Position numbers and translations under genes: made by a program. Of a stretch of 64,000 nt of DNA, positions 1 to 64,000 are shown piece by piece. How positions within the stretch are numbered: the first letter of the stretch is position 1; each line of letters opens with the position of its first letter. Under the pieces are notes generated by a model. The model did no database searches, was not told where the DNA came from, and saw only the letters and a list, made by a program, of their open reading frames with translations. The DNA is from Natronorubrum halophilum (GTDB lineage Archaea > Halobacteriota > Halobacteria > Halobacteriales > Natrialbaceae), in NCBI RefSeq assembly GCF_003670115.1, contig NZ_QQTY01000005.1, positions 186,001 to 250,000 on the forward strand, in the 5' to 3' direction.

Positions 1-1
1 A

Positions 2-625
2 AAGTGGCGCACCGACTTCGATATCTCGCAGACGGATCTCGCCGTGGAGCTAGAGATTTCGTCGTCGGTGATCTCCGATTACGAGAGCGGACGACGGGAG
101 AGCCCCGGTATCGGCGTCGTCCGTCGGCTCGTGACGGGACTCCTTTCGATCGACGAACGACGGGGCGGCGACCGAATCCGACAATACGGTCGAGTGCTCT
201 CGGCCGGGTTCGACAGCGACGTCGTCTACGACCTTCGGGAGTACGCGAGTTCGATTCCGCTCGAGCAACTCCACCGCGAGTTCGACGCGACCGAGATCGC
301 CGGGAGCACCACCGAACTCATCAGCGGCCACACGGTCATCGACAGTATCGAGGCGATCACTCGCCTCTCGAGCGAGGAGTTCTTCCGGCTGTACGGACAG
401 AGCACGAACCGCGTCCTCGTCTTCACCAACGTCACTCGCGGCGAGGGCGTCGGGATCGCGCTCCGCGTCCTCAATCCGACGCCGAACGCCGTGATCCTCC
501 ACGGGCTCGAGGAAGACGAACTGTGGGAACACGCGGCGGAACTCGCACGCATCGATAGTTATTCGCTCGCGGTCACGTCAGCACCGCTCGAGGACGTCCT
601 CGACTATCTCGGATCGCTCGAGTGA
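2..625 (+). CDS. XRE-type helix-turn-helix regulator, 5' end missing
   Basis: The frame is open from base 2, so the true start lies left of the window. The first visible residues (SQTDLAVELEISSSVISDYE) are the second half of a Cro/C1-type helix-turn-helix, including the recognition-helix pattern SSSVISDYESGRR. A C-terminal domain of about 150 residues follows, with no catalytic motif that I recognise. N-terminal XRE domains joined to a conserved C-terminal part are typical of archaeal regulators of about 200 residues. The target is unknown. A 58-residue membrane protein starts 24 nt downstream and may be co-transcribed. The DNA-binding role is secure from the fold; the C-terminal function is not. 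Confidence 0.85.
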   Translation, partial: KWRTDFDISQTDLAVELEISSSVISDYESGRRESPGIGVVRRLVTGLLSIDERRGGDRIRQYGRVLSAGFDSDVVYDLREYASSIPLEQLHREFDATEIAGSTTELISGHTVIDSIEAITRLSSEEFFRLYGQSTNRVLVFTNVTRGEGVGIALRVLNPTPNAVILHGLEEDELWEHAAELARIDSYSLAVTSAPLEDVLDYLGSLE

Positions 626-649
626 CACGGGACGGAGGGACGACGGCAA

Positions 650-826
650 ATGCTCGATAGAACGGAACGGGCGACGGTCGCGCTAACGACGGTCTACGTT
701 CTCACGCTTGCGATTACGGTTTGTCTCGGGAACCCGGCGGTGTGGGTCGCTTGGGGTGCCCTCATGGTTCTTCTCTCGGGAAGCGCACTCCTGCTGGCGA
801 ACCGGGAGCGGGTCTCGGATCGGTAG
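650..826 (+). CDS. Small two-helix membrane protein, 58 aa
   Basis: The ATG at 650 opens a 58-residue frame ending with TAG at 824-826. After a short charged N-terminus (MLDRTERAT) there are two hydrophobic stretches, around residues 9-25 and 31-50, separated by a GNP turn, then a charged tail (NRERVSDR). It lies 24 nt after the regulator on the same strand, and the gcvH gene converges on it from the right. The positive-outside-helix pattern and genome-typical codon use suggest it is real. Its function cannot be told from the sequence. Confidence 0.6.
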   Translation: MLDRTERATVALTTVYVLTLAITVCLGNPAVWVAWGALMVLLSGSALLLANRERVSDR

Positions 827-887
827 CGACGGAGTCGCCGCTCCACAACGGTGCGCTCGAGCGAGAACGGTGAACGGTTCGGACCGC

Positions 888-1271
888 TCAGGCGATCTGG
901 TCTTCGTACTCCTCGGCGCTCAACAGGGCCTCGAGTTCGCTCGTGTCGTCGGCCGCGATCTCGAGCATCCAGCCCTCGCCGAAGGGCTCCTGGTTGACGA
1001 GTTCGGGGGCGTCGAACAGCGCCTCGTTGACCGCTGTGACCTCGCCGCTGACGGGCGCGTAGAGGTCGGAAACGGCCTTGATCGATTCGATAACGCCGAA
1101 CTCCTCCGATCGGGTGACCGCATCGCCCTCTCCGGGGAGTTCGACGAAGACCACGTCGCCGAGTTCGTCCTGCGCGAAGTCGGAGATACCGACCCGCACG
1201 GTGCCGTCGTTCTCGAGCGCCCACTCGTGTGATTCCTGGTACCGTCTGTCGTCGGGAATGTCGAAGCTCAT
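888..1271 (-). CDS. gcvH: Glycine cleavage system H protein
   Basis: This 127-residue lipoyl carrier shuttles the aminomethyl group from the P protein to the T protein in the glycine cleavage complex. The lipoyl-lysine motif is visible ([15 protein letters not shown], Lys65), as is the family N-terminus with SHEWA near residue 15. The length is normal for bacterial and archaeal H proteins. Its ATG overlaps the gcvT stop codon by one base (TAATG), so the two are translationally coupled. The P-protein genes are not adjacent: a divergent small membrane gene lies downstream. Identification is secure. Confidence 0.97.
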
Positions 1272-2368
1272 TATACTGTATCGATGAAGGGTGTCGTTTC
1301 AACTCTTGCCTTTTTGGACTGCCCGCGGACGATGATCTGGAGCGTCGTCCCCGGCTCCGCGTACTCGATCGGGACGTAGCCGAGTCCGATCGGCTTCTCG
1401 AGGGAGGGACTCATCGTGCCGCTGGTCACGGTGCCGACGACTCGGCTATCCGTGTTCGTGATGTCGTATCCGTGTCGCGGGATGCCGCGGTCGATCAACT
1501 GGAAGCCGACCAGTTCCTCCTCGATCCCCGCCTCGTTCACTCGCTCGAGGGCATCCCGGCCGACGAACTCGGTCTCGAGGTCGACGGTGAAGCCGATTCC
1601 GGCCTCGTAGGGCGTTCGCGGATCGGACTCGTGGTCGAAGTCCTGGCCGGCGAGCAGGAAGCCGGCCTCGATTCGCAGCGTGTCCCGCGCGCCGAGCCCG
1701 CAGGGCTGGCACTCAAACAGCGACCAGATGCGTTCGGCCTCCGGCCACGGTACGATCAGTTCGAAACCGTCCTCGCCGGTGTACCCCGTCCGAGCGGTCC
1801 AGCAGGTCACGTCGTCGATGGTCGCGTCTCGGGCTTCGAACCGGTCCAGTTCGTCGACGGGTTCGTCGGCGAGGGTCGCGACGAGTTCGGCCGCCTTCGG
1901 CCCCTGCACCGCGAACATGGCGTACTCGTCGGTCCGGTTGTCGACGGTGGCCTCGAGGTCCCACTCGTTCCGGTAGCCGATCCACCGCTCGTGGGTGGCC
2001 TCGTCGGTCCCGGCGTTCGGGACGAAGAGGTAGGTCGGATCGCCTCCGTCGGCCGGAAGTCGGTACACGACGGTGTCGTCGATGATGTTTCCCTCCTCGT
2101 CGGTGATTGCGGCGTACTGGGAGTCGCCGACCTCGAGTCGGCTGACGTCGTTCGAGGTGAGCCGCTGCATGAGTTCGGTCGCGTCCACCCCGGTGACGTG
2201 GATCTGTCCCATGTGAGAGACGTCGAAGATGCCGACGTCTTCGCGGACGGCGGCGTGTTCCGTCTGGATCGAATCGAACTCAACGGGCATATCCCAACCG
2301 CCGAACTCCGTAAACTTCGCTCCGCGATCGTCGTGAATCCCACGTAACGGCGGCGTCTGAAGCGGCAT
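1271..2368 (-). CDS. gcvT: Glycine cleavage system T protein (aminomethyltransferase)
   Basis: This 365-residue enzyme transfers the methylene group from the H-protein lipoyl arm to tetrahydrofolate, releasing ammonia. The N-terminus ([20 protein letters not shown]), the region [12 protein letters not shown] and the glycine-rich C-terminal motif of the folate-binding GCV_T family are all present, and the length fits. It is the first gene of gcvT-gcvH. An AT-rich TATA-like element about 25 nt upstream of the start codon suggests a leaderless transcript beginning at this ATG. Archaea with folate-based C1 metabolism, including haloarchaea, use this enzyme. Secure. Confidence 0.96.
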
Positions 2369-2540
2369 ACTCGGGTGGACACGCCCGAAATAGTAATGTC
2401 TTTTCGTCGGTCTGCCACGCCACGGTACGGCCCGGCCGATTCGAGACCGCTCACCGTCGCTCGAGCGAGCAAACGCGAAGAAGTTCGATCTGTACTTCCG
2501 TCTTGGGACGCGACGAGGGAGCGGTAGCGCGGGGAGGGGA

Positions 2541-4205
2541 TCAGCTACCGAGTTCTTCGATGGTCAGGGTGTAGGAACCGCTGCCGCTGTACTGGTCGAC
2601 GAGGATGCCGAACTCCTCGCCGCCGGAGAGGTCGACGGCGATCTCTTCGTCGGCCCCCCAGTTGTACGATCGTTCGTCGTAATCCGTCGTCGTCGGCGTT
2701 CGGCCGTCGAGGGTCAGGTAGAGATCGAACGTCGCGTTCGACGGGCCGTCGAGGGTGACGGTGGCGCTACAGGGGTTTGCGGTCTCGAGCGCGTAGCTGT
2801 AGGCGTCGCTCGGATTACCCGTCGTGCCGCCGCTGAGTTCGCCCTCCGCAGTCGTGGTGTTGACCTCGTCACCGCAGTCGCCGGGCTCCGGATCGGGGTC
2901 CGGATCGGTGCTTGACCCCGGTTCGGTAGCGACTGCGTTGTGAGCGTCGACCCGCCCGTGACCCTGTTCGTTCGAAGCCAGGCCGACGTCGACCGCCGTT
3001 TCGTGGAGGTGTGAGCGCAACTCGTCGTTCGAGAGCGAGGGCCACGCCGACAGCGTGAGGCCGGCGACGCCGGCGACGACCGGCGAGGCCATCGACGTTC
3101 CGGAAAACGTGTCGTAATCGTCCCAGTTGATCGACGAGAGGACGTTGCCGCCGGGGGCGGCCAGTTCGATCTCCGGACCGACGTTCGAGAAGGCCGACAG
3201 CGTCTCGCCCTGGTCGAGCGACGAAACGGCCACGACGCTGTCGTAGGCGGCCGGATACGAGACGCTGCCGCCGTAGTCGTTGCCGGCCGCCGCGATGACC
3301 AGCGATCCCTGCGAGTGGGCGTACGAACAGGCGTCCTCCAGCAGTTGCGTGTAACCGCCGCCACCGAGCGACATGTTGATAACGTCCGCGCCCTGGTCGG
3401 CCGACCACTGAACCGCGTCGGCGATGCCCGAGAGCGAACCGCCGTCGCTGCCGAGCGCTCGAGCCGATAGCATCGAACAGTTCGAGATTCCGGCGTGCCC
3501 CTCTCCGTTGTCGGTGCCGCCGCCTGCGATACCGGCGACGTGCGTGCCGTGGTTTTCGCCGGCGCTCGGCGGGTACGGATCGTCGTCGCTATCGACGAAG
3601 TCGTGCCCGTGATTCGAGACGCTGCCGTCCATGTTTGCCGCGAGGTTGGGGTGGTCGTACTGGACTCCCTGATCGACGATCGAGATCGTGACGTCCGGAT
3701 CGCCGAGGGTCGTGTCCCAGGCACCCTCGCAGTTGACCTGCTGCGGTGCGTACTGGCTCCCGAAGCTCGGGTCGTTTGGCGTGTAGTTCACGCCCACGTC
3801 GCTTTCGGTCGCGGCGTCGCCGTCGTCCGTCTCGAGTCCTTTCGCCTCGAGCGCGTGGAAGGTGACGTTCTCCTCGGCGTACTCGACGTCGTCGGCCTGA
3901 AGGACGTTCTGCTTGAAGTTCTCCGTGGCCCGCCCCGCGGCGTCCTCGGGGAACTTCACCGCAGCGTAGCCGAGCGTCTCGTTCGTGTGGACGATCCGTG
4001 CGTTGCTCGGAATGTGCGACTTGACCGTCGCTTCGGCGCTCGAGACCGAGGCACCGGCGCCGACGATAATCTCGTTCTTTCTCGGGCCGGGTTCACGGCC
4101 GGGTGTCGCTGACGTGACGCCGCTGATTCCAAACAGCGCACCGAACGCGCCAACCGCTTTCAGAACCGATCGCCGATCGAAGTTCGGATCATTATTACCT
4201 ACCAT
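2541..4205 (-). CDS. Tat-exported subtilisin-family serine protease (halolysin type) with PPC domain
   Basis: Extracellular serine protease of family S8, 554 aa. The N-terminus has a twin-arginine signal ([10 protein letters not shown], residues 10-19) followed by a hydrophobic stretch. Residues about 45-125 form the I9-type propeptide. The catalytic triad reads Asp178 (SIVDQGV), His219 (NHGTHVAG) and Ser371 (GTSMASP), with oxyanion Asn309. An Asp/Pro linker (residues 432-441) leads to a C-terminal pre-peptidase (PPC-like) domain. I place the start at 4205 rather than at the in-frame ATG 17 codons upstream, because the twin-arginine motif then sits near the N-terminus and a TATA-like element (4233-4239) lies about 30 nt upstream. 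Protease function is secure; the substrate is unknown. Confidence 0.95.
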
Positions 4206-4613
4206 GATCTGCAGGTAACAATACGATATAGATATTAAATTCTTGTTAAACTTCACGAAACATAATAGGTTTCTGGTATGATAAAATCAGATTCCGTGAT
4301 AGAGACAGATGTGCCGTGGCATATGCTATCATTGTCTCCCTGAGAGTGTGTCTCTATCAAGAAAATAAACGGAAATCGCGTTTCTTTTCTATAATCCAGA
4401 CGCAGCTTGAAATAACGAACGTACCACTGTATCGGTGTGTGAGAATCAGCCGGTATTCCGGATACCAAGACTGACCAACGCGATCCGGCGGGACGATTCG
4501 AGTGTGAACGATTCAGTTCGCGCAGAGAATACCCGAACGCAACCGCACCCGTCCCGCTCGCAGTACGGTGTCGTTTCGCCACACCTATCTCGCGGCCGCA
4601 GAAACGACCGTGC
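4206..4613. other. AT-rich intergenic region between divergent protease and NYN genes
   Basis: This 408-bp stretch is markedly AT-rich from about 4210 to 4440, unlike the surrounding DNA. It holds the protease promoter near 4233-4239 on the minus strand and presumably the promoter of the rightward gene at 4614. A minus-strand frame spans much of it but has no coding character. No convincing gene is seen. Confidence 0.6.
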
Positions 4614-5084
4614 ATGTTCGACCGCGTTCGCGCCCGTCTCGCCCGTCTCGCCGGTCCTGAACCCGACGCCGAGCCAACAGTGGGCCTGTTCGTCGACGGG
4701 CCGAACGTGCTCCGAGACGAGTTCGACGTCGACCTCGATGACCTCCGCGATGCCGCACGCGACCTCGGCCGCGTCGGCGTTATCCGCCTCTATCTCGACG
4801 AACACGCCACGCCCGGACTCATTCAGGCCGCCGAAGCGCGCGGTTTCGAGGTGATCATCACCAGCGGCGACGTCGACGTCAAACTCGGCGTCGATGCGAC
4901 CGCGCTCGCGAGCGACGGGACGATCGACCGCCTCGCGATCGTCTCCCGAGATACCGATTTCAAACCCGTCCTCGAGTACGCGGGCACCGTCGGCGTCGAA
5001 ACGATCGCGATCGCACCGGGCGAGCACGGTCGCTCGGACGCCCTGCAGAACGCGGCCGACGAAGCGGTCACGCTCGATTCCTGA
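4614..5084 (+). CDS. NYN-domain (PIN-like) protein, TIGR00288-type
   Basis: Predicted small nuclease of the NYN/PIN-like fold, 156 aa. The acidic catalytic positions expected for the fold are visible: FVDGPN near residue 27, SGDVDVKL near residue 80 and SRDTDFKPVL near residue 110. These match the LabA/DUF88 pattern. Members are thought to act on RNA, but the substrate of this archaeal group is not established. It is a stand-alone gene, divergent from the protease and followed by a histidine kinase 122 nt later. The fold assignment is firm; the activity is inferred. Confidence 0.88.
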   Translation: MFDRVRARLARLAGPEPDAEPTVGLFVDGPNVLRDEFDVDLDDLRDAARDLGRVGVIRLYLDEHATPGLIQAAEARGFEVIITSGDVDVKLGVDATALASDGTIDRLAIVSRDTDFKPVLEYAGTVGVETIAIAPGEHGRSDALQNAADEAVTLDS

Positions 5085-5206
5085 CGACCGCTTCTACCCA
5101 CCGCAGTCTCCCGATCGGAAACGTACCCGCGTTAACCAGCATCTCGCCCGTTGCTCCCGAAGAAGTAACGAAGTGTTCATAGTTGCTGCTCCGGTAATCG
5201 GTCTTC

Positions 5207-6691
5207 ATGTGTTCTTTCGGCCACGACGAGCAAACCGACGATAGTGTGCGGGCAGACGATCGGAACGGTTCGCTCGGATTGGAAAGCGGTCTCGAAGCAC
5301 TGCGCTCGAGCGCCGAGTTTCGTGGCCCCGTCGAGTCGCTCGGTGATCACGACCCAAACGAACACCTCGCGGTGATCTACGAGAGCCAAGCGGAACAGTT
5401 CGCGGCCGTCGTTCCGTTCATGCGGCAGGGACTCGAGCGCGGTGAGTGCTGTCTGTACGTCGCCGACGAACGCTCGGAGGGCGAGTTGATCGAGGCGATG
5501 GAACGAGGCGGGGTCGACGCCCGTGCAGCCCTCGAGTCCGGCGCGCTCTCCGTTCACACGATCCAGGACACCTATCTCAGGACCGGTACGTTCGATCCCG
5601 ACGAGATGCTCGAGTACTACGCGGAGGCCATCGAAGCGGCGACGGCGGAGTACGAGGGACTGCGAGTCAGTGCCGAGACGACGTGGATCTTAGAAGAGGG
5701 GACGAACCTCGAGAAATTCATGGAGTACGAGAGCCGGGTGAACGACCTCTTCTACGGCGAGGACTGCATCGCGTTGTGTCAGTACGACCGTGACGTGATT
5801 CCGGCCGACCTGCTCTGCGATATCGTTCGAACCCATCCTCATCTCATCTACGACGAGACGGTCTGTCACAACTTCTACTACACACCACCCGAGGAGTTCT
5901 TCGGCGACGACCAGCCGGATCGGGAGGTCGATCGGATGCTGGGAACGCTCCACGACAGAACGACGGCGAAAGTCGAACGCAACGAGATGATCGACGCGCT
6001 CGAGGAGTCGAACGAACAGCTCCAGCGATTCGCCTACATCGCCTCTCACGACCTGCAGGAACCGCTTCGGATGGTCTCGACCTATCTCCAACTCCTCGAG
6101 CGCAACTATTGGGACGACCTCGACGAGGAGGCACGGGAGTACATAGACTTCGCCGTCGGTGGGGCCGATCGCATGCGCGAGATGATCGACGGGCTGCTCG
6201 AATTTTCTCGGATAGAGACGGACGAGACGACGTTTGAACCGGTCGACTGCGCGGACGTGGTCGACACCGTCGTAACCGACTATCAGGTACAGATCGAGGA
6301 GAGCCGAGCGACGATACACTGGGGTTCGCTACCGACGGTTCGCGGTGACCGCAGACAACTCGAGCAGCTCTTTTCGAACCTCGTCGGCAACGCGATCAAG
6401 TATCGCGGCGACGAGCCGCCGCGGATCGAAATCGATGCGGCCGAGCGCAGGGGCCACTGGGTGCTCTCGGTTTCGGACAACGGGATCGGGATCGACCCGG
6501 AGTACACCGACGAAATATTCGATATCTTCAACCGACTCCACGCCGAGGAAGCGTATTCCGGCACGGGAATCGGGCTCGCACTGTGTCGGAAGATCGCCGC
6601 GAACCACGACGGCGGGATTCGTGTCGACTCCGAACTCGGCGAGGGGACGACGTTCTCGGTGACGCTGCCGGCCGCACGAAACGCCGACTGA
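5207..6691 (+). CDS. MEDS-domain sensor histidine kinase
   Basis: Predicted soluble two-component sensor, 494 aa. Residues about 45-215 form a MEDS (DcmR-type) sensory domain with the characteristic NEHLAVIYES start and a Cys-Cys pair at 81-82. A short coiled segment leads to a HisKA domain with phosphoacceptor His281 (ASHDLQEPLRM). The HATPase domain follows, with an N box (NLVGNAIKYRGDE), a G1 box (DNGIGID) and a G2 box (GTGIGLAL). No transmembrane segment or receiver domain is present, and no response regulator is adjacent. This is the common haloarchaeal orphan-kinase arrangement. The signal sensed is unknown. Confidence 0.93.
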   Translation: MCSFGHDEQTDDSVRADDRNGSLGLESGLEALRSSAEFRGPVESLGDHDPNEHLAVIYESQAEQFAAVVPFMRQGLERGECCLYVADERSEGELIEAMERGGVDARAALESGALSVHTIQDTYLRTGTFDPDEMLEYYAEAIEAATAEYEGLRVSAETTWILEEGTNLEKFMEYESRVNDLFYGEDCIALCQYDRDVIPADLLCDIVRTHPHLIYDETVCHNFYYTPPEEFFGDDQPDREVDRMLGTLHDRTTAKVERNEMIDALEESNEQLQRFAYIASHDLQEPLRMVSTYLQLLERNYWDDLDEEAREYIDFAVGGADRMREMIDGLLEFSRIETDETTFEPVDCADVVDTVVTDYQVQIEESRATIHWGSLPTVRGDRRQLEQLFSNLVGNAIKYRGDEPPRIEIDAAERRGHWVLSVSDNGIGIDPEYTDEIFDIFNRLHAEEAYSGTGIGLALCRKIAANHDGGIRVDSELGEGTTFSVTLPAARNAD

Positions 6692-6758
6692 GAGCCGTCA
6701 CCCGACTCTCGAGCGCGAAGTCGGAGATTTTTCCCGCGCGGCGAGCCTATCGGCGGAC

Positions 6759-7610
6759 ATGAGCATCGACGAGACGCCGGTCCTCGACAACCACCTCCAC
6801 CTCGACCCGGACAATCACCGCGGCATCGACGCCGTCCGCGATTTTGCGCACCTGGGCGGGACGCACCTGCTCGTGGTGAACAAACCCTCCTGGCATCTCG
6901 GCGTCGAGGTCGAGACCGGCGACGACTTCCGATACGGCTTCGATCGCACCGTCGAAATCGTCTCGGAGGCCTCGAGCGAACTCGAGGGGCGGGCCTGGCC
7001 CGTGCTGGGAGTTCATCCGGGATTGATCTCGCGGCTCGTCGACGATCGCGGCTTCAGTCCCGACGAGGCGCGCGACCTGATGCGCGCGGGGATCGACGTC
7101 GCGGCCGAGTACGTCGAATCGGGGGACGCACTGGCGTTGAAATCCGGCCGTCCCCATTACGAGGTCGACGAGGACGTCTGGGACGCCTCGAACGCGGTCA
7201 TGCGTCGAGCCTTCGAGCGCGCCGACGACCTCGAGTGCGCCGTCCAACTCCACGCCGAGGCCAGCGAGGACATGACCGAGGTGACCGACTGGGCGGCGGA
7301 CGCCGGGCTTCCCGCCCACAGGGTCGTCAAGCACTACGCGAGCGGCCGACTCGAGGGACCGATCCCCAGCGTGATGAGCGAGAAAGACCGCCTCGAGACG
7401 GCCGCCGAGCGGGGCGCGCCGTTCCTGATGGAAACCGACTACATCGACGACCCGGATCGACCCGGCGCCGTGTTGGGACCCAAGACGGTTCCGCGGCGAG
7501 TCGCGTGGCTCCTCGAGAACGGTCACGAGGATGCAGTCCGGATTGCACACGTCGAAACGCCTAAGCGCGTGTACGGAATCGAGACGGAAGAGACCCTCGA
7601 GCGGGCCTAA
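6759..7610 (+). CDS. TatD-related metal-dependent hydrolase
   Basis: This is a 283-residue TIM-barrel amidohydrolase-like protein. The N-terminal metal-binding motif is DNHLHLD (residues 10-16); further conserved positions include GVHPGL near residue 87, QLHAEA near 165, KHYASG near 190 and METDYIDDP near 225. These correspond to the metal ligands of the TatD family. The archaeal branch has no established substrate; bacterial TatD proteins act as 3'-5' DNA exonucleases. It is followed after 75 nt by a DUF2150 gene on the same strand. Family is secure, substrate unknown. Confidence 0.9.
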   Translation: MSIDETPVLDNHLHLDPDNHRGIDAVRDFAHLGGTHLLVVNKPSWHLGVEVETGDDFRYGFDRTVEIVSEASSELEGRAWPVLGVHPGLISRLVDDRGFSPDEARDLMRAGIDVAAEYVESGDALALKSGRPHYEVDEDVWDASNAVMRRAFERADDLECAVQLHAEASEDMTEVTDWAADAGLPAHRVVKHYASGRLEGPIPSVMSEKDRLETAAERGAPFLMETDYIDDPDRPGAVLGPKTVPRRVAWLLENGHEDAVRIAHVETPKRVYGIETEETLERA

Positions 7611-7685
7611 ATCGGCACCGGCTATTCGGTAGGATCCGCGTACAGGTAGAGAAAGGCATTTCAAGCGGCCGGTGTAGGTGTCTGT

Positions 7686-8264
7686 ATGAGCAATCCCCCG
7701 ACCGAGTTCTACTCGGAGGAACGCTGGCAGAACTGGATCGGCCGCATCAAAGACGAGGAGATCGATCCGGAGGACGAATCGTCGGCGCGACTCCTGTTGA
7801 ACCTGCAGGACGATACGGCGATCGCCATCGCAAAGATCGTCGCCGCCTACGACGACGGGGATCTAGAGCAAGAGGCCGCCCTCGAAGAGATCAACGACGT
7901 TCGCCAGATCGTTCTCAGCGAAGTCGATCTCGAGGACGAAGAGAAACTGATCCTCGTCGACGGCGTCCAGACGAGCCTCGTCTGCGTCTTCTTCGCCGCC
8001 GAGGAGTACATCGCGGGCGGCCCCGCAGAGGATGGAACCGTAAGCGACTACCTCGCCGCCGCCGCCGACGCCGAGGCCGAAGAGGACCTCGATGCCGCAC
8101 TCGGCTACGCCGCGCAAGCGGGGACGCTCATCATCGACGGCGAGGAACTCGATATGTCCATGGCCGAAGACCTCGAGTACGGACTCGTCACGGAGTGGAT
8201 CAACGGTCTCGACAGCCTCCAGAGCGCGATGAGCGATCCGGAAGTCGTCGAAGAAGACGAGTAA
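7686..8264 (+). CDS. DUF2150 family protein
   Basis: This 192-residue, very acidic protein matches the DUF2150 family of haloarchaea from its start (FYSEERWQNWIGRIKDEEID) onward. It is predicted largely alpha-helical and soluble, with Ala/Asp/Glu-rich helices around residues 110-145 and no catalytic motif. It lies 75 nt downstream of the TatD-like gene and may share its transcript. No function has been assigned to the family. The call rests on overall resemblance to the family as I remember it. Confidence 0.85.
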   Translation: MSNPPTEFYSEERWQNWIGRIKDEEIDPEDESSARLLLNLQDDTAIAIAKIVAAYDDGDLEQEAALEEINDVRQIVLSEVDLEDEEKLILVDGVQTSLVCVFFAAEEYIAGGPAEDGTVSDYLAAAADAEAEEDLDAALGYAAQAGTLIIDGEELDMSMAEDLEYGLVTEWINGLDSLQSAMSDPEVVEEDE

Positions 8265-8773
8265 GGGGTCGTCCTCGAGCGGCGGTCGTTCGATCGCATC
8301 GAATACGCGACTCCACTCGACGCACAGATCGCCCGCCACCGGGGACCGGGAACGAGAGATTCGTCGGACGCGGTTCTTCGATCCGTTCGTTTCGAAACGC
8401 ACCTGTTCCGGACGCGAGAGCGACCGCCATCCGACCGGCTACTCGAGTCGGTTGTGAGTGGCTACCAGTTGTGATAGTGGCGATATCATCCGGATTTTGT
8501 CGGCCGAAGATTCGATCCATCCCGTCGCCGGACCGGCCGTATTGTGACCACTCCACACAGGATCGAACGCCACTGTTTCGCCGGTAAATTCCTACTCAGC
8601 GATGAAATACCGCGGTTAGAACGTCTGTCGAGCCTGTTTTCGATATCCACTCGTTGGTAGTCTTACGCGACGCCCACCCTCAAGCGCCGAATCACGCTCT
8701 CGTCTCAGCTTCCGACAGACGTTTCCGGACCCCCAAAGGGTTTAACCGTGGTAATTATATCTCATTACATTGC
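8265..8773. other. Intergenic region, no gene seen
   Basis: This 509-bp stretch lies between the DUF2150 and PP-loop genes. No frame shows haloarchaeal coding character. The right end carries the promoter of the PP-loop gene: an AT-rich element (taattatat, 8752-8760) and a TTTAA element at about 8741, 15-33 nt before the ATG. Nothing else is recognised. Confidence 0.5.
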
Positions 8774-9745
8774 ATGACGGAGAACTTCCCCGAGTACGTC
8801 GACGTCGACTACGAGGATGGTGAAGGCGAAGATCCGGAGGACTACCCGCACGTCCAGGACAAGATCGAGAAGGCGATCGAACTCACCCGCGAGGGCCTCG
8901 AGCAGTACGAGAACCCGGCCGTGATGTGGACCGGCGGCAAGGACTCGACGCTGACGCTTTACTTCATCAAAGAGGTCGCCGACCGCTTCGATCTCGAGGT
9001 GCCGCCGGCGGTCTTCATCGACCACTACCAGCACTTCGACGAGATCCACGACTTCGTCGACCACTGGGCCGACGAGTGGGATCTCGAGGTCATCTACGCG
9101 CGCAACGAGGACATCGGCGAGTACGTCGAGGAGCACGGCCTCGAGCCGGGCGACGACATCGAGATCGCCGAACTTTCCGAGCACAACCAACACCACGTCG
9201 AGAACATCCTCGAGTACGAGGAGGACACCTTCCCGTTCCTGCTCGACACCTACGTCGGCAACCACCTGCTGAAGACGGTCGCGCTCAACGACGCCTTAGA
9301 GGAGTACGACATCGACGGCGTCATAAGCGGCGTCCGCTGGGACGAACAGGAAGCCCGTGCCGACGAGACGTTCTTCTCGCCGCGTCACGACCCCGACATC
9401 TACCCGCCACACGACCGCATCCAACCCATCCTGCAGTTCGAAGAGGCGGCCGTCTGGGAGACCTTCTGGAACTTCGTCGTCCCCGACACGGTCGAGGCGT
9501 ACCCGGACGACGGCTACGTCCCCGAAAGCGACGACGACCTCCCGGAGGGCGTCGAGCAAGCGGACATCCCGATCTCGCCGAAGTACTTCGCCGGCTTCCG
9601 CTCGCTCGGCAGCGAGGTCTCGACGGAGAAATCGGACGAGGACCCCGCCTGGCTACAGGACCTCGAGGGAACGACCGAGCGCGCGGGCCGCGCCCAGGAC
9701 AAGGAGGACCTGATGGAGCGCCTGCGCGACCTCGGCTACATGTAG
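8774..9745 (+). CDS. PP-loop ATPase, phosphoadenosine phosphosulfate reductase family
   Basis: This 323-residue adenine nucleotide alpha-hydrolase-like protein has its PP-loop at WTGGKDSTLTLYF (residues about 51-63), slightly different from the usual SGGKDS. The rest (SGVRWDEQEARADETFFSPR, then HDRIQPILQF) fits the PAPS-reductase/CysH-like branch common in haloarchaea. I chose the ATG at 8774 because the frame upstream is poor coding sequence and an AT-rich promoter lies just before it. Whether it reduces PAPS or performs sulfur transfer or tRNA thiolation is not clear, since no CysH-type Cys pair is evident. Confidence 0.85.
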   Translation: MTENFPEYVDVDYEDGEGEDPEDYPHVQDKIEKAIELTREGLEQYENPAVMWTGGKDSTLTLYFIKEVADRFDLEVPPAVFIDHYQHFDEIHDFVDHWADEWDLEVIYARNEDIGEYVEEHGLEPGDDIEIAELSEHNQHHVENILEYEEDTFPFLLDTYVGNHLLKTVALNDALEEYDIDGVISGVRWDEQEARADETFFSPRHDPDIYPPHDRIQPILQFEEAAVWETFWNFVVPDTVEAYPDDGYVPESDDDLPEGVEQADIPISPKYFAGFRSLGSEVSTEKSDEDPAWLQDLEGTTERAGRAQDKEDLMERLRDLGYM

Positions 9746-9900
9746 GCCGATCGCCATCGACGGTCGCCCGACCAGAGAACCGCCGATTTTCGGTTTCGTT
9801 CGCTCGAAAGCGACGGCGCTGGTCTTGGGGACCGTCCGACGGACCGCGCCGCTGTAGCATACGCTGGCGCGTGTGATCCCGAAAATCGGACCGCGCCGCG

Positions 9901-10095
9901 CTATCGCGCCGCCGCGCGGTACTCGCCGTGTTTGATACCGAGTCCGAGCATCAGGAGACCAAACGCGAGCATCGACGGCGCAACCATCATCAACACGGTG
10001 TTCATGGTCATCATCGGTGCGGCGATCAGGCCGACGACGCCGATCGCGATGACGGCGATGAACGCGGCGGCGGTTGTGGGAAGGTCGAACTCCAT
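9901..10095 (-). CDS. Small two-helix membrane protein, 64 aa
   Basis: The 64-residue product has two hydrophobic segments (about residues 8-27 and 33-53) and ends with the charged tail KHGEYRAAAR. The central turn is Met-rich (PMMTMNTVLMM). Compact proteins of this design ending in KHGEYR recur in haloarchaea, so I regard it as a real conserved gene of unknown function. It lies upstream of, and on the same strand as, nothing obvious: the larger membrane protein at 10179-10949 precedes it by 83 nt and may be co-transcribed. Confidence 0.65.
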   Translation of the reverse strand: MEFDLPTTAAAFIAVIAIGVVGLIAAPMMTMNTVLMMVAPSMLAFGLLMLGLGIKHGEYRAAAR

Positions 10096-10178
10096 ACGCG
10101 ACTCTTTGAAGTCGAGCCCCTAATGCTGTCGGGAATCGGCAGTCGATTCGGAACCGTCGGCCGAAAAACGGAGACGAC

Positions 10179-10949
10179 CTACTCCGAGGGACGCACCAGA
10201 TTCGCGAGGGCGACGACGATTCCGAGGAACCAGCCCAGCGGAATCGAGATGCCGAGCCACATCGCCGCGTAGGCCGCACCCTCGAGGCTGAAGTTACCGC
10301 GCAGGTACTCGCTCAGCCCGCCGACGTAGAGGACGTTGTCGAGGGCCCAGACAGCGAACTCGTAGCTGGGGTCGAGGACGTACGGGTGCAGCGACGGCGT
10401 CACGAGGGCGGCGACGACCGGCGGAAGGAACAGCGCCGTCATCGCGAACGGGTACGCGAAAACGACCGTCACAGCGCGGCCGCCGACTTTCGAAAACGTC
10501 GCGGCGAGCGCGGTCGAGAGCGTCGCGACGCCGCTCGCGGCGGCGACGGCGAGCACCGCGTCGAGCGGGATGTCGATCCGGTCCATGTACGCCATCGCAC
10601 CCCAGGCGACCGTCAGCAGTCCCCAGCCGAGCAGCGCGATGCCGGTGACGCCGACGATGCCGAGTCGGGTTCGCGTCGAGTCGAGTTTCGCCGCGTAGAA
10701 GCGGGTGCCGAGACCGACGACGGTGAGCGGGTAGAGGAGGAGTAAGCCGAACAGACCGAGGATACTCCAGACGTGGTAGCCGAGCTTCTGCGGGAGCGAC
10801 TCGGGCTTCCACTTCCCCATGACGGAGTGGCCGCGGCCACGCTGGCGCGGAAAGACGAGTTCCATCCAGCCACCGTGTAACCGCTGTACGTCGGTCTTGA
10901 CCGCGACGACGACCCCACCACCGCCACCGTTCCGTGAGCGGGTGGACAT
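10179..10949 (-). CDS. Multi-pass membrane protein, function unknown
   Basis: This 256-residue protein has a soluble N-terminus of about 55 residues with a pentaglycine stretch, then roughly six hydrophobic helices between residues 55 and 250. I kept the most upstream ATG (10949): residues 13-45 (VVVAVKTDVQRLHGGWMELV and on) look like genuine protein, although ATGs at codons 29 and 44 are possible. No transport or enzymatic motif was recognised. A 64-residue membrane protein follows on the same strand. It could be a transporter accessory or a general membrane protein; I cannot decide. Confidence 0.7.
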   Translation of the reverse strand: MSTRSRNGGGGGVVVAVKTDVQRLHGGWMELVFPRQRGRGHSVMGKWKPESLPQKLGYHVWSILGLFGLLLLYPLTVVGLGTRFYAAKLDSTRTRLGIVGVTGIALLGWGLLTVAWGAMAYMDRIDIPLDAVLAVAAASGVATLSTALAATFSKVGGRAVTVVFAYPFAMTALFLPPVVAALVTPSLHPYVLDPSYEFAVWALDNVLYVGGLSEYLRGNFSLEGAAYAAMWLGISIPLGWFLGIVVALANLVRPSE

Positions 10950-11107
10950 ATGCGAGCCAAAAAGCCGGCGTACCGTAAACTTTCCTGCTTTTTCCCGTTT
11001 GATAACAGGTCGCCGCCGTCCGACCGCATCGACCGTCGGTCCCCAGTCGGGCGATCGGGCGGCAGGCCGCCCGTTAGCGGCCAGCTATCGGCTCGCGGCC
11101 GCACTTC

Positions 11108-11950
11108 TCAGTTCCAGGGGGCGAAGCCGGGGTCGACCTCGCGACTCGTCTCGTCGATACTGTCTATCGTCTCGATATCTTCGCGATCTAGCTCGAGGGC
11201 CAGCGAGTTCCAGTTCTCCCGAATGTGGGCCTCGCCCGTCGCCTTCGGAATCGCGGTGACGCCCTTCTCGCGCAGCCAGGCGAGGCTGACCTGGGCCTCG
11301 CTGACGTCGTGTTTGTCGGCTACGTCCTGTATCTCGGGTCGGTCGAACACCTCGCCGCGAGCGATCGGCGAGTAAGCGACGACTTCGATACCGTTTTTCG
11401 CACAGGCCGACCGGATCTCGGACTGGGGAAGCAGCGGATGGAGTTCGACCTGATTCGCCAGAATCGGCGCGTCGCAGACGTCGAGCGCTTCCTCGAGCTG
11501 TTCGGGAAGGAAGTTGCTGACGCCGACGTTCTCGATCAGTCCCTCGTCGTACAGTTCCTCGAAGGCCGAGAGGGTTTCCTTCGGGTCGTACGCTCGAGCC
11601 GGCCAGTGGACGTACAGCATGTCGAGGGAGTCGACGCCGAGTCGATCGATGCTCTCGCGGGCCGACTCGAGGACGTCGTCGTGTGCGAGGTTCGAGGGCT
11701 CGATCTTGGTCGCGAGGAAGACGTCCTCGCGGTCGACGTCGGAGCGTTCGATGCCGTCGCCGACGGCTGCCTCGTTCTCGTACATCCGAGCGGTGTCTAT
11801 GTGCCGGTAGCCCATCTCGAGGGCCGTTCGAACGCTCTCGATACACTGCGTCGGATCGTCGTTTTGCCAGGTGCCGAGACCGAGCATCGGCATGCCGTTC
11901 GCGGTCGGGCACAGTTCTGGCGTCGCGGTTTCGGCGTCTTCCGTTCCCAT
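11108..11950 (-). CDS. Aldo/keto reductase
   Basis: This 280-residue NADPH-dependent oxidoreductase has the (beta/alpha)8 AKR fold. The catalytic tetrad is visible: Asp in DTARMYENEA together with Tyr, Lys in FLATKIEPS and His in YVHWPA. The cofactor-binding C-terminal segment (AIPKATGEAHIRENW) is also present. Its start at 11950 (MGTEDAETATPELC) gives the usual N-terminus NGMPMLGLGTWQ. It belongs to the 2,5-diketo-gluconate reductase-like AKR subgroup; the substrate is unknown. It is divergent from the TRIC-channel gene, with 146 bp between the starts. Confidence 0.93.
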   Translation of the reverse strand: MGTEDAETATPELCPTANGMPMLGLGTWQNDDPTQCIESVRTALEMGYRHIDTARMYENEAAVGDGIERSDVDREDVFLATKIEPSNLAHDDVLESARESIDRLGVDSLDMLYVHWPARAYDPKETLSAFEELYDEGLIENVGVSNFLPEQLEEALDVCDAPILANQVELHPLLPQSEIRSACAKNGIEVVAYSPIARGEVFDRPEIQDVADKHDVSEAQVSLAWLREKGVTAIPKATGEAHIRENWNSLALELDREDIETIDSIDETSREVDPGFAPWN

Positions 11951-12096
11951 AGGTGGGAGAAACGCCAGCGCACGAAAATGGGTTTGGGTTGCGGCGGGAA
12001 GGTCGGGTACTCGGCCACGTTCCACCGGTCGCTCCCGGGACACGCGTCGCGGTCGATACGGAGCGCTCAAGGCGCTCGCAGTCTTTGGAAAATCCA

Positions 12097-12771
12097 GTGA
12101 TTCGAGACCTTCTCGGCGTCCTGTTCGCCGATCCGTTCGTCGTGATGAACACGATCGGACTGGTCGCGTTCGCGCTGGTGGGAGCGAGCAAGGCGATCCG
12201 CGAGGAGTTCGACCTGTTCGGAATCGCCGTCGTCGGACTGGCGACGGCGTTCGCGGGCGGCGTGACGCGGGATCTCCTCGTGAACCGCGTTCCGTTGGCG
12301 CTTCGCTCGCTGAGCGAAATTAGCCTCGGAGTGGTCGGCGTCGGGCTGGCGATCGGGTTGAGCGTCGTGATCGAGTCTCCGGACGAGCATCCGATCACCC
12401 TGTTCTCCGATGCCGTCGGGCTCGCCGCGTTCGCGACGGCTGGCGCGATCGTGGCGACCGAGCTGTCGGTCTCGGGCTTTGGCGTCGTGGCCATCGCGAC
12501 GATCAACGCGGTCGGCGGCGGCGTGCTCGCGGACGTCCTGCTGGACCGGACGCCGTTCGTGCTGTTCGAGGACTTCTACGCGAGCTGTGCGGTCCTCGGT
12601 GGGACGACCTACTGGCTGGTCGTCGCCGCGGGTGTGGGTGGAAGTACCGCCGCGGCGATGTGTGCCGGAGTGACGATCGGAACGCGGATCGTCGCGGTTG
12701 CCCGCGGCTGGACGCTCCCGACGGCACAGACGCTCGAGTCGGCCCGTGACGAGGTCAGAAACAACCGGTAA
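12097..12771 (+). CDS. TRIC-type cation channel family protein (UPF0126)
   Basis: This is a 224-residue membrane protein of the prokaryotic trimeric intracellular cation channel family. Two tandem modules of three helices can be seen. The first has FALVGASKAIREEFDLFG and GGVTRDLLV near residues 25-65; the second has FATAGAIVATE and NAVGGGVLADVLLDR near 110-150. Both conserved GG(V/T).(R/A)D elements are present. I chose the GTG at 12097; an ATG at 12145 would give 208 residues. An upstream in-frame ATG at 11953 would overlap the divergent AKR promoter and is rejected. The family is secure; the physiological ion in archaea is not known. Confidence 0.88.
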   Translation: MIRDLLGVLFADPFVVMNTIGLVAFALVGASKAIREEFDLFGIAVVGLATAFAGGVTRDLLVNRVPLALRSLSEISLGVVGVGLAIGLSVVIESPDEHPITLFSDAVGLAAFATAGAIVATELSVSGFGVVAIATINAVGGGVLADVLLDRTPFVLFEDFYASCAVLGGTTYWLVVAAGVGGSTAAAMCAGVTIGTRIVAVARGWTLPTAQTLESARDEVRNNR

Positions 12772-12807
12772 CGCGTCCAGTGACCGGAATCGAGCCACCC
12801 GCTCGCG

Positions 12808-14178
12808 TCAGTACTTCGGATCGGCCCCGCTGATCTCGTAGACCCGGTCCATCACGGCGTCGCGTTCCGCCCGCCAGTCGGCGAAGCGATCCGGGCTGGT
12901 GGGATAGTCGTCGTAAACGTCCTTGAGCGAACCGGCCGCGTTCTGGACCTTGTAGAGGCCGTACAGGGTATCCCAGTGGCCGAACGTCTTGACGAGCGTC
13001 TTGAGTTTGAGCCCGAGGCTCATGTCGGCGGTCCCCCGCTTCCCGATGGCGTCGATGAGTTGATTGCCGGGGATGGCAGTGACGATCGAGACGAGTTCGT
13101 CCAGGTCGTGGGCCGTGCCGAAGACGTTGTACAGGTCCATCGCGGCGAATCGCTTGCCGAAGTCGGTCTGGACGCGGCGGTTGTACTCCCACAGCGCGGC
13201 TTCGCCGACGTCGCCGCTCGAGATCGCCTCGGTCGCGATTTTGGCGGCCCAGTGGCCGGCCTTCGCAGCGCCCTGAATCCCGCCGCCAGTACAGGGGTTG
13301 ACGTGGCCGGCGGCGTCACCGACGGCCAGGTAACCCGGATGGACCGCCGAATCGTAGGGTCGCCGCGTCGGGAGGGCGGCCCCGAGTTTGTTCTTGACGG
13401 TCGCGCCCGCGAACTCCGCTCGGTTCGCGATATCGTCTTTGAGCACGTCGACCAGTTCGATCGGCTGCTGGGTCATCTGGAATCCGAGTCCGGCGTTGAT
13501 CTCCGTCGCCGACCGCGGGAAGTACCAGAGATACCCCAGCTCCTCGGTCGGTTTGAACACCAGCGCATCGTCCCACTCGATCGGTTCGGGGACCTCGAGC
13601 ACCTCTCGATAGGCGGAACAGAAGTGCGTGTAGTCGACGTTCGTATCGAACGTCGAGTGCGAGAGATCCGCCTGGTCCTGCAACACCGAGAGCGCGCCCG
13701 CGGCGTCGATGACGAGGTCGGCCTCGTACTCGAGCGGGTCGCCGTCCCTGATGGCCCTGACGCCCTCGACCGCGCCGTCGGGCTGGACGACGTCGTTGAC
13801 GACCGTATCGTAGCGAACGTCGACGCCGGCGGCTTCGGTTTCCTCCAGCAGGATCTGGCCGTAGGCGTAGCGGTCGACGACCGCGCCCGTCTCGTCGAAG
13901 GGGATGTCGAGCGTGTCTCCGGTCCGCGGGTTCTCGAAGATCGCGCGTTCGATCCCCTGATTGGTGAACGACTCCTCGGTGAGGCGGTCGCGGTCGACGA
14001 CGTCCGGGAAGGTACTCTTGCCCTTGATACCGTCTCCGCAGGCGATGTGGCCGCCCTCGTCCTCGCTCTTTCGCTCGAGGAGGACGACGTCAAGCCCCGC
14101 TCGAGCGGCGGTCGCCGCGGCGAAACAGCCGCCCGTGCCGCCGCCGACGACGACCATGTCGTACGATTCCGTAGTCAT
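12808..14178 (-). CDS. Geranylgeranyl reductase family flavoprotein
   Basis: This 456-residue FAD-dependent oxidoreductase begins with the dinucleotide-binding motif VVVGGGTGGCFAAA (residues about 8-21). It has a second FAD motif near residue 300 (YLAVGDAAGHVNPCTGGG) and the family signature around YLWYFPRSATEINAGLGF. Members saturate isoprenoid chains, for example in archaeal lipid, quinone or carotenoid precursors. The true digeranylgeranylglycerophospholipid reductase is a close paralogue, so the exact substrate is uncertain. I chose the ATG at 14178 because the Rossmann motif then starts at once. Its 3' end converges on the TRIC gene. Confidence 0.9.
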   Translation of the reverse strand: MTTESYDMVVVGGGTGGCFAAATAARAGLDVVLLERKSEDEGGHIACGDGIKGKSTFPDVVDRDRLTEESFTNQGIERAIFENPRTGDTLDIPFDETGAVVDRYAYGQILLEETEAAGVDVRYDTVVNDVVQPDGAVEGVRAIRDGDPLEYEADLVIDAAGALSVLQDQADLSHSTFDTNVDYTHFCSAYREVLEVPEPIEWDDALVFKPTEELGYLWYFPRSATEINAGLGFQMTQQPIELVDVLKDDIANRAEFAGATVKNKLGAALPTRRPYDSAVHPGYLAVGDAAGHVNPCTGGGIQGAAKAGHWAAKIATEAISSGDVGEAALWEYNRRVQTDFGKRFAAMDLYNVFGTAHDLDELVSIVTAIPGNQLIDAIGKRGTADMSLGLKLKTLVKTFGHWDTLYGLYKVQNAAGSLKDVYDDYPTSPDRFADWRAERDAVMDRVYEISGADPKY

Positions 14179-14350
14179 CTCTAAGCTTCCTGAACGTTCT
14201 AGCCACTGAAAAACACGTGGGAAGTGTTTTGACGCCGATAAAACGACACAACGAACGCCGAACGCTCGAGTTCCCGACCCGCGCCTCGTCGGTGGGTTCC
14301 GTGCTCTCGCCGAACCAGTTCGACGGCGGCCAGAACGCACTCGAGCGCGG

Positions 14351-15091
14351 TTACTGATACATTCGCAACGGCTGGGCCTGCGAGCTTTCCTCCTGTCCGA
14401 TCGTCTGCATCTGTTGGGCGAACTGCTCTCGTTTCTCTTTGATCTCCGTCGCGCGCTCGAGTAAGTCCGACGTGTCGACCGAAAGGTCGGCGATCGGCGC
14501 GATCGCCTCCTCGAGGAGCACGCTCGCCGCCTCGGGGTCCGGGAACTGCGGACTGCACTCGACGACGACCGCGAGACTGCCGTAGTCGAGTTGCGCCGCG
14601 CGGTTGAGCAACGCCCCCGTCGGGCCGGTGATGACGCCGTCTTCGGGCGGCAACGCGATATCGTGGCGATCGAGGGCGTCGGCCGCGTCGCCGGTTGCGA
14701 CGCCGTAGAGGGTCGGTTTCTCCTCTCGCTCCGCGGGGAGGCCGCTGAGGTAGAGCGGCGTCGCGTCCGCGTCGACGATCCAGTTCGTCACGCATCCGGT
14801 GACGTTCTCGACGGCATCGGAGCCGATCGGCGCGTCGCTCTGGAGCGCCAGCAGGTCGTGCTCTTCGCTGACGTAGATCCGGACCGGCGGGCGAACGGTT
14901 CGGTCGTCGCCGCGGTAGACGCCGACCCGCGGCAGGCCGTCACAGTGGACGCTCGCGTAGTAGCGCATCTCGAGTTGCTCGACGAGGTGATCGGTCGCGA
15001 TCTTTCCGACGAGTCCGACGCCCGGAAATCCCTCGACGAGCGTCGGATTCTCGAGGGCAACTTCGGCCCCCCGCATTCGAATCTGTGACAT
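14351..15091 (-). CDS. PAC2 family protein (proteasome assembly chaperone-like)
   Basis: This 246-residue protein belongs to the PAC2 (DUF75) family. Visible hallmarks are the N-terminal FPGVGLVGKIATDHLVEQL (residues about 22-40), YLSGLPAE near residue 119 and GPTGALLNRA near residue 155. The C-terminus is a charged helix (EIKEKREQFAQQMQTIGQE). In archaea, PbaB-type PAC2 relatives bind the proteasome alpha ring; the role of this particular paralogue has not been shown. It is divergent from the RNA methyltransferase at 15261. The start at 15091 matches the conserved short N-terminus before the PAC2 core. Confidence 0.92.
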   Translation of the reverse strand: MSQIRMRGAEVALENPTLVEGFPGVGLVGKIATDHLVEQLEMRYYASVHCDGLPRVGVYRGDDRTVRPPVRIYVSEEHDLLALQSDAPIGSDAVENVTGCVTNWIVDADATPLYLSGLPAEREEKPTLYGVATGDAADALDRHDIALPPEDGVITGPTGALLNRAAQLDYGSLAVVVECSPQFPDPEAASVLLEEAIAPIADLSVDTSDLLERATEIKEKREQFAQQMQTIGQEESSQAQPLRMYQ

Positions 15092-15260
15092 ACGTGAGCA
15101 ATTGACTGGTAAGCGTATAAAGCCGACGGCGGCGCGTTCGCGCCCGGAGAGCGAACCGGGCGGACGATCCGCGCACCGACGGCGAATCGGAGCGAATGAT
15201 CGGCGTACCGGCGGTACCGCTTCGAAACCCACAAACGCCGGGCCCGCGAAGCCGGAGCCA

Positions 15261-16169
15261 ATGGAGCCACTCGAGCGGTATCGACCGATCATCGACGATT
15301 TCGAGGCGTTTCTCGAGGCCTGCGAGCGACCGCTCGGCAACGCCGTCCGCGTGAACACGATCAAGGCGTCCGTCGAGCGAACGCTCGTGGCGCTCGAGGA
15401 GGACGGCGTCGCGTACGAACAGGCCGACTGGAACCCGCGCGTGTTGGACCTCGAGACCGACTCGCCGGGATCGACGTGGACGTCGTTTCACGGCTTCACC
15501 CACGGCCAGGAGGAGGTGTCGGCCGTCCCGCCGGTCGTCCTCGATCCCCGACCGGGCGAGCGGGTCTGGGACTGCTGTGCCGCGCCGGGCGGCAAGGCGA
15601 CCCAGATCGCGGCGCTGATGGACGACCGCGGGACCGTGGTCGCGAACGACAACAACCTCGGTCGCATCTCCGCCCTGCGATTCAACGCGGAGCGACTCGG
15701 CGCGACGAGCCTGGCCGTGACGAACGACGACGCGCGAAACTACTCGCTCGCGCGGTTTTCCTTCGACGAGTTCGACCGGGCGCTCGTCGACGCGCCCTGT
15801 TCCTGCGAGGGGACGATCCGGAAGAACCCCGACGCCCTCGAGAACTGGTCGGACGGACACATCTCCTCCGTCGCGGGCATCCAGAAGGGGATCCTCCGGC
15901 GGGCGATTCAGGCGACACGCGAGGGCGGCACGGTCGTCTACTCGACGTGTACCTTCGCGCCCGAGGAGAACGAGGCCACCGTCCAGCACGCCCTCGAGAA
16001 CGAGCCCTGCCGCGTCGCCGACTTCGATCTCGACCTCGAGCACTCGCCGGGGCTCACCGCCTGGGAGGACGAGACGTTCGATTCGAGCCTCGAGAAGGCG
16101 GCCAGGATCTATCCCCACCAGAACGATACCGGCGGGTTCTTCGTCGCGAAACTGGAGGTGACCGCCTGA
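15261..16169 (+). CDS. RNA m5C methyltransferase, NOL1/NOP2/Sun family
   Basis: This 302-residue SAM-dependent cytosine-5 methyltransferase acts on tRNA or rRNA. The SAM-binding motif CCAAPGGKATQ spans residues 105-115. The two cysteines of the family are visible: Cys180 in DAPCSCEGT and the catalytic Cys230 in YSTCTFAPEENE. The N-terminal NAVRVNTIKAS matches archaeal NSUN6-like enzymes. The start at 15261 follows a poor coding stretch. The stop TGA overlaps the ATG of the next gene by one base, so the pair is coupled. Family is secure; the exact target base is not deducible. Confidence 0.94.
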   Translation: MEPLERYRPIIDDFEAFLEACERPLGNAVRVNTIKASVERTLVALEEDGVAYEQADWNPRVLDLETDSPGSTWTSFHGFTHGQEEVSAVPPVVLDPRPGERVWDCCAAPGGKATQIAALMDDRGTVVANDNNLGRISALRFNAERLGATSLAVTNDDARNYSLARFSFDEFDRALVDAPCSCEGTIRKNPDALENWSDGHISSVAGIQKGILRRAIQATREGGTVVYSTCTFAPEENEATVQHALENEPCRVADFDLDLEHSPGLTAWEDETFDSSLEKAARIYPHQNDTGGFFVAKLEVTA

Positions 16170-16774
16170 TGGGTGGCGACGCCGACGCGGACGCGACCGG
16201 AGGGGACGAGACGAACGCGTCCGAGGGAGACAGCGTGAACGCGCTCGAGGGAGACGACGCGACCGAACTCGAGCAAAACGACGGCCAGCGCTTCGGCCGA
16301 CTCCCCGCGACCGACGCGGAGCGAACCGTTGAGGGCCGGGCCAGCCGGGAGGCGGTCGTCCACTACTTCGCGGATCGCTTCGGTATCCCGTCCGGGACGT
16401 TCGACGACTACACGTTCTGGGAGAAGGGTGCCGGCAAGATCTGGATCTTCGCCGGGGACGCACCGTCGCCCGTCGAGATCGAGGCCATCGGCATGACCTG
16501 CCTGCGGACCCGCCAGGAACACTGGAAGCCGACGACGGACTTCGTCCAGCGGTTCGGCCGGTACGCCACCGACTGCGTGATCGAACTCGAGCGCGACCAG
16601 GCGCGAGCGTTCGCGTCGGGCGAGGATCAGCCCCTCGAGCGGTGGGACGGCGACTGGGGCTACCTCATCGCGACCCACGAGATCGCCGGCGAGTTCGAGC
16701 CCCTCGGCGTCGGATTGTACGTCCACGGCGAACTCCGCTCGGTGGTGCCGAAGGGCCGACAGCGGGATCTGTGA
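16169..16774 (+). CDS. PUA-like RNA-binding partner of the m5C methyltransferase
   Basis: This 201-residue protein has a very acidic, low-complexity N-terminus (residues 1-45) followed by a folded domain. The domain (FWEKGAGKIWIFAGDAPSP, then GMTCLRTRQEHWKPTTDF) resembles the C-terminal PUA-like part of NOL1/NOP2/Fmu ribosome-biogenesis proteins. Its start overlaps the methyltransferase stop. In other organisms these two parts are fused, so a split two-subunit enzyme or an RNA-recruiting partner is a reasonable inference. It carries no methyltransferase motif of its own. Confidence 0.82.
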   Translation: MGGDADADATGGDETNASEGDSVNALEGDDATELEQNDGQRFGRLPATDAERTVEGRASREAVVHYFADRFGIPSGTFDDYTFWEKGAGKIWIFAGDAPSPVEIEAIGMTCLRTRQEHWKPTTDFVQRFGRYATDCVIELERDQARAFASGEDQPLERWDGDWGYLIATHEIAGEFEPLGVGLYVHGELRSVVPKGRQRDL

Positions 16775-16888
16775 CGCCCGACGGCTCGGTCTCGAGGGGG
16801 TCGCCAGTCGGCACATCCTGGGGCCAGCCGAACGAACGCTACGGGGGGCGCTTTGCGCCGACTCGAACCGGTTCGAAGCGCGATCCGA

Positions 16889-18517
16889 TTAGCGCTCGAC
16901 GACCGTGCCGCCGGCCAGCCCCTCCCACTCGACGCGATAGCCAAGTTCGGCGAGGAACGCGCTCGAGTCGGTGACCCCGGACGCCTCGAGCACGTCCTCC
17001 GCCGCGGCGAGGTCCATGCCGGCCTCGAGATCGGCGGCGAGCGACTCGAGGACCGACGGCCGAATCAGCGTTCGTCCCACCCGCTCGTGGTCGGGAAACG
17101 CCGTATCCGCGAGCGCGTCCTCGCTCACGCCGCGGCGGGCGGCGAGGGACTCGAGCGAGACGACGTCGTCGTTCGGTCGCAACTCGTCGGGCAGCGCAGC
17201 AGCGCTTTCGGCGACGAGTTGGCGTTCGTACTCCCGGAGGACGCCGGCGACGTCTTTCAGGCGGACGGTCCCCGAGTAGGGAATCGCCCGAAAGTCGCGG
17301 GCGGCGATTTCTTCACCGACGCCCAGCGATTCGTCGACGGCGACGATCAGTTCGACGTCCTCGAGATCATCGAGCTGTGCGAGCTTCTTCGCGACGTACT
17401 CGGGGGTCCAAAAGCCCATGATCTCGAAGTAGACGCGGAACTCGCCGCGTTCGCCGCCGGCGTCGGACGGCGATCCCCGTCGGGCAGCGCCCGTCGGATC
17501 GTAATCGAACGCGAAGTCCGGGATCATCACCCGCGTTCCCGTCGCGAGCGGCGCGGGTTCGCGCACGAGATTCCACTCGAGGTCGAGGGTCGAAAACCGT
17601 CCGGCGAAGTCGGCCTCGACGCTACTGTCGAAGGAAACGTCGGCGACGGGTTCCGCGTCGGGGACGCGGACGGGATCGGCGTTGGAGAGCGCGAGCGTTC
17701 GCTCGGTGCCGCGGTCGTCGATCGTCGCCTCGAGCGACCACGCCCCGCTCTGCGCGACGGTTCGCAGGAGCCGCGCAAAACGGGTGCCGTACCGGCGGGT
17801 CGCCCGAAAGAGGCGAGTCGGACCGGTGACGACGACCTCGCGCCGGGCGATCCCGCCGTCCCCATTTCCGTCGGCGTCCTCGATCGCGGGTTCACCGTTC
17901 GCTTTCGAGGCGCGTTGTGCCTCGTCATCGAGTCGACGGATCTCGTACATCAATCGCAGTCGCTTGATCGCCGACACCAGCGCTTTCGGATCGCTCGAGC
18001 GGACCCGGAGTTCGGTCGCGTCGAACAGCGCCGTCTGGGCCAGCGAGAGATTGTACTGCGCCACGAGGTCGTCGGGGTCCCACCGCGAGTCCACCGCGGT
18101 GAGGAGTTGGCGTTCCTCGAGGTCCGCGTACAGCGCCCTCTCGAGGGCGTCCGCCGAGACGTCGAGCGACTCGCCGGCGCGGACGAGCGCCATCGCTCGC
18201 TCGTCCTCGGTGACGACATCGACCGCTTCGGCGGCCTCGAAGGCCGCCTTTCTGGCGCGTTCGGGATCGACCGCCGCGTCGGTTTCGAACGTCGCCTCGC
18301 GCTCGAGCAACGCGGCGAAGCCGCGGACGAGTTTGAAGTCGTCGGCGTCGCGTTCGAGATCGGCGAGCGCCTCCTCGAGCGCCGATCGGGGTTCGCCGAC
18401 GTGGCCCTGAAACGTCCCCATAACGCGGGCGGCGAGCGGCCGGTGTTCTCGGCCGGCGAACTGGGGATGGTAGCCGCCACCGGCCCGGGAAACGCGGAGC
18501 AGGTCCTTCGTCAGCAT
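16889..18517 (-). CDS. DUF790 family protein, Bax1-type nuclease
   Basis: This 542-residue protein belongs to DUF790, whose characterised archaeal member Bax1 binds the XPB helicase and cuts DNA. The start MLTKDLLRVSRAGGGYHPQF is typical. The C-terminal half carries the restriction-endonuclease-like core: VMIPDFAFDY near residue 331, then EIMGFWTPEYVAKKL and ELIVAVDESL, giving the PD-(D/E)xK-like Asp, Glu and Lys. Helical HTH-like segments follow. The usual neighbour, an xpb helicase gene, is not in the adjoining DNA. A role in nucleotide-excision-type repair is inferred from the family. Confidence 0.9.
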   Translation of the reverse strand: MLTKDLLRVSRAGGGYHPQFAGREHRPLAARVMGTFQGHVGEPRSALEEALADLERDADDFKLVRGFAALLEREATFETDAAVDPERARKAAFEAAEAVDVVTEDERAMALVRAGESLDVSADALERALYADLEERQLLTAVDSRWDPDDLVAQYNLSLAQTALFDATELRVRSSDPKALVSAIKRLRLMYEIRRLDDEAQRASKANGEPAIEDADGNGDGGIARREVVVTGPTRLFRATRRYGTRFARLLRTVAQSGAWSLEATIDDRGTERTLALSNADPVRVPDAEPVADVSFDSSVEADFAGRFSTLDLEWNLVREPAPLATGTRVMIPDFAFDYDPTGAARRGSPSDAGGERGEFRVYFEIMGFWTPEYVAKKLAQLDDLEDVELIVAVDESLGVGEEIAARDFRAIPYSGTVRLKDVAGVLREYERQLVAESAAALPDELRPNDDVVSLESLAARRGVSEDALADTAFPDHERVGRTLIRPSVLESLAADLEAGMDLAAAEDVLEASGVTDSSAFLAELGYRVEWEGLAGGTVVER

Positions 18518-18765
18518 CGTTCTCGAGTCGGTTCGCGGTTACCAAAAGTCACCCGGACGGTGCGGACGGACGATCGATTCGTCTCGACGGCACTGACAGA
18601 TTCCCGTGGCCGTCTCCGGGTGGGATCCTCGACACATCCGTTCGGCGGTCGTTCGAAGGACCAGTCGCCGGATGTGCGGTCGTGTCGGGAGGGGCGGTCG
18701 TGGTTTCCTGTCGATCGTCGACCACATCGACGAGAACGAGAGACGGAGCGGCGACAAGGCGGCGA

Positions 18766-19146
18766 TCAGACGCTGAGCGCGACTGCACAGGCGGCCGCGG
18801 CGACGGCCCAACCCACGCCCGTCCACGACAACACGAAGAACGCTTCGCGAGCACTGGCCTCGGTCCACCCGGAACTCACGTCGAGTCGGTCCCGCATCCC
18901 CTCGATAGTGCGCCCGAGACCGACCGCCGTCGACCACGCGGTGACGCCGAACCCGAGGACGAGCGCACCGAGCGCGAACGCCGTGTCGGTCGCGGCCCGC
19001 GGCGTCCAGACCGCGAGCAAGCCCAGCGAGACGGCCACCCCGAGGGCGGCCCCGACGGACACCCAGCGAACCGTGGCGACCGCGAGTCGGTGGACGCGCT
19101 CGCGGCGGGCCGGCGAGACCAAGACGCTGGAATCAGTCGACGGCAT
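18766..19146 (-). CDS. Small membrane protein at end of oligopeptide ABC operon
   Basis: This 126-residue protein has about four hydrophobic helices (roughly residues 27-46, 53-73 and two within 100-126). Its ATG lies inside the last codons of the upstream permease gene, a 14-nt overlap in a different frame. That implies translational coupling as the last cistron of the transporter operon. No motif is recognised. It may be an accessory of the transporter or only co-transcribed. Confidence 0.7.
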   Translation of the reverse strand: MPSTDSSVLVSPARRERVHRLAVATVRWVSVGAALGVAVSLGLLAVWTPRAATDTAFALGALVLGFGVTAWSTAVGLGRTIEGMRDRLDVSSGWTEASAREAFFVLSWTGVGWAVAAAACAVALSV

Positions 19147-20056
19147 CTCGCATGCGGGGATCGAGGGCGTCTCGCATCCCGTCGCCGAGGAGGTTGAATC
19201 CGAGTACCGTGAGCGCGAGGAACAGGCCGGGGAAGAACGACCACCACCACGCGCCCGAGAACAGCCCCTTGTCGACGCCCTCGGCGAGCATCATCCCCCA
19301 CGACGGGTCGCCGCGCTTCGCGCCGAAGCCGAGGAACGACAGCGCCGCGATGTCGATGATGGCCAGACCGTAGTTCAGCGTCGACTGGACGGTGATCGGC
19401 GCCAGACAGTTCGGCAGGACGTGACGAATTAACAGCCGCGGGTCGTTCGCACCGAGCGCACGCGTCGCCTCGATGTACTCGTCCTCGAGGACTTTCAGCG
19501 CGGCGCCGCGGACGACCCGGGCGAACCGCGGCGTGTACACGAGCGTGAGCGCGATGACCGCGCGCCACAGTCCCATCGACTCGGGGAAGATGCTGACGAG
19601 TGCGAGCGCCAGCAACAGCGACGGGAACGACAGGAGCACGTCCATCGTCCGCATGATGACGTTATCGGTGAGGTCGCCGTAGTACGCCGCGACGATGCCG
19701 GCAGTGATTCCGAGGACCGTGGACGCGAGGACGGTCGCGGTCCCGAACTTCAGCGCGTACCACGCGCCGTACAGCACGCGCGGGAAGATGTCGCGGGCCT
19801 GCCCGTCCGTCCCGAACCAGAACTCGATGCTCGGGCCCACCTTCGTCGGGTTCGCTTCGAACTGCGTGCCGATGATGGCGTCGAGGTTGTAGGCGACTCG
19901 AGCGTAGATGGCGACGAGGAACATCCCGACGATGAGGCTGAGGCCGACGACGGCAATTCGATTCGATAACAGTTCCGTGAGGAACGGGTTGGTGCGGATG
20001 CGCTCGACGGTGCTGCGTTCGACGTCTGACGATTGGGATTGGGTTTCCGTGCTCAT
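19133..20056 (-). CDS. Oligopeptide ABC transporter permease, DppC/OppC type
   Basis: This is a 307-residue inner-membrane subunit of a peptide/nickel-type ABC importer. It has a cytoplasmic N-terminus rich in Ser and Gln, a first helix near residue 37-55 and a periplasmic loop. Five core helices follow, with the EAA loop (EATRALGANDPRLLIRHVLPN region, near residue 197-217) that contacts the ATPase. The length is typical. Its ATG overlaps the stop of the preceding DppB-type gene by four bases (ATGA). It works with the fused ATPase, the lipoprotein receptor and the DppB-type permease of this operon. Confidence 0.95.
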   Translation of the reverse strand: MSTETQSQSSDVERSTVERIRTNPFLTELLSNRIAVVGLSLIVGMFLVAIYARVAYNLDAIIGTQFEANPTKVGPSIEFWFGTDGQARDIFPRVLYGAWYALKFGTATVLASTVLGITAGIVAAYYGDLTDNVIMRTMDVLLSFPSLLLALALVSIFPESMGLWRAVIALTLVYTPRFARVVRGAALKVLEDEYIEATRALGANDPRLLIRHVLPNCLAPITVQSTLNYGLAIIDIAALSFLGFGAKRGDPSWGMMLAEGVDKGLFSGAWWWSFFPGLFLALTVLGFNLLGDGMRDALDPRMRDAVD

Positions 20057-21066
20057 TGATCGATCCGTGGGTCGAGGATGGAGTACGTGATATCGACGAA
20101 GAGGTTTACTACTGTATACATGAACGCGAAGACGAGGACGGTCGCCTGTACCACCGGGTAGTCGCTTTTACTGATGGCGTCCACGAGCAGCGTCCCGATA
20201 CCGTTGATCTGGAAGACGGTCTCGGTCAGTACGGAGCCGCCGAGCATCGACCCGAACTGGATACCGATGATGGTGATGACGGGGATGAAGGCGTTCCGGA
20301 GCCCGTGTTTCATGATCGTCGTCTTCGCGCCCTGTCCTTTCGCGCGGGCCGTCCGCATGTAGTCCTGCCGGACGACTTCCAGCATCGACGACCGCATCAT
20401 TCGGGAGATGAAGGCCATCGAGTAGACGCCGAGGACGACGACGGGCATGAACAGATGGCGGGCAGCGGACTGAAACGCCGCCATGTCTCCTGCCAGGAGG
20501 GTATCGACGAGGATGAACCCGGTGCTCGAGTCGATGAAGTGCGTCGATCCGATACGACCGCTCGTCGGGAGGACGCCCAATACCTGTGCGAACAGCAGGA
20601 TGAGGAGCGGACCGCTCCAGTAGATGGGGATACTGATACCGGTGAGCGCCCCAATTCGGGAGAAGTGATCGGTCAACGTGTCCTTCTTGACGGCGCTCAG
20701 GATTCCGAGCGGGAGCCCGAACAGCAGGCCCGCAATCTGGCCGAGGACGGCGAGCTCGACGGTGATCGGGAGCCGATCGGCGAGGATTTCACTGACGTCG
20801 GTGCCGCGACGAATCTGGTAGGACTCCCCGAACTCGAGCGTCGCAGTATTCTGAAGGAATCGGATGTACTGCTGCCACAACGGGTCGTTGAACCCGAGGT
20901 CGGTTCGAATCTGGTCGATGAATTCTTGACTCGCACGTTCGCCCGCGATGGCTACCGCAGGGTCTCCCGGCGAGAGATGGAGGATAGCGAAGACCACTGT
21001 CGCCACTCCGAACAGCACCGGACCGAGCAACAGCAGCCGTTTGGTAATGAACCGCTTTGATACCAT
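20053..21066 (-). CDS. Oligopeptide ABC transporter permease, DppB/OppB type
   Basis: This 337-residue permease has the DppB-type N-terminus (KRLLLLGPVLFGVATVVFAI) and an external loop with LSPGDPA. The transmembrane core has the EAA-like loop YMRTARAKGQGAKTTIMKHG (near residue 225). The chosen ATG at 21066 gives the standard start one helix before the loop. It lies 50 nt after the receptor gene and overlaps the DppC-type gene by four bases. Together they form the translocation pore. The substrate is probably peptides, but dipeptide, oligopeptide and nickel systems share this architecture. Confidence 0.95.
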   Translation of the reverse strand: MVSKRFITKRLLLLGPVLFGVATVVFAILHLSPGDPAVAIAGERASQEFIDQIRTDLGFNDPLWQQYIRFLQNTATLEFGESYQIRRGTDVSEILADRLPITVELAVLGQIAGLLFGLPLGILSAVKKDTLTDHFSRIGALTGISIPIYWSGPLLILLFAQVLGVLPTSGRIGSTHFIDSSTGFILVDTLLAGDMAAFQSAARHLFMPVVVLGVYSMAFISRMMRSSMLEVVRQDYMRTARAKGQGAKTTIMKHGLRNAFIPVITIIGIQFGSMLGGSVLTETVFQINGIGTLLVDAISKSDYPVVQATVLVFAFMYTVVNLFVDITYSILDPRIDQ

Positions 21067-21116
21067 TATTCGGAGGTACGTTTGATACCTTAAAAAGCTC
21101 CCGTCACCCGGGCGCG

Positions 21117-22757
21117 TTACTCGAGTTCGACCAGATGGAGGTGCGGGCCACCGATGGCCGAGATGGTGTAGTTGTTGACGTTGTTTCGGACGCCGCGGAT
21201 TTCGTCGGCGTAGTCGATGTAGACCCACGGGGCCTCGTCGTGGGCGATCTGGGCCGCCTCGTGGTAGAGGTCAGCGCGTTCCTCCTGGTCTTCCGTCCGC
21301 TGGGCATCCTCGACGAGGTCCATGAACTCTTGATTCGCCCACGCACTCCGGTTGGACGTGTTGTAGTCCTCCGTACTCCAGTCCACCCAGTCCTGCCCGT
21401 CGGGAGAGTCGACCTGCGGGTGAAGGAGGACGTAATAGAAGTTGTCCGGGTCGGCGTTGTCCGTATACCAGCCGGCCAGAGACGCGTCGTGTTTCCCTTC
21501 GGAGGTGTACGTGAGGTAATCCGAGAACTGGCGCTCGTCGATCGTAACGTCGATGCCGATCTCGCTTAGATTCGTCCGGATAGTCTCTGCCGTCGAACCC
21601 GGCGCCGGGTTGTAGCCGCGGGCGTTCCGGAACGTCGTCAGGTCGAAGGAGAAACCGTCACCGTACCCGGCCTCCTCCAGCAGGGACTGTGCCTCGTCAG
21701 TGTCGTAGGCGTACGGACTGAGGTCGTCGTTGTGTCCGAAGAGGGCCGGCGGGCACGGCTGGTCGGCTTGCTCGGCGATGCCCGAGTAGACTTCGTTGAC
21801 GATGGATTCAGTGTCGATCGCGTAACTGATCGCCTGCCGGACCTTGGGATCGCGGAACTCCTCCACGCGGGACTGGTTGAACGACATGTACCCGATGTTG
21901 ATCCCCTGTCCGGACTGGACTTCGACGTCGTCAGAATCCTCGACCGTTCCGATGTTGTCGGGGCCGAGGTTGTCGATGATTTCGAGTTCTCCTTCGATGA
22001 GAGCCTGCGTGCGCGTGGAGTTCTGTCCTTTCTCGATGAACAGGAGTTCATCCACGTTCGGGCCGTCGCCCCAGTAGTTGTCGTTGGATGTGAGCAGAAT
22101 GCGGCCGTTCGAATCGTCGAGTTCCTCGAGCTGGAACGGACCGGCGCCGTTGGCGTCCGAGGCGAAGTCGAAACCGTCCTCGATGTCGTCCTTCGGGAGA
22201 ACGACGGCGGCGAACATCGCGAGGTTGCGCAGGAACGGTGTGTACGGCTGTGTGAGCGTGATGTTCAGCGTGTAATCGCCGTCGGCCGAGACGGAGTCGA
22301 TCCAGCTTCCGAGCGTGAACGGCCCGTACGCGGACGCTTCATCGGAGTAGTGCTCGTAGTCCTCGTCGACGAACCGTCGGTAGGTCGCGATGAAGTCGTC
22401 TGCGGTGACGTCGGTGCCGTCATCGAACTGTGCGTCCTCGCGCAGTTCGAGCGTGACCTCCTCGCCGTCCATCGACCAGTCGGTCGCGAGGCTTTCCGTG
22501 ATGGCCGCCTCGCCGGGCTCGAAACCGATAAGGCCGTCGTAAATCTGGTTGGTGACTTTCGCAACCTCGCCGCTGGTCGCGCCCTGCGGGTCGAGGGTTT
22601 CCGAGTGCGAGCTGCGGCCGTACCGGAGCGTGCCGCTGCCGTTACCACTATCGCCGAGACACCCGGAAATGGAGGTCGCCGCGGTTGCAACAACTGTCGC
22701 ACTACCGGCAGACTTTAGGAAACTACGCCTGGATACCTGATTGCCATTACCTGACAT
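21117..22757 (-). CDS. ABC transporter substrate-binding lipoprotein, peptide family
   Basis: Extracellular receptor of the SBP_bac_5 (peptide/nickel-binding) family, 546 aa. The signal has both a twin-arginine motif (SRRSFLKS, residues 9-16) and a lipobox (ISGCLG), so it is probably exported folded and lipid-anchored. The mature start is followed by typical motifs: DPQGATSGEVAKVTNQIYDGL and later VRQAISYAIDTESIV. A TATA-like element (22781-22790) lies about 28 nt upstream, so this gene may have its own promoter although the ATPase gene precedes it by 216 nt. The substrate cannot be read from the sequence. Confidence 0.95.
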   Translation of the reverse strand: MSGNGNQVSRRSFLKSAGSATVVATAATSISGCLGDSGNGSGTLRYGRSSHSETLDPQGATSGEVAKVTNQIYDGLIGFEPGEAAITESLATDWSMDGEEVTLELREDAQFDDGTDVTADDFIATYRRFVDEDYEHYSDEASAYGPFTLGSWIDSVSADGDYTLNITLTQPYTPFLRNLAMFAAVVLPKDDIEDGFDFASDANGAGPFQLEELDDSNGRILLTSNDNYWGDGPNVDELLFIEKGQNSTRTQALIEGELEIIDNLGPDNIGTVEDSDDVEVQSGQGINIGYMSFNQSRVEEFRDPKVRQAISYAIDTESIVNEVYSGIAEQADQPCPPALFGHNDDLSPYAYDTDEAQSLLEEAGYGDGFSFDLTTFRNARGYNPAPGSTAETIRTNLSEIGIDVTIDERQFSDYLTYTSEGKHDASLAGWYTDNADPDNFYYVLLHPQVDSPDGQDWVDWSTEDYNTSNRSAWANQEFMDLVEDAQRTEDQEERADLYHEAAQIAHDEAPWVYIDYADEIRGVRNNVNNYTISAIGGPHLHLVELE

Positions 22758-22973
22758 AACACTATTCCTTGCATCAGCAATGATAATACTACCGATCGAT
22801 ATGGAGAGGCGGATCTCGATTTACAGATTCTGGCTCGTTTTGTGATCTATGTACTAGCATCCGGTGGGATCGCACAGTGGGATCTGAGACGGCCCCGGAT
22901 TCGCGCCGTTGACGCGCGCCACCGAATCAGCGTTTCGCGGTCGATCGAATAACGCCGCATCGTGCTCGGTCGA

Positions 22974-25967
22974 TTACTCGGTGTCGGTGAAGATGTGGCA
23001 GGCGGTCGGATGTTCGCTATCGTCGAGTGCGGGGTTGCGCCGCTCACAGACGCTCTCGAACGCGTCCGCGAGGACGGCCTCGGCAGCTTCCCAGTCGCCG
23101 TCATCGAGGTGACGATAGGACTCCTCGACCGCCTCGCGAGCGCGACCCGACAGCGGCGCGTCGAAGAACTGTGCATTGAGCGCAGCGGCGAAATCACTAC
23201 CGCCGTCCGCGACCGCGCGAGCCATCGGCTTCTCACTGGTCGCGGCCTCCCGGGCCGCCTCGAGGTCGATGTCGCGGGACTCCACGCGCTGTCGGTAAAA
23301 CATGACCTCGCGGTAGCGCTCCTGTTCGATGTCGAGGTTCTCGGGCGGGATGATCGACGGACACCGCGTCCGGAAGTGGCAGCCTGACGGCGGGTCGATG
23401 GGGGACGGCACGTCACCTTTCAGGATGGTACGGTCGGCAGTGTCCGCCCGGGGATCCGGTTCGGGGATCGCCGACAGCAACGCGTTGGTGTACGGGTGTT
23501 TCGGGTTCGCGAACAGTTCGTCCGTCATCGCGATCTCGACGATTTCGCCGAGGTACATCACCGCCACGCGGTCCGAGATGTGCCGGACGACCGAGAGGTC
23601 GTGGGCGATGAACAGGTACGTCAGTCCGAACTCCTCCTGCAGGTCCTCCAAGAGGTTGATGATCTGGGCCTGCACCGATACGTCCAGGGCCGACACCGGC
23701 TCGTCGGCGACGATGAAGTCCGGGTCCACGGCGAGGGCGCGAGCGATACCGACGCGCTGGCGTTGCCCGCCGGAGAGCTCGTGGGGGTAGCGGCCGTACT
23801 GGCTCTCGTCGAGTCCGACCTCCTCGAGGAGATCGAGGACACGGTGGCGGCGGAGCACGCGCTTCGAGGCGCTCACGGAGGCGTCGACGTGCACGCTCGT
23901 GACGCGGCCATCGTCTTCGCGCGTACCTTCGGTCGTGCCGGCGCGGCCGCCCCCGACGTCCACGGTAACGTCGCCGTCCACCACGGTGACGCCCACGGGG
24001 ACGACGGTCTCCCCGTCGGTACTCCCGAGTAACGCATCCACGTCGTCCGCGACGTCGACGGACACCGCGTCCGCGGAGATGCCAGTCGTCGAGACGTCTG
24101 CGCGCGTCACCACGTCGGGATCTGACTCCGGGAGCCCGTGAATCTTCAGCGGCTCCATGATGGTCTGTCCGACGGTCATCCGCGGATCGAGACTCGACAT
24201 CGGATCCTGAAACACCATCTGCATGTCCTTGCGCTTCTCCCGAAGCTCCGACTTCGAGAGATCCCCGAGGGTTTCACCGGCGTACACCACCGTACCGTCC
24301 GTCGGCGGGTTGAGGTGGAGGATGGCGCGGCCCGCAGTCGACTTCCCGCAGCCGGACTCGCCGACCAGTCCGAGCGTTTCGCCCTCGTACACGTCGAAGC
24401 TCACGCCGTCGACGGCCTTCACGCTCGGCTGCTCGCCGACGAATCGGTCGAAGAGCCCCTCCTCCTGTCCGTAGTACTTCCGCATTTCGTGGAGTTCGAC
24501 GATCGGTTCACCGATATCGTGTTCGGTCGCGGACGGGACGTCCGTCGACCCGTACTCGCTCTCGTCGAAGTTCTCGAGGATGCATTTCGACCGGTGGTCG
24601 ACGTCCTCCGGCCCGTGCTGGAGGGACGGAATCTCGCCGTTGCGACACTCGGGTTGGGCCCACGGGCAACGATCCGCGAAGTGGCAACCGTCGGGCATGT
24701 CGATGAGGTCGGGAACGTTGCCCTCGATGGGCGTCAGGCGGTCTTTCTCCTCCGTCGGGATGGACTCGAGGAGCGTGTACGTGTACGGATGGCTCGGGTT
24801 GTAGAAGATCTCCTCTACGGGGCCCTCCTCGACGATTTCGCCGGCGTACATCACCGCGACGCGGTCGCAGGTCTCCGCGACCACGCCGAGGTCGTGGGTG
24901 ATCATCAGCACCGACATCCCGAACTCGTCCTGAAGGTCGTCGATGAGGTCCAGGATCTGGGCTTGGATGGTCACGTCGAGAGCCGTCGTCGGCTCGTCGG
25001 CGATGAGGAGGCTCGGCCGGCACGCGAGCGCGATGGCGATGAGTACGCGCTGGCGCATTCCGCCGGAGAACTCGTGGGGGTACTCCTCGAGGCGCGTGGT
25101 CGCTTCCGGGATCCCGACCTCCGTGAGGATCTCGACGACGTCCGCCATGACCTCCTCGTCATGCTCGCGACCGCCGATTTTCGGAAGCATCTCCCGAACG
25201 GCGTTCAGCCACGTGTCCCGCTTCCGTTCGCCGTACTGGTGCAGTCGCAGTGACTCCGCGACCTGCTCGCCGACGGTCACCGCGGGATTCAGGGACGTCA
25301 TCGGGTCCTGAAAGATCATCCCCATCTCGCTACCGCGGACCTTCCGCATCGCCTCTTCGGGCGCGTCCGTCAGGTCGATGACGCCGTCCTCGACGGTAAT
25401 CGATTCGGCGGTCGTCCCGTTCTCGAATCGCTCGCGCGCCGCCGTATCCAGGTAGACGAACCCGTCGGCAGCGTCCTCGACGGCGTCCGCTAGCGCGTCC
25501 GCGACCACGGACTCGGTCGCGCCACCGTCGAGTCGATCGGCGGCGTCCCGGAGGGCCGGCGCGAGCGCCGCAGGGTCGTCGTGGCCGGTGAGATCGGCGG
25601 CCATGCCGCGCAGCTCCGACTCGGTCGAGTCGCCCCCGTCGCCGACGCGGAGATCCGCGACGATCTCTCGGACCGCGTCCACGAGTTCGAAGGGGTACGG
25701 GACGACGGCACCGTCGAACTCGGCTGCGAGGTCCGCGGCGAGGTCCGCGCGCCGTAAGGACACCCGTCCGTCCACGACGTCGCCCGGGTCGTCCACGAGG
25801 TCCATCGCTGAGAGTGCTGTCACGCTCTTTCCGGAGCCGGACTCGCCGACGAGGCCGACGGTCTCGCCTTCCTCGATCGTGAGGTCGATGCCGTCGACCG
25901 CTTTCACCGCGCCGCGTTTGGTGTCGAACTGCGTGCGAAGTCCGGAAAGGGATAGAAGGTCAGTCAC
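22974..25967 (-). CDS. Fused DppD-DppF ABC transporter ATPase with inserted segments
   Basis: This 997-residue protein joins the two ATPase subunits of a peptide importer. The first nucleotide-binding domain has Walker A GESGSGKS (41-48), a Q-loop at 220, signature SGGMRQ (301-306) and Walker B LLIADEP (320-326). The second has Walker A GESGCGKS (536-543), a Q-loop at 587, signature LSGGQRQ (731-737) and Walker B FIVADEP (751-757). Both are followed by the oligopeptide C-terminal motif with cysteines ([23 protein letters not shown]). Two non-canonical inserts interrupt the domains, about residues 70-208 and 612-705, and a C-terminal extension covers about 870-997. It is first in the operon. 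Confidence 0.93.
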
Positions 25968-26049
25968 TGGAACCAGTTCTCGAGGCAGCGAAGAAATAGC
26001 TTATGGGACTTGGGCAACGTTTATCTCCGACGGCGCACGCCGTGGGGAC

Positions 26050-26556
26050 ATGAACGAGGACCCGGCAGGTGACGCCCCCGGTAACGTGCAGGCCCAGTCC
26101 GGCTGGCAAGCGGTCATCGAGGACATGGCGGTGACCGCCGACGAGTATCGCGACCGCGGCTGGACGGCCCTCGAACTCCACCCCGGAGACTCCGTGCTCG
26201 TGGACTCCGAGATGCGAACGGGTCTCGACGTGGTCCTCCCGGGACCCGAGTACGAGGACCTCGAGTCGCTGACCGAGGACTGCGCGTTCGCGGACGTAGA
26301 CGTGTTCCGTGCGGAGGGCGGCAGTACGATCTACCTGCTCGTCGTCGAAAAGGATCCGGACAGCGAGACGGCCGTGCTCGTCCCCGCCTACTACGACGCC
26401 GGGTCCGGGCAGGCGAAACTCGAGACCATCCGGTCGAACGGCGAACTTCGGCTGTTCTGCAGGCGGTTGAACGACGACTACATCGAGTTCGTCCACGGCG
26501 ACGTGGCTCCGTTTCTCCCCGACGCACTCCGCGGCGGTGCCGACAGTAACAGCTGA
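26050..26556 (+). CDS. Conserved haloarchaeal protein, function unknown
   Basis: This 168-residue acidic, soluble protein has no recognised motif. Central segments (SGWQAVIEDMAVTADEYRDR, then GWTALELHPGDSVLV) and the end (DDYIEFVHGDVAPFLPD) look like a single compact domain that I recall as a haloarchaeal DUF. The ATG at 26050 lies about 27 nt after a TATA-like element (tttatc, near 26020), supporting a leaderless start. It is divergent from the ABC ATPase gene, with 82 bp between starts, and precedes dacZ by 177 nt. Confidence 0.75.
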   Translation: MNEDPAGDAPGNVQAQSGWQAVIEDMAVTADEYRDRGWTALELHPGDSVLVDSEMRTGLDVVLPGPEYEDLESLTEDCAFADVDVFRAEGGSTIYLLVVEKDPDSETAVLVPAYYDAGSGQAKLETIRSNGELRLFCRRLNDDYIEFVHGDVAPFLPDALRGGADSNS

Positions 26557-26733
26557 AACTAGTCATCCACCGATCGAACGACGGCTGTGCGGTCGGGTGT
26601 GCAGTGACGTTCAGTGGCTACTATCGGTCGCGCGGCCGGCATCGTTCGACGCGCGTCATCGTCGTCAGTTCGACGGACGGCGGGCTCCCCGTTCAGGCAA
26701 CGAGGTTACGGGGACCCGTTTCGAACGACCCGT

Positions 26734-27306
26734 ATGGATGAGGACCTCCGGATCGCCTACGAGACCCACGACGGGGTTCGGGAACTGGTCGACTGTCTCA
26801 CCCACTCGCTCGAGTCGGTCAGCCTGGACTTCGATCGCTGGGACGAACGGTACGTCAAGGGGCCGGGACTGTACGTCGCCGTCGTCACGGGACCGTCGGT
26901 CGCGAACTTCGCCGATCCGATGGGACGAAACCGGTGGCCCACGGATCGCTGTCGCGACGTCTGTCTGGACATCCAGATCTTCTTCGAGACGGCACGGGAG
27001 GTCGCGATGACCCGAGACGGCGCGCTCGTCATCAGCGTCGACGGCGTCGTCCAGGAACAGATGGTTCGCTTTCGGGACCTCACGCCCGGCGATCTCGAGG
27101 GCATCGATGCCGCGCAGTCGGAGTACGAAGACTGGATGGGGTCGCGCCACATGAGCGCGCTCGACACCTCCCGACGGCCGAACGTGATCTCGACGCTGAC
27201 GCTGAGCGAGGAGACCGGCCGCGTAACGGTCTTCGAACGCGGGTCGTTCGAGACGTCCACGCGAGCGGAACTCGGCGGGGAGTGGAATCCGCGCGCCTCC
27301 GACTGA
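26734..27306 (+). CDS. dacZ: Diadenylate cyclase DacZ
   Basis: This 190-residue enzyme of the DisA_N/DAC fold makes the second messenger cyclic di-AMP from two ATP. The DAC motif DGALVIS is near residue 91 and the ATP-binding segment GSRHMSALDTSRR near residue 133. That is close to the canonical GxRHR, with a Met in place of the second Arg. Overall it resembles haloarchaeal DacZ, the single diadenylate cyclase described in Haloferax volcanii. The start at 26734 follows a poorly coding upstream stretch. No phosphodiesterase gene is adjacent. Confidence 0.85.
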   Translation: MDEDLRIAYETHDGVRELVDCLTHSLESVSLDFDRWDERYVKGPGLYVAVVTGPSVANFADPMGRNRWPTDRCRDVCLDIQIFFETAREVAMTRDGALVISVDGVVQEQMVRFRDLTPGDLEGIDAAQSEYEDWMGSRHMSALDTSRRPNVISTLTLSEETGRVTVFERGSFETSTRAELGGEWNPRASD

Positions 27307-27444
27307 CTCGAGCGCCGGCGGACGACCGCCACGGGCCGTCCACCCGCTTTCGACGGGGTCGAACCGCCCGTGACGCACCGTCTACTCGAGGCCGTCCGCC
27401 TCAGGGGATAGCTATTTACCGTCGTTCGAGGTGGGCCATCGCAC

Positions 27445-28218
27445 ATGCAAGCTGTCGTCCTGTCGGCAGGAAAGGGGACCCGGCTCCGGCCGCTGACCGA
27501 AGAGAAACCGAAGGCGCTCGTCGAGGTCGACGGACGGCCGATCATCGAGGACGTGTTCGATAATCTGCTCGCGGCCGGTGCCGACGAGCTGATCGTCGTC
27601 GTCGGCTACCTGAAAGAGAAAGTCATGGACCGGTACGGCGACTCCTACAGGGGCGTCCCGATCACGTACGCCCACCAGCGCGAACAGCTCGGGCTCGCCC
27701 ACGCGATGTTGCAGGTGGAATCGCTCATCGACGACGATTTCATGCTCATGCTCGGCGACAACGTCTTCCGGGCAAACCTGGAGGACGTGATGAACCGCCA
27801 GCGAGAGGACCGCGCCGACGCGGCGTTCCTCGTGGAGGAAGTGCCGTACGAGGAGGCGTCTCGGTACGGGGTCCTCGATACGAACGAGTACGGCGAGATC
27901 GTCGAGGTCGTCGAAAAGCCGGACGATCCGCCGTCGAACCTCGTGATGACGGGATTCTACACGTTTACCCCGGCGATCTTCCACGCCTGTCACCTCGTGC
28001 AGCCCTCCGATCGCGGCGAGTACGAACTCTCGGACGCGGTCGACCTGCTCATCCAGTCGGGACGCACCATCGACGCGATCCGCATGGACGGGTGGCGCGT
28101 CGATGTCGGCTACCCCGAGGATCGAGACCGCGCGGAGGAGCGACTGCGGGACGAAACCGGGCGAATTGTCGAGCAAGGGGCGCAGACAGACGGGTCGTCG
28201 ACGTCCACGACTAACTGA
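27445..28218 (+). CDS. aglF: Sugar nucleotidyltransferase (AglF/RmlA type)
   Basis: This 257-residue enzyme couples a sugar 1-phosphate to UTP or dTTP, giving NDP-sugar for glycan synthesis. The N-terminal signature VVLSAGKGTRLRPLT with EKPKALVEV (residues 4-28) is canonical, as are GLAHAM near residue 85 and LGDNVF near residue 107. The closest type I recall is AglF of the haloarchaeal S-layer N-glycosylation pathway, a UTP-glucose-1-phosphate uridylyltransferase. Many paralogues exist, so the symbol is tentative. A truncated glycosyltransferase lies 245 nt downstream, suggesting a former glycosylation cluster here. Confidence 0.85.
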   Translation: MQAVVLSAGKGTRLRPLTEEKPKALVEVDGRPIIEDVFDNLLAAGADELIVVVGYLKEKVMDRYGDSYRGVPITYAHQREQLGLAHAMLQVESLIDDDFMLMLGDNVFRANLEDVMNRQREDRADAAFLVEEVPYEEASRYGVLDTNEYGEIVEVVEKPDDPPSNLVMTGFYTFTPAIFHACHLVQPSDRGEYELSDAVDLLIQSGRTIDAIRMDGWRVDVGYPEDRDRAEERLRDETGRIVEQGAQTDGSSTSTTN

Positions 28219-28463
28219 GCGCGCGCTCGGTCCGCCCATCCCGGTCGTGGGACGCCCCGTTCCGTATCAGATCGGGCGCGGACAGACGCCAGCGGCCCGA
28301 GCGAGAAGTCGCGGTGGTCTGGAGTGCTTTCGAAGCGATCGCCGTGGGTCGGCCTGCAGATCGTTGTTCGGCAGGTTTAGGGGATGCTCGAGGACGTGTG
28401 GAAGATCACGCGGCACCGGGAGGGATCGAACGACATATCCGCGTCCCGGAAGACGGTTCGATA

Positions 28464-29035
28464 ATGCGGATTTTACGGGTCGCACAGAAGGTCTATCCGG
28501 ACGTGAAAGGCGGCGGGCCGTACCACGTCCACGCGATGAGTCGCGATCAGGCCGCGATGGGACACGACGTAACCGTGTTGACGGTCCGGACCGACCCCGA
28601 ACTGCCCCACATCGAACAGCGAGACGGATACACGGTGGTGCGGTACGACCCCGCGGCGAATCTACTGGGGAACGATATCAGTCCCGGACTCGCGCAGTAT
28701 CTCGCCGACGCCGACGATTTCGACGTGATGCACGCCCACTCGCACCTCTACTTCGCGACGAACCTGGCCGCTCTGAAGCGGTTCCTCGGAGACGTTCCGT
28801 TGGCGATCACGAACCACGGACTCTACTCGCAGAACGCCCCGGAGTGGGTGTTCGACCTGTACCTGCGGTCGCTCGGACGCTGGACGTTCGATCAGGCCGA
28901 CGTGGTGTTTTGCTACACGGACGCCGATCGCGATCGGGTGCGGGAGTTCGGCGTCTCGAGTCGGATCGAGGTCGTCTCGAACGGGATCGACAGGGCGCGA
29001 TTCACGCCCGACGGGCCGGAGAGCGAGTTGCTCGA
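28464..29035 (+). pseudogene. Glycosyltransferase family 4, N-terminal half only
   Basis: The frame from ATG 28464 (MRILRVAQKVYPDVKGGGPY) encodes about 190 residues of a GT-B glycosyltransferase. It has the glycine-rich loop with GGGPYHVHAMSR, FDVMHAHSHLYF near residue 92, ITNHGLYSQNAPEW near residue 113 and VVSNGIDRARFTPDGPE near residue 172. Homology stops at about 29035, just where the C-terminal nucleotide-sugar-binding domain should begin. The frame then runs on to a stop at 29114 in Ser/Thr/Arg-rich sequence that is really the next gene read out of frame. Without the GT-B C-domain it should be inactive. Confidence 0.8.
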
Positions 29036-29758
29036 CTCGAGGACCACGACACGGCACTCGACGGCCTCGAGACCGCCGTCACGACCGCCGCTCGAGAAAC
29101 CCGGGCGGTCCTGAAGAAAGCGAACGCCAACAAGACGCGGCTCCGCGAACTGCAGTCGCGCGAACTCGAGAAGGGGGCGCACCTCCGGGTCGACACCGTC
29201 GACGAACACGAACTCGACGTCCGCGGGAATCGCCTCGAGCGGATCACGAAGGACGACGGCCGCGCCTATTTCCGACTTCCGGACACCGCCGATCCCCTCG
29301 ACGGCGGCAGCGTCTCGCTGGCCTACGGGGACCTCTTGCCGATCCAGCAACTCGCGCGCATGGACGAGGAGATGCGCCGGTCGACGGCGAACTCGCTCCC
29401 GACGCGCCTCGCCGCGAAGCTCTGGAAGGCTCGGCGCGACTCGAGCGTCGGCGACGATCCCTGGGAATCCGGCTGTAAGGGTATCGAGGCGTATCTCAAG
29501 GCGACCGATCTGAAACACTGGATCCGCAGACAGGAGCCGGGAACGAGCGAAACCTACGCGAAGAAGCTGGTCTCGAGGACGATCGACGCCGCGTTGGACC
29601 TCTCGAAGCACCGGCTCGCGGTCCGAAAGCGAACCGAGCGAAAGAACGGCCTCGAGTACACCGAACGGCGGTTGATCGTGCCCGACGATGCGGCGATCCC
29701 CGGCGAGACGACCGCCGCGACCAAACGATCCCCGGAGACAACTGACGTCCTCGGGTGA
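29036..29758 (+). pseudogene. 3' part of an unrecognised gene, 5' end lost
   Basis: In frame from 29036 there are about 240 residues of good haloarchaeal coding sequence with no start codon of its own. It opens in a coiled-coil-like stretch (LEDHDTALDGLETAVTTAAR), then RLRELQSRELEKGAHLRV, a middle domain with LLPIQQLARMDEEMRRST and a basic C-terminal part (DLKHWIRRQEPGTSETYAKK). The frame upstream of 29036 belongs to the glycosyltransferase in another frame. I recall similar proteins from haloarchaeal plasmids or proviruses, but the function is unknown to me. An internal start (ATG near 29358) could still express a shorter product. Confidence 0.65.
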
Positions 29759-30059
29759 GCGTGGACGGGGGCGAGCAACCGCTCTCAAGGAAGGCTCTCG
29801 CCCTCGTCTCGAAACCCGAAAGCGCTCGCGAGGCGGGTGATTGCTGGCGCGGGTAGCCGCGGGTGTAGCCCTCGAGCAGTCTCTCGGCAGTCCGGAGCGG
29901 GGACGGGTTTGCGTACGGGTCCGGCGACGACACGTGTCTCCGGAGACCGATCCGTAACCGCCGAGGCTCGCCGTGGACGCGTCCCGATGACCGGGATAGC
30001 CGAGGACCGTGAGCGACTTTGACCCGTCGACTGCCGCTCCGACGGTCACCGCTGATCGG

Positions 30060-30342
30060 GTGGTGTTTTTCCACCCACCGCGGGACGACCCGGACGCCCG
30101 TCACCGTGATCGCGTCGCCGGAGCCGTCGACCGTCGCGGCGTCACCCTCGCCGATCCGGTTGACCACGTGATCGGGTCGCTCGCCGAGGTCGATGGTCGC
30201 GTACCCCGTCGCCGGTTCGCCGTCGCTTCCCGGGCTCCAAAGCCCGCGACTCCCGTGGCGAGGACGGCGAGCAACACGACGACGAGCGCGTCGATGACGT
30301 TGATGGAGCCGAAGAGGTCCCGTTCTCGTCGATCAGCGGCAT
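30060..30342 (-). pseudogene. DUF4330 family membrane-anchored protein, broken by two frameshifts
   Basis: Reading leftward from ATG 30342, the first eight codons give MPLIDENG, the start of DUF4330 proteins. A one-base deletion in the C-run at 30319-30321 shifts the frame. Restoring it gives DLFGSINVIDALVVVLLAVL, the usual single transmembrane helix. A second one-base change near 30231-30235 is needed to continue into EPATGYATIDLGERPDHVVN and then VNRIGEGDAATVDGSGDAIT. Resemblance fades left of about 30060. DUF4330 genes are found near polysaccharide and glycosylation genes in haloarchaea, which fits the neighbouring aglF-type gene. Confidence 0.7.
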
Positions 30343-30470
30343 CGCTCGTCGGGGATACGAGTGCCTACATGCTACGGACCGCGCGCTACGGCCACACGAT
30401 GATCGGATTCCGGCCGTGTCTCGTCACGAACGCTCGTCGACCGTCGTCTCGCTCGCTCGATACCGCCCGA

Positions 30471-30974
30471 TCAACAGCGTATCGACGTGTCCGTTTCGAT
30501 CCCGCCGTCCCGGAGCGTCACGAGCGTCCTGGATTCCTCGCAGTCGTCGTCCGGGCGGGTGATCGACGTGGTGGTGCGCATCGTCTCGGACTCCACGGCC
30601 GCTTCGTAAGTTCCCGACTCGGCGAGGACGATCTCGAGAAACGCGTCGGCCGGAACGTCCTCGGTTCGATCGAGGACGGACTCCCCGTCGCGGTCGATCT
30701 GTACCGTGATCGATCGCTCGTCGTCCGTCTCGTTCCGGACGTACATGGTGTGGGATGCGCCTGTTTCCGAGGGGTCGCCGATCGTGAACTGCGCTGTGGG
30801 GTCGTCGTCCGGCGAGCCGGAGTCGTTCGAGTCCTGCTCGTCGGTACTCCCCGTGGTCCACAGCGACTCGTCGTCGGCGTTGCTACCCGCGGAATCTCCG
30901 TTACTGCCGAGACAGCCGGCGGTGACACTGACACAGATCCCGGTACCGAGACAGAGGATATCTCGTCGGTTCAT
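30471..30974 (-). CDS. Putative lipoprotein, haloarchaeal
   Basis: This 167-residue protein begins MNRRDILCLGTGICVSV and has a lipobox at TAGCLG (Cys near residue 21), so it is probably lipid-anchored. The twin arginines at residues 3-4 suggest the Tat route. A Ser/Asp-rich linker (about residues 24-55) leads to a beta-rich domain (ASHTMYVRNETDDERSITVQ, then VPADAFLEIVLAESGTYEAA) like small haloarchaeal lipoproteins of unknown role. An in-frame ATG three codons upstream (30983) is an equal alternative start. It lies beside the decayed DUF4330 gene and before the secreted-protein cluster. Confidence 0.78.
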   Translation of the reverse strand: MNRRDILCLGTGICVSVTAGCLGSNGDSAGSNADDESLWTTGSTDEQDSNDSGSPDDDPTAQFTIGDPSETGASHTMYVRNETDDERSITVQIDRDGESVLDRTEDVPADAFLEIVLAESGTYEAAVESETMRTTTSITRPDDDCEESRTLVTLRDGGIETDTSIRC

Positions 30975-31001
30975 ATCGACCATCACATGATCGAGTGCCA
31001 A

Positions 31002-31606
31002 ACACTTTTTTCACGGAAAGCGGACGGTCACGGCCACGAATGTACCGTTCAGCGGCGACCGGTGTCCGCTCGACTACAGCCTCGAGACTCGAGTGCGGGT
31101 CTGTAGATCGACTGCCAACTCCGATACCGATCGCCGATCGGTGTCGCGTCGTTTCGGCTCGAAAAGGCCGCGGCCGGTCCGTCGTTCTCGTGTCCGACGG
31201 TCGTGCGTTTCTCGAGGTGCCCGGACCCGTCGATCGATCGTATCAACCGATTCGTGGCTCGGTGGAGGCCAGTTGAACGGCACGTTCGCCGGGCAGGGGT
31301 GAGGGTGGTGCGGATCGGACGCGTATAATACGCGGTTTCGTGGTATCAATCGACGAAGGGAGACGCGTCGTTAGTCGGTGACCGAGACCGAGGATCGATT
31401 CCTAAGAGTCCACTACTGTACTGTTTCACCCCGACTCGTGAGGCTCTCGGAAGTCGCGTAGGCGGTCGCTATCAGGAAGTTCGGAACCGGTGTACGGAGA
31501 AACTATTGGAACGAGAATCGACACCGGAGTAGCTGGTGAGAAGACGGGAACAGACGCGAACAGGGGTTAGTCACGTACACTGACCAAGAATAGCGTTTCA
31601 GTCCTT
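31002..31606. other. Intergenic region, no gene seen
   Basis: This 605-bp stretch between the lipoprotein gene and the first secreted paralogue has no frame with convincing coding character or recognisable motif. Its right edge leads into the conserved promoter/leader repeat at 31607. Confidence 0.5.
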
Positions 31607-31685
31607 TAATCCGCTAATTTCCTCGAAACCGTTCTCCGGCTATAAGTGAGACACAGTGGTGAGCCTCGAGTGGACAGTGTGTCGC
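31607..31685 (+). promoter_or_regulatory. Conserved promoter/leader repeat, copy 1
   Basis: This segment is closely related to those at 33396 and 34489. It contains the shared core ttctccggctataagtg, with TATA box tataag at 31641-31646, preceded 34 nt earlier by taatcc. A conserved region (cctcgagtggac) lies inside the presumed transcript. The TATA box is 135 nt before the ATG of the first secreted paralogue, so the mRNA should have a leader of about 105 nt. Confidence 0.75.
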
Positions 31686-31775
31686 ATACAGCAGATGCAG
31701 GTTTGCAAGTAGCTGCCTGTCACCCATCGAAGGGTGTGTGTGATGAACATGTCCATGAAAGTAACGTGACTCAAC

Positions 31776-32159
31776 ATGGAAATGAAACGAACGCTTGCGC
31801 TCACACTCACAGTAGCATTGGTCGGCGGCCTCATGTTCATGGGGTTCGCGGGAACAGCAGCGGCACAGGACGGTAACATATCAGTCGATCAGACCACCGG
31901 CGATGCCACTTCGACAACTAACGTCGACGTTGACCAAGAGAACTCCAACGACCAGATCGGCATCTCCGGCGCGGCTGCGGGTGCATCCGGATCTGGTGAT
32001 ACTGGCGCTGCAGCGGCCTCCGAAGTCGAGCAGGATCAGACCGTCGTTCAGGGTAACAACGCCGACGTAGACGCGACGTCGACCGCGACGTCCGGTGACA
32101 ACACCATCTCTGTCGATATCAGCGCGCTCCTGGACGGTATCTTCCCAGCAGGCGCATAA
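31776..32159 (+). CDS. Small secreted Gln/Asp/Asn-patterned protein, paralogue 1
   Basis: This 127-residue protein has a Sec signal peptide (KRTLALTLTVALVGGLMFMG, cleavage after GTAAA) and a mature acidic chain of about 95 residues starting QDGNISVDQTTGDATSTT. Two related modules can be seen: VDQTTGDAT with VDVDQENSNDQIG, and EVEQDQTVVQGNNADVD with TATSGDNTISVD. They are separated by an Ala/Gly/Ser linker. Neither Cys nor a membrane anchor is present. Paralogues lie at 33565 and 34657 with the same upstream leader. I do not recognise an established family. The alternating Gln/Asn ladder is reminiscent of curlin-type repeats, which is inference only. Confidence 0.85.
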   Translation: MEMKRTLALTLTVALVGGLMFMGFAGTAAAQDGNISVDQTTGDATSTTNVDVDQENSNDQIGISGAAAGASGSGDTGAAAASEVEQDQTVVQGNNADVDATSTATSGDNTISVDISALLDGIFPAGA

Positions 32160-33395
32160 CCACTCTCGGTAACGATTCCACGACACGATCGATTTTTTCT
32201 TGGGGTGCGGAGTTACGGAGCGTCACTGCACGATAGCTGTGGGGTTGGCGTATCCATCGCTTCGAGGGCTCGCGAGGCCCGCCTCGAGGGACGACGTAGC
32301 CCCGCCGCGCGTCGCGTTCGTTGTCCCCGTGACCGACTCGAGCCGCAGGCACGCGTCTGGCGGTCGAGGATCGCCCGGTCGTCGGTCCCATTCATCCTCG
32401 TCGCTTCCGCTGCGCCGCACCCTTGGACTCGAACAACGAGCAACGGGCACGTCCCGATGTCGATCCGACGGCGACGGCATCGTGGACGCCACTGACTCCC
32501 GCGTTGCGACGGACGGCCGCGGAGCAGTTCGGTCCGCTCCGCTTCCGCTCGAACGTCCGGATCGGAGCCCGCCGACCGGAGGCCGGGTCACGAGTCGATC
32601 GAACGGCCTCGACAGCGCGTACGAACGGGGACGGACACGAGAATCCGCCGACGGGGTCCGCGTGTCTCGAACGTCGACGGGTCCAACCTGTCCCGCGATG
32701 GGACGACTGACGCGAGTCGAGATGGGCAAACGATCGGAACCCGAGTACCGGTGTCCGCGAACGATACCGAACCCGCGGACGCTCGCCGCGAAGGGGAATC
32801 GGTTGTTCGCAGGTCCAGTATCGAACCGTACGTGGTCGCGCCCGCGTGAGATCGAAAACTGGTTCCTCCCGAATCGCGCCATCGGTGATCGTCTCGAGTT
32901 CGCGAGTGCGCCGGCGGACTTCCGGGCCGTCCCTACGACGGGTCCGGAGAGCGATCGACGTGACTCGGTGTCGGAACTCTCCGCCCCGATACGGCGGCGG
33001 CTATCGTCGATCGATCGGTAGCGTGACCCGGAAACGATGTCCGTCGGTATTGGATACGGTGATCACAGCTCCTGTAGACGGAGCTTTGCGCCGTCGAGTG
33101 GTGTTTTCGCTCGGCGTTCTCGGAGCACCGATCGGCGCTACACTGGCGTCGATACCGTCCCGTCGCGCTGACGAAAACCGGGACGACAGCCGGTTCTCGA
33201 GGCCAGCCGGTAGCGGACGCGGGAGTGTAGGAGCCGCTGAACGTCGTATCACGAGCGACCGAACTGGTATCCACGAGCAGCGTGTACACCGACGTTGGTC
33301 GGTCCGGAAGATAGTGGCAATCTACAGGCGACAGAAAAACCCGTCCGAGAGGTTGATAGTCACTCATATCGATCAAAGGGCGTGTTACAGCGTTC
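32160..33395. other. Gene-poor spacer between secreted paralogues 1 and 2
   Basis: This stretch is 1236 bp. Several long frames exist on both strands but are Arg/Ser/Pro-rich shadows typical of non-coding high-G+C DNA. A short minus-strand stretch at about 33001-33060 reads like the last residues of a histidine-kinase ATPase domain (GHRFRVTLPIDRR) and may be a relic. No intact gene, repeat or transposon end was recognised. Confidence 0.45.
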
Positions 33396-33474
33396 TAATC
33401 CAGTTATACCCTCGAAACTGTTCTCCGGCTATAAGTGAGAGGCAGTGATGGGCCTCAAGTGGACATTGCGTCAC
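33396..33474 (+). promoter_or_regulatory. Conserved promoter/leader repeat, copy 2
   Basis: This is the second copy of the repeat, with ttctccggctataagtgag and TATA box tataag at 33430-33435, again exactly 135 nt before the chosen ATG (33565). The taatcc element is 34 nt before the TATA box, as in copy 1. Downstream, a 21-nt block beginning gtgtgatgcaagcgt (33525-33545) is shared with copy 3. Confidence 0.75.
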
Positions 33475-33564
33475 AAACTCGGAGACGAAGAAATGTCGTA
33501 TCTCCGCGGTCACACAGGGGATACGTGTGATGCAAGCGTCCGAATCAGTTCGATGTGACAAACC

Positions 33565-33975
33565 ATGGAAATGAAACGAACACTTGCACTCACACTGACG
33601 GTAGCGATGGTCGGCGGCCTCATGTTCATGGGGTTCGCGGGAACAGCAGCGGCACAGGACGGTAACATATCTGTCGATCAGACCACCGGCGATGCCACTG
33701 CGACAACTGACGTCGACGTTGACCAAGAGAACAACAACGATCAGATCGGCGTCTCCGGTGCCTTCGCGGACGCGTCTTCGTACAACGATGACGGGTACGA
33801 CAAGAAGAAGGGCGGTGGCGCTTCCTCGTCGTTCGCCGGCGCTGAAGCAGCGTCTGCAGTCGAGCAGGATCAGACCGTCGTTCAAGGTAACAACGCCGAC
33901 GTAGATGCGGACTCGGACGCAGCGTCCGGTAACAACAGCATCGCGGTCGACATTGCGCTCGGCGAGTTCCTGTAA
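33565..33975 (+). CDS. Small secreted Gln/Asp/Asn-patterned protein, paralogue 2
   Basis: This 136-residue paralogue of the protein at 31776 has an almost identical signal peptide and mature start (QDGNISVDQTTGDATATTDV). The linker differs: residues about 70-90 hold ASSYNDDGYDKKKGGGASSS, a short Lys/Gly patch in an otherwise acidic protein. The second module EQDQTVVQGNNADVDADS is conserved, and the C-terminus ends IALGEFL. The tandem ATGs (MEMKRT) leave a two-codon ambiguity in the start. Likely secreted; the function is unknown. Confidence 0.85.
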   Translation: MEMKRTLALTLTVAMVGGLMFMGFAGTAAAQDGNISVDQTTGDATATTDVDVDQENNNDQIGVSGAFADASSYNDDGYDKKKGGGASSSFAGAEAASAVEQDQTVVQGNNADVDADSDAASGNNSIAVDIALGEFL

Positions 33976-34488
33976 TCGCCGGCCGTAGCGGTTACCGACA
34001 ACCATTTTATTTCAGGCGCTTCGACGGATAGCGTCGCGACGACAGTAACAACTGCAACGAGTTACACGCCCATCGTAGTCCGCGGTTCTCGCTCACTCAC
34101 GGCTCACGGCTCGCAGGGCTCGACGTCCCGTCGTCCGCCCGATCGGTTCGATCGCTTCCCTCGAGACTGCCCGCCCGGACTTCGGTTCCGATACCGTCGA
34201 TTGACGGGACCGTGGCGTCTTTGTCGATCGACTCGGCAAATCTCGCGAAGCGTTCCGAGCGACGGATCGCCCCGCCTCGACACTGACCGTTTCTGCAGTG
34301 GGGAGGCGAACGCAACCGGTTTCCGGCCTGTAGGCCGGCCATTGTGCCGTCGGAAAGTGTGCCACGCGACGGATCTCGGACTGCCGTTCGCTCGCTCTTC
34401 GAAGACGACCATCGCGCCGACTGCGGGGAGACCCATACGAATAGTAGACAGTCACTCGAGCCGATCAAAAAATCCCTTACAGCGCGCT
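33976..34488. other. Spacer between secreted paralogues 2 and 3
   Basis: This 513-bp stretch has only shadow frames on both strands. No gene, transposon end or RNA structure was recognised. The next promoter/leader repeat begins at 34489. Confidence 0.45.
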
Positions 34489-34566
34489 AATCCGTTACTT
34501 CCCTCGGAACTGTTCTCCGGCTATAAGTGCCGGGCGATGATGTGCCTCGAGTGGGCATTGCGTCAC
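34489..34566 (+). promoter_or_regulatory. Conserved promoter/leader repeat, copy 3
   Basis: This is the third copy, with TATA box tataag at 34522-34527 in the shared context ttctccggctataagtg. The ATG of paralogue 3 is 135 nt after the TATA box. The downstream block beginning gtgtgatgcaagcgt (34628-34648) matches copy 2. Confidence 0.75.
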
Positions 34567-34656
34567 AGCACTGAACGTGCGAAACAACCGTCTCTTTGGC
34601 AGCCGATTGCTGCACGCGAGTCGAGACGTGTGATGCAAGCGTCCGAATACCTAGCA

Positions 34657-35079
34657 ATGAAACGAACACTTGCACTCACGCTTACGATGGCACTGGTCGG
34701 TGGCCTCATGTTCATGGGGTTCGCGGGAACAGCAGCGGCACAGGACGGTAACATATCTGTCGATCAGACCACCGGCGACGCCACGGCGGTAACGGATGTC
34801 GAAGTTGAACAGGAGAACGACAACGAACAGATCGGCGTCTCCGGTGCCTTCGCGGACGCGTCTTCGTACAATGATAACGGGCACGACAAGATGAAGGGCG
34901 GTGACGCTTCCTCGTCGTCCACCGGCGCTGAAGCAGCGTCTGCAGTCGAGCAGGATCAGAACGTCGCTCAGGGTAACAATGCTGACGTAGATGCGGACTC
35001 GACCGCAACCTCCGGTGACAACACCATCGATGTCGGATTCGCTGTCGAGATCATCGAACTCCTCGACATCCTCGGATAA
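34657..35079 (+). CDS. Small secreted Gln/Asp/Asn-patterned protein, paralogue 3
   Basis: This is the third family member, 140 aa. The signal peptide MKRTLALTLTMALVGGLMFM with cleavage after GTAAA, the first module (VDQTTGDATAVTDVEVEQEN) and the second (EQDQNVAQGNNADVDADSTA) match the other two. Its C-terminus is longer and hydrophobic (AVEIIELLDILG), as is that of paralogue 1 (ALLDGIFPAGA). The start lacks the extra ME codons of the other copies. An in-frame ATG eight codons upstream (34633) lies in the conserved leader and is less likely. Confidence 0.85.
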   Translation: MKRTLALTLTMALVGGLMFMGFAGTAAAQDGNISVDQTTGDATAVTDVEVEQENDNEQIGVSGAFADASSYNDNGHDKMKGGDASSSSTGAEAASAVEQDQNVAQGNNADVDADSTATSGDNTIDVGFAVEIIELLDILG

Positions 35080-35786
35080 CCGCTCTCAGTAGCGATTTCA
35101 GAGTTCTGTATTTTTTGAACGGACACCGATCCAGCATAGCGACTGCGCTTCGCCCTCGTCGGTATCGGAACCCGCAATTCGACCCGAAAGTCCACGCCTT
35201 CGTCGCGTCGCATCTGCTCGCCAGCGTCGCTGCAGGGTTCGCGGCGTATCCCCCGCATCCTTCGAGGGGTCTGTGATCACTCGCTTCGGGTTTGCAGCGC
35301 GTTCCGCCGTGTCTCGAGGGCTGAAGGGACCATCGACGTCGCTCTCGTCCCACGATGCGAGGCCAGCAGGTCGGTGAGCTCGAGCGTTCGCCTTTGCCCT
35401 TCTCGAGACCGCCCCTCGGGAGCGCTCGCCCGCATCCGGCTGCCGCGCGAGTCGGCGAGCGGCGGACGAGTTGCCCTGCGTCGCCATCAGCCGGCAGTAT
35501 CCGGCCGCTTCGAACGTCCGGACGAGGCTACCGCGTCGATCAGGGCGCGACTACAGACGAAACGATTCCGGGCCTTCAACACGAGTCGGGAAGACCGTCG
35601 ACGTAGCGTGGACCACCGTCCCGCTCGCGGTGGCGGACGCTCCGAGGTGGCCCACGGACGGCGGTCGTGGGAGTTCACGCGCCCACTGCACGCGAGCATC
35701 GGTGCCAGTACCCCGAACGCTGTCACTCTCGTGGTCGGCTCTACGGGGTCCGCTGTTGACGACCGCTCGAGACTCTCGCAAACACC
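35080..35786. other. Intergenic region, no gene seen
   Basis: This 707-bp stretch follows the third secreted paralogue. The frames on both strands are Arg/Ser/Pro-rich shadows. No promoter of the leader-repeat type was found before the next gene at 35787. Confidence 0.45.
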
Positions 35787-36275
35787 ATGACAGAAATCGA
35801 ATTCTCGTGGGGAACGGTGTCCCACAAGACCGATTCCGAAACCGGCGACACGAACGTTGAAATAACCCTCGAGGCCGAGGGCGGCGTCTCGCTCTCGGTG
35901 ACGACGGCTACCGACGTAGCGGACGAGGCGGCTACCACTGAGCCGAGAGCCGAGACGACGACGTTTCCGTGGGGAGCGGTGACCCACGGGACCGATCCCG
36001 ACACCGGCGCGACGAACGTCGAGGTGATCACCGACGTCGAGGCCGACGTGTCGGTATCCGCGACGGCGGTATCCGACGGGACGACTCGCTCGGAGTCGAC
36101 GACCGTCGTCCGGTCGACGGGCGACGCGCACGCGAGCGTCACTCGGTCGGTTTCGTCGGGGACGAACTCCGCCGCCGACTCGGTGGTCGCCACCAGTTCG
36201 ACGACGAGCGACTCGCAGTCGACGAGCGTCTCGTCGGGAACATCGATTCCGATCGACGACGGGGACGACGACTGA
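35787..36275 (+). CDS. Acidic Ser/Thr-rich protein with duplicated WG-H-TD-TG-TNVE motif
   Basis: This 162-residue protein of unknown function has no signal peptide. Two copies of a motif of about 33 residues are visible: EFSWGTVSHKTDSETGDTNV (from residue 4) and TFPWGAVTHGTDPDTGATNV (from about residue 58). Each is followed by a beta-like stretch (VSLSVTTAT; VSVSATAVS). The second half (residues about 95-155) is low-complexity Ser/Thr/Val ending in IDDGDDD. The duplicated Trp/His/Asp pattern with regular spacing argues for a real protein. I do not recognise the family. It lies 708 nt after the secreted paralogues. Confidence 0.6.
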   Translation: MTEIEFSWGTVSHKTDSETGDTNVEITLEAEGGVSLSVTTATDVADEAATTEPRAETTTFPWGAVTHGTDPDTGATNVEVITDVEADVSVSATAVSDGTTRSESTTVVRSTGDAHASVTRSVSSGTNSAADSVVATSSTTSDSQSTSVSSGTSIPIDDGDDD

Positions 36276-36514
36276 ATCGAAGAACGAGCACCGGTTTTCT
36301 GCCGTAGAGTCGTTCGAATTCGACTCGCCAGCGGTCGATGGACACCGCCGTGAGTAGAACCCTGCCGCGAGAACCGCCGCTCGCCTCGTCGGCGTCGAAT
36401 TGAACACGGGCGTCAGGACATCGTCGTTGCGCTCTTCGGTGGAGACCACCGACGGGAAACGCACGGGAATCCGATCGCGGAGATCCCCGAATACGCCGTC
36501 TCCGGCGCGATCAA

Positions 36515-36838
36515 TTACGCTTCGAACCAGCCCGAAAGATCGAGATCCGGCATCACGGTAACCGGATCCCCTGACTCGGGCAGTTCAGCGTCGTCCGGGG
36601 CCTCGACGGTGTCCTCTTCGACCTCGCTGGTTTCCTGTTCGGTAACGTCGTTGACTTCCTCCTCTTCGACGACGGTGGTGGCCTCTTCTTCCACCGCGTC
36701 GTCGCTTTCCTGTTCGATGACGTCGGTCTGGGCCGCTGCCGTCCCGGCACCGCCGATCAGCGCGAGCAGACCCGCTGCGATTGCGATCACGAACACTGTC
36801 CGTCCGATCGTTCCGTACTGCCGTGTTATCCGTTTCAT
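36515..36838 (-). CDS. Small secreted highly acidic protein
   Basis: This 107-residue protein has a signal peptide (RTVFVIAIAAGLLALIGGAG, cleavage after GTAAA) and a mature chain starting QTDVIEQESDDAV. That is the same AAA-Gln processing site as in the three paralogues at 31.8-35.1 kb. The mature part is dominated by Glu, Asp and Val (VVEEEEVNDVTEQETSEVEE) and ends with VMPDLDLSGWFEA. It has neither an anchor nor Cys. It is transcribed toward the protein at 35787. Function unknown. Confidence 0.7.
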   Translation of the reverse strand: MKRITRQYGTIGRTVFVIAIAAGLLALIGGAGTAAAQTDVIEQESDDAVEEEATTVVEEEEVNDVTEQETSEVEEDTVEAPDDAELPESGDPVTVMPDLDLSGWFEA

Positions 36839-37179
36839 TGTTTGCCTCGCAGGGCACGGTCACTTCACTCACTGCCAGCAATAAATCGCCAGAACTGTTT
36901 TCGGTTCGAACGGGTGGTTTCGGGAACGAAATCAGATCCAAAAAACGCGCCCGATCGAGCCACTCTGCGGGGATCAGAGCCGTACGGACCGTGCGAACGA
37001 TCCCGACGGACGGTCCGACGGAACGGGGAGGATACGAAACGGATAGGCCACGAGTAACGGCTTTTCTCGGCGCGAACGTCCCTCTTCACGCCGCTCGAGG
37101 AGTCGGCCTCGTTCGGTGCGAACGATACCGCTGCTCGAGCAGCGCTTCGGCTCTCGAAATCGCCGACCCGCTCTCGGTG
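36839..37179. other. Intergenic region, no gene seen
   Basis: This 341-bp stretch lies between larC (3' end) and the small secreted protein (5' end), both on the minus strand. It presumably holds the promoter of the gene at 36838. No coding frame or repeat is recognised. Confidence 0.45.
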
Positions 37180-38571
37180 TTAGCGCCGCTCTCGGTCCAC
37201 CACAGACGCTTGCACGACCGTTTCGGCGCGATGGATCACGTCGCGGATCGCGACGCCGGTTTCGGCGGCGATCGCCCGCGCGTCGTCGTACTCGGCACTT
37301 ACGTCGTACACCGTTCCATCCGCGTCGCTGGCGATTTTCACCGTCACCTCGTAGGACTCCCCGTCGAGGTCCACCGTCACGGTCTCGAACGTTCGATCTG
37401 CGATCCAGCGGTGGGTCGCCCCCGCGTCGCGAACGCCGAGCGTTCCCGTCTCCTCGGCGAGCGCTCGAGCCACCCGCTCTCGATCCGCGGGCTTGCAGAT
37501 CACCTTCACGAGGTGTCCCGGTCGCGACTTCTTCATCGTGACCGGCAGTATCGACACGTCTCGCGCGCCCGCGTCCGCGAGCGTCTCCTGCAGACCGCCG
37601 AGGATCTCCGGCGTCGCGTCGTCGAGGTTCGTCTCGAGGACGACGATCTCGTCCTTCGCGAGCGTCCCCCGTTCCCCGCCGTCGCCGATCAGCACCCGGA
37701 GGACGTTCGGGTGCGGATCGAGATCGTAGCCGCCAGCGCCGTAGCCCGACCCGTCGAGGTCGAGCGGCGGGAGCGCGTCGACGCCGTCGGCGAGGTGTCC
37801 GAGGATCGCCGCGCCGGTCGGCGTCAGTAACTCCGCATCGACCGGCCCGCCGCGAAGGGACCAGGTCGCCCGCTGGGCGATCTCGACCACCGCCGGCGTC
37901 GGAACGGGGTACTCCCCGTGGCTCATCGAGACGCTCCCGCCGCCGGTCGCGAGCGGGGTCGTCACGATTTCCGCCGGCTCGAGGTCGTGGCACAACAACG
38001 CCGAACCGACGACGTCCGCGATCGCGTCGTCGGCTCCGACCTCGTGGAAGTGAATGTCCTCGAGCGACTCGCCGTGGACGCTGGCCTCGGCCTCGCCGAG
38101 GAGTTCGAAGATCGCGAGGGCGTCCCGCTCGACCGCCGGCTCGAGCGCCAGTTCTTCGACGATCTCGCGGACCTCGAGATAGCTGCGGTGGGGGCCTTGA
38201 CCTTCGGCGTGGACGTGATCGTGAGTGTGATCCGCGTCACCGTCGTGGCTGTGACCCGTCTCCCCGTCGTGGTTGTGATCGGCGTGTCCCTCCTCGTGAT
38301 CGTGGCCGTGGCTGTGGTCATCCTCGTGGCCCTCGCCGTCGTCGTGACCCTCCTCGACGCGATCGGATTCGCTCCCGTCGCGACCGGTCAGGTACACGTC
38401 GACGGTCGTCGAGGAAATGCCGCACTTGACCGTCTCGTCGATCCGGTACTCCACCTCGAGGGCGTCCGTGACGGTCTCGAGAACGGTCGGGTCGGCACCG
38501 GCGTCGAGCAACGCGGCGAGGATCATGTCGCCGCTTGCGCCCATGCGGCCGTCGAATGCGAGGATGCTCAT
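37180..38571 (-). CDS. larC: LarC-type nickel insertion protein (DUF111)
   Basis: This 463-residue protein is of the LarC family, which inserts nickel into the pincer cofactor of lactate racemase-type enzymes. The N-terminus (LAFDGRMGASGDMILAALLD, from residue 4) and later motifs HFHEVGADDAIADVVG and TNLDDATPEILGG are characteristic. A His/Asp/Glu-rich insertion with about 16 histidines occupies residues 76-128, a probable nickel-binding reservoir. LarB, LarE and a racemase are not adjacent, so the client enzyme is unknown. The start at 38571 gives the standard N-terminus. Confidence 0.92.
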   Translation of the reverse strand: MSILAFDGRMGASGDMILAALLDAGADPTVLETVTDALEVEYRIDETVKCGISSTTVDVYLTGRDGSESDRVEEGHDDGEGHEDDHSHGHDHEEGHADHNHDGETGHSHDGDADHTHDHVHAEGQGPHRSYLEVREIVEELALEPAVERDALAIFELLGEAEASVHGESLEDIHFHEVGADDAIADVVGSALLCHDLEPAEIVTTPLATGGGSVSMSHGEYPVPTPAVVEIAQRATWSLRGGPVDAELLTPTGAAILGHLADGVDALPPLDLDGSGYGAGGYDLDPHPNVLRVLIGDGGERGTLAKDEIVVLETNLDDATPEILGGLQETLADAGARDVSILPVTMKKSRPGHLVKVICKPADRERVARALAEETGTLGVRDAGATHRWIADRTFETVTVDLDGESYEVTVKIASDADGTVYDVSAEYDDARAIAAETGVAIRDVIHRAETVVQASVVDRERR

Positions 38572-38827
38572 AGGAGTACTGTCGGACGGAACGATTTACA
38601 GGTTTTCGTCCGTGCCGACGGTCGCGTAGCCAGTCGTTGGAGAGACCCCTCTCGTCCGTCGACTGCTCGCCTGTCGGTACCACCAAAACCCACCGATGCC
38701 GGTACATCTATGTAGCTTCCTGTCGCAGATTCATGTGGTAGCATCTAGCACAGGCAACGACGTGGGCTAGCAAAAAACCTATCCGCTCACGAAGCGGAGT
38801 AATTGACATCACCGTCTACCCCGAATC

Positions 38828-41059
38828 ATGAATGAAGTTCAACTGGAGGTTGCGAAGGCATACCCGAACGACTCGGGTCGTGGTATCGCCCGACTCGACC
38901 CGGACACGCTGTTGCATCTCAAGCTGAGTCCGGGCGACATCATCGAAATCGAAGGTGCAGACACCACCGCGGCGAAGGTGTGGCGCGCCGACCGGCAGGA
39001 CTGGAACACGGATACGGTCCGCATCGACGGCTTCACCCGGCAAAACGCCGATGTGGGGATCGGCGAACGGGTGACGATCCGGAAAGCCGAAGCGACCAAA
39101 GCGGACAAACTCGTCCTCGCACCACCGGAAGAAGCGTCGGTCCAGTTCGGTTCCGACGCGGCTGGCATGGTCAAACGCCAGATCCTCAAACGGCCGGTCG
39201 TCGGCCGCGACATCGTGCCCGTGATGTCCTCGACGAACCATCCGTTCATGCGGTCGCCGGGGCAGGCGATCCCCCTGATCGCCGTCGAAACCGAACCCGA
39301 AGGGGTGGTTCTCATCACCGAAGATACCGACGTCGAACTCCGCGAAGAGCCCATCTCGGGCTTCGAGAAGACCGGAGGCGGGATCACGTACGAGGACATC
39401 GGCGGTCTCCAGGGCGAGATCCAGCGCGTCCGGGAGATGGTCGAACTCCCGATGAAACACCCGCAGATCTTCAAGAAGCTGGGGATCGAGCCGCCACAGG
39501 GCGTCTTGCTTCACGGGCCGCCCGGCACGGGGAAGACCCTTCTGGCGAAAGCCGTCGCCAACGAAACCTCCGCGAGTTTCTTCTCCATCGCGGGGCCGGA
39601 GATCATCTCGAAGTACTACGGCGAGTCCGAACAGCAACTCCGAGAGATTTTCGAGGACGCGAGCGAGGAGTCGCCGTCGATCATCTTCATCGACGAACTC
39701 GACTCCATCGCACCGAAACGGGAGGACGTCACCGGCGAAGTCGAACGCCGCGTCGTCGCCCAGCTGCTGACGATGATGGACGGCCTCGAGGCGCGGGGCC
39801 AAGTTATCGTCATCGCGGCGACCAACCGCGTCGACAGCGTCGACCCCGCCCTGCGTCGACCGGGCCGGTTCGACCGCGAGATCGAGATCGGCGTTCCCGA
39901 CGAGGTGGGTCGCGAGGAGATCCTCCAGATTCACACGCGCGGGATGCCCCTCTCGGACGACGTCAAGCTCGGCCACCTCGCCGACGAGACCCACGGCTTC
40001 GTCGGTGCCGACATCGAGTCGCTGACCAAAGAGGCCGCGATGAAGGCCCTGCGTCGGTACCTTCCGGAGATCGATCTCGACGAGGAGGATATCCCGCCGA
40101 GCCTGATCGACCGGATGATCGTCAAGCGCCAGGACTTCCGCGGCGCGTTGAACGAGGTCGAACCCTCGGCGATGCGGGAGGTGCTCGTCGAGTTGCCGAA
40201 GATCTCCTGGAACGACGTCGGCGGCCTCCACGACGCCAAAGAGCAGGTTCAGGAGTCCGTCGAGTGGCCGTTGAACAACCCCGAGCGCTTCGAACGGCTC
40301 GGGGTCGATCCGCCGTCCGGCGTGTTGCTCTACGGACCGCCCGGGACCGGAAAGACGCTGATGGCGAAGGCCGTCGCCAACGAGACCAACGCGAACTTCA
40401 TCTCGGTGCGCGGCCCGCAACTGCTTAGCAAGTGGGTCGGCGAGTCCGAGAAGGCCATCAGACAGACCTTCCGCAAGGCGCGGCAGGTCTCGCCGACGGT
40501 GATCTTCTTCGACGAACTCGACGCGCTGGCACCGGGCCGGGGCAGCGACACTGGCTCGAACGTCTCCGAACGGGTCGTCAATCAGCTCCTCACGGAACTC
40601 GACGGGCTCGAGGAGATGGAGAACGTGATGGTCATTGGCGCGACCAACCGGCCGGACATGATCGATCCCGCGCTGTTGCGCTCGGGTCGGTTCGATCGCC
40701 TCGTCATGATCGGCCAGCCCGACGTCGACGGCCGCGAGCGAATCCTCGACATTCACACGGAGGAGACGCCGCTGGCCGCCGACGTCACGCTCCGCGAGAT
40801 CGCCGAGATCACGGACGGCTACGTCGGCAGCGACCTCGAGTCGATCGCCCGCGAGTCGGCGATCGAGGCGCTGCGCGAGGACCACGAGGCCGACATCGTC
40901 GAGATGCGCCACTTCCGTCAGGCCATGGAGAACGTCCGACCGACGATCACCGACGACATCCTCGAGTACTACGAGCAGATCGAAGAGGAGTTCCAGGGTG
41001 GCGCCTCGGGTGGACCGGGTCCGGCGGGCCGTCGCGGCAGTCGGATCGGTTTCCAGTAA
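38828..41059 (+). CDS. Cdc48/VAT-type AAA ATPase
   Basis: This 743-residue unfoldase is the archaeal counterpart of Cdc48/p97, feeding proteins to the proteasome. The N-terminal double-psi-barrel and CDC48_2 domains cover residues 1-170. D1 carries Walker A GPPGTGKT (230-237), and D2 repeats GPPGTGKT near residue 503. Both have Walker B ([20 protein letters not shown]) and arginine-finger regions ([24 protein letters not shown]). A short Gly-rich tail follows. Length and order match haloarchaeal Cdc48 paralogues. The gene appears monocistronic. Confidence 0.97.
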
Positions 41060-41338
41060 CCGCTCGCCGATCGTCCGTTTCGGCTCTCGGTACTGTCACG
41101 GATCTTATTTGAAGGCCGCGTCTTCCGGCGGGTAATCATTGTTTTCCGGCAGTATCCATCGATTAGCGGCGCACTATCCTCGACGAACGGGTGACGGTGA
41201 GACGGCCGCTCGGCGACGAAAATCGCGACCTATCGGTTCAGACTCCCTAGTTGCGGTGAATCGTCCGCAACCGACTGAAACGGTCGCATCGATATATGCG
41301 CGGGGATAGTGATCCATGAAACACAGTTGACTAATTCG

Positions 41339-41617
41339 ATGTCGAACCCGCCTTCCGCTCACGATCAGGACGCGACTGCCCGCGAGACGGCCGACGGACA
41401 GGAGAATGTCGACGGAGCGCTCGAAACCGTGGCGCCGACGCTCGCCGGACCGATTCGAATGGCGGGCTTTTGGGGAGCGATCGCGTTGCCGATTCTGTAC
41501 CTTCCAGTGCTTGCGAACGGCCTTTCAACGTCGTTCGAGGCCGGACTCTTTCTCGGACTCATCCTCCTGAACCTCGTCGCGTTGTACGTCGGACACGCCC
41601 ACCACCGTCGCCAGTAG
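41339..41617 (+). CDS. Small two-helix membrane protein, 92 aa
   Basis: This 92-residue product has an acidic soluble N-terminus (residues 1-38), then two hydrophobic helices, about residues 41-60 and 64-85, and a short basic tail (GHAHHRRQ). The ATG at 41339 is preferred; another in-frame ATG lies 10 codons upstream at 41309, close after a TATA-like stretch (gatatatgc). The EamA transporter gene converges on it from the right with 39 bp between the stops. No function is recognised. Confidence 0.65.
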   Translation: MSNPPSAHDQDATARETADGQENVDGALETVAPTLAGPIRMAGFWGAIALPILYLPVLANGLSTSFEAGLFLGLILLNLVALYVGHAHHRRQ

Positions 41618-41656
41618 CTCGCGCGTCGGCCATTGCCGCCAGTCAGGGGATTTCGC

Positions 41657-42583
41657 TCACTCGCTCGAGGTGCGTCGTCGAACGTACCCGAACTCCTCGC
41701 GCAGCGCTTTGCGCTTGACGAGGACGAAACCGGCGGCGATGAATCCGAATCCGATGGCGGTCGTTACGTCGATGACCTCCCCCAGATAGAGCCAGCCAAC
41801 CAGCGCGGCGAAGATCGGCGCGACGTAGGAGACCATGTTGATCTCGACGGCACCGAGTCGCTCGAGCAGATCGAAGTAGAGGAGAAAGCCGATCGCGCTC
41901 GCGACGACCGCGAGATAGCCGAGCGCTCCGAGCGCTTCGGGATGGGTCCAGGCCGACGGCTCGATCGGCTCGGCCAGCGCGAAACTCACACCGTGCATCA
42001 GGAGGGCACCGCCGAGCATCGACCACGCTTCCATCGTCTCGATCGGGATCGCGGCGTCGATACGGCGGGTGAGGACGCCGCCGAGTGCGAACGCGGTTGC
42101 CGCAGCAAAGACCAGCGCCGTCGCGATGACGTCCGTCGTCAGCAGGTTCGACGGATCGGGTTGGGCGATCACGCCGACGCCGACCAGACCGAGGAGGAGG
42201 CCGGCGACGCCGACGGTCGACAGCGCGTCGGACGGGACGAGTACTCGAGCGAAACCGGTCGTCAGAACGGGTGACAGGCTCACGACGATCGCGGCCGCGG
42301 CTGCCGTCGTGTTCTGCTGACCGACGAACAGGAAGGCGTGATAGGCCGCGATCAACAGCGTCGCCCCGACGGCGACCAGCAGCCACTCGTCACGGCCGCT
42401 CGGATACCAGTCGTCGACGGCGGCGGCCGCGTACGCGAGCATGAGGACGCCCGCGATGTCGTAGCGCAACGCTGCAAACAGTACCGGTGGAAAGTACTCG
42501 AGACCCGCGCTGATTGCGACGAACGCAGTGCCCCAGATGCCTGCGAGGGCCACGAAGAGTGCGAGATTCCGATACCGACTCAT
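41657..42583 (-). CDS. DMT-superfamily transporter, EamA family
   Basis: This 308-residue membrane protein has ten predicted helices in two EamA repeats. The first includes ALAGIWGTAFVAISAGLEYF at the N-terminus and PVLFAALRYDIAG. The second includes the Trp-flanked helix around MLGGALLMHGVSFALAE and YLAVVASAIGFLLYFDLLER, with PIFAALVGWLYLGEV near the end. These are hallmarks of drug/metabolite exporters such as RhaT and YdcZ relatives. The substrate is not predictable. It is monocistronic, divergent from nothing, with an HTH regulator upstream on the same strand. Confidence 0.9.
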   Translation of the reverse strand: MSRYRNLALFVALAGIWGTAFVAISAGLEYFPPVLFAALRYDIAGVLMLAYAAAAVDDWYPSGRDEWLLVAVGATLLIAAYHAFLFVGQQNTTAAAAAIVVSLSPVLTTGFARVLVPSDALSTVGVAGLLLGLVGVGVIAQPDPSNLLTTDVIATALVFAAATAFALGGVLTRRIDAAIPIETMEAWSMLGGALLMHGVSFALAEPIEPSAWTHPEALGALGYLAVVASAIGFLLYFDLLERLGAVEINMVSYVAPIFAALVGWLYLGEVIDVTTAIGFGFIAAGFVLVKRKALREEFGYVRRRTSSE

Positions 42584-42751
42584 ATCGAACGTCTCGCCAG
42601 TGCGCTTCTACATGTTTCGATTTAAAATTCGATCGACGGCTCGCTGGAAGCGGTGCCGCTTCGGTTTCGCCGTTCGAAACGGCGGGCGGAATCGATGGAG
42701 TAGTGCTGATCGCGGATACGGGTAAAAACGACGGGCGCCGGAGGAACCGGC

Positions 42752-43117
42752 TCAGAGCGACGGCAGCTGGCGGATTTCGGGGTCTTCCTCGGTCTGTTTG
42801 AACTGCTCCAATAGCGGCTTGATGTCGTCGAACCCGTTCGCGAGGACGACGTCGCCGCTTCGCAGATCGTACTCGATGATGCCGTAATCCTCGAGTCGCG
42901 GCAGGTGGTTGTGAACCAGCGAGACGTAAAGCCGCTGCCTGGTCTCCTTGTCGATGTGAGACGGACGCACGTCGTATTCCCAGGCGGCGATCTGGGCCAC
43001 GACGTCCTCGAGGTTCGTCTCTCGGTGTTCCGCCAGTTGATAGAGCAGGTACCGACGCTCGGATTCCGCGAGGAGAGAGCAGGCTGCTTCCATCCGGGTG
43101 GCGTTTGCGTCGTTCAT
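42752..43117 (-). CDS. DUF7344-type winged-helix regulator
   Basis: This 121-residue protein carries a winged helix-turn-helix of the haloarchaeal DUF7344/ArsR-like type. It starts with a helix (ACSLLAESERRYLLYQLAEH), followed by the recognition region around RQRLYVSLVHNHLPRLEDYG and IIEYDLRSGDVVLANG. Such small proteins are probable transcription factors. It precedes the EamA transporter gene on the same strand by 168 nt and could regulate it, although that is inference. The start at 43117 gives a short acidic leader MNDANATRMEA. Confidence 0.82.
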   Translation of the reverse strand: MNDANATRMEAACSLLAESERRYLLYQLAEHRETNLEDVVAQIAAWEYDVRPSHIDKETRQRLYVSLVHNHLPRLEDYGIIEYDLRSGDVVLANGFDDIKPLLEQFKQTEEDPEIRQLPSL

Positions 43118-43294
43118 ACTCGTTCATGGCACCCGGCCATATTACACCTGCTGCCAACACAGATTGGTTTCGTAATCCGAACGGTCGCCCTTTGTTACTC
43201 GTAAATGCGTTAATTCCGGGCGTTACAGCGAGTCTAACGGGGTTCGTTAAAAAGAGCCGTCGGTCTCCGCTCGCCCCGGTTTAACTTCTATCTG

Positions 43295-43552
43295 TTATGT
43301 CTGCGAGTCCGGTTCGCCGGTCTTTCCATGGAGGTGGTAAACGGCCGGGTGAGATCCATCCGCGAGATCCGGATTGGAGCCGTCGACTTCCGGCGGCGTC
43401 GGTTTGGACAGTGGAGAACCGAACCCACTCAGGACGTCGGTTATACTATCCATGTTGTCGACGGCGGAGTCCATCGACTGTCGAAATTCCAGACTGTCGA
43501 ACGGCTCGACCTCGTTTTTCATCGGCAGGAAAATGGTGCGGAACGACGTCAC
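43295..43552 (-). CDS. Possible small protein, unrecognised
   Basis: This 85-codon frame reads MTSFRTIFLPMKNEVEPFDS and then a moderately acidic chain (FRQSMDSAVDNMDSITDVLS). An inner ATG at 43522 would give 75 residues. Composition is compatible with a haloarchaeal protein, but there is no motif and no clear promoter. It lies in a short accessory pocket between the regulator and the RNase H gene, together with the 54-residue frame at 43605. It may be a relic rather than a functional gene. Confidence 0.3.
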   Translation of the reverse strand: MTSFRTIFLPMKNEVEPFDSLEFRQSMDSAVDNMDSITDVLSGFGSPLSKPTPPEVDGSNPDLADGSHPAVYHLHGKTGEPDSQT

Positions 43553-43604
43553 TTCCAGACTCGGGCGTCGTCGGGTTCTACGTCTCGACGCCGTTAGGTT
43601 GGAC

Positions 43605-43769
43605 TTAGTCGATGAAGGTTGTCTCGTCGGCCAGCAACGAACTTACGCGACCGGAGTCGGAACGTTCGCCTTCGAAGATCAGCTCCTCGAGGTCCGGGAC
43701 GTCGCCCAGTTGCCTCGGTAAGTTCACCAACGTACGTCGATAGATACTCTGGTTGACAGCACCTTTCAT
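43605..43769 (-). CDS. Possible 54-residue protein
   Basis: The ATG at 43769 opens a 54-codon frame (MKGAVNQSIYRRTLVNLPRQ, then acidic sequence with DVPDLEELIFEGE) ending with TAA at 43605-43607. Codon use and the acidic, helical character look genuine. A TATA-like atatct element lies about 30 nt upstream. No family is recognised. It might also be the surviving piece of a longer gene. Confidence 0.4.
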   Translation of the reverse strand: MKGAVNQSIYRRTLVNLPRQLGDVPDLEELIFEGERSDSGRVSSLLADETTFID

Positions 43770-43933
43770 ATCCCGTAGAATGCCAGATGATTGGTTGCAG
43801 ATATTGGGGTCTAGCGGCCGTTATACAGTGGTCCACACACTAAGGTACGATTCCGTACGTCGAACCCACAGTATAAATCATCCGTCGGTCTGTCGCACGG
43901 ACCGATTTCTGGCATAACTTTAAGAAACCTACG

Positions 43934-43948
43934 ACTCGTACTACGAGT
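43934..43948. promoter_or_regulatory. Palindrome abutting the RNase H start codon
   Basis: A perfect 7+1+7 palindrome, actcgta-c-tacgagt, ends directly before the ATG at 43949. The TATA-like actttaag element lies about 28 nt upstream of the ATG. The palindrome therefore covers the expected transcription start and could be an operator. Confidence 0.45.
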
Positions 43949-44584
43949 ATGGCCGCTCACGGCCGGTCCGCACTGCGTGACCTGTTCGACGAGTCGCCCA
44001 CACCACATATCGCCCACCCCCCACACACCCATCATCGTGACTTCTACGTCGCTACTGATGGGTCGTTTCGGGAGTCGGGCGGTGGACTGGGCGCCGTCAT
44101 CGAAACGCGCGACGGCACTCGCGTTGCCCGCGTCGCGACGGCGGATACCCCGCCCGACAACAACGTGGCCGAGTATCGAGCCCTCCACCTCGGACTCGAC
44201 GTACTGGCCGCTCGCGCTCCGCGAGACGCCTGCGTCGGTGTCCTCATCGATCACGACGCACTCGCCAGCAACGTTAACGCCACCATTCTCGCGACGAATC
44301 ACCCGGACGGGAAAGCGCCGCGACCCGTTTCGGTTCCCGCCGCAACGCGTCATCACTGGCGCGGGATTCAGGCCCGACTCAACGGCTTCGCCGAGGTCCG
44401 GGCCGCACGCATCGACAGCGACCAGAACCCTGCACACCCGCTTGCGAACACGCCCGAACACTACCAGCACGTCAACCGGGAATCCGACCGCTGCGTCCTC
44501 TCCGAGACGCCGGACCCGGCCGCAGCGGAGTTCCCACCGCCGTCCCGGGCCAACCGCAACGGCGGCGGACGCGCCTCGGACTGA
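43949..44584 (+). CDS. Ribonuclease H-fold protein (archaeal RNase HI-like)
   Basis: Predicted nuclease of the RNase H fold, 211 aa, cutting RNA in RNA-DNA hybrids. The catalytic acids are visible: Asp in YVATDGSFRESGGG (near residue 37), Glu in NVAEYRALHLGLD (near residue 73), Asp in LIDHDALASN (near residue 100) and a later Asp in RIDSDQNPAH (near residue 153). A His-rich N-terminus of about 30 residues (HIAHPPHTHHRD) precedes the domain, and a Pro/Gly/Asn-rich tail follows. It lies 112 nt before the DUF2240 gene on the same strand. Confidence 0.88.
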   Translation: MAAHGRSALRDLFDESPTPHIAHPPHTHHRDFYVATDGSFRESGGGLGAVIETRDGTRVARVATADTPPDNNVAEYRALHLGLDVLAARAPRDACVGVLIDHDALASNVNATILATNHPDGKAPRPVSVPAATRHHWRGIQARLNGFAEVRAARIDSDQNPAHPLANTPEHYQHVNRESDRCVLSETPDPAAAEFPPPSRANRNGGGRASD

Positions 44585-44696
44585 CGACCGCGTCGAGTCC
44601 GACCTCGAGTCACGTCTGCGAGGGACGTCGCAGAGTCGGCCGTTTCGGCGACCGGAACCGCCATCGTTATTTCGTCGTTCCGGCGATGCATAGTCG

Positions 44697-45167
44697 ATGA
44701 GCCTTCGCGTCGCGGTCGCCGCCCCGTTCATCCAGAACGGTACCGAGTCCCTGCAGGAAAACGAATTCGTCGTCGCGCTCTCGCTCGATCGCGACTGGTT
44801 CTCGCCCGACCAGTCCAAGCGCCTGATCGACGTCGCGACGCGGGACGGCCTGCTCGAGCGAACCGACGACGGTCTCGAGGTGACGTTCGATCCCGCCGCG
44901 GTCACCGTTCCCGAGGAGTTCGTTCCCGACGAGGACCTCCTGCGGGAACGCTCCGCGTTCGAACGCGTCCTCGACGCGCTCGTCGCCGACGGTGTGGAGA
45001 AACACGAGGCGGTCGGCGCGATCAATACGCTCCAGCAGGAACTCGGGCTGACGATCGAGGTCGCCGCCGTCGTCTACGCCCGCCGGGAGGGAGTCGACGT
45101 AACCGACCTCGTCCCCATCGCTCGCTCGGCGTTGGACGGGAGCGATTCCGAAGCCGAAGGGCGTTAG
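44697..45167 (+). CDS. DUF2240 family protein
   Basis: This 156-residue protein matches the archaeal DUF2240 family (MSLRVAVAAPFIQNGTESLQ start). It is predicted mainly helical, with a winged-helix-like middle part (DQSKRLIDVATRDGLLERTD, then GLEVTFDPAAVTVPEEF) and a C-terminal helical domain. No catalytic motif is seen, and the function is unknown. It lies between the RNase H gene and a 125-residue protein gene on the same strand, with a gap of 24 nt to the latter, so an operon is likely. Confidence 0.85.
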   Translation: MSLRVAVAAPFIQNGTESLQENEFVVALSLDRDWFSPDQSKRLIDVATRDGLLERTDDGLEVTFDPAAVTVPEEFVPDEDLLRERSAFERVLDALVADGVEKHEAVGAINTLQQELGLTIEVAAVVYARREGVDVTDLVPIARSALDGSDSEAEGR

Positions 45168-45191
45168 TCTCCGGCCGACCGACCGGCACGT

Positions 45192-45569
45192 ATGGTCGAG
45201 GAGCGCATCACCGACGGTCGCCGAATCGCCGAGTTACTCGCGTCCGAACTCGACGGCCGCGAGGACGGTCTACTCGAGTTCGTGCGCGTCACTAACGCCG
45301 ATCGCGACGTCGAGCCGACGGCCGACGGATCGCGCGCGTACGACGTAACGTTCCGTGACGACCGAATCGCGCAGGCGTTCGTCCACGAGGACCGAGTCCG
45401 CCTCGAGTTCGAGAGGGGACAGGACGTCGCAGCCGAGACGGGCGACGAACTCGAGTTACGCGTACGGCCGAAAGCGACCCGGCCGCCACGAACGCTCGTT
45501 TTCGCCGAGAGCGGCGCGGCCGTCAAACGAGTGACGGACGTGGTCGTAGCCGTGAGCCGGTCGCTGTAG
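45192..45569 (+). CDS. Conserved haloarchaeal protein, function unknown
   Basis: This 125-residue soluble protein starts MVEERITDGRRIAELLASEL. The remainder is beta-rich (AYDVTFRDDRIAQAFVHEDR, then VRLEFERGQDVAAETGDE). The C-terminus ends AVKRVTDVVVAVSRSL. I recall it as a haloarchaeal family adjacent to DUF2240 but cannot assign a function. The 24-nt gap to the preceding gene implies co-transcription. The beta-helix gene converges from the right. Confidence 0.75.
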   Translation: MVEERITDGRRIAELLASELDGREDGLLEFVRVTNADRDVEPTADGSRAYDVTFRDDRIAQAFVHEDRVRLEFERGQDVAAETGDELELRVRPKATRPPRTLVFAESGAAVKRVTDVVVAVSRSL

Positions 45570-45671
45570 TCGCTTCGCTTCGTCGTCGTTCGCCTCAGCA
45601 GTCGTCGGACGGTACGCGGCCGGAACAGGCGTCGCCGAGCGGGGAACTCGAACGACGTGCCGTCTACCCTC

Positions 45672-47372
45672 TCAGTCGTCGGCGTCGTGCCACGGCATGT
45701 CTCCTTTCCACTCGTCGCCGGTCGCGCCGGCGCGCGGATAGCGGCTGAGGTACGACTGTTTGTCGTCGACGATCGCCCCGGCCGGCCCCTCGACGGTGAC
45801 GTCGACGAGCAGCGTGTCGAACTCCCAGGCGTGGCGGCCGTCGACGAGGCGGCCAGCAGCGCGGGTGCCGTCGTCGCTGACCCACGTGCAGTCGTCTTCG
45901 ATGGCCGCGCCGTTGTACGTCGACGGCTCGATGGGACCGTCCTCGATTTCGAAGTAGTAGTCGGTCGGCTCGTCCTCGCCCTCGGCGACGAATTCGTACG
46001 TGTGTTCGAACTCGCGTTCGTCCGCGCCGTCAACATCGTCATCGGCGTGCCACGGCATATCGCCCTTCCACTCGTCACCGGTCGCGCCGGGGAGGGGGTA
46101 CCGATCGAGGTTCGACTGGACGTCGTCGACGATCGCCCCGGCCGGCCCCTCGACGGTGACGTCGACGAGTAGCGTGTCGAACTCCCAGGCGTGGCGGCCG
46201 TCGACGAGGCGGCCGGCAGCGCGGGTGCCGTCGTCGCTGGTCCACATGTAGTCGTCTTCGATGGCCGCGCCGTTGTACGTCGACGGCTCGATGGGACCGT
46301 CCTCGATTTCGAAGTAGTAGTCGGTCGGCTCGTCCTCGCCCTCGGCGACGAACTCGTACGTGTGGCGAAGGTCCTCGTGGTCGCCTCGAGCAGTGCTCGA
46401 ACCACCGGAGCCGCCGGAAGCGGCCGCTTCGGGTGACGTTGGAACGCCGTCGGGGATCGAGAGATCCGGGTCGCTCGAGACGGCGCTGCCGACGGTGACG
46501 GTCGAACCGCTCGTGCGACGGATGTTGCCCCGGATCCCGCCGCTCTCGAAGGTGGCGCGTCCGGGGGAGCCGTTCGCTCCGGCGACGATCGCGGACGGAT
46601 AGGGACCGTCGGCGAAGTGGGAGTCGCGGATCGTCACGGTGCCGCCGTTCCAGACCCAGACCGGGCGACCGTTCGTTTCGGAGTAGCCGCCGTAGCCGCG
46701 CCCGTAGTCGGTGTCATCGTTGTACGCGACGCAGCCGACGATCGCGTCGTCGGCGCTCGCACAGCGGAAGGTCGTCACGCCGTTGTTCTTGCCGAAGCAG
46801 TGCTCGAATCGGACGCTGCCGCCGTGGGCGGTGTTTGAACAGTAGAACCCGTTGTTCGGCCATCCCTGGACGTTGCAGTGGCGAAACGTCACGTCCGCGC
46901 TGTTGTTTCGGTGCATGAAAACCGCACCGGGTCCGTGGACGAAACTTTCCCCCTCCTTCGTCGAGCCGTCGCCGAGGTAGACGTTCTCGACGAGGATATC
47001 GCCGTACCCGGCGTCGATCGAGATCATGAACCCGTCGCCGCGGTGGAGTCCCTCGAACCCGATATTTCGGATCGTCGAGTTCGTTCCGGTCACGTACAAC
47101 AACACCGAGTTGCCGTTCGTGAGGTCGATCAGTTTGTTCTCGAACGTCTCTCCCTGCCCGATCCGAATGGTCTGTCCCCGCGCCGTGATCACGTCGTAGT
47201 CCTCACCGGCGGCGCTCGCCGTCGATGCGAAGCCCGACGCCGCTGCGACACCGCCTGCGAATTTGAGGTACGAACGCCGATCGAAACGAGTGCGTACGGC
47301 CTCGCTCGAGGCGTCGCTTGCGTTGTTCACCGCTTCGTTCCCGTCATCCGTCGCTGCAGAATCGCGTGCCAT
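45672..47372 (-). CDS. Tat-exported right-handed beta-helix protein with duplicated C-terminal domain
   Basis: Predicted extracellular polysaccharide-interacting protein, 566 aa. The N-terminus carries a twin-arginine signal (FDRRSYLKFAGGVAAASG, residues about 30-47). A pectate-lyase-like parallel beta-helix (about residues 55-300) follows, with repeated short strands such as NSTIRNIGFEGLHRGDGFMI and VTFRHCNVQGWPNNGFYC. After a Gly/Ser linker come two near-identical C-terminal units containing YEFVAEGEDEPTDYYFEIED and GDEWKGDMPWH. The start at 47372 is favoured because a TATA element (tatataa, 47397-47403) lies 28 nt upstream. No catalytic residues are certain. Confidence 0.85.
   Translation of the reverse strand: MARDSAATDDGNEAVNNASDASSEAVRTRFDRRSYLKFAGGVAAASGFASTASAAGEDYDVITARGQTIRIGQGETFENKLIDLTNGNSVLLYVTGTNSTIRNIGFEGLHRGDGFMISIDAGYGDILVENVYLGDGSTKEGESFVHGPGAVFMHRNNSADVTFRHCNVQGWPNNGFYCSNTAHGGSVRFEHCFGKNNGVTTFRCASADDAIVGCVAYNDDTDYGRGYGGYSETNGRPVWVWNGGTVTIRDSHFADGPYPSAIVAGANGSPGRATFESGGIRGNIRRTSGSTVTVGSAVSSDPDLSIPDGVPTSPEAAASGGSGGSSTARGDHEDLRHTYEFVAEGEDEPTDYYFEIEDGPIEPSTYNGAAIEDDYMWTSDDGTRAAGRLVDGRHAWEFDTLLVDVTVEGPAGAIVDDVQSNLDRYPLPGATGDEWKGDMPWHADDDVDGADEREFEHTYEFVAEGEDEPTDYYFEIEDGPIEPSTYNGAAIEDDCTWVSDDGTRAAGRLVDGRHAWEFDTLLVDVTVEGPAGAIVDDKQSYLSRYPRAGATGDEWKGDMPWHDADD
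45691..46352. repeat. Tandem 360-bp repeat inside the beta-helix gene
   Basis: The segments 45691-45992 and 46051-46352 align at an exact 360-bp offset. The stretch 45781-45960 is nearly identical to 46141-46320. The repeat encodes two 120-residue C-terminal units of the exported beta-helix protein. The near identity at DNA level implies a recent duplication or ongoing gene conversion. Confidence 0.85.
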
Positions 47373-47703
47373 GCGATCGTGTAATTCTGTTTTTCCTATA
47401 TAAGCTTTCCCCAATTTTTGAATGAAATAACGAGATAGTCATACTATCCTGAACAAATGGTGAATTATAACGCTTAAATATCATTATACTTTATACGACG
47501 AAACGGCGCACATTCCAGGCTGACGGCGTGCGTTCGGTAGCGGCGGCGATCCGATCGCTCCGCTCGTCGGATGGCGGTCCGATCTAACGTTTACGAGCGT
47601 CTACAGAGCGGACCAGATCGATTTCTCGAGGCGTAGGAGGAAATTTGCTGGCAGCGTTGGAGGACACGCAGACGAACGAACGCACAAGAATCGAGTCCGC
47701 TTC
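47373..47703. other. AT-rich intergenic region upstream of the beta-helix gene
   Basis: This 331-bp stretch is strikingly AT-rich between about 47393 and 47510, unlike the genome at large. It contains the TATA box of the beta-helix gene (47397-47403, minus strand). No gene is seen; the HAD phosphatase gene ends at its right edge. Confidence 0.6.
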
Positions 47704-48375
47704 TCACGTCCCGTTGCAGTACCGGGATGCGACGAGTGACGGAATTTTCGCCGCGACGTCGGCCTGGTGGACGTGGGCGACGGCACGCGGGTCGGGGTCG
47801 GGGCCGTCCTCGAGCAACACCTGTATGGCCTCCAGTCCGGCGTTCGTCGCGCCGTAGATGTCTGCTTCGACCTCGTCGCCGACGTAGATCGCGTCCTCGC
47901 GGTCGATGTCGAGTTCGCGGAGGATCGCGTCGAAGGCGCGACGGTCCGGTTTGCCGGCCTCGAGTTCGCCCGTCACGAGCGCGGCGTCGAAGGCGCGTTC
48001 CCAGCCGAGCGTGGTGATCTTGTCCCGCTGGGCGCGGACGGGACCGTTGGTGAGCAAGCCGACGCGATACTCGCGTCTGAGGTCCTCGAGCATGGATTCG
48101 ACACCCGGTAAGGGCTCGAGCGACGCCGCGATCGTTTCGCGGTAGGCGTCGGCGACCGTCGCCGGATCGGCGTCCGTCTCCCGCCCCTCGAGCAGATCGG
48201 CGAAAATCGGTTCGCGCGTCTCGCGGGTGAGGTTCTGGCGATGGGCCTCGAGGTACTCCTCGCGGGTGAGCGCCGGCGCATCGGCGGCGGCGGTTGCCGC
48301 CTGCAGAATCGTCGCGCGGTCCTGCGTAGGCACGGCGAGCGTGTAGTCGAGGTCAAAGACGACCGCCCGTGGCAT
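47704..48375 (-). CDS. HAD-superfamily phosphatase
   Basis: This 223-residue haloacid-dehalogenase-like hydrolase has all four HAD motifs visible: nucleophile Asp8 in VVFDLDYTLA (motif I), TNGP near residue 109 (motif II), GKPDRRAFDAIL with Lys near residue 141 (motif III) and YVGDEVEADIYGA near residue 163 (motif IV). The helical cap lies between residues 18 and 85, as in subfamily IA. The substrate is probably a small phosphate ester and cannot be specified. The gene stands alone between the beta-helix and antiporter genes. Confidence 0.92.
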   Translation of the reverse strand: MPRAVVFDLDYTLAVPTQDRATILQAATAAADAPALTREEYLEAHRQNLTRETREPIFADLLEGRETDADPATVADAYRETIAASLEPLPGVESMLEDLRREYRVGLLTNGPVRAQRDKITTLGWERAFDAALVTGELEAGKPDRRAFDAILRELDIDREDAIYVGDEVEADIYGATNAGLEAIQVLLEDGPDPDPRAVAHVHQADVAAKIPSLVASRYCNGT

Positions 48376-48477
48376 GGGTGTCCCCGGGGGCTCGAGGGGG
48401 TTGAAGCTATCCCTTTTCGCTCGCGGGCCGACGCGAGACGATCACGACCGTGAAACCCGAAGACGGCGCTCTTGCGA

Positions 48478-49755
48478 TCAGTCGTCGCCCGGCTGTGGCG
48501 ACGGCTCGGACCGTGACTCGAGCACCGGGACGACGGCGGCCTCGATCCTGTCGGAGTACTGCATGAGCGTCGTTCCGAGGATGCTCATGAACAGGACGTA
48601 GCCGACGGCGAAGGCGTAGAGGTCGTTCGCGACGCCCTCCGTGAGGCCGGTTCCCGCGCCGGCGAGAGCGAGACTCGCGATGATGAGCGAGAACTCGCCG
48701 CGGGTGACCATCCCGAGTCCGACGCGAAGCGAGCGGCGCTCGTCTAAGTCGTAAACTCGGCCGCCGATGTAGCCGCTGATCAGCTTCGTCGGTGTCGTGA
48801 ACAAGACGGCGGCCGCGATGATCCAGAGGACGTCGTAGAACAGCGTCGGATCCGTGATCATGCCGATCCAGAAGAAGAACACGGCGGCGAACGTATCGCG
48901 GACCGGTTCGAGCAGGTTCTCGAGATCGTGGACGTGATCCGTCGAGGAAAAGGCCATCCCGACGAAGAACGCGGCCACGGCTTCGCTGACCCCGAGCGCG
49001 AGCGCCGCACCCGAAACGAGCACCGTGATTCCAAGCGCCCGGAGGACGATGAACTCGTGGGAGTCGGTCTCGAGGCTGCGCTGGAACCACGCGGTACCGA
49101 AGTACACCAGCAGGAGTAACCCGAGGATAAAGCCGACCGCGATCCCGATCTGACCCAGCGCCTCGCCGACGTCGCCGCCGCCGAAGACGAGCGCCGAAGC
49201 GATCGCCAGATAGACCGCGATGAACAGGTCCTCGTAGACCAACGTCCCGAGCATCGGGTTGGACTCGTCGTTTGCGATCCAGCCCAGATCGATCAGCGAC
49301 TTCGTGATGATCGCGCTCGAGGAGATGTAGACGATCCCGGCGGTGAGGAAGGCAGCGAGGAACTCGCCGAACAGGAGCCAGCCGAGCGCGAACCCGATTC
49401 CGAAGTTGATCCCGAGATCCCACGTTCCGGCCGTCCCGATCTTCTTTTTGGCCGCGATCAGGCGATCGAGGTTGAACTCGAGGCCGAGGAAGAACAGGAG
49501 CAGGACGATCCCGAGTTCGGCACCGACGTAGATGAAGTCGGTTTCGACGAGCGCCAGCTCCGAGCCGTGCGGGATGGCCCCGTCGCCGAGCAGGGCCGGG
49601 AAATCGACTCGGCCGAGGACGTACGGACTGAGTATCATCCCGATAACGATGTAGAACGGAATCACCGACTGGTTGATCCGATTCGCGAGGAGTCCGGCGA
49701 GGCCGACGGCCGCAAAGAGGATCCCGAGATCGATCAGCGTGGTTTCAGTCGCCAC
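48478..49755 (-). CDS. Cation:proton antiporter, CPA2/KefB type
   Basis: This is a 425-residue membrane antiporter with about 12 helices. Visible family features include the N-terminal helix pair (LGILFAAVGLAGLLANRINQ), FYIVIGMILSPYVLG near residue 34, LLLFFLGLEFNLD near residue 83 and VYISSSAIITKSLIDLG near residue 142. It probably exchanges Na+ or K+ for H+. The regulatory RCK/TrkA part is not fused; it is encoded by the gene immediately upstream (49791-50285), 35 nt away on the same strand. This is the usual KefB-plus-RCK arrangement. Confidence 0.93.
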   Translation of the reverse strand: MATETTLIDLGILFAAVGLAGLLANRINQSVIPFYIVIGMILSPYVLGRVDFPALLGDGAIPHGSELALVETDFIYVGAELGIVLLLFFLGLEFNLDRLIAAKKKIGTAGTWDLGINFGIGFALGWLLFGEFLAAFLTAGIVYISSSAIITKSLIDLGWIANDESNPMLGTLVYEDLFIAVYLAIASALVFGGGDVGEALGQIGIAVGFILGLLLLVYFGTAWFQRSLETDSHEFIVLRALGITVLVSGAALALGVSEAVAAFFVGMAFSSTDHVHDLENLLEPVRDTFAAVFFFWIGMITDPTLFYDVLWIIAAAVLFTTPTKLISGYIGGRVYDLDERRSLRVGLGMVTRGEFSLIIASLALAGAGTGLTEGVANDLYAFAVGYVLFMSILGTTLMQYSDRIEAAVVPVLESRSEPSPQPGDD

Positions 49756-49790
49756 TCTCGCTCACCTCCAGCGATGCCAGCATCGAGCGG

Positions 49791-50285
49791 TCAGGCCCCA
49801 CTCTCGTCGCCGAGCAGTTTTTCGAACTCGGTACAGTCCTCGCGATCGCCGACGACGACGAGCGTGTCGCCGGGTTCGATGACGGTCTCCGGCGTCGGCG
49901 GCGTGATGAGTTCGTCGTCGCGCTGGACCGCGATGATCGAGATACCGACGCGCTCCCGAATTCGAGCGTCGCCGATGGTTTGACCGGCGATCTCGGCGGC
50001 TTCAGTGACGCCGTACCACTCGATGAACGTGTTATCCGAGAGCATCGTCTCCACCCGATCGGTCTGGACCGGTTGGAAGTACGCCCCCTCGAGAATCGTG
50101 CCGACCTTGCGTGCGAGTCGATCGGACACTTCGAACAGTTTCTCGCTGTCGGCGTCGGCGTCCGCTTTCTTGTAGACTTCCCGCTTCCCGGTGTTGTGGG
50201 TCACGATGACGAGCCGTTCGCCGCCCTCGAGTTCGACCTCGAATTTCTTCCCGACGCCGGGGAGGTCGCTCTCGTAAATAGTCAT
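49791..50285 (-). CDS. RCK_C (TrkA C-terminal) regulatory protein of antiporter
   Basis: Predicted cytosolic ligand-binding subunit regulating the antiporter encoded 35 nt downstream, 164 aa. The N-terminal part is a small beta domain (TIYESDLPGVGKKFEVEL). The C-terminal half is an RCK_C domain (IAGQTIGDARIRERVGISII, then ITPPTPETVIEPGDTLVVVG), which binds nucleotides or ions in related channels. No membrane segment is present. The operon structure supports the pairing. Confidence 0.92.
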   Translation of the reverse strand: MTIYESDLPGVGKKFEVELEGGERLVIVTHNTGKREVYKKADADADSEKLFEVSDRLARKVGTILEGAYFQPVQTDRVETMLSDNTFIEWYGVTEAAEIAGQTIGDARIRERVGISIIAVQRDDELITPPTPETVIEPGDTLVVVGDREDCTEFEKLLGDESGA

Positions 50286-50404
50286 ACGTGAAGATCCGGA
50301 GGCATCGCTAATAAATTGCGTGACACACCTCGTGTCGGTGAGCGCAGTGTATTACCGGCAAGCGGTGTGGATCGGTCGCTCGATGTCGACGCGGACGGCG
50401 GGGC

Positions 50405-50486
50405 ATACGGTCTGCTGTAAGTCGTTTCCGGTACAGCCGGGACCCGTCATGCGGTTGTACCGGTAAATCGTTACAGCAGACCGTAT
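50405..50486. repeat. 82-nt imperfect palindrome (hairpin or MITE-like element)
   Basis: The left arm begins atacggtctgctgtaa (50405-50420) and the right arm ends with its perfect reverse complement ttacagcagaccgtat (50471-50486). The arms continue inward with matching ccggtaca/tgtaccgg, giving about 35-nt arms with about 6 mismatches and an 11-nt loop. It overlaps the first base of the mgsA stop codon. It could be a transcription terminator, a MITE, or both. Confidence 0.7.
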
Positions 50487-50854
50487 CAGTCGGCGAGGCC
50501 TTCGATCAGGAACTCCGCGGACGCGAGGTTCGTCGCCAGCGCGGTGTCGTGAACGTCACAGATCCGGAGCAGTGCCGAGATGTCGGGCTCGTGGGGCTGG
50601 GCGCGCAGCGGGTCCCGGAGAAACACGACCCCGTCGAGACGGTCCTCCGCGATCTCGGAACCGATCATCAGATCACCGCCCAGCGGACCCGACTTCTTGC
50701 GCTCGATTTCGAGGTCTGTTTCCGCCATCAGGCGCTTGCCCGTCGTTCCGGTTGCGATCAACTCGTAGGCTCGCAGTTGTGATTCGTGGGCCCGTGCGAA
50801 CTCGATGAGATCCGGCTTCTTCTCGTCGTGGGCAATGAGCGCGACGCGAGTCAT
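50486..50854 (-). CDS. mgsA: Methylglyoxal synthase
   Basis: This 122-residue enzyme converts dihydroxyacetone phosphate to methylglyoxal and phosphate. The N-terminus VALIAHDEKKPDLIEF and the phosphate-binding ATGTTGKRL (near residue 37) are typical. The catalytic Asp lies in SGPLGGDLMIG (near residue 61), and the DPLRAQPHEPD motif supplies the conserved His. The start at 50854 is chosen because upstream sequence is non-coding. It is divergent from a glyoxalase-like gene, with 112 bp between the starts. Methylglyoxal synthase is widespread in haloarchaea. Confidence 0.93.
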   Translation of the reverse strand: MTRVALIAHDEKKPDLIEFARAHESQLRAYELIATGTTGKRLMAETDLEIERKKSGPLGGDLMIGSEIAEDRLDGVVFLRDPLRAQPHEPDISALLRICDVHDTALATNLASAEFLIEGLAD

Positions 50855-50966
50855 ACGCGGACTATCGACCGCCGGGGAAATATACTGTCGGGCGGCGAGA
50901 TTCGCGCGGCGGTCGCCCTCGAGCGGAGCCGAATGGTTTTCCCGTCTGCTCTGACGATCACGTGGT

Positions 50967-51392
50967 ATGACCGCCTCGACACTCAGCGCCCACCACGTCG
51001 GTATCACCGTCAACGACCTCGAGGAACTCCTGGCGTTCTACCGGGACGTCCTCGGACTGACAGTCGTCGACCGGTTCGCTGTCGGCGGCGACGCGTTCGC
51101 CGATGCCGTCGGCGTCGAGGAGGGACGGGCCGAGTTCGCCCACCTCGAAGCGGGCGGGATCCGAATCGAACTCGTCGAGTACGACCCCGAAGCGCGAGGC
51201 TCGCCGGCCGCGGGGCTCAACCAGCCCGGCGCGACACACGTCGGACTCGCGGTCGACGATCTCGAGGCCTTCTACGCGGATCTGCCCGAGTCAGTGTCGA
51301 CGATCAGCGAGCCGCGGACGACCGAAAGCGGCACGTCGATCCTGTTCCTTCGCGATCCGGAGTCGAACCTGATCGAAGTGCTCGAGAGCTGA
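50967..51392 (+). CDS. VOC-family metalloprotein (glyoxalase/dioxygenase-like)
   Basis: This 141-residue protein has two vicinal-oxygen-chelate beta-alpha-beta modules. The expected metal ligands are visible: His in SAHHVGITV (near residue 10), Glu in RIELVEYDP (near residue 70), His in ATHVGLAVDD and Glu in SNLIEVLES at the C-terminus. This 2-His-2-Glu pattern is that of glyoxalase I and methylmalonyl-CoA epimerase relatives. Its position next to methylglyoxal synthase suggests detoxification of methylglyoxal, but that is inference from context. Confidence 0.87.
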   Translation: MTASTLSAHHVGITVNDLEELLAFYRDVLGLTVVDRFAVGGDAFADAVGVEEGRAEFAHLEAGGIRIELVEYDPEARGSPAAGLNQPGATHVGLAVDDLEAFYADLPESVSTISEPRTTESGTSILFLRDPESNLIEVLES

Positions 51393-51475
51393 TCTCGAGG
51401 ACCGAACCCTGACGCGTGAACCGAACGCCCGAAAGGGTGCTGACGAGAGGAGACGGCGAGACGATCAGCAATCGG

Positions 51476-51760
51476 CTAGGATCGCATTACGGACGACTCG
51501 AGCGTCGACCGAACTTCCTCGACGGTGTCGTCACACGTCGAACAGACGCGCTTCTCGGAGTCGATGTAGACGGTTCCGCAGGTCGAACAGTGAAAGAGGT
51601 TCCCCGGCGCATCCGGGTTCGTCGGCGACGGATCGGTTACCGGCGCGTGATCCATGGCGTCGTCCGCCGGCGGATCTTCGCCGGCGAACAGCGTCGATCG
51701 AATCCGTTCTCGGAGACGGCCGAAGTGGGAGTTGGATTTTGCGTTGGTTCGAGAAGCCAT
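51476..51760 (-). CDS. Small zinc-ribbon protein
   Basis: This 94-residue protein has a C-terminal zinc ribbon: CSTCGTVYIDSEKRVCSTC (near residues 58-76) gives the four cysteines. The N-terminal 55 residues are disordered, rich in Asp and Pro (DHAPVTDPSPTNPDAPGN). The type is common in haloarchaea (DUF7129-like, from memory), with unknown function. The start at 51760 is the only nearby ATG in this frame. A protein- or nucleic-acid-binding role is likely but not shown. Confidence 0.78.
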   Translation of the reverse strand: MASRTNAKSNSHFGRLRERIRSTLFAGEDPPADDAMDHAPVTDPSPTNPDAPGNLFHCSTCGTVYIDSEKRVCSTCDDTVEEVRSTLESSVMRS

Positions 51761-52036
51761 ACTGTAGACATCCAGTATACTATCCAAGTAGTTGCTGTCT
51801 AAAGGATTTGGAGGTGGAGCGATCGTTCCGGAACGATATCGATCCAAAAACGGTCGAATTTCCGCGCACCAGCGACCGTTAGGCCGGTTTCCGGTACACA
51901 TCCGGTCGCGAACGAGTCCCATTGTTGGGACATCATACGGTTGACAGTATCCGGTTACCTCGGTCATACTCGAGTGTTCACTGACCGTCCCAACGGTATA
52001 GCAACCTTTTCGACCGCCGCGTGACCACACGCAAGC

Positions 52037-52834
52037 ATGAACTTCTTCGATCGCCTGCACGACCGGATTCGGACGGTCGACAGCGTCGTCAGCATCGGCC
52101 TCGATCCCGATCCGTCGCGCATTCCCGACCACCTGGAGGAGTACGACCTCCCTCGCTGGGCGTTCAACCGCCGGATCATCGACGCGACCCACGAACACGC
52201 GGCCATCTACAAACCGAATGCCGCCTTCTACGAGGATCCCGACGGCTGGCGAGCCCTTCGAGAAACGGTCGCCTACGCCCACGGCAAGGGCGTGCCGGTC
52301 CTGCTCGACGCGAAGCGAGCCGACATCGGAAACACAACCCGACGGTACGCCGAGATGCTCGAGACCGTCGACGCGATTACGGTCAACCCCTACATGGGCC
52401 GAGATTCGCTCCAGCCGTTCCTCGCGGACGAGGAAGCCGGCGTGTTCATCCTCTGTCGGACCTCGAACCCCGGGGGCGCGGACATTCAGGATCTCGAACT
52501 CGAGACCGGCGAACCGGTCTACGAGCGCGTGGCCGCGCTGGCGGACCTCTGGAACGAGAACGACAACGTGGGACTCGTCGTCGGCGCGACGCAACCCGAG
52601 GAACTCGAGGAGTTGCGCGAGCAGGTCCCCGATCTGCCGTTCCTCGTGCCGGGGATCGGCGCACAGGGCGGCGACGCCGAAGCCGCGGTCGAGTACGGCC
52701 TCGCCAAGGGCGTCGGATTGGTCAACTCCTCGCGCGGGATCATCTTCGCGGGTGAAGACCAGGGAGAGGAGTTCGCGAAGGCGAGCGAGCAGGCCGCCAA
52801 GCGACTAAAAAAGCGGTTGAATCAGTACCGGTAG
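52037..52834 (+). CDS. pyrF: Orotidine 5'-phosphate decarboxylase
   Basis: This 265-residue enzyme catalyses the last step of UMP synthesis, the decarboxylation of OMP. The active-site motif LLDAKRADIGNT is near residue 93, and VSIGLDPDPSRIP near residue 16. The C-terminal phosphate-binding part is LVPGIGAQGGD near residue 204, followed by VNSSRGI. The length fits the type 2 (PyrF, about 265-280 residue) form found in haloarchaea. The gene has its own promoter region and is not clustered with other pyr genes here. Confidence 0.96.
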   Translation: MNFFDRLHDRIRTVDSVVSIGLDPDPSRIPDHLEEYDLPRWAFNRRIIDATHEHAAIYKPNAAFYEDPDGWRALRETVAYAHGKGVPVLLDAKRADIGNTTRRYAEMLETVDAITVNPYMGRDSLQPFLADEEAGVFILCRTSNPGGADIQDLELETGEPVYERVAALADLWNENDNVGLVVGATQPEELEELREQVPDLPFLVPGIGAQGGDAEAAVEYGLAKGVGLVNSSRGIIFAGEDQGEEFAKASEQAAKRLKKRLNQYR

Positions 52835-52854
52835 CGACCTCGAGACGGTGCTGA

Positions 52855-53259
52855 TCAGGATTCACAGAGCGGCCAATCCGTCGACATCGTAGACAAGATC
52901 TCATCATCCCCGATCCGATAACTGAGCTGCAGGCAAGTCTGTTCGTCTCCCTGACCGAGTAACGATCCGGACGCTCGGTTATCGCTCACAACTGCGTGAT
53001 ACCCCGACCATTCGCGGTCCGATTCGGACTCGATAACGACCTCCCGGTAAGCGTCAGCATCGAGTTCAAAATCGTGCCATTCCCCGAGCCCGTCGTCGGA
53101 TTCGAGCACGAAATGGAACGTGTGGAACTCGGCCGTCTGATTCGATAACTCGAGATGGAGCACTCGGAGCGGATCGGTATCCGTAGAATCACTACAGCCA
53201 GCGATTCCGAGCAGAAGTACAGCGCTGCCAAACGTAAACCGACGACGGCTGACGGGCAT
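52855..53259 (-). CDS. Putative lipoprotein
   Basis: This 134-residue protein has a twin-arginine-like start (MPVSRRRFTFGSAVLLLG) and a lipobox LGIAGCSD with Cys near residue 22, so it is probably exported and lipid-anchored. The mature domain is beta-rich (LRVLHLELSNQTAEFHTFHF, then YREVVIESESDREWSGYHAV) and ends with two Cys (EQTCLQLSYRI; WPLCES) that may form a disulfide. Similar small lipoproteins of unknown role are frequent in haloarchaea. It converges on pyrF with 20 bp between them. Confidence 0.78.
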   Translation of the reverse strand: MPVSRRRFTFGSAVLLLGIAGCSDSTDTDPLRVLHLELSNQTAEFHTFHFVLESDDGLGEWHDFELDADAYREVVIESESDREWSGYHAVVSDNRASGSLLGQGDEQTCLQLSYRIGDDEILSTMSTDWPLCES

Positions 53260-53354
53260 AGTGACCGATCTAACGAACGAAATAAAAACACCCGGTTTTC
53301 GGTCTGGTCACAGGGGATTCAGAAACAACAGCGCTCTCCGACCAGCAGTCTCCG

Positions 53355-53618
53355 TCACGACGACTCTGCCTCACACTCCGCACTGGTCACGCGCCCAGCG
53401 ATCCGCCCGTCGACAATTCTATCGAGGAGTTCGACCGCGACCGGCTCAGTCGGCGGGTGATCCTCGAGGCGATCCACTCCCTCGACGACGGCGATATCCA
53501 GCGGACTCGAATCGCGCGGGTGCTCGGCGACGAGGACTCCGTCGCGCTCCTCGAGGGTGAGACAGAACCGCTCGCCGACGGCCAGCGAGTCGCCCAGCAG
53601 GTCGCGGATCGAGGTCAT
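53355..53618 (-). CDS. Small conserved protein, unknown
   Basis: This 87-residue acidic protein (MTSIRDLLGDSLAVGERFCL) has no recognised motif. The middle (LDIAVVEGVDRLEDHPPTEP) looks like a small beta-alpha domain. It follows the HVO_2901-type zinc-finger gene on the same strand after a 5-nt gap, so the two are probably co-transcribed and co-translated. Confidence 0.65.
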   Translation of the reverse strand: MTSIRDLLGDSLAVGERFCLTLEERDGVLVAEHPRDSSPLDIAVVEGVDRLEDHPPTEPVAVELLDRIVDGRIAGRVTSAECEAESS

Positions 53619-53623
53619 GGAGG

Positions 53624-53815
53624 CTAGAGCCGGTTAATGTCGACGTCTTCCGACTCCGACGGCGACGGTTGCGTCGGATCGGCCTGGCCGGCACACTCGA
53701 CGCAGAGGCCCTTGCCCTCCTCGAAGTGGATCTCGCAGGCGAGCGTGCCGCAGTTCGCACACCGCTCCTGGGCCGGTCGGGACTCGCAGATCTGACAGAG
53801 GCCGCTGACGCTCAT
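53624..53815 (-). CDS. Small double-zinc-finger protein, HVO_2901 type
   Basis: This 63-residue protein has Cys pairs CQIC (near residue 7) and CANC (near residue 19), plus a His (EIHFEEG) and a final CVEC (near residue 38). It forms a B-box or treble-clef-like zinc-binding fold of the HVO_2901-type zinc-finger proteins common in haloarchaea. The C-terminus is an acidic tail. Such proteins are likely regulatory or RNA-binding; the specific role is unknown. It precedes the 87-residue protein gene by 5 nt. Confidence 0.8.
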   Translation of the reverse strand: MSVSGLCQICESRPAQERCANCGTLACEIHFEEGKGLCVECAGQADPTQPSPSESEDVDINRL

Positions 53816-54084
53816 AGCGGACGTAGGGGCTCGACCGACTTGAAAGCGGGGCCGGAACCGTCCGGTTTCCGACGGCGATACGCTCGCGTCGGAGTTTACG
53901 ACCCGCGGGTTCGAAGCGACTACGCAACCGTACGAGTACGTCCGTGCGCCGCATTCTCGTCGGGCGATCGGCTACATTCACGCCGAAGACCGACGGTCGG
54001 CGCGTTCTTGCGGTTCCAACCGATCATGCACCAGGGTAACAATGTACGGGAAGCCTTTTGCTATGTGGGACACTACCGGGGCAC

Positions 54085-55686
54085 ATGAGCCGTGACCGGG
54101 CTCTCCTCGAGCGAGCCCTGGACCGTGGCGAACAGGACGGTGGCAACGTCGAATTCAAGGAACGACTGTCACGCGACGTCCACCTCGAGGGTGGACGCCG
54201 GGAGAGTCTGGCCGCGCAACTGCGCCACCGGATCCTCTCGGGCGACGGCGAGGCGACGTACGTCGTCGGCGTGACGGACGACGGCGGCCTCGCCGGAATC
54301 GATCCGGACACGTTCTCCGAGACGATGGACGTCCTCTCCTTGCTCGCCGAAGAAGCCGACGCCCACATCGACGACGTACAGACGTGGGGCATAGAAGGCG
54401 GACTCGTCGGCGTCGCCATGGTGCAGGAGGGCGGCGTCCTCGAGACGGACGACGAACATGTCGTCGTCGGGACGGCGGGTCACGTCGACCACGGCAAGAG
54501 TACGCTCGTCGGCTCGCTCGTGACCGGCAAGCCGGACGACGGCGACGGCGCGACGCGTGGCTACCTCGACGTCCAGCCCCACGAGGTCGAACGCGGGCTC
54601 TCGGCGGACCTCTCCTACGCGGTGTACGGCTTCGACGAGGACGGTCCGGTCAGGGTCCGGAACCCGAACCGAAAGGCGGACCGCGCGGAAGTCGTCCAGA
54701 AGGCCGACCGACTCGTGTCCTTCGTCGACACCGTCGGCCACGAGCCGTGGCTCCGAACCACCATCCGCGGCCTCGTCGGCCAGAAACTCGACTACGGGCT
54801 TCTCGTTGTCGCGGCCGACGACGGGCCGACGCGCACCACTCGAGAGCACCTCGGCGTCCTCCTCGCCACGGATCTCCCGACGATCGTCGCCATCACGAAA
54901 ACCGACGTCGTCGACGACGAGCGCATCGAGGAGGTCGAACGCGAGGTCGAACGACTCCTCCGCGAGGTCGGCAAATCGCCGCTTCGAGTCGCCCGTCACG
55001 GCATCGACGCCGCCGTCGAGGAGGTCAGCGAGCGCGTCGTCCCGATCGTCGAAACGAGCGCCATCACGATGGACGGCCTCGAGACCCTCGACGAACTGTT
55101 CGATCGGCTCCCGAAGACGTCCCAGGACACCGGCGAGTTCCGGATGTACGTCGATCGGAGCTACTCGGTGACCGGCGTCGGCGCGGTCGCCTCGGGGACG
55201 GTGATGTCGGGCGAAGTCGAGGCCGGCGACGAACTCCTGCTCGGGCCGATGCCGGACGGCCGGTTCCAGGCGGTCGAGGTCCGCTCGATCGAGATGCACT
55301 ACCACCGCGTCGACAAAGCCCAGGCGGGCCGGATCGTCGGCATCGCGCTCAAAGGCGTCAAGGAGAGCGCCATCGAACGCGGGATGGCCCTGTTGCCGCG
55401 GGACGCCGACCCCGAACCGGTCCGGGAGTTCGAAGCCGAGGTCATGGTGCTCAACCACCCGACCCGGATCGGCGACGGCTACGAACCCGTCGTCCACCTC
55501 GAGACGATCGGCGAGGCCGCTGCGTTCCATCCCGACGACGGCCGCCTCCTGCCGGGCGACACGGGCGAGACCAGCGTCCGATTCAAGTTTCGCCCCTATC
55601 TCGTCGAGAAGGGCCAGAAGTTCGTCTTCCGCGAGGGCCGGAGCAAGGGCGTCGGGACAGTAACGAAGGTTCACCCGATGGAGTGA
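54085..55686 (+). CDS. GTP-binding protein, GTPBP1/HflX-EF1A-like translational GTPase
   Basis: This 533-residue protein is of the archaeal GTPBP1 family. An N-terminal domain of about 130 residues (RALLERALDRGEQDGGNVEF) precedes the G domain. The G motifs are G1 GTAGHVDHGKST (near residue 131), G3 DTVGHE and G4 TKTD. EF1A-like domains II and III follow (VTGVGAVASGTVMSGEVEAG, then the C-terminal barrel ending SKGVGTVTKVHPME). Eukaryotic GTPBP1/2 act in ribosome rescue and mRNA surveillance; the archaeal role is inferred from similarity. The start at 54085 gives MSRDRALLERALD. Confidence 0.9.
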   Translation: MSRDRALLERALDRGEQDGGNVEFKERLSRDVHLEGGRRESLAAQLRHRILSGDGEATYVVGVTDDGGLAGIDPDTFSETMDVLSLLAEEADAHIDDVQTWGIEGGLVGVAMVQEGGVLETDDEHVVVGTAGHVDHGKSTLVGSLVTGKPDDGDGATRGYLDVQPHEVERGLSADLSYAVYGFDEDGPVRVRNPNRKADRAEVVQKADRLVSFVDTVGHEPWLRTTIRGLVGQKLDYGLLVVAADDGPTRTTREHLGVLLATDLPTIVAITKTDVVDDERIEEVEREVERLLREVGKSPLRVARHGIDAAVEEVSERVVPIVETSAITMDGLETLDELFDRLPKTSQDTGEFRMYVDRSYSVTGVGAVASGTVMSGEVEAGDELLLGPMPDGRFQAVEVRSIEMHYHRVDKAQAGRIVGIALKGVKESAIERGMALLPRDADPEPVREFEAEVMVLNHPTRIGDGYEPVVHLETIGEAAAFHPDDGRLLPGDTGETSVRFKFRPYLVEKGQKFVFREGRSKGVGTVTKVHPME

Positions 55687-55713
55687 TCGTTCGTCTCGAT
55701 CCGCGGGCGGGCG

Positions 55714-55929
55714 CTAATAGTTGGTCGTCGAGCGGCCTCGTCTCGAGTTTCGTCCGAGCAGGAAGTACAGTACGAGTCCGAGCAGCGGCGCGAGGAAGAC
55801 AACGATCGCCCACAGAAACGCCGGATGGTCGCTGTTCCGCTGTGCATCCGTGTAGACTCAGACGACCATCACGAGGAAGACGACTGTGAACAACAGGACG
55901 AACAGGAAGGCGATGCCGGCGCTTCCCTG
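55714..55929 (-). pseudogene. PLDc_N-type small membrane protein with premature stop
   Basis: Reading leftward from 55929, the frame gives a hydrophobic helix (GSAGIAFLFVLLFTVVFLVM), then a TGA stop at 55858-55860 exactly where related proteins have Trp. The frame then resumes as VYTDAQRNSDHPAFLWAIVV and FLAPLLGLVLYFLLGR, ending with TAG at 55714-55716. That order is the phospholipase-D N-terminal (PLDc_N) two-helix membrane protein of haloarchaea. The N-terminus also lacks an ATG, since a TAA lies just upstream. A single G-to-A change explains the internal stop. Confidence 0.7.
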
Positions 55930-56186
55930 TTATAATACCGTGTCGGAGAGCATGAGATAGTGGAGACACTCTGACATAATATGTTTTCTCGTTCACTAAT
56001 TCGATCACGAAGGAGGACCTCATCGCCGCTGTGAACGCCGTACGTCCCGCGAACCCGCGGATTCACTCGAGCGGCCGGGTCGACGCAGTTGGGCGGTACC
56101 CTCCCTCGTCGACCCCCTCGACCGCATCCAGCAGCGCGGCCCGCTCGAGACCGGCGGATGGTTCGGGACCGGTTTGAACCGAACAG

Positions 56187-57119
56187 TTACAGGTCGAACG
56201 ACTCGACTAACAACTCCTCGTCCGTCTCGCCGTGGACGTATGTCGGGCCGCCCAGAACGTCGATCGTTACCTTCGCGGGCGCAAAGAGATCCGCGGGGAC
56301 CTCGGTGAAATCCCACTCGAGGTCGTCGAAGATCTCGCCGAACGGGCGACCGTGGCCCTCGGCGGCCGTCGACGGCACCGAGTCGAAGACGGCGGCGTCC
56401 TCGCGAACCGTGAGGTGTGCCGTGCCGCCGTAGGCGATGGCGTCGTTCGTGCGAGCGATCGCCGTCCGTTCGTCCGCCGCCACCGGCGCGACCGGTGCCC
56501 GGCCCGTCGCCGAGACGATATCGAGCGGATCGTACCCCAGTTCTGAGAGGCGGAAGGTCGCCAGTTCGGCCACGCGAGCGGCGTTCGTGATGCTCCCGAC
56601 CAGACTCGCGGTCGGATAGGCCAACAGGAAGACGCTGCTGGTCTCGACCTCCGCGAGATCGGCGACCTGTTCGGCCGCGGCCGCGGTCGGGTCCTGGTCG
56701 GTCTCGAGCGCCAGCGCCGTCAGATCGAAGGCGTCCGTGTAGCCGACGCGGCGGAACTCCGTTTCCTCGGCGACCAGCGCCCGCGCGGGGCCGCTGCCCA
56801 GCCCCTCGAAGTCGTCGGTCGTCAGCTCCCAGCCCGCCTTCTGCGAACAGAGCAGCGAGAGCGCCGGCTGGTCGGTCGAGAGTTCGACGAACGGGATCGG
56901 CGCGCCGCCGATCTCGCCGAGTTGGTGACTCGGCGTCGCCATCCCCGCCGTCTGAATCTCCGTCAGTAACAGTCCCGCCTCGATTCCGCCGTCGAACTCG
57001 AGACCGAAGTCGAGGACCGTCGACTCGTTCTCGAGGTCGTAGCCGCCGATATTCAGCTCCTCGGCGTAATCGAGGGCCTCGTCGACCAGCTCGATCGCCA
57101 TCCGATTGAGACTTTCCAT
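56187..57119 (-). CDS. mch: Methenyltetrahydromethanopterin cyclohydrolase
   Basis: This 310-residue enzyme interconverts methenyl- and formyl-tetrahydromethanopterin/folate derivatives in C1 metabolism. It starts MESLNRMAIELVDEALDYAE, typical of haloarchaeal Mch, which work with folate rather than methanopterin. Conserved segments include GLLLTEIQTAGMATPSHQL (near residue 50) and ATGRAPVAPVAADERTAIAR (near residue 215). An in-frame ATG 8 codons upstream (57143) is an alternative. The gene fits the presence of gcvT/gcvH at the left end of the window, but is not linked to them. Confidence 0.93.
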   Translation of the reverse strand: MESLNRMAIELVDEALDYAEELNIGGYDLENESTVLDFGLEFDGGIEAGLLLTEIQTAGMATPSHQLGEIGGAPIPFVELSTDQPALSLLCSQKAGWELTTDDFEGLGSGPARALVAEETEFRRVGYTDAFDLTALALETDQDPTAAAAEQVADLAEVETSSVFLLAYPTASLVGSITNAARVAELATFRLSELGYDPLDIVSATGRAPVAPVAADERTAIARTNDAIAYGGTAHLTVREDAAVFDSVPSTAAEGHGRPFGEIFDDLEWDFTEVPADLFAPAKVTIDVLGGPTYVHGETDEELLVESFDL

Positions 57120-57219
57120 ACCGAAGGATTCACTCTCCGGCATAAAACAGTTTGTCAGTTCGCGCCTCGCCGGACCGCATTCGCGTCCGGGGCGCAGCCG
57201 CCAACGAGGTGATCGGAGT

Positions 57220-57429
57220 CTACGGTAGTACTTCGTAGCCCGCGTCGTTGATCGCCCCGCCGATCGTTGCCTCGTCGACGACCGCTTCGTCGTGTGCGAC
57301 GCGCACCTCACCGGTCTCGTGGTCGGCCGTCGCCGACGAGACTCCGTCGAGCGCCTCGAGCACTTCGGTCACGGTCGCTTCACAGCCGTCACAGGCCATG
57401 CCTGTGACCTCGAGTGTCGTCCGTTCCAT
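57220..57429 (-). CDS. Heavy-metal-associated domain protein (copper chaperone-like)
   Basis: This 69-residue protein consists of one HMA domain (beta-alpha-beta-beta-alpha-beta). The metal-binding motif MACDGC is at residues 11-16, within VTGMACDGCEATV. It is the size of CopZ/Atx1 copper chaperones. It is a lone gene upstream of mch; no copper ATPase gene is adjacent. Confidence 0.92.
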   Translation of the reverse strand: MERTTLEVTGMACDGCEATVTEVLEALDGVSSATADHETGEVRVAHDEAVVDEATIGGAINDAGYEVLP

Positions 57430-57654
57430 GCTCGGACGTCGGAACTCGAACGAATTGAATCTTCGGTTCCGGTCGTTTTACGGTCGAGTAATGGGCGGTT
57501 CGGTGCGCGAGCGGGACGTTCTCGGCTGTCCGAACGCAACCGAGAGCACCGACGGCGAACTGGTAACCGTCCGAGAACACCTCGAGTGCACGGAGACCGA
57601 TGACACTGTCCGGATCGGGGCGATCCGGATGATTACGAGACGCGCGATATCCGC

Positions 57655-57969
57655 CTAGTCCTCCGTATTCGTCGCCGGTCGACCGAGGTGTTCCTCGACG
57701 GCGTCGACTTTTTCCGCCGCCGAGCTGTCGCGGTCGCGTTTGTCGTCGATCTTCAACACGGTGCTCACTCGATCGGCGTCGACCGCCTCGTGGGCCGCCT
57801 GCGCGGCCGCGAAGAGTTCGCCGATATCGTCGGTTTCGATCACCGTCCCCATCGGATTCGTCTCGTACTCGACGTCGTACGCCTCGAGCGCGTCGACGGC
57901 CGCCGCGATCTCGCCCGACATGCTGTCCTCGATCACCGGTGCAACGCTGAGTAGTCCGATTACCGTCAT
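57655..57969 (-). CDS. MTH1187-family thiamine-binding-like protein
   Basis: This 104-residue protein of the MTH1187/YkoF superfamily has the ferredoxin-like fold. The start MTVIGLLSVAPVIEDSMSGE is characteristic, with EYETNPMGTVIETDDIGELF near residue 34 and helix-forming AAAQAAHEAV. Relatives bind the pyrimidine of thiamine. Function in archaea is not settled. The ATG at 57969 is chosen because upstream sequence looks non-coding. The gene stands alone between the HMA and HalOD1 genes. Confidence 0.86.
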   Translation of the reverse strand: MTVIGLLSVAPVIEDSMSGEIAAAVDALEAYDVEYETNPMGTVIETDDIGELFAAAQAAHEAVDADRVSTVLKIDDKRDRDSSAAEKVDAVEEHLGRPATNTED

Positions 57970-58128
57970 ACGCGGTACTGTCGGCGGGGAGGGTCCTAAA
58001 TCCGGACCATGCGGACCGACGGCCACGGAGCCGTCTTCGAGCGACCCCCGGCTCTCGGCAGTCACGACTCTCGATCGAGTATCAAAGACGGCGATGGATG
58101 CTAGCGACAAAAACCGACCGCAGGGCCC

Positions 58129-58509
58129 TCAGTTCGTTCGCGACGGATCAGTCGTGTCCGTCGGCGGGTAGACGATGACGTCGCCGTTCGCGTAGACGTA
58201 CACTTCGTGCTCGAGGGCGGTGAAGGCGACGTGGCCGCCCGAGCGCTCGGTCCCGTCCGCCTTCTGCCGGAAGAGTCGATCGAGCGCGTCCGGATCGACG
58301 CTGTCGTACAGGGAGAACTCTCCCTGTGAGACGTCTGTATCCGCGATCGACGAGAGGGCGTGCACGATCGTCGTCGTAATCGTCGCACTGCCGTCCGTCT
58401 CGTGATGGAAGACGTAGCGGTCGTTTGTCTGGTCGTACTCGAGGTCGTCCGCATCGTCGGTGGGAGGAAGTTCCGTTTGCATTGCTCTATCAGCCGCCCA
58501 ATTGTCCAT
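58129..58509 (-). CDS. HalOD1 output-domain protein
   Basis: This 126-residue protein carries the halobacterial output domain 1, recognised from DRYVFHHETDGSATITTTIV, then IADTDVSQGEFSLYDSVDPDALDRLF (key residues: Leu-Tyr-Asp, DPDAL), and GGHVAFTALEHEVYVYANGD near the end. HalOD1 is found alone or fused to sensors in haloarchaea and is presumed to act in signal output. A TATA box (tataaaag, 58530-58537) about 25 nt upstream of the ATG at 58509 supports this start and a leaderless mRNA. It lies near a histidine kinase on the same strand. Confidence 0.88.
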   Translation of the reverse strand: MDNWAADRAMQTELPPTDDADDLEYDQTNDRYVFHHETDGSATITTTIVHALSSIADTDVSQGEFSLYDSVDPDALDRLFRQKADGTERSGGHVAFTALEHEVYVYANGDVIVYPPTDTTDPSRTN

Positions 58510-58679
58510 TGACTCGTAGAAACTCGGAGTATAAAAGACAATCGCAGGCGAGATCGGTTACTGATTGTGACTTAAAATTCGAAGAGGAGTTCAAGAGTCC
58601 GTACTTATATCTGTCGCTGGGGTTCCGGAGTCGTAATCGATTCACACCGGTCAACCGGGAGCGGGTACGAAATATCGCG

Positions 58680-59906
58680 TTACTCGCGTTCACCGATCGG
58701 ATCGACGGCGCTACGGTTCGGGATCGTGAACGAAAACGTAGATCCCTCGCCGGATTCGGACTCGACCCAGATCTCGCCGCCGTGGCGCTCGACGGTGCGT
58801 TGACAGAACGCGAGTCCGATCCCCGAGCCGGCGTGTTCGTTGGACGTGTGTAGTCGCTCGAAGAGTTCGAAGATCTGGCGTTGATCGGCGGGCGGGATAC
58901 CGATCCCCTCGTCACGAACCGAAATCACCCACTCCAATTCCCGTTCCGCCGACGCCGTCTCGCGTCGTTCGCTCACGACCTGGACCCGCGGCGGCTCGTC
59001 GCCGCTGTACTCGAGCGCGTTCGTGAGCAGGTTCTGGAACAGTTGTCGTAATTGCGTCTTGTCACCGTGTACGCGCGGAAGCGATTCCGCCTCGATCGTG
59101 GCGTCGCTCTCGTCGATCCGCACCTGCAGGTCCGTGAGCGCGTCCGCGAGGACATCGTCGAGGTCGACCGAAGCGAACGGATCCCCCTGCGTTTCGATCC
59201 GCGAGTACTCCAAGAGATCGTCGACCATCGTCTGCAGCCGCTCGGCACCGTCGAGCGCGTACGCGATGAACTCTTGACCGTCGTCGTCGAGGTCCTCCGC
59301 GTATCGGTCCTCGAGGAGGCCCAAATACTGCGAGATCATGCGAAGGGGTTCCCGGAGGTCGTGCGAGGCGGTCGACGCGAACTGATCCAACCGCTCGTTC
59401 GAGGCCTCGAGCTGCGTCACCGCGTCCTCGAGTTCCATCCGGATCCGAGACAACTCGTCGTTTCGCTGCTCGAGTCGGTCCTGTGCGCGCTGTAGTGCGT
59501 GGTTGTGTTGTCTGATCTCGCGTTCGCGGGTGATCGCACGCGCCTCGTGAATTCCGATCCCGAGACCCGCGACGGAACCGATGGAGAGCGCGACTGCTCG
59601 CGTCCCGAACGAGAAGGTGGTCGCCACATCGGGATGGATCGCGCGCAGAAACAGAAATATGAACATCACGCTGACGCCGCCGAAACACCAGCCGACGATT
59701 CGCCGATAGAGTGTGGAGTCGATATCGCTGTCCGTCAGCCAACTTCCGACGAACACGACCAGCAGTCCGCAGATGCTTATCACGACGAAATCGAGCATTG
59801 CCCCCAGAAGCGAGCCGCCACCGGCCACCTTCAGCGCGGACTGCCCCGTCGCAATCACGAGCAACAGGAGGCCGAACACGGAAACGAATCGCGACCAGCG
59901 GGACAT
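58680..59906 (-). CDS. Membrane-bound sensor histidine kinase
   Basis: This 408-residue two-component sensor has four N-terminal helices (VSVFGLLLLVIATGQSALKV, then AMLDFVVISICGLLVVFVGS, and two more before residue 125). A coiled-coil linker rich in Arg/Glu/Gln follows. The HisKA domain has phosphoacceptor His in STASHDLREPLRMISQY (near residue 203). The HATPase domain has an N box (NLLTNALEYSGDE), G1 (DEGIGIPP) and G2 (GSGIGLAF). No receiver or extracellular domain is present. The signal and regulator partner are unknown. The HalOD1 gene lies downstream. Confidence 0.93.
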   Translation of the reverse strand: MSRWSRFVSVFGLLLLVIATGQSALKVAGGGSLLGAMLDFVVISICGLLVVFVGSWLTDSDIDSTLYRRIVGWCFGGVSVMFIFLFLRAIHPDVATTFSFGTRAVALSIGSVAGLGIGIHEARAITREREIRQHNHALQRAQDRLEQRNDELSRIRMELEDAVTQLEASNERLDQFASTASHDLREPLRMISQYLGLLEDRYAEDLDDDGQEFIAYALDGAERLQTMVDDLLEYSRIETQGDPFASVDLDDVLADALTDLQVRIDESDATIEAESLPRVHGDKTQLRQLFQNLLTNALEYSGDEPPRVQVVSERRETASAERELEWVISVRDEGIGIPPADQRQIFELFERLHTSNEHAGSGIGLAFCQRTVERHGGEIWVESESGEGSTFSFTIPNRSAVDPIGERE

Positions 59907-60019
59907 GCTTTGCCAATGTACGCAGCCACCGAATATGAGCAACACGGTTAGCGCCGCTCTGACCGCTCGAACGGAAGGATATTCGGCTCGGAGCGACTTT
60001 CGGACGATCCGGTACGATC

Positions 60020-60079
60020 GCGACGCGGTGCTCGCCAAAATCGTTCGTCGGAGAAATGCGCTGGCTGGGATTTGAACCC
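60020..60079. repeat. Duplicate of the tRNA-Gly 3' end and flank
   Basis: This 60-nt segment is a direct repeat of 60158-60217, which covers the 3' end of the tRNA-Gly gene and its 3' flank. The last 23 nt (gctggctgggatttgaaccc region) are identical; the rest has about nine differences. It is placed 138 nt from the intact copy on the downstream side of the minus-strand tRNA. It looks like an attachment-site remnant. Confidence 0.7.
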
Positions 60080-60146
60080 GATGCAAATCCTCGCTTCGCT
60101 CGGATTTCCGTGGTTCAAATCCAGTGGAACTTCACGGCTCACAGAT

Positions 60147-60174
60147 GACGAGCACACGCTACGCGGTGCTCGTC
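60147..60174 (-). terminator. Hairpin downstream of tRNA-Gly
   Basis: A perfect 9-bp stem (gacgagcac/gtgctcgtc) encloses a 10-nt loop, starting 21 nt beyond the tRNA 3' end on the minus strand. It may terminate or process the transcript. It overlaps the left side of the direct repeat. Confidence 0.4.
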
Positions 60175-60194
60175 GGAATTGTTCGCCGTAGAAG

Positions 60195-60265
60195 TGCGCT
60201 GGCTGGGATTTGAACCCAGGTTGTGACCATGGCAAGGTCACGTGATACCACTACACTACCAGCGC
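60195..60265 (-). tRNA. tRNA-Gly, anticodon GCC
   Basis: This is a 71-nt gene on the minus strand. The acceptor stem pairs GCGCTGG with CCAGCGC, and the discriminator base is A. The anticodon stem GTGACC/GGTCAC holds the loop TTGCCAT, giving anticodon GCC (glycine, codons GGC and GGU). The T arm is CTGGGTTCAAATCCCAG. CCA is not encoded. A TATA-like tataag (60299-60304) lies 34 nt upstream of the 5' end. Confidence 0.95.
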
Positions 60266-60569
60266 CCTGTTGCATTCATACCTACTCTCGGAATGGTGTA
60301 TAAGGGTTGCGAATCGACACGGCATCGGCATGCTTGCACATGGGGGTCCCCGACCGCCTGCTATCGGTTCTCGAGTCGACTCGGTTACAACTCGCTACCG
60401 TACTCTCGAGATTTGAAACGGATCTATCATGACACGTGAGTGTGTGCCTGTTCACCACGAATTCGCGAGTGTGAGGCGTTCACAGCCGGGATCGAATCCG
60501 CTACCCTTTTAAGACATTACCCGCAACACATCGCTACAGTCTAGTGACGCGGCGCCGAAGCGTTTCGGC
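60266..60569. other. Intergenic region with divergent tRNA and ribosomal operon promoters
   Basis: This 304-bp region separates the tRNA-Gly gene (minus) from the SPOUT-ribosomal operon (plus). The tRNA promoter is the TATA-like tataag at 60299-60304. A TTTTAAG element near 60507-60513 lies about 60 nt before the ATG at 60570 and is the likely operon promoter, leaving a short leader. No gene is seen. Confidence 0.55.
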
Positions 60570-61505
60570 ATGACCGTCAGCGTACTCGTCCCATCGTCGC
60601 TCACCCGTGAAGCCGAGGACAAACGCGAGGCCACTCGCAAACTCGGATACGTCGCCCGCGCGGCGACGGTCTTCCGGGCTGATCGCCTGCTCATCTTCGC
60701 CGACGAAGAAGGTGAACACGGCCACTTCGACGGTGGGTTCGTCGAAACCGTCTTGCGGTACGCCGCAACGCCGCCATACCTCCGCAACGAGGCATGGGGG
60801 ATGCGGGACGAACTGGAGTACGCGGGCATCCTGCCGCCGCTCCGCGCCATGTCACAGACCGGCTCCGAATCTGACGATTCGGGGTCGTCAAGACAAGGAA
60901 TCGTGACCGAGGTCGGACCTGAAGGGCGCGTCCGGGTCAATTGCGGCTTGCAACACCCGATCTCCCTCAACGTTCCTCCGAAAATGGAGGTCGAGGAGGG
61001 GGAGCGCGTGACCGTCAGGATCTCTTCGCGACGACCGGTCCGGGCGAAACTCGTCGACGAGCCCCTCCCGGGGCTGTCGGTCGAGCGGACGGACCTCTCC
61101 GCAGCACTCGGCCGTGAGGATGCCGGCGTCTGTATCGCAGCCTCCCGATTCGGTGAAGAACTCACCGTCGGGCGGCTCAAGACGCTGGCCGGACGCACCG
61201 AACGAGACGGGATGACCGTCGTGTTCGGCGCGCCCGAGAGAGGGCTGCCGGATATCCTCGGAATCGAGGAATCGGCTGTCGAAGCGTCGTCGGGACAAGA
61301 CGGCGCGATCGACCCGTCGTCCGGCGAGGACGATGCGATCGAGTCGTCATCCGCCGCGGGTGACACAGCCGATGACGGAGTCGAACCCACTGCCGATCCG
61401 GGGTTCGACCTCTGGCTAAACACGGTTCCGGATCAGGGAAGCAAAGTCGTTCGAACGGAGGAGGCTCTGTTCGCGACGCTTGCTCCCCTCTCACTGAGAG
61501 AGTGA
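60570..61505 (+). CDS. SPOUT-class RNA methyltransferase, first gene of ribosomal operon
   Basis: This 311-residue protein resembles the archaeal SPOUT/DUF171 (C9orf114/SPOUT1-like) methyltransferases. It starts MTVSVLVPSSLTREAEDKRE; an inserted OB-like domain (GIVTEVGPEGRVRVNCGLQH) follows. The SAM-binding knot region is VVFGAPERGLPDIL near residue 223. A low-complexity Ser/Asp insertion (residues about 240-275) precedes the last helix. It is encoded immediately upstream of uL3, with 4 nt between the genes, an order conserved in haloarchaea. That suggests rRNA modification or large-subunit assembly, although the target is not known. Confidence 0.88.
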   Translation: MTVSVLVPSSLTREAEDKREATRKLGYVARAATVFRADRLLIFADEEGEHGHFDGGFVETVLRYAATPPYLRNEAWGMRDELEYAGILPPLRAMSQTGSESDDSGSSRQGIVTEVGPEGRVRVNCGLQHPISLNVPPKMEVEEGERVTVRISSRRPVRAKLVDEPLPGLSVERTDLSAALGREDAGVCIAASRFGEELTVGRLKTLAGRTERDGMTVVFGAPERGLPDILGIEESAVEASSGQDGAIDPSSGEDDAIESSSAAGDTADDGVEPTADPGFDLWLNTVPDQGSKVVRTEEALFATLAPLSLRE

Positions 61506-61509
61506 TAGA

Positions 61510-62529
61510 ATGCCACAAGCAAATTCACCACGCAAAGGCTCACTCGGGTTCGGCCCACGACAGCGTGCGACCAGCGAGGTCCCACGCTTCAACTCGTGGC
61601 CGGACGACGACGGACAGCCGACGCTCCAGGGCTTCGCGGGCTACAAGGCCGGCATGACCCACGTCGTTATGGTCGACGATAAAGCGAACTCGCCGACCGA
61701 GGGGATGGAACAGACCGTCCCCGTAACGATCGTGGAGACGCCGCCGATGCGCGCCGTCGCTCTGCGAGCATACGAAGACACGCCGTACGGTATGAAGCCG
61801 ATAACTGAGGTCTGGACCGACGAGTTCGTTCCCGAACTCGATCGCGTTCTGGACCTTCCCGGTGACGATTACGACACCGACGCTGCGACGGACGAACTCC
61901 GTGGCTACCTCGAGGAGGGGCGCGTCGATGACGTCCGCGTCATCACCCACACGGTACCGGGGGACATTCCCTCGATGCCGAAGAAGAAACCGGACGTGAT
62001 GGAAACTCGCGTCGGCGGCGGCTCCATCGAGGACCGCGTCGACTTCGCCCTCGAGACGGTCGAGGAGGGCGGCGAACACGTCATGAACGACATGTTCCGC
62101 GCCGGCGAGTACGTCGACGCAAGCGGCGTCACGAAAGGGAAAGGGACGCAGGGTCCCGTCAAACGCTGGGGCGTCCAGAAACGCAAGGGCAAACACGCCC
62201 GGCAGGGCTGGCGTCGCCGCATCGGTAACCTCGGCCCGTGGAACCCGAGCCGCGTTCGCTCGACGGTTCCACAGCAGGGCCAGACCGGCTACCACCAGCG
62301 AACTGAACTGAACAAACGCCTCGTCGATATCGGCGACGGCGCAGACGCGACGGTCGACGGTGGCTTCGTCAACTACGGCGAAGTCGACGGACCGCACGCG
62401 CTGATCAAGGGCTCGCTCCCCGGGCCGAACAAGCGCCTTCTGCGCTTCCGCCCGGCGATCCGACCCGGAGACCAACCGCGCCTCGATCCCGAGGTGCGCT
62501 ACGTCTCCACCGCATCCAACCAGGGATAA
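61510..62529 (+). CDS. rpl3: Large-subunit ribosomal protein uL3
   Basis: This 339-residue archaeal/eukaryotic-type L3 binds 23S rRNA near the peptidyl-transferase centre. It starts MPQANSPRKGSLGFGPRQRA; AGYKAGMTHVV near residue 43 and the conserved loop around GTQGPVKRWGVQKRKGKHAR (near residue 212) and RRIGNLGPWNPSRVRSTVPQ are unmistakable. It is followed 3 nt later by uL4 in the usual S10-type operon order. The acidic insertions are typical of halophiles. Confidence 0.98.
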   Translation: MPQANSPRKGSLGFGPRQRATSEVPRFNSWPDDDGQPTLQGFAGYKAGMTHVVMVDDKANSPTEGMEQTVPVTIVETPPMRAVALRAYEDTPYGMKPITEVWTDEFVPELDRVLDLPGDDYDTDAATDELRGYLEEGRVDDVRVITHTVPGDIPSMPKKKPDVMETRVGGGSIEDRVDFALETVEEGGEHVMNDMFRAGEYVDASGVTKGKGTQGPVKRWGVQKRKGKHARQGWRRRIGNLGPWNPSRVRSTVPQQGQTGYHQRTELNKRLVDIGDGADATVDGGFVNYGEVDGPHALIKGSLPGPNKRLLRFRPAIRPGDQPRLDPEVRYVSTASNQG

Positions 62530-62532
62530 CAC

Positions 62533-63285
62533 ATGGAAGCAACAGTACGCGACCTGGACGGCGACGACGCGGGCTCGGTTACGCTCCCGGCGGTCTTCGA
62601 GACCACCTACCGACCGGACCTGATCGGTCGTGCCGTTCGCGTCGCTCAGGCAAACCGGAAACAGGACTACGGCGCCGACGAGTTCGCGGGCATGCGCACG
62701 CCTGCGGAATCGTTCGGTAGCGGCCGCGGTATGGCCCACGTGCCACGACAGGACGGACGCGCACGACGCGTCCCGCAGGCTGTCAAGGGACGCAAGGCCC
62801 ACCCGCCGAAAGCCGAGAAGGACCAGTCCGAATCGATCAACACGAAAGCAAAGAAACTGGCCGTCCGCAGTGCGATCGCAGCGACGACCGACGCCGAACT
62901 GGTCGCCGAGCGCGGTCACCAGTTCGACGAGGATACCGAGATTCCAGTCGTCGTCTCCGACGAGTTCGAGGACCTCCAGAAGACGGCGGAGGTCGTCGAC
63001 TTCCTCGAGGCCGCCGGCCTCGCGGACGACATCGAACGCGCCGACGAGGGTCGGAGCGTCCGCTCTGGTCAGGGGAAAGCCCGCGGCCGGAAGTACAAGA
63101 CGCCCACCTCGATCCTCTTCGTCACCTCGAGCGAGAACGGCCCGTCACGAGCGGCCCGTAATCTCGCCGGGGCGGACGTCACGACGGCCACCGAGGTCAA
63201 TGCGGAGGATCTCGCCCCCGGTGCACAGCCGGGGCGACTGACCGTCTGGACCGAAAGCGCGCTCGAGGAGGTGGCTGACCGATGA
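62533..63285 (+). CDS. rpl4: Large-subunit ribosomal protein uL4
   Basis: This 250-residue L4P/L4E-type protein has an extended loop lining the exit tunnel. Visible segments are VFETTYRPDLIGRAVRVAQA near residue 18, RGMAHVPRQDGRARRVPQAV near residue 68 and GQGKARGRKYKTPTSILFVT near residue 178. It overlaps the start of uL23 by four bases (ATGA). Confidence 0.98.
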   Translation: MEATVRDLDGDDAGSVTLPAVFETTYRPDLIGRAVRVAQANRKQDYGADEFAGMRTPAESFGSGRGMAHVPRQDGRARRVPQAVKGRKAHPPKAEKDQSESINTKAKKLAVRSAIAATTDAELVAERGHQFDEDTEIPVVVSDEFEDLQKTAEVVDFLEAAGLADDIERADEGRSVRSGQGKARGRKYKTPTSILFVTSSENGPSRAARNLAGADVTTATEVNAEDLAPGAQPGRLTVWTESALEEVADR

Positions 63286-63536
63286 GTTCGGTCATCGAAC
63301 ACCCCCTCGTGACGGAGAAGGCGATGAACGACATGGACTTCGAGAACAAGCTCCAGTTCATCGTCAACCCGGACGCCGCCAAACCCGAGATTCGCGACGA
63401 AGTCGAAGCGCGCTTCGACATCTCGGTCGACAACATCAACACGCAAGTAACGATGAAGGGCAAAAAGAAAGCAATCGTCAAGCTGTCCGAGGACAACGAC
63501 GCCCAGGAAGTCGCCTCACGAATCGGGGTGTTCTGA
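63282..63536 (+). CDS. rpl23: Large-subunit ribosomal protein uL23
   Basis: This 84-residue archaeal-type L23 sits at the tunnel exit and is a contact point for signal recognition particle. The family start HPLVTEKAMNDMDFENKLQF and the C-terminal KGKKKAIVKLSEDNDAQEVA are clear. Its ATG overlaps the uL4 stop by four bases, and uL2 follows after 2 nt. Confidence 0.98.
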   Translation: MSSVIEHPLVTEKAMNDMDFENKLQFIVNPDAAKPEIRDEVEARFDISVDNINTQVTMKGKKKAIVKLSEDNDAQEVASRIGVF

Positions 63537-63538
63537 GA

Positions 63539-64000
63539 ATGGGACGTCGCATTCAAGGACAACGACGCGGTCGCGGCACGTCGACGTTCCGCGCCCCGTC
63601 CCATCGCTACAAGGCGAAACTCGACCACAAGAAAGAGGAGGACGACGACGTCGTCCGCGGCACGATCGTGGATATCGAACACGACCCGGCCCGTTCGGCA
63701 CCGATCGCCGCCATCGAGTTCGAAGATGGCGATCAGCGACTCGTGCTGGCTCCCGAAGGCGTCGCCGTCGGCGAGGAGATTCAGGTCGGCGTCTCGGCGG
63801 AGATCAAGCCGGGTAACACGATGCCGCTCGCGGAGATCCCCGAAGGGGTTCCGGTCTGTAACGTCGAAGCGAACCCGGGCGACGGCGGTAAGTTCGCCCG
63901 TTCCTCCGGCGTCAACGCGGACCTGATCACCCACGACCGCAACGCGGCGGTCCTTCAGCTGCCAAGTGGCGAGGTCAAGCGCCTCGACCCACAGTGTCGA
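63539..64000 (+). CDS. rpl2: Large-subunit ribosomal protein uL2, 3' end beyond window
   Basis: The first 154 codons of uL2, which is essential for subunit association and peptidyl transfer, are present. It starts MGRRIQGQRRGRGTSTFRAP; SHRYKAKLDHKKEEDDD, IVDIEHDPARSAPIAAIEF and NVEANPGDGGKFARSSG follow, all typical of archaeal L2. The frame is open to the last base of the window. It continues the uL3-uL4-uL23 series. Confidence 0.98.
   Translation, partial: MGRRIQGQRRGRGTSTFRAPSHRYKAKLDHKKEEDDDVVRGTIVDIEHDPARSAPIAAIEFEDGDQRLVLAPEGVAVGEEIQVGVSAEIKPGNTMPLAEIPEGVPVCNVEANPGDGGKFARSSGVNADLITHDRNAAVLQLPSGEVKRLDPQCR

Follow-up and report, generated by a model that had tools for sequence, protein, structure and literature searches.

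The three genes of a small secreted protein family (labelled FAM) found in the window, i.e., the whole stretch of 64,000 nt that was analysed, and the gene of a second, predicted secreted protein (labelled c1; frames of 504-674 aa) appear to constitute a previously undescribed two-part system, which probably builds a curli-like extracellular fibre or coat. Haloarchaeal biofilms contain amyloid-like material without an identified protein (PMC4180959); FAM and c1 offer a conserved two-gene candidate and could reveal one of the proteins from which haloarchaeal surfaces or biofilms are built.

Three related small secreted proteins had been proposed in a preliminary description and were borne out (Table 1). 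The genes were spaced 1.8 and 1.1 kb apart and shared in-register DNA copies of 300 nt (71-92% identity) and 116 nt (83-84% identity), and an upstream copy of 122 nt (68-74% identity), a similarity far beyond chance. By inspection, the proteins carried a Sec-type signal peptide (KR, hydrophobic core, GTAAA). Paralogue 1 started at 31776 or at 31782, the latter being the MKR start common to the family; the left edge given earlier for the group, 31607, was displaced by this start and falls within the upstream, putative promoter region. Paralogue 3 was opened at 34201 in the mechanical ORF list, upstream of the homologous ATG.

Table 1. Positions of FAM genes, their modules and upstream elements, and of two neighbouring genes in the window
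Feature	Position	Strand	Remarks
FAM paralogue 1, 127 aa	31776..32159	+	Sec-type signal peptide ending GTAAA, followed by Q
FAM paralogue 2, 136 aa	33565..33975	+	
FAM paralogue 3, 140 aa	34657..35079	+	Homologous start ATG 34657
Half-2 module, paralogue 1, V-x-V-x-Q-x-N-x-N-x-Q-x-G-x-S-x-A	31923..31985	+	c1 half-2 profile vs shuffled controls
Half-1 module, paralogue 1, S-x-V-x-Q-x-Q-x-V-x-Q-x-N-x-A-x-V	32019..32087	+	Profile vs shuffled controls
Half-2 module, paralogue 2	33712..33774	+	Profile vs shuffled controls
Half-1 module, paralogue 2	33853..33921	+	Profile vs shuffled controls
Half-2 module, paralogue 3	34798..34860	+	Profile vs shuffled controls
Half-1 module, paralogue 3	34939..35007	+	Profile vs shuffled controls
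Promoter-like block CGAAACCGTTCTCCGGCTATAAGTG (BRE + TATA-like), paralogue 1	31624..31648	+	Conserved in three copies and across genomes
Promoter-like block, paralogue 2	33413..33437	+	Conserved in copies and across genomes
Promoter-like block, paralogue 3	34505..34529	+	Conserved in copies and across genomes
5'-leader stem-loop, paralogue 1, GGACAGTGTGTCGCATAC / GTGTGTGATGAACATGTCC	31672..31754	+	
5'-leader stem-loop, paralogue 2, GGACATTGCGTCACA / TGTGATGCAAGCGTCC	33461..33541	+	
5'-leader stem-loop, paralogue 3, GGGCATTGCGTCACA / TGTGATGCAAGCGTCC	34553..34644	+	
Protein with two F-x-W-G-x-V-x-H-x-TD repeats and Ser/Thr-rich tail	35787..36275	+	Homologues near FAM in three other genomes
Small secreted protein, Glu/Val/Thr-rich repeats	36515..36838	-	Related ORFs beside FAM in L039, L053, L056, L064

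The three ORFs are real genes under purifying selection, as follows from a whole-CDS dN/dS of 0.32-0.42 among the paralogues, indels that preserved the reading frame, and the recurrence of this signal peptide and these modules in homologues from many genomes. The signal peptide and mature start QDGNISVDQTTGDAT were near-identical in protein, as had been claimed (dN 0.01-0.03), but not in DNA (dS 0.20-0.41), which indicates selection and/or shared descent and not a very recent copy. By segment, where counts were small and values are indicative, dN/dS was lowest in the signal peptide and N-terminus (0.04-0.12) and in the half-1 module (0.08-0.17), and reached 0.34-0.54 in half-2 and 0.5-1.3 in the C-terminus, with linkers also varying freely. 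Conserved ends around a variable middle, as first described, are replaced by a conserved N-terminus and two conserved internal modules, with divergence in the linker and C-terminus. The window paralogues were one another's closest relatives (76-78% in the mature part), FAM copies often formed lineage-specific clusters of two to three, and the best match lay within the same genome for 26 of 33 FAM members of multi-copy genomes, a sign of duplication within lineages and/or gene conversion. The same signal peptide occurred in a fourth, shorter FAM-like gene (89 aa; G000:C6:136284-136517; L065:9849-10115, minus strand), whose sole module was half-1-like.

With FAM protein P0002 as query, 28 genomes out of 61 related ones had relatives; 27 of the 28 belong to Natrialbaceae, the family of the window genome, Natronorubrum texcoconense being one same-genus genome with a relative. 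A FAM profile (24 members) matched 63 of 292 genomes of the class (E ≤ 0.001). Two Natrialbaceae genomes matching solely within c1, and nine of ten extra-family matches, which were weak (E 3.5e-7 to 9e-4) and mostly to long ORFs, were left out of the count, and clear FAM remained in 52 of 292 haloarchaeal genomes, almost all Natrialbaceae. The profile search across haloarchaea suggested earlier returned homologues and no characterised family: FAM had no Pfam or NCBIfam family above the curated cut-off and no PHROGs match, sequence and profile searches for PDB relatives gave nothing credible (sole match at chance level, E 0.065), and no paper was found on the FAM/c1 family. These database negatives and the homologues across genomes support the earlier reading, namely that the genes form a multigene family of secreted, partly diversifying proteins outside any known family. 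Public records label FAM proteins hypothetical, and one homologue in N. aibiense (L112:4001-4435; NZ_CP045489.1) is labelled 'toxin transporter', without sequence support. A virus origin was rejected, since phage records contained no FAM and viral contigs no c1.

The conserved block upstream of the FAM genes would be a promoter, most genes having GAAACCGTT and then a box of the TCGGGTTnAAGTG type, and the window genes CTATAAG. About 25-30 nt past the block came GGGCAACGCGTCAC, a variable loop and, shortly before the start codon, GTGATGCGTGCC, the two arms being complementary; from the spacing, the transcript would be expected to start near the beginning of this leader stem. In a register-free duplex test (5000 permutations), matched arms averaged -22.8 kcal/mol and no permuted mean fell below -19.9; without the anchoring ends, the average was -14.6 kcal/mol and the lowest permuted mean -12.4. 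Ten FAM leaders folded with z of -1.9 to -4.8. In an alignment of 22 sequences, 85% of cells were standard pairs and five pairs were changed on both sides, a count that leans towards structure since these leaders were hand-picked for a recognisable stem and their arms located by sequence anchors; a +2 slide gave a nearly equal covariation score (0.188 vs 0.196). A fixed-register count that took in all 34 arm pairs exceeded its shuffled counterpart by little (0.712 vs 0.679; p = 0.003) because of indels, and is weaker evidence for the stem than the duplex test and the alignment. Rfam covariance models gave no match up to E 1 over 31000-37000. In Haloferax, leaderless transcripts make up about two thirds of the total (PMC3235422), and the FAM genes add a conserved leader RNA to a group with many such transcripts; the 5'-terminal stem of this leader may control or stabilise FAM mRNA. 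The c1 genes had a different conserved leader, with GATAACAAAG about 90-103 nt upstream of the start. This leader of ~100 nt (GATAACAAAG ... CTCTCACGG) had predicted hairpins in many genomes (e.g., L099 near 9128-9250).

By ORF clustering across neighbourhoods, c1 lay beside FAM in 22 of 33 neighbourhoods, and full-length adjacent c1 was transcribed divergently from FAM, L060 with its convergent pair being the sole exception. The usual gene order was Cdc48 AAA, LarC-type nickel insertion protein, FAM copies, c1, an unknown gene, RadB and a CBS protein, adjacent FAM-c1 pairs occupying this conserved LarC-Cdc48/RadB site. The surroundings, initially described as a gene-poor accessory stretch, were gene-poor and not accessory, with FAM adjoining LarC/Cdc48 in most Natrialbaceae examined. 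In the window genome, c1 was located on the same contig (411244-412836), ~190 kb from FAM, where it adjoined the unknown gene, RadB and CBS genes, and FAM remained by LarC/Cdc48; on this gene order, a rearrangement has split the locus. The distance means that co-expression is not implied there. The locus was split likewise in N. texcoconense, and an intact FAM-c1-RadB block was present on an N. bangense plasmid.

Among the 61 relatives, both proteins occurred in 27 genomes, c1 only in 3, FAM only in 1 (marginal, E 8.7e-4) and neither in 30 (Fisher p = 7e-13), and in the class sample (n = 292) the counts were 52, 6, 0 and 234, respectively (p = 3e-51); genomes are related, so both p-values overstate the association. 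Better evidence than these p-values is that no clear FAM occurred in a genome lacking c1, in sets that included Natrialbaceae with neither protein.

Searches of c1 against Pfam and NCBIfam returned PGF-CTERM as the sole match. Repeats of ~55 aa numbered five in 28 of 32 c1 proteins and, counted by the same pattern, four in the rest. Their consensus (xAxVxQxQxVxQxNxNxQxxAxAIAxxxSxATAxQxxxQxNxNxQxGxAxAxNV; 156 repeats) had several near-invariant Q and N positions and conserved columns mostly two apart, and this alternation of conserved and variable columns suggests beta-strands with one conserved face. Q-x-N-x-N-x-Q occurred 190 times in 21 c1 proteins against 0.5 expected from shuffles. Both half-1 (A-x-V-x-Q-x-Q-x-V-x-Q-x-N) and half-2 (Q-x-N-x-N-x-Q-x-G-x-A) were found in c1 and in FAM, which contains half-2, a linker and half-1, equal to one c1 inter-repeat unit. 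The 99th percentile of shuffled FAM was exceeded by the c1 half-1 profile in 41, and by the half-2 profile in 35, of 49 FAM proteins. The c1 profile matched FAM ORFs (E 1e-7 to 3e-10), and the FAM profile matched c1 interiors across its half-2-to-half-1 part (E 7e-6 to 6e-4). Some FAM members had lost one or both modules (e.g., L046, L049, L061).

The PGF-CTERM pattern ended 10 of 32 c1 proteins and was missing from 22, so anchoring is not general; the model confirmed it in five, including that of the window genome (TIGR04126, E 9.4e-11, 41.1 bits, cut-off 24.5). Five c1 proteins had a Tat-like RRxYLKG start. Surface or matrix proteins or secreted effectors had been suggested at the outset; the surface or matrix role gained support, because no clear FAM occurs without c1 and PGF-CTERM is present on about one c1 in three, and the effector role gained none.

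The Glu/Val/Thr-rich protein (Table 1) is a possible accessory component. The F-x-W-G-x-V-x-H-x-TD protein had a signal peptide in the L047 and L063 homologues and none in the window and L039 copies. Beside FAM in three same-genus genomes (L046:10524-11777, L049:8114-9313, L063:11260-12570) lay a PGF-CTERM-like protein whose long repeats are rich in Lys and Asp; it is a candidate further surface component. Elsewhere in the window (45672-47414, minus strand), a Tat-type secreted protein of 580 aa had two near-identical ~90-aa repeats (HTYEFVAEGEDEPTDYYFEIEDGPIEPSTYNGAAIEDD) in its C-terminal half.

Given the shared Q/N/A repeat, it is an even call that FAM and c1 belong to a single assembly outside the cell, a beta-rich fibre or coat; fibre formation, nucleation, polymerisation and amyloid are what we infer from sequence, and the shared repeat and co-occurrence fall short of proving a physical FAM-c1 complex. 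In half-1 and half-2 alike, Q, N, A, V and G are conserved at every other position with variable polar residues between them, and such a conserved face on stacked beta-strands would make c1 a beta-solenoid-like scaffold. Envelope-anchored c1 would template or nucleate the small FAM subunits, disordered alone, which would stack into a fibre or coat with a CsgB/CsgA-like division of labour, and the clustered, diverging FAM copies would diversify the exposed surface through their variable linkers and C-termini. A loose or disordered surface or matrix coat (slime, S-layer-associated), whose repeats interact without ordered fibre or amyloid, is rather unlikely, near-invariant alternating Q/N/A over 156 repeats with strict spacing being hard to explain in such a coat; it agrees with the disorder of the AlphaFold2 model of P0002 (six sequences; mean pLDDT 42, no strands), with acidic, Lys/Asp/Gly-rich FAM linkers which, like the C-termini, vary freely (dN/dS up to about 1), and with the PGF-CTERM anchoring signal of some c1. 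P0002 was the one chain modelled of the three proposed for structure prediction; its model was uninformative and lends the fibre no structural support.

Genomes mostly had one c1, and FAM copy number and sequence changed fast beside a conserved c1. This pattern, and the single unit of FAM against five in c1, would also fit a ligand- or mineral-binding adhesin or scaffold (c1) with soluble single-unit competitors or modulators (FAM) that are not polymer subunits, a reading we consider improbable and against which the FAM promoter and leader, suggestive of a strongly, individually controlled structural gene, argue weakly. That FAM, being small, secreted, clustered and diversifying, and once labelled 'toxin transporter', are halocin-like antagonists with diversified parts and c1 their receptor or immunity factor is very improbable, since that label lacks sequence support, no processing site, transporter or immunity-like small gene was conserved beside FAM in the neighbourhoods compared, and a structural repeat common to both proteins is unlike a toxin-immunity pair. 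The fibre or coat of FAM and c1, in its most specific form, would be a new archaeal fibre class of curli-independent origin, in which an anchored five-repeat c1 nucleator seeds fast-diversifying single-unit FAM made from 5'-terminal-stem mRNAs; this form is put forward tentatively.

Among known systems, surface proteins processed by archaeosortase (PGF-CTERM; TIGR04126, PF18204) resemble 10 of 32 c1, including that of the window genome, in ending with the signal; the signal is an attachment tag, and the repeat part of c1 is without known family. Extracellular material of Haloferax volcanii biofilms binds Congo red and thioflavin T, its protein being unnamed and one candidate gene suggested (PMC4180959). 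Haloferax volcanii belongs to a different haloarchaeal family and c1/FAM genomes are nearly all Natrialbaceae, so FAM/c1 is a parallel candidate and not an explanation of that matrix. The archaeal sheath proteins SH of Methanospirillum and MspA of Methanosaeta are extracellular and described as amyloid-like (PMC10593813, PMC6242892); compared by description, they share an extracellular archaeal assembly with that proposed for FAM/c1, but are single large sheath proteins from methanogens. In a survey from 2012, curli-like repeats were mentioned for a single unnamed protein of archaeal origin (PMC3521004); it is possibly, but not necessarily, a c1.

Like curli (CsgA/CsgB, PF07012), FAM and c1 are two secreted proteins of one Q/N repeat with adjacent genes, their conserved Q, N and A positions alternate, and five repeats occur in CsgA and in most c1; unlike in curli, the c1 repeat has ~55 aa instead of ~22. 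A CsgG/E/F secretion machinery also marks curli; no outer membrane is expected in archaea. Curlin membership of c1 and FAM was rejected on three comparisons: PF07012 had no match at E ≤ 1 for c1 or FAM (positive controls CsgA 1e-27, CsgB 1e-24); the core Q-x-G-x2-N of the curlin minimal repeat, X6-Q-X-G-X2-N-X10 (PMC3521004), was nearly absent (21 c1 proteins of ~550 aa had 16 in all, against 5 per Csg protein of 151 aa); and c1 profiles scored CsgA/B no higher than shuffles. FAM/c1 resembles curli in organisation and may work alike, but is not a curlin; if the proposal is true, archaea evolved a division of labour like that of curli on the basis of a repeat unrelated to the curlin one.
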